28,366 nt of DNA, taken from a virus. The notes under the pieces were generated by a model. That model was not told the origin of the DNA and made no database searches. It was given only the letters and a program-made list of their open reading frames with translations. A program made the position numbers and the translations under genes. The DNA lies in IMG/VR virus record IMGVR_UViG_3300030450_000633, positions 1 through 28,366 of that record; one strand, written 5' to 3'. Below are positions 1-28,366 of this stretch, one piece after another; the stretch's first letter is position 1, and each line of letters opens with the position of its first letter.

Positions 1-104
1 TTCTTAATTCTAGCTTTGTTAAAAAGACAAAAGCTAACGATCAATTAATTCAATACACATTTGAAATAGAGAAAAGTAAAACATTAAGAACACAGAATAT
101 CTAA
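1..104 (+). CDS. C-terminal end of a tail structural protein (partial)
   Basis: The frame starting at base 3 is open to a TAA at 102-104 and encodes 33 residues, mostly charged and polar, ending in TLRTQNI. The stop shares its last A with the ATG of the next gene (TAATG), an arrangement used repeatedly in this genome, which supports it as a real gene end. The two bases before the frame complete the single base left over in the open gene at the right end (27529-28366), so this is probably the C terminus of that protein if the molecule is circular. On its own the fragment has no recognisable motif. Confidence 0.7.
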   Translation, partial: LNSSFVKKTKANDQLIQYTFEIEKSKTLRTQNI

Positions 105-2959
105 TGAGTGTACAATTAATATTATTTCCACAAAATTATGAAGGTTCTCGTAGTGCAATATCAGGCGACCCTAGTGAAGTTATTGTAAACGGTATTTCTT
201 TTCAAAACTTATCTTCTGCACCCACTTATGAAACAACAAGTGCTGTCTTTGGATTACCTTTACAAGTAAATACGATTGCACCGCCAACTATACCTAACAG
301 TTGGTATAGAATGAGATACGGTTTAGGTGGAACATTTCCTGACTATCCAACAAACACAGGGGGTAAGTTAATTATTGATGACTTAGCCACGCAATCTAGT
401 TCAGGTATTTACCAAAGAATAGGAAATTTAACAGTAGGAACGCAATATACATTAAGAGTAAAGTTTAATTCTTCACCTGTGGGAAGTGTGATAAGGTTTA
501 CTTTTATTGGAACTTTAAATGGTGGTCATTGGCAAATAGACAGCCCATTTTATCCAGGCGGTCAAGGAACTATTACTTATACTTTTACTAATTGGGCTTC
601 TGATGTTAGGTTTTATCTTATAGCAAGTGATCAGGGAGCAGGTGTAGCATCAACTGTTAAAATAGACTTTATATCTTTAATGCCAGCATCAACAAACCCT
701 TCAGGTTCGGTTAATGTTTTAGGTGACGGTCAAGTAATATGTGATTTATACGAAGATGAAGAAATCCCTTTAACTTTAAGTGTTGATGAATTTAAAAATG
801 CAGCAGAACAAGTGCAATCTTACTCTAAGGCATTTATGTTACCAGGAACAAAAAGGAATAACCAAATATTTGAAAATCTTTTTGAAATAACAAGAAGCTC
901 ACTTGGAAATCAAGGTGCTGTCACCTTTAATCCTTATGCTAAAACTCAATGTATTTTAAAACAAGACAGTTTGGTTATATTTGAAGGGTATTTGAAAATG
1001 ATAGACATACAAGATCAAGAAGGAGAGATTAGTTACAATGTAAACCTTTATTCGCAAGTAACAACTTTAGCAGATATATTAAAAGACAAGAAATTTAATG
1101 ATTTAGACTTTTCTGAATTAGAACATACCTACGATAAAACAAGCATTAAGAATAGTTGGTATGAACCATCGGAGGGTACAGGGCTACCCTTAACAAACCC
1201 TTTGTCAGTAGATAGTTTTGCTTATGATACTACAAACCAACCTGCTTATGGTGCAAGTCAAACTAATGTTTTAAAATACCCTTTTTGTGATTGGGAACAC
1301 ACTTGGCTAATTGCTGATGGATTTACAGGAAATACTGCAACTTTGAATCAACCTGAATTAACTATGTTTCAACAAGCGTTTAGACCTTTTATCCAAATTA
1401 AATATTTAATAGACAGGATATTTAACCAAGATGATGTACCTTTTTCTTATACGAGTAATTTCTTTAATACTGCTGATTTCAAGAAATTATTTATGGACTT
1501 TAATTGGGGTTCTACTCCTGAAGTATTGCAGGGGTGGTTGTTGTTTGGGGAAAGTCAGACTACTGTTCTTTCTACCACTTCTTTTGCTAATTTTCCTTGG
1601 GATAGGGGTACAGGTGATATTGGTGATGATCAATTTGGATATGATTCAAGTCTTTATAAATTTGAAGCTCAGGAGAACAATCAGAACTACACAATAGATT
1701 ACACTTTAAGATTTGAACTTACTTCATCTAACCCTGCTGATATTTCTATACAAATAGTTCATAAAAATAGTGGGGGTACAGTTATAGATAAGTACGCAGA
1801 AAGGAGCTTTAATACTTCTAATTTTGTTACTGATATTTTTGGTTCTGTTAATATTACTGCAAATCTAAATGACACAATAGAAGTTCAATGGAAAACAGCA
1901 GTTGCAGGAAGGGCAAAACCAGCAATAGTTGTAACAGGATTGCCTACTCCTTGGAGTGGATTGAAAGTTACCACAGGTGCTGTAACAATAGCAACAAATC
2001 AATTATTGCAAAGTTTAAGGGGGGAATTAGGACAATGGGATTTCTTAAAAGGGATAATAAATATGTTTAATCTAGTGAGCATTCCTGATGATGAAAACCC
2101 TAACAACATTTTAATTGAACCTTATGCAGACATATTTATAAACAATACTAATAGTGGAAATGTAAATGATTTAACTTTAAAATCCAGAAGTATTCAACAC
2201 GATTGGACAGAAAAAATAGATGTTTCAGAAATGAAATTAATACCATTGACTGATTTAAAAAAGAAACTTATTTTTAAATTTGAAGAAGATGAAGAAGATT
2301 ATGCTTTTATGAATTACAAGGTAAATACTCAGAATCATTTATACGGTAGTAAAATATATGATGCCACATTAGCAACAGGTGGGTTGCAAAGTGTCTTAGA
2401 AGGGGAAGAAGAAATAGTAGCGTCACCATTTGCAGCTACGATACCAAAGGCACTAGCTACACAATTTGGGATAATAGTTCCTGCTATTTATTCTTACAAT
2501 CCTGATGATGGCACTTCACAAGGATTTAATAATAAGCCCAGAATTATGTATAATGCAGGAAGGAAAAGCGTAACAAAATCTGGGAGTTATTATATTCCTG
2601 AACAAAACGGAACAAGCAGCGAAAATTCTTCTTTATATTTACAGTTTAGCCACTTTAATGAAGTGCCTAGTTTTTCTACAAGTTTAGATTTTCACTATGG
2701 GGATTGTCAATACTTTCCAGGAGTATCAGTAAGTGGAACACCTAACAATTTGTTTAACACTTATTGGCTTCCTTATCTTAATGAGCTTTATAATTCTGAT
2801 ACTAGAATAATGACTATAAAAGTAAACCTAACTGCTGGTGATATAAACACCTTCACATTTTATGATACTGTATTTATTAAAAATAGGCAATTTAGAGTAA
2901 ATAAGATTGACTACAAACCAAATGATTTATCAACCGTTGAATTTATATTAATACCATAA
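104..2959 (+). CDS. Large tail/baseplate-type protein with N-terminal carbohydrate-binding-like region
   Basis: This 951-aa protein is the largest in the window. Residues about 95-195 are rich in beta-strand-like sequence and resemble a CBM-type jelly roll (GTQYTLRVKF, TITYTFTNW). From about residue 205 (GDGQVICDLYEDEEIPLTL) it resembles a tail/baseplate family of Bacteroidota phages, with a conserved-looking stretch SYSKAFMLPGTKRNN. It has no signal peptide or membrane segment. It overlaps the previous gene's stop by one base, and its own stop shares one base with the following fibre-like gene. I infer a distal tail or baseplate component whose N-terminal module could touch cell-surface glycan. 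The family match is from memory; placement among tail genes is clear. Confidence 0.65.
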   Translation: MSVQLILFPQNYEGSRSAISGDPSEVIVNGISFQNLSSAPTYETTSAVFGLPLQVNTIAPPTIPNSWYRMRYGLGGTFPDYPTNTGGKLIIDDLATQSSSGIYQRIGNLTVGTQYTLRVKFNSSPVGSVIRFTFIGTLNGGHWQIDSPFYPGGQGTITYTFTNWASDVRFYLIASDQGAGVASTVKIDFISLMPASTNPSGSVNVLGDGQVICDLYEDEEIPLTLSVDEFKNAAEQVQSYSKAFMLPGTKRNNQIFENLFEITRSSLGNQGAVTFNPYAKTQCILKQDSLVIFEGYLKMIDIQDQEGEISYNVNLYSQVTTLADILKDKKFNDLDFSELEHTYDKTSIKNSWYEPSEGTGLPLTNPLSVDSFAYDTTNQPAYGASQTNVLKYPFCDWEHTWLIADGFTGNTATLNQPELTMFQQAFRPFIQIKYLIDRIFNQDDVPFSYTSNFFNTADFKKLFMDFNWGSTPEVLQGWLLFGESQTTVLSTTSFANFPWDRGTGDIGDDQFGYDSSLYKFEAQENNQNYTIDYTLRFELTSSNPADISIQIVHKNSGGTVIDKYAERSFNTSNFVTDIFGSVNITANLNDTIEVQWKTAVAGRAKPAIVVTGLPTPWSGLKVTTGAVTIATNQLLQSLRGELGQWDFLKGIINMFNLVSIPDDENPNNILIEPYADIFINNTNSGNVNDLTLKSRSIQHDWTEKIDVSEMKLIPLTDLKKKLIFKFEEDEEDYAFMNYKVNTQNHLYGSKIYDATLATGGLQSVLEGEEEIVASPFAATIPKALATQFGIIVPAIYSYNPDDGTSQGFNNKPRIMYNAGRKSVTKSGSYYIPEQNGTSSENSSLYLQFSHFNEVPSFSTSLDFHYGDCQYFPGVSVSGTPNNLFNTYWLPYLNELYNSDTRIMTIKVNLTAGDINTFTFYDTVFIKNRQFRVNKIDYKPNDLSTVEFILIP

Positions 2960-3786
2960 TGGCAATACCATACTTAACAGGATATTTTGTAAAACCCTTT
3001 TCTATTGATTCAATAGGTGAGGTTATTTTTACTGATGGCACAAATGAGTTCCCACCTAATCAGCAACAATGTGAAGCGTATGGGTATAAATACGATATTG
3101 CGACAGGAACTTGCAGGGCTTTTACTTACACATCAAACATTCCTACTAATGTAATAAATGAAAACAATAACATTCAGGGATCACAAAACACAACAGAAAC
3201 AGGTACTAACAACACCTACATTATGGGTGAAAGTAATACCGTTAGAGGATTCTCAAGAAATAATATCATCATTGGAAATCATAACGAAATATCAGCAGAT
3301 GTAAATAATGCTGCTGTCTTTGGAACTTTTGGTATTGCCGAAAGATCAGGAGAAGTAGTTATAGGTGGTGGTGGATTTACAGGAGCAGGAAAGGGATATG
3401 CTCAAAGCTCAGTAATTACTTTAACAGGAACAACAACAGATGAATCAGCTACAAGTTTGTTTGTAAATGGCGACACTTCAGTAACAACAATAGCAAGGGG
3501 TTCAGGGAGTGTCTTTACATCTTTTGAAGCTAAAGTTATAGGGGTAAGAACAGGTGGAACAGCAGCAGGAAGTGTAGATGATAGAATATTCTTAACAACA
3601 AGTGGAATAGCTTATGAAACAACAGCTAATGAATCAACACCTGTAATTTTAAGCACAGGAACGGTAACAGGGTGGACAGCAAACGCTGCTTTTAGTGGTA
3701 GTAATATGTTATTTCAAGTAACAGGAGCAGCAGATATGAATATAAGTTGGAGTTGTACTCTCCATCTTTACGAAATGAAAGTGTAA
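2959..3786 (+). CDS. Tail fibre-like / receptor-binding-type structural protein
   Basis: A 275-aa protein. The N-terminal ~55 residues include a short segment with two cysteines (QQQCEAYGYKYDIATGTCRA). Residues about 65-125 carry Asn/Gly-rich near-repeats (NNNIQGSQNT, ESNTVRGFSRNNIIIGNHNEI) like the left-handed beta-roll of YadA-type heads and phage fibres. The rest is Thr/Gly/Ser-rich beta sequence. It follows the large tail protein with a one-base overlap and precedes the tape measure by 11 bases, so a virion role is likely. Fibre or receptor binding is inferred from the repeats and position; no specific family is certain. Confidence 0.55.
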   Translation: MAIPYLTGYFVKPFSIDSIGEVIFTDGTNEFPPNQQQCEAYGYKYDIATGTCRAFTYTSNIPTNVINENNNIQGSQNTTETGTNNTYIMGESNTVRGFSRNNIIIGNHNEISADVNNAAVFGTFGIAERSGEVVIGGGGFTGAGKGYAQSSVITLTGTTTDESATSLFVNGDTSVTTIARGSGSVFTSFEAKVIGVRTGGTAAGSVDDRIFLTTSGIAYETTANESTPVILSTGTVTGWTANAAFSGSNMLFQVTGAADMNISWSCTLHLYEMKV

Positions 3787-3797
3787 AAAATAGAATT

Positions 3798-5198
3798 ATG
3801 GCAAACACAACAGAAACAGCAACATTTAATCTAAATTCTAATGTAGGAAAGGTTACAGAAGAAGTAAATAAGCTAAACAAGGAAACTGAGAAAGCAGCAA
3901 AAAGTGGTTTTGGCGGAATGAAAAAAGCTATTAAAGGGGTTGGTGATGCACTAAAAGCCGCAGGTATAGGACTTGTTGTAGGTGCATTAGCTAGTTTTGC
4001 AGATGCTTTTAGACAAAATCAAAGAGTAATAGATTTTTTTAATACCACACTAAAAGCAACATCAATTGCTTTTAATGATTTATTTAAATTTTTAGATGAT
4101 AATTTCAAAACAATACAAGGGTATTTAAAAGGATTATTTACTGATCCTCTTGGCGAACTTTATAAACTAGGACAGGGAATACAAATATTTTTTATTGACA
4201 ATTTAAGTGGTGTTGGTGAAATGTTAGGCGCATTAGGTAAGTTAATGATGACAAACCCTATAACTAATCCTAAATTGTTTGCAGAGAATTTGGCTAAAGT
4301 AGGACTAGCAGCAAATAATGCAAAAAAAGAAATGACTGATATTTTTGATGAGATAACAAGTTCAGTTAAAGAATACACAAGCGGCATTATTGACCAGGCA
4401 TCAGCTATGGTTGAGTTAGACAAAGCAGCAGAATTAGCAGTTGCAAGGAATCAAAAAATCCTTGAACAAAAAGATAGGGAAGCTGAGATCCAAAGACAAA
4501 TAAGAGATGATGAAACAAACACTTTTAAAGTTAGAATTGAAGCTAACGAAAAGTTAAACCTTATTTTAGACGAACAGGAAAAATTAATGTTAGAAAATGC
4601 TAAAACTGTTAAAGACGCTGCTGAGGCGCAAAAAGAATTAACAAAAAATGATGCCGATAAAATAGCTTTTATACAAGCAGAAGCTGAAGAATTAGCTATT
4701 TTAGCACAAATAGAAGGTTTTAGATCAGAGCAAAAAATAAACGCTATATCACTTACAAAAGAAGAAAAAGCGGTAGCAGAGGAGAACGCTGAAGCTCAAT
4801 TAGCGGCTTATTCAGGACTTGCTAATTCACTAAGTGGACTAGCAGGTGATAATAAAGAGTTAGCGGTAGCAGGAGCAATTATAGACACTTATTCAGGAGC
4901 TACAAAGGCACTTGCAGCAGGAGCAGGAACACCACTTGGTTATATTAATGCAGCAGCTATTATAGCAGCAGGACTTGCTAATGTAAACAAGATAATGTCA
5001 GTAAATGTTGGCGGTGGCGGTGGCTCTATGGGTACAACAGGGGTTGGTAGTGATACTCCAGCACCACAAATGATGTCAGGAGCTTTTGACTTGACAGGAG
5101 GGGTAGCTCCTGATGCTATGAGGGCTTATGTCGTAACTGATGAAATGACTAACAGCCAAGATCAATTAGCCAATATAAGAAGAAGATCAACAATTTAA
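3798..5198 (+). CDS. Tail tape measure-like protein
   Basis: A 466-aa protein from ATG 3798. The frame is open back to 3747, but that would overlap the preceding gene, and ATG 3798 sits 11 bases after its stop with an A-rich leader. A hydrophobic stretch lies at about 53-69 (AAGIGLVVGALASFADA), long charged helices that could form coiled coils at about 205-335, and an Ala/Gly-rich hydrophobic segment at about 354-398. A Gly run (VGGGGGS) follows, then a C-terminal tail ending DQLANIRRRSTI, which resembles the ends of Bacteroidota phage tape measures. At roughly 1.5 angstrom per residue the tail would be short, about 70 nm. An internal virion protein is the main alternative. Confidence 0.6.
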   Translation: MANTTETATFNLNSNVGKVTEEVNKLNKETEKAAKSGFGGMKKAIKGVGDALKAAGIGLVVGALASFADAFRQNQRVIDFFNTTLKATSIAFNDLFKFLDDNFKTIQGYLKGLFTDPLGELYKLGQGIQIFFIDNLSGVGEMLGALGKLMMTNPITNPKLFAENLAKVGLAANNAKKEMTDIFDEITSSVKEYTSGIIDQASAMVELDKAAELAVARNQKILEQKDREAEIQRQIRDDETNTFKVRIEANEKLNLILDEQEKLMLENAKTVKDAAEAQKELTKNDADKIAFIQAEAEELAILAQIEGFRSEQKINAISLTKEEKAVAEENAEAQLAAYSGLANSLSGLAGDNKELAVAGAIIDTYSGATKALAAGAGTPLGYINAAAIIAAGLANVNKIMSVNVGGGGGSMGTTGVGSDTPAPQMMSGAFDLTGGVAPDAMRAYVVTDEMTNSQDQLANIRRRSTI

Positions 5199-5216
5199 AA
5201 ATCAAATAAGTATTAA

Positions 5217-5234
5217 TTAAATCTATTATATAAA
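5217..5234 (+). promoter_or_regulatory. Putative phage promoter before the head genes (copy 1)
   Basis: TCTATTATATAAA lies at 5222-5234, one base before the ATG at 5236. It matches the 3' 13 bases of the copy at 24893-24910 exactly and differs at one base from the copy at 8363-8380. It sits in the 37-base gap after the tape measure gene. A promoter role is inferred from recurrence and position. Confidence 0.45.
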
Positions 5235-5235
5235 T

Positions 5236-5955
5236 ATGCCTTGCGAAGAATGCGAAAACGGAAAAGTAAAATGGGGGAAAACAGGAAGCTGTGAATATGA
5301 TTCAATAGCCGAATGTGAAGCTGCCAATAAAGACTATTACGAAAAGACTACATCTATTGTAGAATTAGTAATAGATGATGACAGTCAAGAACTTGCAATA
5401 GATGCTATTAGTTTAGTATCAGCACCTGCCATAGAAGAAAATATGGTCTATATGAGTAAAGCTAAAAATAACTTAACTCTAGCTAAAGTTGATGAAGAAC
5501 AAAAGCGAATTATTAGCCCTGCTTTAATACCTAACAAACAGATATTTAGATATGATCCTAATACTGATTCAGAATACTATGTATATTTTAGCCCTGACAC
5601 AGTAAGAAAATCATCTGAACTTTATTTAAAACATAATAACCATCACAAAGCTACTCACGAACACAATGAAAGAGTATCAGGAGTTTTAACAACTGAAAGC
5701 TGGATAATTGAAGATCCTAAAATGGATAAGTCAAGACTTTATGGCTATAAAAATTTACCAAAAGGAACTTGGATGGTTTCTATGAAAATAAATAATTCTG
5801 ATTTATGGAGCAAGATAAAAGATGGAGAACTTAAAGGTTTAAGTATTGAAGGTTACTTTACTGACAAGATGGAAAAAATGTCTGAAAAACAACCTACTGA
5901 TGAAGAAATACTAAAGGCATTAAACGAAATTATCCGTGAAAATCAAACAAAGTAA
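5236..5955 (+). CDS. XkdF-type prohead serine protease (Peptidase_S78_2-like)
   Basis: A 239-aa protein expected to cleave scaffold and capsid N termini during prohead maturation. The N terminus has a Cys-rich segment (MPCEECENGKVKWG, with further Cys at 19 and 27). The protease-like core runs from about 90 to 210: it contains HHKATHEHNERVSG around residues 136-149, a candidate catalytic His, and LKGLSIEGYF around 199-208, whose Ser203 is the candidate nucleophile. This pattern is that of PBSX XkdF. It directly precedes an acidic scaffold-like protein and the major capsid protein, the usual order for a maturation protease. The assignment to the family is fairly secure; catalytic residues are inferred. 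Confidence 0.75.
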   Translation: MPCEECENGKVKWGKTGSCEYDSIAECEAANKDYYEKTTSIVELVIDDDSQELAIDAISLVSAPAIEENMVYMSKAKNNLTLAKVDEEQKRIISPALIPNKQIFRYDPNTDSEYYVYFSPDTVRKSSELYLKHNNHHKATHEHNERVSGVLTTESWIIEDPKMDKSRLYGYKNLPKGTWMVSMKINNSDLWSKIKDGELKGLSIEGYFTDKMEKMSEKQPTDEEILKALNEIIRENQTK

Positions 5956-5958
5956 TTA

Positions 5959-5976
5959 ACTATTCTATTATATTAA
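5959..5976 (+). promoter_or_regulatory. Putative phage promoter before the scaffold gene (copy 2)
   Basis: ACTATTCTATTATATTAA differs at one of 18 positions from the copy at 8363-8380 and ends 10 bases before ATG 5987. It lies in the 31-base gap between the protease and scaffold genes. Confidence 0.45.
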
Positions 5977-5986
5977 AAAAGAACCT

Positions 5987-6679
5987 ATGGACATTAAAGA
6001 ACAAATATTAGTAGCACTTGGCTTAAATAAAGCTAAGGAAGAAGTGAAATTGGCTTGGCAGGCAAAATCAGAAGATGGCACAATCTTTGTAAGCACAGCA
6101 GAAGAACTTGAAGCAGGTGTAGACATCAGCGTTTTAACGGAAGATGGAACTACAATACTTTTACCAATCGGAACTTACAAAACTGACACAGGTGTTAGCT
6201 TTAGAGTTGAAGAAGAAGGAGTGGTTGCTGAAGTTATAGAATCTGAAACTGAGGAAGTTGATACAGTTGAAGAAGAAGAAATGTCAGAAGAATTAGCAGT
6301 AGATGATGGAAAAGAAGCTGATGTTGATGATTGGGCTGGAATGGAGAAAAGAATCCAGAACTTAGAAGATGCAGTAGCTGATCTTAAAAGAGATAAAGAG
6401 GGTGGGGATGATGAGGTTGAAGAAATGGCTGAAGAAACAGCAGAACCTTCAACAAACCCTAAAACAATAACTACTAAAGAAGTAGTTGAATTTTCAGCAG
6501 AAGATGAAATTAAAAAATTAAAAGCTGAAAACGAAAAACTTAAAACGGAATTAGCAGAATCACCTGCTGACAGTCCAATCAATACTAACAAATTCAGTTC
6601 AGAAAAAGTTAGTTTATCAAAAAAAGAATATAATAAACTTTCTAAAAAAGAAAAGTTTTTATACAACTTATACAATTAA
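5987..6679 (+). CDS. Capsid scaffold-like protein
   Basis: A 230-aa protein with scaffold character. The first ~75 residues form a small folded-looking domain, residues 80-155 are extremely acidic (for example VDTVEEEEMSEEL), and probable coiled-coil segments lie at about 117-137 and 171-191 (KKLKAENEKLKTELAE). The last ~30 residues are basic (SKKEYNKLSKKEKF), as in scaffolds that bind capsid protein through a basic tail. It lies between the XkdF-like protease and the major capsid protein. No sequence family is recognised, so the role rests on composition and position. The reverse strand also carries a long open frame here, but that is a compositional shadow of the Glu/Asp-rich codons. Confidence 0.6.
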   Translation: MDIKEQILVALGLNKAKEEVKLAWQAKSEDGTIFVSTAEELEAGVDISVLTEDGTTILLPIGTYKTDTGVSFRVEEEGVVAEVIESETEEVDTVEEEEMSEELAVDDGKEADVDDWAGMEKRIQNLEDAVADLKRDKEGGDDEVEEMAEETAEPSTNPKTITTKEVVEFSAEDEIKKLKAENEKLKTELAESPADSPINTNKFSSEKVSLSKKEYNKLSKKEKFLYNLYN

Positions 6680-6705
6680 ATAATTAATAATTAAAAAAAG
6701 AAAAA

Positions 6706-7620
6706 ATGGCATTAGCAACGACTAGCAATTATGCAGGTAAAGCGGCTGGGTTTTATATCTCGGCTGCACTTCGTCAAGCAAACTCAATGGAGTTCTTGAC
6801 AATGATAGAAAATATCAAATACAAAAGTAACATTCAAAAGATGGCAGGTGCTACTTTAGTAAAAGACGCAACTTGTGACTTTAATGAAGCAGGAACATTA
6901 ACTATGACTGAAGCTGTACTTACTCCTAAAAACTTACAAATTAATACAGACCTTTGTAAATCTACATTATTAGATAGTTGGGAAGCGGCACAAATGAGAG
7001 CAGGTGCAGGTGCGCCACCTCCAGCATCTTTTGATGATTATGTTATTTCTTATATGGGAGAAATTATAGCAAATGGTACTGAAACATCTATATGGACAGG
7101 AAATGATGCAACAGCAGGAGAGTTTACAGGATTTGTAGGTGGCGGTGTTGGACACTTAGTAACTGACGCAACAGTAGTTGATGTAGCAAATGTAGGCGGT
7201 GCAGGAACCGCTTTTTTAGCAACTAACATTATAGAAAACTTACAAAACTGTACAGCAGCAATTCCAACAACAGTTTATACAAAAGATGATTTATATATTT
7301 ATATGAGTCCAAAATCTTACAGACTTTATATTTCAGCAATTTCTACTTTAGGATATGTTAACGCATACTCAATGAACGGAGATTACGATGCAGTATTTGA
7401 AGGAATAAAATTGGCTGTCTGCAACGGAATGAAAGATGATGTTTTAGTGGCGGCAGAAAGATCAAATCTTTTCTTTGGAACTGATTTACTTTCAGATCAA
7501 ACACGAATCTCTATGCTCGATATGGCTAACTTAGATGGTTCAGACAATATGAGAGTTGTAGCTAGATACTCAGGTGGTACGCAAGTTGGAATTGGAGCTG
7601 ACACAGTATTAGTATCGTAA
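6706..7620 (+). CDS. Major capsid protein
   Basis: A 304-aa protein preceded by an A-rich leader and followed by a hairpin terminator. It has no signal peptide or membrane segment. Mixed alpha/beta sequence, an Ala-rich N terminus (MALATTSNYAGKAAGFYISA) and the stretch LDSWEAAQMRAGAG resemble HK97-fold capsid proteins of Bacteroidota phages. Its size, its place right after protease and scaffold, and a dedicated terminator that would allow high separate expression all fit. I see no strong short diagnostic motif, so the call combines general resemblance with gene order. Confidence 0.7.
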   Translation: MALATTSNYAGKAAGFYISAALRQANSMEFLTMIENIKYKSNIQKMAGATLVKDATCDFNEAGTLTMTEAVLTPKNLQINTDLCKSTLLDSWEAAQMRAGAGAPPPASFDDYVISYMGEIIANGTETSIWTGNDATAGEFTGFVGGGVGHLVTDATVVDVANVGGAGTAFLATNIIENLQNCTAAIPTTVYTKDDLYIYMSPKSYRLYISAISTLGYVNAYSMNGDYDAVFEGIKLAVCNGMKDDVLVAAERSNLFFGTDLLSDQTRISMLDMANLDGSDNMRVVARYSGGTQVGIGADTVLVS

Positions 7621-7637
7621 TAAACTTAATTAATAGA

Positions 7638-7661
7638 AGCAGGGGTGTAAAAACCCTTGCT
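7638..7661 (+). terminator. Hairpin terminator after the capsid gene
   Basis: Left arm AGCAGGGGT (7638-7646) pairs with ACCCTTGCT (7653-7661), nine pairs including one G-T, around a 6-base loop, followed by CCTTT. It is GC-rich against an AT-rich background and lies 17 bases after the capsid stop. The weak T-tract suggests partial termination or an mRNA 3'-end stabiliser. Confidence 0.6.
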
Positions 7662-7687
7662 CCTTTAACCTTAAAAAATATAAAAAT

Positions 7688-8284
7688 ATGAGCTGCACAG
7701 CATTAACAAAAGGTAGAGGACTAACCTGTGATAGAGTACAGGGTGGAATTAAGTATGTTTATTTTGGAGTTTATGATGATTTTAACGCTAACGCTACAAC
7801 AGGTGAGATATACGGTACAGGTATCGTAGTAGCATCAGGAGCAGTTACAGATATTGAAATGGGTGTAGGAACAGGTCTTAAAAGATATGCGACACCTATT
7901 GGAACTTCATCTCTAACAGAAAGTATCACAGGTACACGAGATACAGGAACCATTATGTATGCTCCACAGCTTACATTAGTCCTTAACCAATTTACAAAAG
8001 AAGATCAAAACGAAATAAAACTTTTAGGAACTACTAAAGTTGTAGTATTTGCACAATTATATCAACAATTATCAGGTAAAGATGTTATTGTTTGTTTAGG
8101 TGCAAGAAATGGAATGTACTTAAATAGTGGTACAGAAGATAGTGGAACGGCTTGGGGGGATAGAGCAGGTTACAGCTTGACCTTTGATGGAATGGAGGAA
8201 ACTCCTGCTGCTATTGTAGCTCCTTATACTACGAATCCATTTGACAATACTGCATTTACTAATGTATCAGTAGATATAGATTAA
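7688..8284 (+). CDS. Major tail tube-like protein
   Basis: A 198-aa beta-rich protein with no membrane segment. The N-terminal GRGLTCDRVQGGIKYVYFG and the C-terminal GYSLTFDGMEETPAAIV are typical of a tail-tube/structural family in Bacteroidota phages: an N-terminal Cys-containing start, a beta core, and a closing strand with an E-E-x-P-A pattern. It lies between the capsid gene terminator and a strong terminator at 8315, so it would be expressed as a short separate unit, as expected for an abundant virion protein. A head decoration protein is an alternative. Confidence 0.5.
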   Translation: MSCTALTKGRGLTCDRVQGGIKYVYFGVYDDFNANATTGEIYGTGIVVASGAVTDIEMGVGTGLKRYATPIGTSSLTESITGTRDTGTIMYAPQLTLVLNQFTKEDQNEIKLLGTTKVVVFAQLYQQLSGKDVIVCLGARNGMYLNSGTEDSGTAWGDRAGYSLTFDGMEETPAAIVAPYTTNPFDNTAFTNVSVDID

Positions 8285-8314
8285 TCTTATTTTAGTTTTC
8301 ATATATTCTTGATT

Positions 8315-8341
8315 AGAGGGCTTTATGCCCTCTTTTCTTTT
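8315..8341 (+). terminator. Rho-independent terminator
   Basis: AGAGGGC (8315-8321) and GCCCTCT (8327-8333) form a perfect 7-bp stem with a TTTAT loop, followed by the T-rich tract TTTCTTTT (8334-8341). This is the best intrinsic terminator in the window. It lies 31 bases after the tail-tube stop and just before a putative promoter. Confidence 0.9.
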
Positions 8342-8362
8342 AATAAGGCAAATAAATACTTT

Positions 8363-8380
8363 ACTTTTCTATTATATTAA
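8363..8380 (+). promoter_or_regulatory. Putative phage promoter (copy 3, reference copy)
   Basis: ACTTTTCTATTATATTAA ends three bases before ATG 8384 and 22 bases after the terminator's T-tract, so the following genes need a promoter here. It differs at one base from the copy at 24893-24910, which also follows a hairpin and has the same spacing to its ATG. If TATTATAT is the -7/-10 box, transcription would start at or very near the ATG. Confidence 0.55.
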
Positions 8381-8383
8381 TAT

Positions 8384-8866
8384 ATGATACAAGCTACAAC
8401 AGAATCAGGCTTTAATGCTTACATACAAACTGAAGATAACAGAATAAATACTGCTGTTGCTAAAACCCAAATTAGGCACTTAATAAAGTTTACTAATGAT
8501 ATGGATAAGTCGGTTCAATATGCTTATGGAGCAGTAGAAACAATAAATGATAGATATACTGAAATTAGATTTTTGTATAATGCAACCCCTGATGTTTATA
8601 CAGGCAAAACAAAGCTAATACCTTCAGGATTTTATAAGTACGAATGTTACGAAGTAAGTTGGGTGGGTACAGTTGCTTTAGGTGAAGAAACTGCACCTGC
8701 AACAGAAACACAAGTCTTAACACCACCTGCTGATACTAAGGGGGTGGTTCAAGGCTTAGTAACTAAGGGCAAGATGTATGTAGCAGATAAAGCAGGAACA
8801 GCACAAGTTCAATACACTCAAAGGCAAGAGCCAAGTGGAACTAATTATATATACTACGGACAATAA
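8384..8866 (+). CDS. Virion structural protein of Bacteroidota phages, function unknown
   Basis: A 160-aa protein with a beta-rich N-terminal ~100 residues (KFTNDMDKSVQYAYG, GFYKYECYEVSWVGTV) and a C-terminal stretch GVVQGLVTKGKMYVADKAG ending PSGTNYIYYGQ. I recognise the overall pattern as one repeatedly present in flavobacterial phages next to capsid and tail genes, but I know of no biochemical role. It starts a new transcription unit after a strong terminator and is followed by a 12-base gap and another small virion-type gene. Head completion or decoration is plausible. Confidence 0.5.
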   Translation: MIQATTESGFNAYIQTEDNRINTAVAKTQIRHLIKFTNDMDKSVQYAYGAVETINDRYTEIRFLYNATPDVYTGKTKLIPSGFYKYECYEVSWVGTVALGEETAPATETQVLTPPADTKGVVQGLVTKGKMYVADKAGTAQVQYTQRQEPSGTNYIYYGQ

Positions 8867-8878
8867 AAAATAAAAAAA

Positions 8879-9151
8879 ATGGCAATAGAAAATGTACAAC
8901 AATTATTAACAGAGCAGTTAGGGAAAAATAATGCAACTGAAATATTTACAACAGCAGCACAAACAAGCAAAAATTGGTATTGTATTTACTTTCCTGTTGA
9001 AAGCGTAGTGGCTTCAATTACAGTTGCAAATGCAACAGGCGAAGCTGCTTTAGCGACAACCCTTCCTGCTGGAACTACCCTCTTTATGAATGTAACGGCA
9101 ATTACCTTGACAAGCGGTATTGGCGTAGGTTATCAAGAAGATCCTTCTTAG
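8879..9151 (+). CDS. Small virion-associated protein, unknown
   Basis: A 90-aa protein in a head-gene unit, with an A-rich leader (AAAAAATAAAAAAA) before the ATG. A polar helical start (NVQQLLTEQLGKNNATEIF) is followed by a beta-rich Ala/Thr/Gly segment, without signal peptide or cysteine motif. It is followed three bases later by the LamG-like gene and so is surely co-expressed with it. No family recognised; a decoration or spike-type role would fit the size and composition but is only inference. Confidence 0.45.
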   Translation: MAIENVQQLLTEQLGKNNATEIFTTAAQTSKNWYCIYFPVESVVASITVANATGEAALATTLPAGTTLFMNVTAITLTSGIGVGYQEDPS

Positions 9152-9154
9152 AAT

Positions 9155-9829
9155 ATGTTAAAACTAGGATTAAGTTTAAGTCTATCTTCAATAAGACCGC
9201 AAGGGGTTTGGTCGCCTGATGATGAGTCTAGTTTAGAAGCGTGGTATCAAAACGCTGTTGGGATCACTTTAAATGGTTCTGATGTTAGTCAATGGGCGGA
9301 TAGTTCTACTAATAGCTACGATATGGTACAAGCAACTGCTACTGAGCAACCTGCTTATTCCGCAGGAGTTTTGACTTTTGATAGTGGTGATGACAATAAT
9401 CTTCAAACAACAGGGCAAATCAGTTTGTCAGGAGCATTTACCATAGGAATTAAAATGCACCCATCTTCTTTCAGTAATGTAGTTATAGCAGACAATACAA
9501 GCTCCAATGAATTTATTAAAATTACAAACTCTAGCACAATCCGACTAAAAATTGATACAGGTGCTTCTGATTTTAGTTTAGATAGTGGCACATTTGGCGA
9601 CGACTATATAGTGTTCACAAGAAATGGATCAAATCTTATAACTTTGTATAGAAATGGAGTGGCTCAGGCTGACACAGAAACAAAAGCAGGAACTGTAGAT
9701 ATTGATTGTATCGGTGTAAGAAAAACAGACTTGAATGCGTATGCAGGAACAATAGAAGAAATACAAATATACAGTTCAACAAGCACAGCTTTAACAGCTA
9801 ATGTAAACGATAGACTATCAGGTATATAA
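9155..9829 (+). CDS. LamG/concanavalin A-like lectin domain virion protein
   Basis: A 224-aa protein whose body is one LamG-like beta-sandwich. It shows the typical opening DESSLEAWYQNAVGITL...VSQWADSS, a middle strand SGAFTIGIKMHPSSFSN, the pair IVFTRNGSNLITLYRNGV and the closing GTIEEIQIYSS. These folds bind glycans and are found on phage heads and tails. The first ~17 residues (MLKLGLSLSLSSIRPQG) are somewhat hydrophobic but not a convincing signal peptide. It lies between head genes and the portal, so display on the capsid, perhaps for weak attachment to surface polysaccharide, is the most likely role. Confidence 0.6.
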   Translation: MLKLGLSLSLSSIRPQGVWSPDDESSLEAWYQNAVGITLNGSDVSQWADSSTNSYDMVQATATEQPAYSAGVLTFDSGDDNNLQTTGQISLSGAFTIGIKMHPSSFSNVVIADNTSSNEFIKITNSSTIRLKIDTGASDFSLDSGTFGDDYIVFTRNGSNLITLYRNGVAQADTETKAGTVDIDCIGVRKTDLNAYAGTIEEIQIYSSTSTALTANVNDRLSGI

Positions 9830-9839
9830 AAACAAAATT

Positions 9840-11858
9840 ATGAAAGACAATATCATTAACATTAATTTAGAAACTAGCACAGCTCCTGTTGTAACGGAAG
9901 TAAGGGGGAAGGATTATATTGAATACGGTGATGCAAATGGAGAATGGAGAAATTTATATCCACAATTCTTAATTGATTTATATTACTCTAGTTCTATAAC
10001 AGCAGCTATTGTTAATTCTACTTCAGAAATGATTGCAGGTGAAGCTCTTATTATAGAAGATGAAGATGATAGGGATCTAGAAGCGACTGTTAAGCTACAA
10101 AACTTTATGAATAGAGCAAATGGGAATGAAAGTTTGCACGAAGTAATTAAGAAACTAGCTTTTGACTTTAAACTTCAAGGGGGGTTCGCTTTAAATATTG
10201 TATGGTCTAAAGACAGAACACAAATAGCTGAAATCTACCATATAGATGTTTCTAAGCTAAGATGCGCTAGACCTGATGAAATAGGAAGAATGCCTGGATA
10301 TTATATATCAGCAGATTGGACAAACACTAGGCAAAACAAACCTTACTATGTACCTGCCTTTAATGCTAATGATAGAACATCTGCAAATCAAATAATGTAT
10401 TCAGGTCTTTATTCCCCTGATATGAACTCCTACTACACACCTGATTGGGCTTCTTGTACAAATTGGGGGTTGATAGATGCTAGAATATCTGAGTATCATC
10501 TTAATGCTATATCTAGTGGCTTTAGTGGATCTTTTATGGTTAATTTTTCTAATGGTGTGCCTACTAGAGAAGAACGACACCAAATTGAGCAAAGTTTAAC
10601 TGATAAGTTCACAGGTCAGAATAATGCAGGAAAGTTCATTCTTACTTTCTCAGATGATAAAACAAGAACACCAGAAGTTCAAGCAATAACACCTTCTGAC
10701 TTAGATAAACAGTATTTAGCACTTCAAGAGTTGCTTACTAGTAACATTTTAAGTGGGCATAGAGTAACTTCTAAGACGCTTATGGGTATTGATTCAGCTA
10801 ACGGATTTTCAAGTAATACAGACGAAATAATAAATGCTGCTAATTTTTACTTAAACACCGTAATAAAGCCATTTCAAGATCAGATAGTTAAACAGCTTAG
10901 AAAGATATTCCAAATTAACAATATGGATATGCCTGTAAATTTTGTACAGCTTAAACCAATAACAGTTCAATTTGATTCTAAGACTATAAGAGAAGTTATG
11001 ACAACTGATGAGATCCGAGAGGAACTTGGACTTGAACCGTTAGGAGAAGAAGAAACTGTTGAACAAGAAGTTAAGTTTAGTAAATTAGGTATGATTGATG
11101 GAAAGCCTGTTTTTAGCACCATAGAGGAGGCTGAAGCGCATTCTAATACTTTAGGGTGTACGGGGTACCACGAACACGAATATGAAGGCAGAACGGCTTA
11201 TATGGCTTGTGAAGGTCATACTGAAGCAACAGAGCTTTCTAAATTCATAGAAGAATATGGTGAGGATATTCCTGAAAATTGGGAAATGATAGATGATGAG
11301 GTAGTTGATGGAGAGCATCAGGATTTTAACTTTGAAGCAGAACTTAATAAAGTGGCTAGTGAAAAATTTGATTTTGTTTCAACAGGTAGAGCAAATCCAA
11401 ATGTTAGAAGTGAACAAGACGGCTTAAATAAAGCAGGAGATGAATTTTTTAAAGTTCGTTATGTATATACAAGAAATAACTCTTTAAAAAATAAAAGTGG
11501 AACAAGAAGAGATTTTTGCAAGTTAATGATGTCTGCTAATAAGATTTACAGAAAAGAGGATATTTTAAGAATGGGAAAAATACCTGTAAATGCAGGATTT
11601 GGTCCTCGTGGAGCAGCAACTTATTCAATTTGGCTCTACAAAGGAGGCGGAGCATGTGAGCATTATTGGAAGCGTAGAATATATCTAGCGAAAAATGGTG
11701 CAGAAGATGAAAAATTTGTAGTTTATCCTGATAATGTTACAAGTGACAAAATTATTACAGCTACAAAAGCAAGAAGTGAAGGCTTTACAATTAAAAGGAA
11801 TGACAGCTTAGTTGCTAGAGCACCTAAGACAATGGTTAATCAAGGATTTTTAGAATAA
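9840..11858 (+). CDS. Portal protein with two extra C-terminal modules
   Basis: A 672-aa protein. Residues 1 to about 405 are portal-like: early charged/Tyr-rich region (EWRNLYPQFLIDLYYSS), an alpha/beta core with LAFDFKLQGGFALNIVW, the helical stem region (TPSDLDKQYLALQELLTS) and a crown segment with EIREELGLEPLG. Residues about 415-465 form a Cys/His cluster (C440, H444, H446, C457, H460) that could bind a metal. Residues about 535-672 (SGTRRDFCKLMMSANKIY, FGPRGAATYSIWLYKGGG) look like a separate domain also found near capsid genes in Bacteroidota phages. The portal forms the DNA-entry ring; the roles of the added modules are unknown. Portal genes usually sit next to the terminase, but here they are 12 kb apart. 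Confidence 0.75.
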   Translation: MKDNIININLETSTAPVVTEVRGKDYIEYGDANGEWRNLYPQFLIDLYYSSSITAAIVNSTSEMIAGEALIIEDEDDRDLEATVKLQNFMNRANGNESLHEVIKKLAFDFKLQGGFALNIVWSKDRTQIAEIYHIDVSKLRCARPDEIGRMPGYYISADWTNTRQNKPYYVPAFNANDRTSANQIMYSGLYSPDMNSYYTPDWASCTNWGLIDARISEYHLNAISSGFSGSFMVNFSNGVPTREERHQIEQSLTDKFTGQNNAGKFILTFSDDKTRTPEVQAITPSDLDKQYLALQELLTSNILSGHRVTSKTLMGIDSANGFSSNTDEIINAANFYLNTVIKPFQDQIVKQLRKIFQINNMDMPVNFVQLKPITVQFDSKTIREVMTTDEIREELGLEPLGEEETVEQEVKFSKLGMIDGKPVFSTIEEAEAHSNTLGCTGYHEHEYEGRTAYMACEGHTEATELSKFIEEYGEDIPENWEMIDDEVVDGEHQDFNFEAELNKVASEKFDFVSTGRANPNVRSEQDGLNKAGDEFFKVRYVYTRNNSLKNKSGTRRDFCKLMMSANKIYRKEDILRMGKIPVNAGFGPRGAATYSIWLYKGGGACEHYWKRRIYLAKNGAEDEKFVVYPDNVTSDKIITATKARSEGFTIKRNDSLVARAPKTMVNQGFLE

Positions 11859-11864
11859 AAGACT

Positions 11865-12425
11865 ATGGCATATGTATTATTTATATCAGAAAGCAAGTTA
11901 AAGGATTCTACAGCAGTTAATCTAAATGTAGATGTTGACATATTACTTCCGTTTGTTCGTGAAGCACAAAAGCTGTATGTTGAAACAGCACTTGGAACGG
12001 ATTTAACACAAAAACTAAAAGATGAAATTATTGCAGGAACTTTGGCAGGAGCTTACAAGACTTTAGTTGATGATTACATTGGGGATATGCTCCCAGGCTA
12101 TAGCCTTTATCACGCTTTACCATTTTTAAGATTTAAAGTTGAAAACGGTAACATTTACTCTAAAACATCAGAAACAGGAAACTCTTTAACAACAGAAGAA
12201 GCACAGCATCTTAGAGAGGAAGTTTTAAATACAGCTAGTTATTATCGTGAAAGAATGATTGATTACATTAGAAACAATACAAGTAGCTTTCCTGAATTTT
12301 CTACAAATTCTGGTGCAGATGTCAGTCCATCTAGTGACAACTACTATGCAGGAATGAACCTTGACACCCCACCACAAGGTACTAAATTAACATTGAGAAA
12401 TTTTTTAACTCCTGATTTAACTTAA
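11865..12425 (+). CDS. Head-tail connector-like protein (DUF6712-type)
   Basis: A 186-aa protein directly after the portal gene. Its mainly helical N-terminal 140 residues (LLPFVREAQKLYVETALG, LVDDYIGDMLPGYSLYHAL, AQHLREEVLNTASYYRERM) resemble head-completion adaptors of Bacteroidota phages that bind the portal ring. The last ~40 residues are polar and low-complexity. It is the last virion gene before the lysis region, and its stop shares one base with the next ATG. The role is inferred from helical pattern and position; the DUF6712 match is from memory. Confidence 0.5.
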   Translation: MAYVLFISESKLKDSTAVNLNVDVDILLPFVREAQKLYVETALGTDLTQKLKDEIIAGTLAGAYKTLVDDYIGDMLPGYSLYHALPFLRFKVENGNIYSKTSETGNSLTTEEAQHLREEVLNTASYYRERMIDYIRNNTSSFPEFSTNSGADVSPSSDNYYAGMNLDTPPQGTKLTLRNFLTPDLT

Positions 12426-12547
12426 TGAAGAAACATTATAAACCAAAACAAATAAACATTACCAAGCTAAAATCCTACTTGGATAAAAAGCCTAAATTAA
12501 ATAAAGATGACAGATCTAAAAGACACGCTACAAGTAGGAATAGCTAA
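12425..12547 (+). CDS. Small basic peptide, unknown
   Basis: An unrecognised 40-aa frame starting with an ATG that overlaps the connector gene's stop (TAATG) and ending after the start of the holin-like gene. It is Lys-rich (KKPKLNKDDRSKRH) with no membrane segment. Overlapping gene joints on both sides favour a real, translationally coupled gene. No function can be assigned. Confidence 0.45.
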   Translation: MKKHYKPKQINITKLKSYLDKKPKLNKDDRSKRHATSRNS

Positions 12548-12659
12548 CGGAAGCGCAATCGGAGTTTCATTAGTAGAAGCCAACGAGCTGTTAACTTTCG
12601 TTTCTCTGGTTTTAGCAATATGTTTTACTATTTATAAATTCGTTAAATTTAAAAAGTGA
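12507..12659 (+). CDS. Holin-like small membrane protein
   Basis: A 50-aa protein: a polar N-terminal ~25 residues (MTDLKDTLQVGIANGSAIGV), one predicted membrane segment (LLTFVSLVLAICFTIY) and a basic tail (KFVKFKK). Size and layout match small single-span holins, and it lies just before a putative peptidoglycan-active protein and a second holin-like gene. It overlaps the preceding small gene by 41 bases in another frame. Holins form lesions in the inner membrane to release or activate lysis enzymes; here that is inferred from topology and context. Confidence 0.6.
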   Translation: MTDLKDTLQVGIANGSAIGVSLVEANELLTFVSLVLAICFTIYKFVKFKK

Positions 12660-12784
12660 AGAAACGAAAACTAAATAGCACAAATCCTAAGTATAACAAA
12701 ACACAAGAAAGTGAAGTTAAAATGCGTAAAGAATTTGTTAAAGAGGTTAAAGGGTGTAAAATCTATAAAACCTACTATCTCTAA
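12656..12784 (+). CDS. Possible small basic protein with GTG start
   Basis: A 42-aa frame opening with GTG inside the holin-like stop (GTGA). It is Lys-rich (VKKRKLNSTNPKYNK) and overlaps the N-terminal part of the DUF5675-like gene in another frame for 74 bases. The end-to-start coupling is its only support; the overlap and lack of motifs argue against it. One or other N terminus here may not be translated. Confidence 0.25.
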   Translation: MKKRKLNSTNPKYNKTQESEVKMRKEFVKEVKGCKIYKTYYL

Positions 12785-13193
12785 ATCCAATATCAATCTA
12801 TTAATTTTAAGGGAAACTTTTACTGATAATTCTACTATTGGTGAATTATTTTTAAATGGGGAAAAAATGTGCGACACTTTAGAGTTACCTTATAGAGATA
12901 ACCTAAAAAGCATTTCTTGTATTCCAATAGGGGAATATAAGGTTAGACTAAGATACGCAAGAGAAAGTGCAACAAGAGATTATTTGCACCTATTAGTACA
13001 AGAAGTAAAAGACCGTTCCTATATATTATTTCATAGGGGCAATTCAGCTAAAGATACAAGAGGATGTATCCTAGTAGGACTAGGAACTCAACAAGACTTT
13101 GTTAGTAATTCAACTTTAGCTTTGGAATTATTACTTAAAGAAATAATAAATTTGGGTGGCACAAATATTAATTTAATAATCAAAAATAAATAA
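12711..13193 (+). CDS. DUF5675-like protein, probable lysis/peptidoglycan-active protein
   Basis: A 160-aa frame; the conserved domain begins at about residue 28 (INLLILRETFTDNSTIGEL). The signature is YILFHRGNSAKDTRGCILVG around 104-123, with H108, G110, N111, D115 and C119, reminiscent of the His/Cys arrangement of L,D-transpeptidase-type folds. No ATG precedes the domain, so translation must start at GTG 12711 or a later TTG. Being between two holin-like genes, it is the best endolysin candidate in the genome; no classical lysozyme, amidase or peptidase is visible. The enzymatic activity of DUF5675 is not established to my knowledge. Confidence 0.6.
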   Translation: MKLKCVKNLLKRLKGVKSIKPTISKSNINLLILRETFTDNSTIGELFLNGEKMCDTLELPYRDNLKSISCIPIGEYKVRLRYARESATRDYLHLLVQEVKDRSYILFHRGNSAKDTRGCILVGLGTQQDFVSNSTLALELLLKEIINLGGTNINLIIKNK

Positions 13194-13196
13194 CTT

Positions 13197-13385
13197 ATGA
13201 AAAATTACATTATTACCAAACTACTTACATCAAAGAAGGTTTGGCTAGGTATCAGTTCTATTATAATTCCAATGATTGCAACAGCATTAGGAGTAGATGA
13301 GAATGCTGTATCAAAAATTTGGTGGAGTTTAATCGCTATGCTCGGTGGACAATCTTTAGCTGATTTTGGAAAGTCCAAAAAATAA
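13197..13385 (+). CDS. Second holin-like membrane protein
   Basis: A 62-aa protein with two hydrophobic stretches (VWLGISSIIIPMIATALG at about 16-33 and IWWSLIAMLGGQSLADFG at about 41-58) and basic ends (TSKK, KSKK). This topology is typical of short two-span phage holins. It starts three bases after the DUF5675-like gene and overlaps the upstream part of the phosphoesterase frame. It may form the lesion together with, or act against, the single-span protein at 12507; the sequence does not say which. Confidence 0.6.
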   Translation: MKNYIITKLLTSKKVWLGISSIIIPMIATALGVDENAVSKIWWSLIAMLGGQSLADFGKSKK

Positions 13386-14094
13386 TAGATACAGATTAAA
13401 GCCACACGAGATTGTGGCATTAGAAAAAATGCGAGAAACCGAAGCTAGGAATATCCTAGTTATCGGTGACTTGCACGAACCATTTTGCCTAGATGGTTAT
13501 CTAGATTTTTGCATAGAGCAATACGAAACTTATAACTGTAATCAAGTTATCTTTATAGGCGATATTTTAGACAACCACGCCTTTAGTTACCACGAGCCTG
13601 ATCCTGATGGAATGTCAGCAGGTAATGAATTATTAGAAAGCATAAAGAAAATACAAAACTGGTATGAAGCATTTCCTAATGCTGATGTTTGTATAGGCAA
13701 CCACGATAGAATGTGTTCAAGAAAACGATTTACGGCAGGAATACCTTCGGCTTGGATCAAGTCATACAACGAAGTGTTAGGAACACCTAATTGGAATTGG
13801 GTTGAATCAATAGTATATGATGATGTTCTTTATGAACACGGAGAAGGTGGCCAAGCACAAGCCAAAGCAAAAAACAATTTAATGTCTAGCGTTTGTGGTC
13901 ATACTCATACTGAAGCATATTGTAAATGGTTTGTAGGTAAACGCTTTAAAGTCTTTGGTATGCAGGTAGGTTGTGGAGTTGATGCTACTACTTATGCTGC
14001 TGCATACGCTAAAAACTTCAAGAAACAAGCCATAGGCTGCTCCGTAGTGCTTAAAAATGGCACATTACCAATCAATCTTTTAATGCCTTTATAA
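13366..14094 (+). CDS. Calcineurin-like metallophosphoesterase
   Basis: A phosphoesterase with all canonical metal motifs: GDLH (residues 34-37), GDILDNH (65-71), GNHD (111-114), a His in YEHGEGG (H158) and GHTH (178-181). It probably uses two metal ions to hydrolyse a phosphodiester; the substrate is unknown. The longest form starts at TTG 13366, inside the preceding holin-like gene; the first in-frame ATG is 13429, five residues before the beta strand leading to GDLH. The NRYRLKPHE segment lost with the later start looks like genuine protein sequence, so I prefer a start upstream of it. The gene lies at the end of the lysis region, an unusual place for a nuclease-like enzyme. Confidence 0.8.
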   Translation: MESPKNNRYRLKPHEIVALEKMRETEARNILVIGDLHEPFCLDGYLDFCIEQYETYNCNQVIFIGDILDNHAFSYHEPDPDGMSAGNELLESIKKIQNWYEAFPNADVCIGNHDRMCSRKRFTAGIPSAWIKSYNEVLGTPNWNWVESIVYDDVLYEHGEGGQAQAKAKNNLMSSVCGHTHTEAYCKWFVGKRFKVFGMQVGCGVDATTYAAAYAKNFKKQAIGCSVVLKNGTLPINLLMPL

Positions 14095-14171
14095 TGAAAG
14101 AAGATGTCAGTTGGCAACTATTTGCAACTTATCTATTCATAATTCTAATAATTCTACTGATTAGTTTATAA
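14094..14171 (+). CDS. Tiny single-span membrane peptide
   Basis: A 25-aa frame, MKEDVSWQLFATYLFIILII followed by LLISL, starting with an ATG that shares a base with the phosphoesterase stop (TAATG). A short charged N terminus followed by a continuous hydrophobic stretch is what a membrane-inserted peptide looks like. It is the last frame before the AT-rich control region. Its coupling to the upstream stop and its composition support it, but at 25 codons chance cannot be excluded. Confidence 0.4.
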   Translation: MKEDVSWQLFATYLFIILIILLISL

Positions 14172-14310
14172 CAATCCTATCCACTAAAAACATTTTAACA
14201 CCTATATTGTTAATAACTTTATTCAAAAAAGTGTTAATAATTGCCTTATTTAAGGAATTGTTGTTATTTTTACATTATAACTAAAACGAAATTAATTAAA
14301 TAAATCTAAA
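14172..14310 (+). promoter_or_regulatory. AT-rich control region before the early genes
   Basis: A 139-base gap with no gene. It holds a candidate promoter (TTG at 14241-14243, then after 21 bases TATTTTTA at 14265-14272, similar to the Bacteroidota TTTG/TAnnTTTG pattern). It also holds two copies of TGTTAATAA (14208-14216 and 14232-14240, 24 bases apart), and TCCTATCCACTAA (14175-14187), which recurs with one change at 15635-15647. It separates lysis genes from early genes, so control of early transcription is the likely role. Confidence 0.5.
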
Positions 14311-14562
14311 ATGTTATCAAATTTTAAAATGAAAGAAGCTACAAACAAAGATGAAGCTATTATATCTATATTAGATGTAATAAACGAAAATCCTGTATGG
14401 CTTAACAAAATCACAGATGGACTTTATTTATTATTAAAAAATATAGAAAAAGATCATCAGCAATTTTTACTAGAAAAGTCTGTTGATGAACAAGTAATAG
14501 ACTTATTTGTTAAGATCAAAACTGAATACTATAATTTTAAAGATAATACAGTATGGAGTTAA
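14311..14562 (+). CDS. Early gene, unknown
   Basis: An 83-aa, Lys/Glu-rich, largely helical-looking protein (EAIISILDVINENPVWLNKI, LDLFVKIKTEYYNF-like end) with no cysteine motif, membrane segment or recognised family. It is the first gene after the AT-rich control region and overlaps the next gene by 10 bases. Position suggests early expression, where small host-takeover proteins are common; nothing in the sequence defines a function. Confidence 0.55.
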   Translation: MLSNFKMKEATNKDEAIISILDVINENPVWLNKITDGLYLLLKNIEKDHQQFLLEKSVDEQVIDLFVKIKTEYYNFKDNTVWS

Positions 14563-14939
14563 AAGAAAAAATTGAACAAGAAAGATTAGCTTTGGAGTAT
14601 ATGGAGAATCAGCTATTTTGTGAATCTTTTTACTTTTATAATAATGGAGTATATAAAACAATTTCCAATCTATCTAAAGATGGCTGGTTTTCTGACTTAA
14701 AAAAAGTTGAGCCAAGCATTAGAATCTTTGGAACTAAAGAACAGATTGAAGAAGCTCTTGACACTTATATTAAGATGACAGGACTTAATCTTGATGAATC
14801 TTACGACTATGAAGTAGAAGAAGAAGGTTCTTTTTTTTATAATGAAAAAGAAAATATAAGAATTGCAAGAAATTTAAAGATGTATAAAGAATTATACGAT
14901 AAACAGAATAATAATAAAGCATTAATTACAACGATATGA
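14553..14939 (+). CDS. Early gene, unknown
   Basis: A 128-aa acidic protein with a helical N terminus (MELKEKIEQERLALEYMENQ), an aromatic middle (ESFYFYNNGVYKTISNL), and an acidic segment (DESYDYEVEEEGSFFYN). No family, membrane segment or metal site is recognised. It overlaps the genes on both sides (10 and 4 bases), so it is part of one translationally coupled early unit. Confidence 0.5.
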   Translation: MELKEKIEQERLALEYMENQLFCESFYFYNNGVYKTISNLSKDGWFSDLKKVEPSIRIFGTKEQIEEALDTYIKMTGLNLDESYDYEVEEEGSFFYNEKENIRIARNLKMYKELYDKQNNNKALITTI

Positions 14940-15127
14940 CAAAAAAAGAATTAGCAGAAATAATCAAAGAAGAACTTATTGGAGAGGAAGTATGGAATAA
15001 CAATATGAATATGAATGATGATGAAATAAATAACTTATCATTTGATATAGCAGTAAAAATACTAGAAAAATATATTAACTTAAATAATAATTATGAAAAC
15101 AGATTTAATACACAAAGCTATGAATAA
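14936..15127 (+). CDS. Small early protein, unknown
   Basis: A 63-aa acidic, Asn-rich protein that starts inside the preceding stop (ATGA). The N terminus MTKKELAEIIKEELIGEEVW is probably helical, followed by NMNMNDDEINNLSFDIAVKI. It overlaps the following gene by 35 bases if that uses its first ATG. No recognised family. Confidence 0.45.
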   Translation: MTKKELAEIIKEELIGEEVWNNNMNMNDDEINNLSFDIAVKILEKYINLNNNYENRFNTQSYE

Positions 15128-15296
15128 TATCAATACTTTCCAATGTTGTGAAGGAGAGTTGTATTTAAGGGGAACAGATGAATTTGGAAATGACTTCCAA
15201 GTTTGTTTTGATGCATACGACTTCTTGAATTGGATAGACAAAGATCAGGTAGAATATATAAAAGAGCAATTAATCAAACACATAAAAACAAAATGA
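15093..15296 (+). CDS. Small early protein, unknown
   Basis: A 67-aa protein with CEGELYLRGTDEFGNDFQVC in the middle, a compact beta-like segment flanked by Cys, followed by FDAYDFLNWID and a C-terminal helix. I have a general impression of similar small proteins in other phages but no function. ATG 15120, seven bases before the previous stop at 15127, would remove nine residues and most of the overlap, and is an equally good start. Confidence 0.5.
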   Translation: MKTDLIHKAMNNINTFQCCEGELYLRGTDEFGNDFQVCFDAYDFLNWIDKDQVEYIKEQLIKHIKTK

Positions 15297-15592
15297 AACA
15301 AACAATAGATTTTCATCAGTTCAGTAGTTGGTTTCAACAGTACAGACCACATAAATTTAGCAGAGTAGGATTACAAGGTTTATTTGATTACCTTGAAGAA
15401 TATGAGAACGACACAGGAGAAAGCATAGAATTTGATGGAATAGCTTTATGCTGTGACTATACAGAATATTTAGATCTTGACGACTTTCATCTAAATTATG
15501 ATAAAGAGGATTATCCTGATCTTGATGAAATAAGAGATCACACACAAGTGATAGAATTAGGAAATAAAAGTTTCATAATTCAGAATTTTTAA
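15293..15592 (+). CDS. Conserved phage protein, unknown
   Basis: A 99-aa protein from ATG 15293, which shares the ATGA joint with the previous stop; the frame is open farther upstream, but the start at the joint gives the natural N terminus MKQTIDFHQFSSWF. The segment SRVGLQGLFDYLEEYENDTG, followed by EFDGIALCCDYTEY, matches a small acidic protein family seen in many unrelated phages (pattern: LxxYLxxxExxTGExIExDxIALCCxxTEY). Its function is unknown to me. It is the last gene before the 70-base gap that precedes the recombination genes. Confidence 0.65.
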   Translation: MKQTIDFHQFSSWFQQYRPHKFSRVGLQGLFDYLEEYENDTGESIEFDGIALCCDYTEYLDLDDFHLNYDKEDYPDLDEIRDHTQVIELGNKSFIIQNF

Positions 15593-15662
15593 AATAAATT
15601 TATTATTTTTAACACAATTATAAACAGGCAAAAGTCCTAGCCACTAATATAGGCGAACTAAA
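15593..15662 (+). promoter_or_regulatory. AT-rich gap with candidate promoter before the recombination/replication genes
   Basis: A 70-base gap holding TTTATTATTTTTAA (15599-15612), which resembles both the other AT-rich promoter-like sites and the 14265 box: TATTTTTA, then ACA, then TTATAA at 15618-15623, as at 14275-14280. TCCTAGCCACTAA (15635-15647) is 12/13 identical to the copy at 14175-14187. Likely a second early promoter with a shared binding site. Confidence 0.4.
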
Positions 15663-16061
15663 ATGAACACAGAAAAGATTAAGGAAAAGTATCTTCATTA
15701 CGGATTAGAAAAGGAAGATATTTTTAAGCACCAACACTATCTAATCATTACAAGGTCAGGGATTGACAAGATCCAAGCAATAGAAAACATTACTATTGAC
15801 TATGAGGTTATAAATTGCGAAAGAGATTTTTGTGTAGTAAAAGCAAATGCATTAAAAGGTGAAACATCAATACAAACATTTGGATCTGCTTTAAAGGGTG
15901 GATTTAAGGACGGCAACTGCAACACTTGGTATGTAATGGAAATGGCAGAGAAACGAGCAATGAGTAGGGCAGTTCTCAAATTAACAGGTTTTTATGAACT
16001 TGGAGTATTTGGGGAAGATGAATCAGAAGATTTTAAAAAGAGTAATAATCAAAATAAATAA
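15663..16061 (+). CDS. Putative single-strand annealing/recombination protein
   Basis: A 132-aa protein without membrane segments. Residues about 73-118 read FGSALKGGFKDGNCNTWY then VMEMAEKRAMSRAVLKLTGF; the latter resembles the A-E-x-R-A-x-x-R-A helix of ERF/Rad52/DUF1071-like annealing proteins. It sits six bases upstream of an SSB-like protein, the usual pairing for phage annealing systems. It is short for a complete annealase, so it may be a minimal member or a partner protein. The functional call is inference from motif and context. Confidence 0.4.
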   Translation: MNTEKIKEKYLHYGLEKEDIFKHQHYLIITRSGIDKIQAIENITIDYEVINCERDFCVVKANALKGETSIQTFGSALKGGFKDGNCNTWYVMEMAEKRAMSRAVLKLTGFYELGVFGEDESEDFKKSNNQNK

Positions 16062-16066
16062 AAAAA

Positions 16067-16444
16067 ATGGAAGTAAAAGGAAAACTAATTAAGAAGTTAC
16101 AAGCAGAATCAGGAACAAGTAAAGCAGGGAATGCTTGGGAAAACCAAACCTGTCTAGTAGAAACAGATGCTAAATTCAACAATATAGTGGCTGTTAAGTG
16201 TATAGGAGATAAGGTAAAGCAAATGAACAAACTTAATGAAGGCGATATGGTTACTATTAGCGTAAATGTTTATTCAAGAGAATACAATGGGAAATACTAT
16301 AACCAAATAGATGGCTGGTGGTTTGTTAATCAAAATGACAGTTCAGAATTTGCTAAGGAAGTAGAAAATGAGATAAAAGGTAGAAAAGAAATGGATATGC
16401 AAGACCATTTTGTTACTACTAATGATAACGATATGCCATTTTAA
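16067..16444 (+). CDS. Single-stranded DNA-binding-like protein (DUF3127-type OB fold)
   Basis: A 125-aa protein with the features of the Bacteroidota DUF3127 family: an N-terminal strand MEVKGKLIKKLQAESGTS, KAGNAWENQTCLVETD, a central GDKVKQMNKLNEGDMVTISV, and YSREYNGKYYNQIDGWWF. This is an OB-fold-like barrel. The C terminus ends NDNDMPF, an acidic tail closing in M-P-F that closely mimics the D-D-x-I-P-F tip bacterial SSB uses to recruit partners. It probably coats ssDNA during replication and recombination with the upstream protein. Confidence 0.7.
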   Translation: MEVKGKLIKKLQAESGTSKAGNAWENQTCLVETDAKFNNIVAVKCIGDKVKQMNKLNEGDMVTISVNVYSREYNGKYYNQIDGWWFVNQNDSSEFAKEVENEIKGRKEMDMQDHFVTTNDNDMPF

Positions 16445-16446
16445 TT

Positions 16447-16956
16447 ATGACTGAAGAAATAAATTTTAAATCCATCTGCAACCTCACTACAAGAGTAATG
16501 GGGTTGCCTGATGGTTCTCTTGCATTAAAGAGTAGAGAAAGGAAATTGCAATCTGCTAGATCTATTGCAGGTTATATAGGGCTAACTGAGGAAGATATAC
16601 CTAGAAATATTGTTGCTAAGGTTTTAAACAGAGGTAGGTGTATTACATATCATTATGAATCTCACCATAAAAAGAATTTCAAACATTGTATTATTTATAG
16701 ACAAGCATTTGAAAAGATATACAAAGCCTATAGAGATCTTGATGATTCAAAAAAAATATTTACTGATTCCGATTTAATGAAAAGCTATTTATTACAAAAT
16801 GGAATTGTTGAAACAATGAAATCTGATGTTTTGTTAGAAGTTAAAAGTGGGGGGGTAGTCTGTATTATTAAAACTTCTTACTTTGATTTCTCTAATCAGT
16901 TAGAAAATGTTAAATTAGCCCTTGTGAACTATCATTATTCAATTAAAATTATTTAA
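16447..16956 (+). CDS. DnaA domain IV-like DNA-binding protein
   Basis: A 169-aa protein. Residues about 27-75 (ALKSRERKLQSARSIAGYIG, then IPRNIVAKVLNRGRCITYHY) follow the pattern of DnaA domain IV: an R-x-R/A-R-x-I-A-x-Y helix, a helix-turn-helix, and a basic stretch R-x-R before a Tyr/His-rich helix. There is no AAA+ ATPase region, so it would bind DnaA-box-like DNA without ATP control. It lies immediately before the initiator-like gene (stop and start share a base). It could mark the phage origin or compete with host DnaA. The match is to a pattern, not a proven homology. Confidence 0.45.
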   Translation: MTEEINFKSICNLTTRVMGLPDGSLALKSRERKLQSARSIAGYIGLTEEDIPRNIVAKVLNRGRCITYHYESHHKKNFKHCIIYRQAFEKIYKAYRDLDDSKKIFTDSDLMKSYLLQNGIVETMKSDVLLEVKSGGVVCIIKTSYFDFSNQLENVKLALVNYHYSIKII

Positions 16957-17585
16957 TGGAACGACCAAACTATTACGCTATATTATCGGCAGAAGTAAGA
17001 TATGATGATAACCTTCGCCCTAATACAAAACTGTTATATGCAGAGATCACAGCTTTATGTAATGCAACAGGAGAATGTTTTGCAACAAATAAATATTTTT
17101 CAAATTTATATAATAAAAGCAAGGGTACAATATCAGGATGGATAAGTGAATTAGTTAAAAATGGTTATATAAAAATAAGATATACATATAAAGAAGGTAC
17201 TAAAGAAATTGAACATAGGTATATTAAAATTTTGAAAGGGGGTGTGGTTGAAAAAGATAAACCCCTATTAAAGAAAACATTAAAGAATAATACTAAAAAC
17301 AATAATAATATAAATGATAATAATATAATTATAAGAGAACAAAAATTTTTAAATGATGTTTCTTTATTAGATTATGATATTAATTTAAAAAAAGAATTTA
17401 CTGATTATTGGACAGAAACTAATAAATCAGGATCCAAAATGAAATTTGAATTACAGAAAACATTTGATATTAAAAGAAGGTTAGCAAGATGGTGTAAAAA
17501 TGATCAATCTTGGAATAAAGTAAAAACAATGTCTAAGTTAGATTCTCAGATTAGTGCTTGGCAAGAAGCTAAAAAATTATTATGA
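16956..17585 (+). CDS. Winged-helix replication initiator-like protein
   Basis: A 209-aa protein. The N-terminal ~75 residues have the typical phage initiator-type winged helix: YYAILSAEVRYDDNLRPNTK, LLYAEITALCNATGECFATN, then recognition helix SKGTISGWISELVKNGYIKI. A Lys/Asn-rich linker (about 100-125) joins a C-terminal helical part (about 135-209, ARWCKNDQSWNKVKTMSKLD). The arrangement resembles lambda O and DnaD-type initiators: DNA binding at the N terminus, partner binding at the C terminus. The linker is encoded by an almost pure A/T stretch that could serve as an unwinding element. It overlaps the next gene by four bases. Confidence 0.65.
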   Translation: MERPNYYAILSAEVRYDDNLRPNTKLLYAEITALCNATGECFATNKYFSNLYNKSKGTISGWISELVKNGYIKIRYTYKEGTKEIEHRYIKILKGGVVEKDKPLLKKTLKNNTKNNNNINDNNIIIREQKFLNDVSLLDYDINLKKEFTDYWTETNKSGSKMKFELQKTFDIKRRLARWCKNDQSWNKVKTMSKLDSQISAWQEAKKLL

Positions 17586-17944
17586 AAAGATTAAAAGAAG
17601 AAAATCTAAAGGAACTTACAGAAAAGGTGCTTGATCTAGTGGCAAAGACAGCAGTAGAAATAGGGCATAAATGTGATCCAAAAAGTATGGCAAGTTTAAG
17701 TAAAATATTTGCACAGGACTTAATAACTGAAAGACGCTTTATGAATTTAACATTTAATCAAGTCCAAGATGCTTTTCATCAAGGAGTTAGGTTTGGTAAA
17801 GATGAACCTTTTTTAAACATTAGAACTTTTTACAAATGGGTTTATGCCCATAAAAAAGTAATAGATGATGCAACTTATCAGACAGAAACCTTAGGAGAAA
17901 AGAATGTGCCTTATTATCAAGAGCCAATAAAATTACTAAAATGA
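17582..17944 (+). CDS. Replication-module protein, possible helicase-loader-like
   Basis: A 120-aa mostly helical protein with MKRLKEENLKELTEKVLDLV at the N terminus and LTFNQVQDAFHQGVRFGKDE, then PFLNIRTFYKWVYAHKKVI. Similar short proteins follow initiator genes in Bacteroidota phages. The position immediately after the initiator, with four-base overlaps on both sides, matches lambda P and other helicase loaders, but it lacks an ATPase motif and is short. No DNA polymerase or helicase is visible in the genome, so some recruitment factor for host replication proteins is expected. Confidence 0.4.
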   Translation: MKRLKEENLKELTEKVLDLVAKTAVEIGHKCDPKSMASLSKIFAQDLITERRFMNLTFNQVQDAFHQGVRFGKDEPFLNIRTFYKWVYAHKKVIDDATYQTETLGEKNVPYYQEPIKLLK

Positions 17945-18363
17945 AAATAAGACAAACATCAATAGATTGCTACACTCAAATTAAACAAGAAGGGCTTTTA
18001 TCTAAAAAAAGGTTAGAAGTTTACAAAGCTATTTTAAAAAAAGCACCCTGCTCAAGTGGAGAAGCTTTTGCTACAATGACAACTAAGGAAAATCAAATAA
18101 GTCAATCTAGAGCAAGATTCACAGAGTTAAGAGATCTAGGAGTTATATATGAAAGAGGAGAAAAGAAATGCAGCATTACAGGTAGAAATGTTATTGAGTG
18201 GGATTTAACAGATAGGCTGCCTATAAATATTAAAAAATCAAAAACTACAAAACAACATAGAATAGATAATGCTTTAAATTCATTACGAGAATTATACAAA
18301 AACAAAAACAATAGCACTGTTGATGATTGGAAAATAGTTGCTGATTTGATTAAAAATATATGA
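17941..18363 (+). CDS. Winged-helix DNA-binding protein
   Basis: A 140-aa protein whose first ~92 residues match a recognised phage winged-helix type: YTQIKQEGLLSKKRLEVYKA, SGEAFATM, the recognition helix QISQSRARFTELRDLGVIYE, and the wing KKCSITGRNVIEWDL. The C-terminal ~45 residues are basic and helical. It lies between replication genes and ninG with four-base overlaps on both sides. It may act in replication or transcription control; nothing shows which. Confidence 0.6.
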   Translation: MKIRQTSIDCYTQIKQEGLLSKKRLEVYKAILKKAPCSSGEAFATMTTKENQISQSRARFTELRDLGVIYERGEKKCSITGRNVIEWDLTDRLPINIKKSKTTKQHRIDNALNSLRELYKNKNNSTVDDWKIVADLIKNI

Positions 18364-18764
18364 AAACAATAAGTAAACTAAAAAAAGAATTAGATAAATG
18401 GTTTAGTTTGTTTATTAGGCTTAGGGATTCTGAAAACGGTTGGTGTCATTGTGCAACTTGCTCTAAGGTTTCTTATTACAAATCAGGTATGCAAAATGGT
18501 CATTTCCAATCCCGACGCTTTATGGCAACTCGTTATGATGAACAAAACTGTTATGCTCAATGTGTAGCCTGCAATATGTTTCGTGGTGGTGAGCAGTTTA
18601 AATTCGCCTTATGGATTGATGCAAAATATGGAGATGGAACTGCATTAGAATTAGAATACAAAGCTAGAACAACAGTTAAATTTTCAAGAGTAGATTATGA
18701 AGATAAAATAAGTTATTACAAAGACGCTGTTAAAAACTTAAAAATAGAAAAAGGAATAGAGTAA
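18360..18764 (+). CDS. ninG: NinG/Rap-like recombination nuclease
   Basis: A 134-aa protein matching phage lambda NinG (Rap), a junction-processing recombination nuclease. The first Cys group (WCHCATC, C29/C31/C34) is followed by NGHFQSRRFMATRYDEQNCY around 46-65 and the second Cys pair CVAC (C68, C71) before NMFRGG. The HNH-like Zn site and the N-G-H-F-x-S-R motif are intact. Length is shorter than lambda NinG (about 200), but the core is complete. It is the last gene of the replication/recombination unit before a 21-base gap with a promoter-like sequence. Confidence 0.85.
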   Translation: MKTISKLKKELDKWFSLFIRLRDSENGWCHCATCSKVSYYKSGMQNGHFQSRRFMATRYDEQNCYAQCVACNMFRGGEQFKFALWIDAKYGDGTALELEYKARTTVKFSRVDYEDKISYYKDAVKNLKIEKGIE

Positions 18765-18781
18765 CTTTTTTATTATCTTTG
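18764..18781 (+). promoter_or_regulatory. Putative promoter before the sigma-like gene unit
   Basis: ACTTTTTTATTATCTTTG shares ACTTTT-TATTAT with the copies at 8363 and 24893 and ends four bases before ATG 18786. It differs in the last bases, which here form TATCTTTG (18774-18781), a full match to the Bacteroidota -7 box TAnnTTTG. This copy could therefore be read by the host sigma factor as well. No clear -33 TTTG is seen upstream. Confidence 0.45.
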
Positions 18782-18785
18782 GCGT

Positions 18786-19142
18786 ATGCACATTCCAATT
18801 TATTCAAGCCAAGAACATAAGCTGATAATTGAATCGTATATGACAATGTGCAAACAATTCACTCAAGAGGTAACAACCCAAGCACGATACCAAAATTACT
18901 TAGAGGTTTTAGACTTAATCACAGAATACTCAAATGGGTATGGTAGTGGTGTAAGAGAAAACAACTTTTACGATTGGATAATGATAATACCTATAAATTT
19001 ATCAGTTGCAACAGCAGGGTTTTTTGCAGGGATAGAAACAAAAACAAACGCTCCTGTTGTTAGAGCTTATAAAGTTGTGTTGGATCAGATGCTACAAGAA
19101 ACAGTAGATAAGTTAGATGATTTAAAGCCAACTAATGACTGA
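18786..19142 (+). CDS. Unknown protein upstream of the sigma-like gene
   Basis: A 118-aa protein with a helical N-terminal half (QEHKLIIESYMTMCKQFTQE) and a weakly hydrophobic middle (IMIIPINLSVATAGFFAGIE). It overlaps the sigma-like gene by eight bases, suggesting coupled translation. No family is recognised. Being first behind its own promoter and directly coupled to a putative transcription factor, a regulatory partner is possible but unsupported by any motif. Confidence 0.5.
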   Translation: MHIPIYSSQEHKLIIESYMTMCKQFTQEVTTQARYQNYLEVLDLITEYSNGYGSGVRENNFYDWIMIIPINLSVATAGFFAGIETKTNAPVVRAYKVVLDQMLQETVDKLDDLKPTND

Positions 19143-19719
19143 AATCTATATTGAAATATCTAAGCTAACAGATAAATTTAGAAGAATGGCATATGGATTA
19201 ACAACAGATGAAAACAAAGTAAATGAAGCAGTACAAGAATTAATGTTATATCTCCTTCAAGCAAACCCTGAAACAATTAAAAAAATTTATGATAATGATG
19301 GTTTAGAAGGAATCACAAGATATGGTGCAGTAGCTTTAAGAAGGGCATTAAGAAGTAAAAGAAGTAATTTTTACTATAAGTATGAAAAGTATTATACACA
19401 TATTGATAGCTTTCATAGTAATATCACTCAATCTAGCAGTAATCTTGATTTTGAATGTAATACTAATATCTATAAAAATCTATCAAACATTCCTAATGAA
19501 GAAATAGATACTTATAAAATAGATAAGTTAGAATTAATAGATAAGCAGTTGGATAAGCTAGACTCTTGGTACGATAGGGAGTTATTTAAGCTCTATTATT
19601 ATGAAGGGAATACGCTAGATTCATTAGCTGCCAAGACTAAGATAAGTAGAAACAGCTTATTTACAACAATAGACAAAGTAAGAACAATATTAAAAAAAGA
19701 ATTAGATGAAGATGTATAG
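19135..19719 (+). CDS. RNA polymerase sigma-like factor
   Basis: A 194-aa protein with the two-part layout of small sigma-70/ECF factors. The helical N-terminal region (KFRRMAYGLTTDENKVNEAV, QELMLYLLQANP) resembles region 2, with a basic patch LRRALRSKRSN at 68-78. After a polar linker, residues 142-190 contain LDSLAAKTKISRNSLFTTID (161-180) and KVRTILKKEL, a region-4-type helix-turn-helix preceded by DRELFKLYYYEGNT. The unusual linker and weak region 2 leave room for a non-sigma DNA-binding role. It is the best candidate to read the recurring promoter-like sequences before the late genes. Confidence 0.6.
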   Translation: MTEIYIEISKLTDKFRRMAYGLTTDENKVNEAVQELMLYLLQANPETIKKIYDNDGLEGITRYGAVALRRALRSKRSNFYYKYEKYYTHIDSFHSNITQSSSNLDFECNTNIYKNLSNIPNEEIDTYKIDKLELIDKQLDKLDSWYDRELFKLYYYEGNTLDSLAAKTKISRNSLFTTIDKVRTILKKELDEDV

Positions 19720-19855
19720 CCCAAAAACACACGACAGTTTTTATATGCAGTTTGGGTTTAGACACCCTGATTGGAAGAAGGAATATAGTGTAAAGAAAAA
19801 GAAAAAAAATGTCAGAAGAAAATCTAGTAGTAATCTTTCCAAGTTAAATGAATAA
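19712..19855 (+). CDS. Small basic protein, unknown
   Basis: A 47-aa frame beginning eight bases before the sigma-like stop and overlapping the next gene's ATG by eight bases. Sequence starts MYSPKTHDSFYMQFGFRHPD and ends in a very basic segment (KKKKKNVRRKSSS). It fills an otherwise empty 128-base gap and is joined by overlaps on both sides, the pattern used by true genes here. Could bind nucleic acid by charge alone; no family recognised. Confidence 0.5.
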   Translation: MYSPKTHDSFYMQFGFRHPDWKKEYSVKKKKKNVRRKSSSNLSKLNE

Positions 19856-20249
19856 GTTTTTTGTACCAAACGAAGTCTATGAAGATAGAATAGCTATTTG
19901 CAAGTCTTGTGTTTATTATTTTAAGCCTACAGGAACTTGCAAAGATTGTGGTTGTTTTATGAAAATCAAGGCAAGGTTAGCACCAATGTCTTGTAGTCAA
20001 AAGAAGTGGCAAAAAACAACCGAAATAGAAACACCTGATGATTTACCACAAGAAATAATAGATGAAATATTAGATATGTGGAAAGACTTAAAAAGTGGTA
20101 GAGCTAAAAATGTACAAGCAAAAAAAAGAATGATAGAAACTTATAACACCATCTATATGACAAATTACTCAACAGGCACTAATTGTGGTTCTTGCTTATC
20201 TACTTGTTATGATGGAATAAAAAAACTATATAAAAAATACAGCGAATGA
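19848..20249 (+). CDS. Cysteine-rich (zinc-ribbon-like) phage protein
   Basis: A 133-aa protein with two Cys groups. The first is an N-terminal ribbon RIAICKSCVYYFKPTGTCKD with C18, C21, C31, C34, C36 and C49, in a C-x2-C ... C-x2-C-G-C arrangement seen in small phage proteins. The second is NCGSCLSTC near the C terminus (C113, C116, C120). A charged helical segment lies between. Zinc or Fe-S binding is likely; the role is unknown. It overlaps both neighbours and belongs to the early unit downstream of the sigma-like gene. Confidence 0.55.
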   Translation: MNKFFVPNEVYEDRIAICKSCVYYFKPTGTCKDCGCFMKIKARLAPMSCSQKKWQKTTEIETPDDLPQEIIDEILDMWKDLKSGRAKNVQAKKRMIETYNTIYMTNYSTGTNCGSCLSTCYDGIKKLYKKYSE

Positions 20250-20464
20250 GTTACTTAACACACTTAAAAAGAAACAAACATCATTATTCAAGCAGATGGA
20301 TTGTAAAGTATGACCAAGAAGGATATTTAGTAAGAGAAGTAAAACTAATATTCAATCCTGACGAATACAGAAAGGGATCAAGAGCCAGGAAATTAAATAC
20401 ACAAGAAGGACTAATTAAAATTTTAGAAAATGACAAAGAAAGAAGATTACAAAAAGAATCCTGA
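20246..20464 (+). CDS. Small basic protein, unknown
   Basis: A 72-aa protein starting in the preceding stop (ATGA) and overlapping the DUF3310 gene by 35 bases. It has a possible beta pair (SRWIVKYDQEGYLVREVKLI) followed by a basic tail rich in Arg/Lys (KGSRARKLN, ERRLQKES). No family recognised. The long overlap with the next gene is unusual but both frames look protein-like. Confidence 0.45.
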   Translation: MSYLTHLKRNKHHYSSRWIVKYDQEGYLVREVKLIFNPDEYRKGSRARKLNTQEGLIKILENDKERRLQKES

Positions 20465-20693
20465 ACCACATTACTATACAGGAACAAAATATGGTTATTC
20501 TGCAAGATGTGTTGTAGAGGACTTTGATTTAAGTTATAATTGTGGAACAGCAGTATCATATCTTTTAAGAGCTGGCAAAAAAGAAGGCAACCCAGCACAA
20601 CAAGATATTCAAAAAGCTATTAACCATTTACATTTTGAGCTTGACAAATTATATAAAGATAACGAAGTGAAAACAGGACAGTTAGTAGAATGA
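20430..20693 (+). CDS. DUF3310 family protein
   Basis: An 87-aa protein matching the DUF3310 pattern common in phages: PEPHYYTGTKYGYSARCVVE with the early H-Y and Tyr/Gly residues, VVEDFDLSYNCGTAVSYLLR, then AGKKEGNPAQQDIQKAINHL. The conserved G-x-A-V-x-Y-x-L-R-A-G-K-K-x-G-N core (39-54) is complete. Members are sometimes labelled nucleotide kinases on weak grounds; no kinase motif is visible here. Likely small helical protein of the early phase. Confidence 0.75.
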   Translation: MTKKEDYKKNPEPHYYTGTKYGYSARCVVEDFDLSYNCGTAVSYLLRAGKKEGNPAQQDIQKAINHLHFELDKLYKDNEVKTGQLVE

Positions 20694-20947
20694 CACTATA
20701 TAAATGTAAATGTGGTAACGAAGAAGAAATAGGTAAACAAACCCTAGCTTTAAGAGATGGTCGCTGGAGAACTATACAAGCTCTTTGTGATTGTGGTTTA
20801 TGGATGGATAGCGAACCCGAAGAAGGTATGCCACAAATAAAAAGAACAGAAGCATCTTTAAGTAAAAAGAAGAAGGGAGATTATATGTGGGATAGTGCTA
20901 AAGAAAAGCTATGTGGAGAACGAGGTATTAATGAAGATTTTAAATAA
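20690..20947 (+). CDS. Small zinc-ribbon-like protein, unknown
   Basis: An 85-aa protein with two C-x-C pairs, YKCKCGN (C6, C8) and LCDCGLW (C33, C35), suggesting a four-Cys zinc ribbon over the first ~40 residues, followed by a charged, probably flexible tail. It overlaps the DUF3310 gene by four bases and ends two bases before the ParB-like gene. A nucleic-acid-binding or partner role is possible. Confidence 0.5.
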   Translation: MTLYKCKCGNEEEIGKQTLALRDGRWRTIQALCDCGLWMDSEPEEGMPQIKRTEASLSKKKKGDYMWDSAKEKLCGERGINEDFK

Positions 20948-20949
20948 AT

Positions 20950-21552
20950 ATGAAAAAACAAATAAAAATTTATAAAATCAAAGGAAATCCTAAAAACCCT
21001 AGATTGATTAAGGATCATAAATTCAAACAATTAGTTAAGTCTATTAAAGAGTTTCCTGAAATGCTTGAAAAAAGACCAATAGTTGTTGATGAAAATATGA
21101 TGGTCCTTGGTGGCAATATGAGATTAAAAGCAAGTAAAGATGCAGGGCTTAAAGAGGTTTGGGTAGATATAGCCGAAGGTTGGACACAAGAGCAAAAAGA
21201 TGAATTTGTAGTAAAAGACAATGTATCGTTTGGTGAATGGGATTGGACTATGTTGGCTAATGAGTGGGATAGTGAAAGCTTAAATGATTGGAGTTTAGAT
21301 GTGTGGCAAAATTATGATGACACTGTAAACAAAGTAAATAGAGGAGATGAAAATTCTGAATGGATTGGAGTGCCTGAATTTGAATCATCAGAAAATACTT
21401 TAAAAATCATAGTGCATTTTGAAAATGAAAAAGACAGGGAGGAGTTTACTAAGCAACACAACTTGCAATTTACAAAGAAAATGACTAATACTTGGATAAC
21501 TCATTACCCTTACGAAGGAAGAAAAGATATGAACTCATTATCTTATGAATAA
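20950..21552 (+). CDS. ParB/sulfiredoxin-fold nuclease-like protein
   Basis: A 200-aa protein. The N-terminal ~90 residues match the ParB N-terminal fold: KIKGNPKNPRLIKDHKFKQL with the N-P-R segment, KRPIVVDENMMVLGGNMRLK with the diagnostic G-G-N-x-R (54-58), and the following KASKDAGLKEVWVDI. A middle acidic region (GEWDWTMLANEWDSESL) leads to a C-terminal domain (about 150-190, TLKIIVHFENEKDREEFTKQ). ParB-type proteins of this size occur in phages next to DNA-modification and methylase genes rather than in plasmid partition. Its stop is overlapped by the glycosyltransferase gene by eight bases, so the two are made together and may act on the same DNA. Confidence 0.7.
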   Translation: MKKQIKIYKIKGNPKNPRLIKDHKFKQLVKSIKEFPEMLEKRPIVVDENMMVLGGNMRLKASKDAGLKEVWVDIAEGWTQEQKDEFVVKDNVSFGEWDWTMLANEWDSESLNDWSLDVWQNYDDTVNKVNRGDENSEWIGVPEFESSENTLKIIVHFENEKDREEFTKQHNLQFTKKMTNTWITHYPYEGRKDMNSLSYE

Positions 21553-22426
21553 ATATCCTGTTTATATAGTTTCTAAAGGAAGGTGGGAGAATCCTTTGAC
21601 AGCTAATATGTTTAAAAAAAACGGAATTGATTTTCAAATATTAGTTGAACCACAGGAGTATGAAAATTATTGTAATGCTTTAGGTGAAGAATATGTTACT
21701 AAACTACCATTCTCTAATTTAGGGGTAGGATCCTATCCTGCTAGAAATTTTGCTTGGGAAGATAGTATTAAAAATGGCTATACAAGACACTGGGTGTTTG
21801 ATGATAATATAAGAGCTTTTAGGAGAACACATAAAGGGAATAGAATTTTATGTAATGGTCTTAAAGCTATAAAAGTCCTAGAGGATTTTACTGACAGATA
21901 CGAAAATGTAGGTATTACAGGTTTTAACTATTCTACATTTGTAACCCCTAATACAAGCAAACCTTTTTATCTTAATGTACACGCTTATAGCGCTATGTTA
22001 ATGAAAAACAATATGCCTTATAGATGGAGATTAAAATACAATGAAGATGTTGATTTATGCTTACAAGTTTTAGACAATAAACTATGCACCCTTTTATTTA
22101 ATGCATTTTGTGTAGATAAAACTAGTACAGTTGCTAAAATGAAAGGTGGAAACCAAGATGAATTGTACTTAGGAAATGCTTATGAGAAAAAAGTTTTAAA
22201 GGCTAGATCACTTGAAGAAATATGGCCACAATATGCAGAAACTAGAATGGTATGGAATAGACCACATCACTATGTGAATTGGAGAAAACACTTTAAACAT
22301 AGTTTAGTAAGAAGAAAAGATATTGATTGGGATAAAATAAAAAACAAAAAAGATAATTTTAAACTAAAACAAGTAAAGGAAATTAAAAACAATACTTTAA
22401 AGAAATTTTATAAAGAAAACAAATGA
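21545..22426 (+). CDS. Glycosyltransferase, TET/JBP-associated (TAGT-like) type
   Basis: A 293-aa GT-A-type glycosyltransferase. Motifs in order: PVYIVSKGRWENPLTANMF (5-23), LVEPQEYENY (33-42), LPFSNLGVGSYPARNFAWED (54-73), RHWVFDDNIRAFRR (81-94) with the D-D-N metal site at 86-88, KYNEDVDLCLQVL (164-176) as probable catalytic acid region, and KMKGGNQDELY (198-208). This fits the family described as TET/JBP-associated glycosyltransferases, predicted to add sugar to oxidised DNA bases, as in base J. Donor is probably a UDP-sugar. It overlaps the ParB-like gene upstream and the epimerase downstream by four bases. The C-terminal ~60 residues are very basic, suiting nucleic-acid contact. A protein or glycan acceptor remains possible. 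Confidence 0.7.
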   Translation: MNKYPVYIVSKGRWENPLTANMFKKNGIDFQILVEPQEYENYCNALGEEYVTKLPFSNLGVGSYPARNFAWEDSIKNGYTRHWVFDDNIRAFRRTHKGNRILCNGLKAIKVLEDFTDRYENVGITGFNYSTFVTPNTSKPFYLNVHAYSAMLMKNNMPYRWRLKYNEDVDLCLQVLDNKLCTLLFNAFCVDKTSTVAKMKGGNQDELYLGNAYEKKVLKARSLEEIWPQYAETRMVWNRPHHYVNWRKHFKHSLVRRKDIDWDKIKNKKDNFKLKQVKEIKNNTLKKFYKENK

Positions 22427-23256
22427 AAATATTAGTAACAGGTGGTGCAGGATATGTAGGAAGTAATTTAATAAAACATTTAAAAAAACATACTAATGCT
22501 ACAATAACTTCTTTAGATAATTACTTTACAGGACAGGAATCAAATCACATTAAAGGTGTAGAGTATGTTCAGGATTGTAGTTGGGATATAAACAAGCTAC
22601 CTAAACAAGACATAGTTTATCATTTTGGAGAATACTCAAGAGTTGTGCCTTCATTTAAAGATGTAGATTATTTAATGACTAGCAACGCTTGGGGAACAAG
22701 CAGGGTAGTTGAACAATGCAAGAAGTGGGGATCTAAATTGATATATTCAGCATCTAGCTCTAAATTTGGTGGTAATGAAAACTTAAGCCCATATTCTTGG
22801 GTAAAAGCTAAAATGGTAGAATTAATTAAAAACTATTCTGAATGGTATGGATTAAAATATGAGATCTGTTATTTTTATAATGTATATGGAAAAAATCATA
22901 TATCAGAAGGAGATTATGCAACAGTAATAGGGATATTTGAAAAACAATACAAAGAAGGAAAAGCATTAACGGTTGTAGGGGATGGAAAACAAAGCCGACA
23001 ATTTACACACATTGATGATATTGTTAACGCCTTAAATAAAATAAGAAAGCAGGATCATAATAAAGAATGGTATTTAAGTGCTGATAAAGATTACAAGATA
23101 ATAGATGTTGCTAAAATGTTTACAGATAATATTGAATTTATTCCTGAAAGAAAAGGAGAGAGATATAAGGCTGTTACAATACCAAATGACACAAAAAAAA
23201 TATTAAAATGGGAGATAAAAAACGACTTAAAAACATACATAAATGGAACAAAATAG
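22423..23256 (+). CDS. NAD-dependent sugar epimerase/dehydratase (extended SDR)
   Basis: A 277-aa extended short-chain dehydrogenase. GGAGYVGSNL (7-16) is the NAD-binding glycine motif, IYSASSSKFGG (107-117) holds the catalytic Ser region, and YSWVK (124-128) is the Tyr-x3-Lys pair; FYNVYG and RQFTHIDDIVNAL follow as in UDP-glucose 4-epimerase (GalE)-type enzymes. It would convert a UDP- or dTDP-sugar. It shares the ATGA joint with the glycosyltransferase, so it most likely makes that enzyme's donor sugar. It overlaps the small terminase gene by 14 bases. Confidence 0.8.
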   Translation: MKILVTGGAGYVGSNLIKHLKKHTNATITSLDNYFTGQESNHIKGVEYVQDCSWDINKLPKQDIVYHFGEYSRVVPSFKDVDYLMTSNAWGTSRVVEQCKKWGSKLIYSASSSKFGGNENLSPYSWVKAKMVELIKNYSEWYGLKYEICYFYNVYGKNHISEGDYATVIGIFEKQYKEGKALTVVGDGKQSRQFTHIDDIVNALNKIRKQDHNKEWYLSADKDYKIIDVAKMFTDNIEFIPERKGERYKAVTIPNDTKKILKWEIKNDLKTYINGTK

Positions 23257-23596
23257 AACACAAATAGCAAAAAAAAGAATACTAGAAGCACTAGAGAAAA
23301 GTTTAGGTGTAGTGACAACAGCATTAAAAGCTACCGAATTATCAAGGACTAATTATTATAAATGGCTTAAAGAAGATGATGAGTTTGCAAATAAAGTAAT
23401 TGAAATTGAAAACATATCTAAGGATTTCGTGAAGTCAAAATACTACGAATGCGTAAAAGATAAGGTGCCATCAGTTGTAATACACGCAGCCAAAACTAAA
23501 TTAGGTTGGAATGAAACTAACAATATAGATATAACCTCAGGCAATAAACCTATCAATATGCCTGTTATAACATTTGTAGAAACTGATACTGAATAA
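23243..23596 (+). CDS. terS: Small terminase subunit
   Basis: A 117-aa protein with an N-terminal helix-turn-helix (LEALEKSLGVVTTALKATEL, then SRTNYYKWLKEDDEFANKVI), a central helix typical of TerS oligomerisation (FVKSKYYECVKDKVPSVVIH), AAKTKLGWNE, and a C-terminal tail (PINMPVITFVETDTE). This is the standard layout for Bacteroidota phage TerS. It binds the packaging site and hands DNA to the large subunit. The latter's reading frame overlaps its end in another frame. Confidence 0.75.
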   Translation: MEQNRTQIAKKRILEALEKSLGVVTTALKATELSRTNYYKWLKEDDEFANKVIEIENISKDFVKSKYYECVKDKVPSVVIHAAKTKLGWNETNNIDITSGNKPINMPVITFVETDTE

Positions 23597-24785
23597 AAAA
23601 TACAATCCTCTATTTGAATCCGATGCTCGTTATTTTATAATAACAGGAGGTAGAGGTTCAGGGAAATCATTTGCTGTAACAGTGTTTCTTACTTTACTTA
23701 CAATGACACAAGGTATTAGGATTCTTTTTACAAGATTCACAATGGTGTCAGCTCACTTGTCAATCATTCCAGAGTTCTTAGAAAAGATAAGTTTATTAGG
23801 GTTTGAAAATGTTTTTAGTATTAATAAAGCTGAAGTATTAAATTTAAGCAATAATTCCGACATACTATTTAGGGGGATCAAGACATCATCAGGAAATCAA
23901 ACAGCACGATTAAAATCACTACAAGGAATAAGTTGTTGGGTGTTAGATGAAGCAGAGGAATTAATTGAAGAAGATATATTTGATACTATTGATTTAAGTA
24001 TAAGAGAAAAAGATATACAAAATAGAGTGATCCTAATTCTTAATCCTGTAACAAAAGAACATTGGATCTACAAAAGGTTTTTTGAGGACAAAGGCGTAGA
24101 TGCTGGTTTTAATGGCGTTAAAGACAATATATGTTATATCCATAGTACATACCTAGACAATAAAGAAAACCTCTCTAAGAGCTTCCTAGAGCGCATTAAC
24201 AGTATAAAACATATTAATTTTAAAAAGTATCAACATAAAATACTTGGGGGGTGGCTTGATAAAGCAGAAGGTGTAGTATTTGACAATTGGAGTTTTGGTG
24301 AGTTTAATCCTGATGGGCTGCAAACTTCCTGCGGAATGGACTTTGGTTTTAGTATTGATCCTGATAGCTTAATAGAAGTTGCGATAGACAAAAAGAAACA
24401 AAGGATATATTTAAAAGAACACATATATCGTAATGGGTTAAAAAGTCAAGAGTTGGCTCAAATTGTATTAGACAAAATTGGAGATAAACTTGTTATAGCT
24501 GATAGTGCAGAACCAAGACTTATTGCAGACTTAAAGCATTTAGGAGTAAACATAAAACCTGTAAAAAAAGGAACTATTGAAAGTGGTGTAACAAGAATGC
24601 AAGATTATCATTTAGTAGTAACTCCTGAATCAACTAATATAGCTAAAGAATTAAACAATTATGTTTATGCAGACAAAGGTAGTAAATTATATGTAGATAG
24701 TTACAACCACGCTATTGATGGGATCCGTTACAATATTATATATCATTTAGACAATCCAAATGCAGGAAGATATTTTGTGCAATAA
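23583..24785 (+). CDS. terL: Large terminase subunit (ATPase/nuclease) with non-ATG start
   Basis: A 400-aa protein when read from CTG 23583. Walker A is GGRGSGKS (residues 22-29), Walker B is WVLDEAEE (119-126, D122/E123), and the RNase H-like nuclease carries acidic residues in CGMDFGFSIDPD (D253), VIADSAEPR (D307) and HAIDGIRY (D379). This is a complete PBSX/Terminase_3-type enzyme that packages DNA into the prohead. No ATG exists before Walker A: a stop lies at 23577-23579, and only CTG 23583, ATA 23586 and CTG 23589 can start it. The ATG- or GTG-based start at 23682 would delete the ATP-binding motif. The start overlaps the terS end, suggesting translational coupling. Confidence 0.9.
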   Translation: MILNKKYNPLFESDARYFIITGGRGSGKSFAVTVFLTLLTMTQGIRILFTRFTMVSAHLSIIPEFLEKISLLGFENVFSINKAEVLNLSNNSDILFRGIKTSSGNQTARLKSLQGISCWVLDEAEELIEEDIFDTIDLSIREKDIQNRVILILNPVTKEHWIYKRFFEDKGVDAGFNGVKDNICYIHSTYLDNKENLSKSFLERINSIKHINFKKYQHKILGGWLDKAEGVVFDNWSFGEFNPDGLQTSCGMDFGFSIDPDSLIEVAIDKKKQRIYLKEHIYRNGLKSQELAQIVLDKIGDKLVIADSAEPRLIADLKHLGVNIKPVKKGTIESGVTRMQDYHLVVTPESTNIAKELNNYVYADKGSKLYVDSYNHAIDGIRYNIIYHLDNPNAGRYFVQ

Positions 24786-24786
24786 A

Positions 24787-24839
24787 AAACCCCCCACCTA
24801 AAGTATCACGACAAGGAGAATAGAAACGGTGAGGGGTTT
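24787..24839 (+). terminator. GC-rich hairpin after the terminase gene
   Basis: AAACCCCCCACC (24787-24798) pairs with GGTGAGGGGTTT (24828-24839): 11 of 12 pairs around a 29-base loop. A-run before and T-run after make it look like a bidirectional terminator, but the loop is long and the T-run is only three bases. It is strikingly GC-rich for this genome. Confidence 0.5.
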
Positions 24840-24892
24840 AACTAAAATGAATCAATCAGGTGGCAAATATACACTAATAAACTAAATATACA

Positions 24893-24910
24893 ACTTTTCT
24901 ATTATATAAA
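24893..24910 (+). promoter_or_regulatory. Putative phage promoter before the tail chaperone genes
   Basis: ACTTTTCTATTATATAAA ends three bases before ATG 24914, with the same spacing as the copy at 8363-8380, from which it differs by one base. Like that copy it follows a hairpin terminator (24787-24839), as expected for the promoter of a new unit. Confidence 0.5.
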
Positions 24911-24913
24911 TAT

Positions 24914-25561
24914 ATGAAGGTTAAAATTAAGCAGGAAGGTAAAAAAACAAAAACTTTTAAATTAATTAGCAGTTGGGAAGATGTAACATTAGAAAAGTGG
25001 TTAAAGTTAATTGATTTTAAAAATGAAACAAAGACAAAGGAAGCAGTAGAAACAATAGCAGCCTTATCTACAATTCCAAAACAACTGATAAAACAGTTGG
25101 AATTAAAAGATGTTGTGGCTATAATGAGTAAGCTGTCTGAGTTTCAACAGAAGCAAGATAGTTCTTTAAAAAGGATAATTGAAATAGATGGCAAAAGGTA
25201 CGGATTCCACCCTGATTTGGATTCTATAACTCTTGGAGAGTGGGCAGATTTGGAAACATTTATAAAGCAAGATATTGAAAAGAATCTACCAGAAGTGATG
25301 GCAATACTTTATAGACCTATCACAGAAGAAACAGATAGTGGGATTTATACCATAGGAGCTTATGATGGTAATATAGCCATAAGGGCGGAACAGATGAAGA
25401 AGATGTCAGCAGAACAAGTGCAAAGTGCGCTGGTTTTTTTTTGGCATTTAGGGAGCGTATTGTTAATGACTTTGCCATCATTTTTGATGGAGCGGCTGAA
25501 GGAAATGAAGATGCAATCGCAACAGAATCCTTCGCAGAAAAGTGGGGATATTTCGGAGTGA
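24914..25561 (+). CDS. Tail assembly chaperone, short form (G-like)
   Basis: A 215-aa protein read entirely in the zero frame. N-terminal strand VKIKQEGKKTKTFKLISSWE, then VTLEKWLKLIDFKNE and YGFHPDLDSITLGEWADLET, are typical of tail-assembly chaperones of Bacteroidota phages, which coat the tape measure before tail polymerisation. The last ~39 residues (WHLGSVLLMTLPSFLMERL and a polar tail) lie beyond the slippery T-run, and those bases also encode the GT domain in the -1 frame. G-type proteins are normally the major product. Confidence 0.65.
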   Translation: MKVKIKQEGKKTKTFKLISSWEDVTLEKWLKLIDFKNETKTKEAVETIAALSTIPKQLIKQLELKDVVAIMSKLSEFQQKQDSSLKRIIEIDGKRYGFHPDLDSITLGEWADLETFIKQDIEKNLPEVMAILYRPITEETDSGIYTIGAYDGNIAIRAEQMKKMSAEQVQSALVFFWHLGSVLLMTLPSFLMERLKEMKMQSQQNPSQKSGDISE

Positions 25562-25698
25562 TGTACAGATTATGTAATGCTGATATTTCAAAATTAGAAA
25601 AGATAACAAGACTTAACCTTTTAGAAGCATTTACTTGGTTAAGTTATGAAACAGATTTACAGACACAAAATAAAGTAAAATATGGCAGTAACCAATAA
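24914..25698 (+). CDS. Tail assembly chaperone, frameshifted long form (GT-like)
   Basis: Reading residues 1-176 in the zero frame, then slipping back one base on the T-run at 25434-25442, gives a 261-aa protein. Residues 177-261 come from the -1 frame (LAFRERIVNDFAIIFDGAAE..., then KWGYFGVMYRLCNADISKLE with W211). This second domain has the Trp/Tyr-rich pattern of GT T-domains that contact tail tube protein. Its frame has no good start of its own (TTG at 25441 lies inside the T-run), and it ends 17 bases inside the next gene. Frameshifted chaperones are nearly universal in siphoviruses, which supports the call. Confidence 0.7.
25433..25443 (+). other. -1 ribosomal frameshift slippery site
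   Basis: G followed by nine T and then G (25434-25442 T-run), read GTT TTT TTT TGG in the zero frame. tRNA-Phe pairs can slip from TTT TTT to TTT TTT one base back, after which TTG GCA TTT continues in the GT frame. A 6-bp stem with TTTT loop (CCATCA/TGATGG, 25475-25490) begins 32 bases downstream, farther than usual for a stimulator. Confidence 0.7.
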
Positions 25699-26230
25699 GA
25701 CATACAACAATGTAATTGACACCTTATGTAGATTAGGAGAATACCACAGTCAAATAAGCACAGTATCTGTTGGGGATATATTTGATATTAACTTAGAGAA
25801 GATGGAGAAAATGCCTTTGCTGCATATTAACCCAACATCAGTTACAACAGGTGATGCAGAACTTGTTTATAACTTTCAAATATTTATTTGTGATCTTGTA
25901 AGTGAAAAGGCTGATTGGCAAACGCATCAAGCAGAACAATTAACTAAGCTAATTGATCCTAAAAACAACGAACAACAGGTATGGAATCAGACATTAGAAA
26001 TATGTACTGACTTTATTGGTATGCTTAGGCACAGTTCAAGACAATCATTAGCAGGTGATAATGATATAAATGCACCGTTGTATTTTACACAAGATCAGTT
26101 TACAATAGAGCCATTCCAAGAAAGATTTGATAACTTACTTTGTGGGTGGACATTTACAATAGGAATAAGAACACAGAATAATTTTGATACTTGTACAATT
26201 CCTGTAACTAATGCAGGAGCTGGGTACTAA
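25682..26230 (+). CDS. Tail terminator/completion-like protein
   Basis: A 182-aa protein with no membrane segment. NNVIDTLCRLGEYHSQISTV is followed by GDIFDINLEKMEKMPLLHIN and a beta-rich centre ELVYNFQIFICDLVSE, resembling the small alpha/beta tail terminators of Bacteroidota phages. It begins inside the GT-frame end (17-base overlap), in the tail assembly unit. It probably caps the tail tube where it meets the head. Family match is from memory and position. Confidence 0.5.
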   Translation: MAVTNKTYNNVIDTLCRLGEYHSQISTVSVGDIFDINLEKMEKMPLLHINPTSVTTGDAELVYNFQIFICDLVSEKADWQTHQAEQLTKLIDPKNNEQQVWNQTLEICTDFIGMLRHSSRQSLAGDNDINAPLYFTQDQFTIEPFQERFDNLLCGWTFTIGIRTQNNFDTCTIPVTNAGAGY

Positions 26231-26319
26231 TGTTGAAACTATTAAATAGATTAAATAAGATAAAGATAGGCAAAGTAGAAATAAAAATAATACCACCAAC
26301 AATAAAGATTAAATTGTAA
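26230..26319 (+). CDS. Tiny basic peptide, unknown
   Basis: A 29-aa frame rich in Lys and Ile (KLLNRLNKIKIGKVEIKIIP) joined to both neighbours by one-base stop/start overlaps (TAATG at 26228 and 26317). Both joints being exact makes a real gene likely despite the size. No function recognised. Confidence 0.5.
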   Translation: MLKLLNRLNKIKIGKVEIKIIPPTIKIKL

Positions 26320-26522
26320 TGGAGATATTTGAATTAATAGAAAGATATGGAGTAACCTTAGTTTTGCTAGTGGGTTGCTTTTATGCTTTGTATCAATTCT
26401 TTTTTTTTAGTGTTAGAGAGGTGAAAAGCACTTTTGAAAAGCACCACGAAAGGAACGCTGATAATATGAATGAGATTAAAGATAAAATAAATAAAATATT
26501 AGAATTAATAAAAAATAAATAA
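26319..26522 (+). CDS. Small membrane protein with coiled-coil tail
   Basis: A 67-aa protein: one membrane span (VTLVLLVGCFYALYQFFFF, about 12-30), then a charged, probably coiled-coil tail (NEIKDKINKILELIKNK). This is the layout of UviB/BhlA-type holin-like proteins, but the gene is among tail genes, 12 kb from the lysis region. It could be a third holin, a holin regulator, or a membrane anchor used in tail assembly. It is followed after two bases by a virion-type gene. Confidence 0.5.
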   Translation: MEIFELIERYGVTLVLLVGCFYALYQFFFFSVREVKSTFEKHHERNADNMNEIKDKINKILELIKNK

Positions 26523-26524
26523 AA

Positions 26525-26980
26525 ATGGCAGATTTAGTAGTAACAATTTCCGAGAGTGTAACAATCAATGGCTCACTTAGAGGTTCATCAAATAATTTAA
26601 CAGTAACAGGTATTGAAGATACATTTGAAAGGGTAGTAACTTGTCCTCATTCTAATACAACTACAATAGCAACATTCAACAGTAATGTATATGGTAGTGC
26701 TGGTGCTTTAGACTTAGAGAACTGTAAGTATATTAGGGTAACTAATATTGATACAGCAGATGGAGTAATAGACTTAGCAGTAGTAACTGAAAACACTTTA
26801 TACACAGTAGTTATGACAGCAGGAACATCTCATTTGTTATGTCAAGCAGATACAGCAGCAATAGGTGAAGATGATACGACAACCCCTGCTTTTCCTACGC
26901 TAGAAGATATAACAAGCATTCAGGTAAGACCAAGAGCTACTGCTAATGTAGATGTTGAAATATTTGTAGCTAGTGTATAA
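26525..26980 (+). CDS. Virion-associated beta protein, unknown
   Basis: A 151-aa beta-rich, Thr/Ala/Val-rich protein (LVVTISESVTINGSLRGSSN, TTTIATFNSNVYGSAG, then TSIQVRPRATANVDVEIF). It has no helices of note, no membrane segment and no Cys motif. The stop shares one base with the following gp10-like gene. Decoration or tail-surface protein fits the composition and position; no family recognised. Confidence 0.45.
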   Translation: MADLVVTISESVTINGSLRGSSNNLTVTGIEDTFERVVTCPHSNTTTIATFNSNVYGSAGALDLENCKYIRVTNIDTADGVIDLAVVTENTLYTVVMTAGTSHLLCQADTAAIGEDDTTTPAFPTLEDITSIQVRPRATANVDVEIFVASV

Positions 26981-27522
26981 TGAAAACTGAAAATATAGAA
27001 AGGTATTTAAACAGCTTTGGTAAGCAGGTTGTAAATAGGGCAAAAGGTAATTTGCAAAAAACTAAAGGCGGTGGTACTAATTTAGAAAAATCTATTAGTT
27101 TTAAAGTGGTTCCATATTCTGATGGGTTTACAGTACAATTCTATATGGATAGTTATGGTACTTTTGTAGATAAAGGAGTTTCAGGCACAAAAACAAAAAG
27201 AAAATATAAAGACTATAAAAACAAAACAGTTTCAAGCCCTTATAGTTATACAACAAAACAACCACCTCCAGGAATACTAGCTAAATGGATAAGTAAAAAA
27301 GGCATTAAAGGTAGAGATAAAAAGTCAGGTAGATTTATAAGCAATTTGTCTTTAGCTTTTATTATAGGAAGGGCTATTAAAAGAGATGGTATTCAGGGTA
27401 TTAGTTTTTTTCAAAAACCCTTAATGCTAGGAATGAAGCAGTTTGGGCAAGACTTATTAGGAGCAGTAAAAGAAGATATAATAGATAGATTTATAGGATT
27501 AACAATAGCAACAGTAAAATAA
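26980..27522 (+). CDS. HK97 gp10-like neck/tail completion protein
   Basis: A 180-aa basic protein with ERYLNSFGKQVVNRAKGNLQ, the short strand pair FTVQFYMDSYGTFVDKGVSG and a C-terminal helix FQKPLMLGMKQFGQDLLGAV. The Y-G-x-F-V-D-K-G-V-x-G segment is characteristic of HK97 gp10-type neck proteins that help close the head-tail joint. A middle basic loop (TKTKRKYKDYKNK) is unusually long. It lies between virion-type genes and ends six bases before the tail gene that runs off the window. Confidence 0.6.
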   Translation: MKTENIERYLNSFGKQVVNRAKGNLQKTKGGGTNLEKSISFKVVPYSDGFTVQFYMDSYGTFVDKGVSGTKTKRKYKDYKNKTVSSPYSYTTKQPPPGILAKWISKKGIKGRDKKSGRFISNLSLAFIIGRAIKRDGIQGISFFQKPLMLGMKQFGQDLLGAVKEDIIDRFIGLTIATVK

Positions 27523-27528
27523 AAAAAT

Positions 27529-28366
27529 ATGGCAAATTGTGTAATAGAGCAAACACCAGCATTTCAATTTTTCCCTGTAGGGCAAGATGTGATATTCGTG
27601 GTATCTAATAATGATGCAGTAGCAAATCAAATAAAAGTAAAATTCATAGCTGAAGTACATATAGCAGCCACACAACCAAACCCATCTTCTGTCAATGATA
27701 TTATTGGAACTTTTAAAACAACACCTAATAATGCAGGAGTTGGAATATTTAATTTAAGAAATGTATTAGAAAACTATGTTAAAGCAGATCACACAGCTTC
27801 TTCAAATGCCTTATTTAATGGTGCAACTCCTTCTGTTGATTTACCTGTGCATCTTATTGACGCCTTTTCTAAAAGCACAGATATTTTAAGACATTTGATT
27901 ATTCAATTTAAAGTAGAGTATTTAGACCAGGTTTCAGGTTCTTCTACTTTTGGACAGCTTATAACAACAGGCGCACAAAACACTTCGCCTTATAAATTTT
28001 GGAATGGATATGTTAAATATACAGATATTATTTCGGTTCATAGCTCAGGGAACTTTGGTTATAGTCCTAGTGACTTTTTTCCTGGTAACGCAACACGAAG
28101 ATACCTTACAAATGCACCGACAACTCAATATGCGAATGTGGAAGATTATGGAACACTAGCATTTATGACACTTACTGCTGCTCAAAGAACATTAACTTTT
28201 GAAGTAAAAATAACTGCTTATAATGCTTCAGGTTCGGCTTATGGAACAACCAATGATATAGCTATGAGTATTGCCAATGGCTCTTATGCTGTTTGGAATG
28301 ATGAAGCTGAAAGACAATTAGTTTATCTTGCTGCTTTTCCTGCAAATTTACAAGGTACTTGGTGGG
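27529..28366 (+). CDS. Tail structural protein, cut by window end
   Basis: A frame of 279 codons from ATG 27529 with no stop before the end. It is beta-rich, without membrane segments; N terminus MANCVIEQTPAFQFFPVGQD; then VGIFNLRNVLENYVKADH and a body with NTSPYKFWNGYVKYTDI. It follows the gp10-like gene and, across the ends of the window, would precede the 951-aa tail protein. One base (G) remains after the last full codon; with TT at 1-2 it forms GTT, and the frame at base 3 continues for 33 codons to a stop at 104, giving about 313 residues. Role in the distal tail is inferred from neighbours. Confidence 0.65.
   Translation, partial: MANCVIEQTPAFQFFPVGQDVIFVVSNNDAVANQIKVKFIAEVHIAATQPNPSSVNDIIGTFKTTPNNAGVGIFNLRNVLENYVKADHTASSNALFNGATPSVDLPVHLIDAFSKSTDILRHLIIQFKVEYLDQVSGSSTFGQLITTGAQNTSPYKFWNGYVKYTDIISVHSSGNFGYSPSDFFPGNATRRYLTNAPTTQYANVEDYGTLAFMTLTAAQRTLTFEVKITAYNASGSAYGTTNDIAMSIANGSYAVWNDEAERQLVYLAAFPANLQGTWW

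What the first reader, a model, noticed from the sequence alone, without database searches (positions are those of the whole stretch)
20950..23256. ParB-like + TAGT-type glycosyltransferase + sugar epimerase module with no visible base hydroxylase
Seen: three genes in tight overlap encode a ParB-fold protein (G-G-N-x-R at 54-58), a glycosyltransferase with the S-N-L-G-x-G-S-x-P-A-R-N and F-D-D-N motifs of the TET/JBP-associated type, and an SDR epimerase with an intact Y-x3-K. Known: that glycosyltransferase family is predicted to glycosylate oxidised bases in DNA. Inference: the epimerase makes the donor, the glycosyltransferase transfers it, and the ParB protein guides or follows the reaction. 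The odd point is that this apparently complete genome has no recognisable TET/JBP dioxygenase, thymidylate-synthase-like hydroxymethylase or kinase to create the acceptor. Either an unknown gene here or the host supplies it, or the acceptor is not DNA.
Basis: partly seen in the sequence, partly recalled or inferred. Interest (0 to 1): 0.7.

Follow-up and report, generated by a model that had tools for sequence, protein, structure and literature searches.

The report
ParB-linked phage sugar-transfer module
A small marine phage carries a sugar-transferring enzyme of a family known to decorate viral DNA, together with a ParB-like partner whose tail is an undescribed domain found next to (or fused to) this enzyme in about a hundred independent phage lineages, yet these phages lack any known gene that would prepare the DNA for the sugar.

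Summary
Three overlapping genes encode a ParB/Srx-fold protein (20950-21552), a TAGT-family GT-A glycosyltransferase (21545-22426; PF20691, E 5.6e-41) and an intact extended SDR (22423-23256), directly before terS-terL. The contig ends are two pieces of one gene, so the genome is nearly complete (about 0.5 kb missing). No TET/JBP, thymidylate-synthase-type hydroxymethylase or 2OG oxygenase was found in it.

The main new result is a ~70-aa C-terminal domain on the ParB protein (W-x-x-MPEF ... F-x-N-E-x-D ... K-[ST]-x-W-x-x-YP). I scanned IMG/VR for short DNA motifs of this domain alone. All 105 independent domain clusters have a TAGT: 9 fused to it, 86 adjacent, 10 one gene away. The domain occurs standalone, on ParB, or at the N-terminus of TAGT. 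It is absent from Pfam and NCBIfam, apart from one marginal unknown PHROG.

These TAGTs form one clade apart from TET-linked TAGTs. None of 49 records (2.9 Mb) has TET/JBP; three have thymidylate synthase.

Most likely the module glycosylates phage DNA, with ParB plus this domain as targeting subunit. The acceptor is unknown, and protein glycosylation is not excluded. Two cultured Vibrio phages carry the domain-TAGT fusion without TET or TS and would settle it.

The parts
20950..21552 (+). ParB-like protein, 200 aa: ParB/Srx-fold N-terminal domain plus C-terminal TAGT-partner domain
20950..21324 (+). ParB/Srx core (residues 1-125), GGNMR at 54-58, VKDN at 88-91; no helix-turn-helix region as in partition ParB
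   Evidence: AF2 model pLDDT about 90 over residues 1-90; Foldseek best hit M. xanthus ParB with CTPgammaS 7bnr, E 2e-5
21349..21549 (+). TAGT-partner domain (residues 134-200), undescribed: EW-x-G-x-PEF ... KIIVHF-x-NE-x-DR-x-x-F ... TW-x-x-x-YP
   Evidence: HMM built from standalone homologues hits it at E 8.5e-9, against best of 200 shuffles 0.45; profile match to the N-terminal extension of T4-like TAGTs, 96.4% probability, P 1.3e-9; blind motif scans
21545..22426 (+). TAGT-family GT-A glycosyltransferase, 293 aa
   Evidence: PF20691 E 5.6e-41; phrog_842 E 2.4e-32; conserved D86 D87, E167 D168, R67, GG201-202 shared with phage T6 TAGT
21797..21808 (+). FDDN motif (DXD-type metal/donor site) of TAGT
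   Evidence: D86 and D87 conserved throughout 236 aligned TAGTs including T6
22423..23256 (+). extended SDR nucleotide-sugar epimerase/dehydratase, intact GGAGYVG and YSWVK
   Evidence: (best solved relative UDP-glucose 4-epimerase 4zrm, E 9.5e-19)
23243..23596 (+). terminase small subunit-like gene that follows the module
   Evidence: phrog_4044 E 5e-5; same place in relatives
23682..24785 (+). terminase large subunit (reading frame is open further upstream, with a Walker A GGRGSGKS before this start)
3..103 (+). C-terminal end of the structural gene whose beginning lies at 27529-28365
   Evidence: residues 438-468 of the L007 homologue, 74% identical
27529..28365 (+). N-terminal part of the same structural gene; shows the contig is a nearly complete, permuted genome
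   Evidence: residues 1-275 of the same L007 ORF

Best explanation
The module is a phage DNA-glycosylation system in which TAGT is the catalytic subunit and the ParB-like protein is its dedicated targeting subunit. The partner domain at the ParB C-terminus docks TAGT (inferred from fusion and linkage; not shown biochemically). The ParB/Srx domain, a nucleotide-binding fold, holds the complex on phage DNA (inferred from the fold and from ParB relatives fused to DNA methylases). The SDR tailors the nucleotide-sugar donor (inferred from family). The sugar is added to phage DNA before packaging as anti-restriction protection. The acceptor position is unknown: neither this phage nor its relatives encode TET/JBP or, mostly, a TS-type hydroxymethylase, so the acceptor is made by an unrecognised route, by the host, or the base is glycosylated directly.
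For: TAGT family match. T6 TAGT adds a second glucose to glucosyl-hmC in DNA (PMC13216743), and catalytic-type residues are shared with T6. ParB fold related to CTP-binding ParB. Closest annotated phage ParBs are often ParB-DNA methylase fusions, and L065 has such a fusion right after its TAGT. The partner domain lies on ParB, fused to TAGT, or standalone next to TAGT in 105 of 105 blind-scan clusters. ParB-TAGT linkage is kept across divergent phage backbones with terL as low as 27% identical, and sits before terminase. Donor-sugar genes recur near the module: SDR in 25 clusters, UDP-sugar dehydrogenase in 9. T4-like phages, where hmC-type pathways are known, carry the domain-TAGT fusion (PTm1 has TS-like genes).
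Against: No recognisable enzyme makes a hydroxylated base in the window or in most of 49 related records. The GT-A model also resembles protein glycosyltransferases such as COLGALT1 and POMGNT1, so structure does not favour DNA. FkbM-type methyltransferases and capsular-type glycosyltransferases in sister cassettes are also typical of protein or polysaccharide glycan pathways. No direct chemical evidence exists. The partner domain could be a substrate or chaperone rather than a docking domain.
Confidence: 0.58

Rival explanations
1. Protein glycosylation: TAGT, with its partner domain, glycosylates a virion or host protein, possibly the partner domain itself, and the ParB fold only binds a nucleotide or the substrate.
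For: No base hydroxylase in the clade. Best structural matches include the collagen hydroxylysine galactosyltransferase and other protein glycosyltransferases. Cassettes with extra glycosyltransferases and FkbM methyltransferases. The partner domain has conserved T/S/W residues.
Against: The family's only demonstrated activity cited here is on DNA (PMC13216743). ParB core is closest to ParB-DNA methylase fusions. The module sits in the replication/packaging region, not with tail genes. GT-A fold similarity is generic.
Confidence: 0.22
2. A sub-case of the DNA reading: DNA glycosylation on a base hydroxylated by host metabolism or by a phage enzyme of an unrecognised family (as opposed to direct glycosylation).
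For: Several window ORFs of the replication region match nothing. Families searched cover only known hydroxylases.
Against: No neighbour family recurs as a plausible hydroxylase across 139 clusters. A host route would have to exist in many different hosts.
Confidence: 0.35
3. Host surface or capsular glycan modification (serotype conversion or superinfection exclusion).
For: SDR, Gly_transf_sug-type and FkbM-type genes occur in such islands.
Against: TAGT rather than a membrane glycosyltransferase; ParB-linked; fixed position before terS-terL; I saw no membrane flippase partner in the Pfam results.
Confidence: 0.06
4. ParB is an ordinary partition or nuclease protein that merely sits beside TAGT.
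For: ParB_N family and fold.
Against: Its C-terminal domain is the TAGT-partner domain and is never seen away from TAGT; no ParA in Pfam results; no HTH apparent in the model.
Confidence: 0.04

Closest known systems
TAGT / beta-glucosyl-HMC-alpha-glucosyltransferase of phage T6 (PF20691, YP_010067197)
   Same: Same Pfam family (PMC13216743); conserved S10, R13, Y42, G62, R67, W83, D86 D87, E167 D168, GG201-202
   Different: Only 19% identical (44 of 228 aligned); T6 has a thymidylate-synthase-family gene next door and its enzyme acts after an alpha-glucosyltransferase (PMC13216743). The window has none of these, but has a ParB-partner protein and an SDR.
TET/JBP-TAGT cassette, e.g. Nonlabens phage P12024L gp26-gp28
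   Same: TAGT family; marine Bacteroidetes phage with similar genome layout
   Different: TET/JBP present there (PF12851 E 2.8e-29); its TAGT is only 29% identical; TET-linked TAGT loci have neither partner domain nor ParB and form their own clade
N-terminally extended TAGTs of Vibrio phages 1.124.O and 1.076.O, Tenacibaculum phage PTm1, Pectobacterium phage POP12
   Same: Their N-terminal extension is the same partner domain
   Different: Domain fused to TAGT rather than to ParB; no annotated ParB or SDR next to it in the regions read
Phage ParB-DNA methylase fusions (phrog_498 and relatives)
   Same: Same ParB/Srx domain type, E 4.8e-24, coupled to a DNA-modifying enzyme
   Different: Effector is a methylase in the same chain, not a separate glycosyltransferase
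Arabinosylation cluster of Mosigvirus (RB69 type) in Straboviridae
   Same: Dedicated sugar-donor genes beside a DNA glycosyltransferase (PMC13390438)
   Different: Those make a 5-hydroxy-dCMP precursor with a TS-superfamily synthase, absent here

Membership tests
TAGT glycosyltransferase (PF20691) | Profile score above the curated cut-off | tested here: met
   141.2 bits against 27.5
TAGT glycosyltransferase (PF20691) | GT-A catalytic signature (DXD-type site) intact and shared with an experimentally active member | tested here: met
   D86 D87, E167 D168, R67 conserved across 236 sequences including T6
TAGT glycosyltransferase (PF20691) | GT-A fold | tested here: met
   Modelled on homologous fusion L300, GT part pLDDT mostly above 90; Foldseek GT-A hits E 1e-5. 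The window protein itself was not modelled.
TAGT glycosyltransferase (PF20691) | Acts on DNA | not testable with these tools
   Needs mass spectrometry or in vitro assay
TET/JBP-linked base hypermodification system | TET/JBP dioxygenase in the genome | tested here: not met
   No PF12851 match at E up to 10 in the window; 0 of 49 related records, found in comparison phage P12024L
T-even type pathway (hydroxymethylase plus alpha/beta-GT plus TAGT) | TS-family hydroxymethylase and AGT/BGT | tested here: not met
   PF00303 none at E up to 10; no AGT/BGT in Pfam scans of window ORFs
ParB/Srx fold | Fold and NPR / GGxxR nucleotide-site motifs | tested here: met
   Foldseek 7bnr E 2e-5, prob 1.00; N16, R18, G55, D90, N91 conserved; Pfam score slightly under cut-off
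ParB partition protein | HTH parS-binding domain, C-terminal dimer domain, ParA partner | tested here: not met
   No HTH apparent in the model; C-terminus is the TAGT-partner domain; no ParA among Pfam hits
Extended SDR sugar epimerase/dehydratase | GxxGxxG-type NAD site and YxxxK | tested here: met
UDP-glucose 4-epimerase (specific function) | Equivalog-level score | tested here: not met
   galE TIGR01179 50 bits against 262 cut-off; no equivalog reached

The most novel reading that the evidence does not exclude
Domain-linked TAGTs are a separate DNA-glycosylation system that needs no prior base hydroxylation: the ParB/partner-domain protein presents an unmodified DNA position (for example an exocyclic amine or another group) to TAGT, giving a class of sugar-modified DNA not yet seen, widespread in marine phages.
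Probability: 0.17. Interest if true: 0.88.

Novelty: new variant of a known kind. Interest (0 to 1): 0.6.

Why it matters
Solitary TAGTs without alpha- or beta-glucosyltransferase are already counted as an unexplained group (288 of 753 phage genomes, PMC13216743). This work ties one large clade of them to an obligate, apparently undescribed partner domain and, in about 40% of lineages, to a ParB-like protein. It also shows the clade lacks TET/JBP and mostly lacks TS, so the textbook hydroxylate-then-glycosylate route does not explain it. Cultured Vibrio phages with the domain-TAGT fusion make the question directly testable, with possible new DNA bases and anti-restriction chemistry as the outcome.

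Tried and rejected
Hidden dioxygenase in the window: Pfam on nearly all forward-strand ORFs of 70 aa or more, plus six-frame searches for PF12851, PF00303 and PF13640, gave nothing. A recurrent neighbour enzyme that could make the acceptor: the most common unannotated neighbours were, by my own reading, replication-type proteins and an AAA ATPase. The 2013 paper defining TAGT is not held, so I could not check whether it mentions the ParB linkage or the small domain. Prophages with close relatives: only two distant alphaproteobacterial hits at about 40%. PDB sequence search for TAGT: none. The AF2 model of the fusion has low confidence in the partner domain (pLDDT 33-54 in much of residues 1-80), so no docking claim is made from it.

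Full report
OBSERVATION. The window is an entire IMG/VR record of 28,366 bases. ORFs 20950-21552, 21545-22426 and 22423-23256 overlap by 8 and 4 bp and run with a 14 bp overlap into a terS-like gene, then terL. The glycosyltransferase is a clear TAGT (PF20691, 141 bits against a cut-off of 27.5; phrog_842 'beta-glucosyl-HMC-alpha-glucosyltransferase' E 2.4e-32). The SDR has both catalytic motifs; its specificity cannot be named, because no NCBIfam equivalog reaches its cut-off and the closest solved structure is a UDP-glucose 4-epimerase. The first protein is ParB/Srx: marginal in Pfam, strong in PHROGs, with an AlphaFold model whose core matches CTP-bound ParB of Myxococcus (7bnr, E 2e-5).

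GENOME COMPLETENESS. The first-stage reader called the genome apparently complete. No terminal repeats exist, but the last ORF (27529-28365) matches residues 1-275 of a 468-aa protein in L007, and the first 33 codons of the window match residues 438-468 of the same protein (43% and 74% identity; L009 gives the same picture). The contig is therefore a permuted genome lacking roughly 0.5 kb inside one structural gene, assuming that gene has the same length here. This makes the absence of a hydroxylase meaningful.

NO HYDROXYLASE. Pfam on the window proteins and six-frame searches with TET/JBP, thymidylate synthase (both at E up to 10) and 2OG-FeII_Oxy_3 found none. In 49 related records totalling 2.88 Mb (sum), all with TAGT, TET/JBP is in none, TS in three (L130's record, Vibrio phage henriette, Tenacibaculum phage PTm1), C5-methylase in two, and 2OG-FeII_Oxy_3 in two. 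The only TET hit was the added comparison phage P12024L. Many of these records are fragments, so individual absences are weak, but the overall pattern is not.

RELATIVES. 358 IMG/VR stretches encode relatives of the window TAGT; 80 were fetched. ParB is directly upstream in essentially all complete neighbourhoods. Between ParB and TAGT, many relatives insert an exchangeable gene: a second TAGT (L016, L038, L051, L060), a glycosyltransferase with a weak Gly_transf_sug match (L009, L023, L031), a Gly_transf_sug/capsular-type glycosyltransferase (L042, L066; in L044 and L052 it follows TAGT), an FkbM-type methyltransferase (L012, L018), or another SAM methyltransferase (L040). The SDR follows TAGT in part of the loci. 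So ParB-TAGT is the constant core, and donor or elaborating enzymes are exchanged. This linkage survives on phage backbones whose terL is only 27-36% identical.

THE PARTNER DOMAIN. The ParB C-terminus (residues 134-200) is a conserved domain. Reading N-terminally extended TAGTs of T4-like and Vibrio phages, I saw the same motifs, and profile comparison confirmed it: 96.4% probability, P 1.3e-9. An HMM built from the standalone small proteins found 187 domain ORFs in these loci. After clustering at 70% identity there are 105 clusters: 9 fused to TAGT, 86 adjacent (under 100 bp), 10 one gene away, none without TAGT. Loci with only a chance motif match lack TAGT, except five of 51; in at least two of these (L175, L311) a split or diverged domain is visible. 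In separate genes the domain lies upstream of TAGT in 85 of 96 clusters, the same order as in the fusions. The HMM finds the window ParB at E 8.5e-9; the best of 200 shuffles scores 0.45. Representatives have no Pfam or credible NCBIfam match and only a marginal match to an unknown 66-residue PHROG. Of 139 lineages (TAGT clustered at 80%), 63 have the standalone domain, 57 the ParB fusion, 13 the TAGT fusion and 6 other forms.

SEPARATE FROM THE TET SYSTEM. In 19 TET loci related to P12024L, those with a TAGT beside the TET have no partner domain and no ParB. In a FastTree phylogeny, the domain-linked TAGTs group together (support 0.993) apart from TET-linked TAGTs and T6; a few loci fall outside, which I attribute to the nearest TAGT chosen being the second, paralogous copy. 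The name 'TET-associated' therefore does not describe this clade.

MECHANISM. Shown: gene order, family membership, intact catalytic motifs, the partner domain and its obligate linkage, lack of known hydroxylases. Inferred: the domain docks TAGT (Rosetta-stone logic); ParB/Srx places the complex on DNA; the SDR supplies the donor; DNA is the target. The DNA reading rests on T6 TAGT acting on glucosyl-hmC DNA (PMC13216743), on the closest annotated relatives of this ParB often being ParB-DNA methylase fusions, and on the place of the module before the terminase. A ParB/Srx-fold subunit (GmrS) is also part of the GmrSD enzymes that attack glucosylated DNA (PMC4619093), which shows that the fold can work in that context but is not evidence for this protein. 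The GT-A model does not separate DNA from protein acceptors.

VERDICT. It is a new variant of a known kind (phage TAGT-type glycosylation). The open question, what the acceptor is, is testable now in cultured phages.

Noticed in passing
window 23583-23681: The terL reading frame is open upstream of the listed GTG start and contains the Walker A motif GGRGSGKS, so the gene starts earlier, probably at a non-ATG codon just before or at the end of terS.
   Followed up: partly
L322:7743-10828 (Marivivens donghaensis contig): A bacterial contig holds a TAGT with a long N-terminal extension beside a 575-aa protein that looks like a second glycosyltransferase, followed by an integrase-like gene; a possible integrated phage or element.
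   Followed up: no
L211:4503-4964, L055:1264-1812, L051:5644-6183, L043:8048-8506 and others: A small conserved protein 'MNIF-x-L ... NKHVVKM-x-LE-x-AQ' recurs near TAGT modules in 8 lineages; not identified here.
   Followed up: no
L079:2644-3450: A C5-cytosine-methylase-like gene (my reading of the sequence) lies directly downstream of this relative's TAGT, the only such arrangement seen.
   Followed up: no
L065:1730-4540: ParB-partner protein, TAGT and a ParB-DNA methylase fusion lie in a row: both kinds of ParB-coupled modification in one cassette.
   Followed up: partly
Tenacibaculum phage PTm1 NC_049340 123231-123866: A weak thymidylate-synthase-family match with one in-frame TAA, beside a full one elsewhere in the genome.
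   Followed up: no
control genome Bacteroides ihuae: PF20691 (TAGT) rings above cut-off in this control bacterial genome, so TAGT occurs in cellular or prophage DNA of Bacteroides.
   Followed up: no
window 12711-13193 and 16067-16444: DUF5675 and DUF3127 (annotated as single-strand DNA binding protein in P12024L) genes are in a layout similar to Nonlabens phage P12024L, suggesting a Bacteroidetes host.
   Followed up: partly
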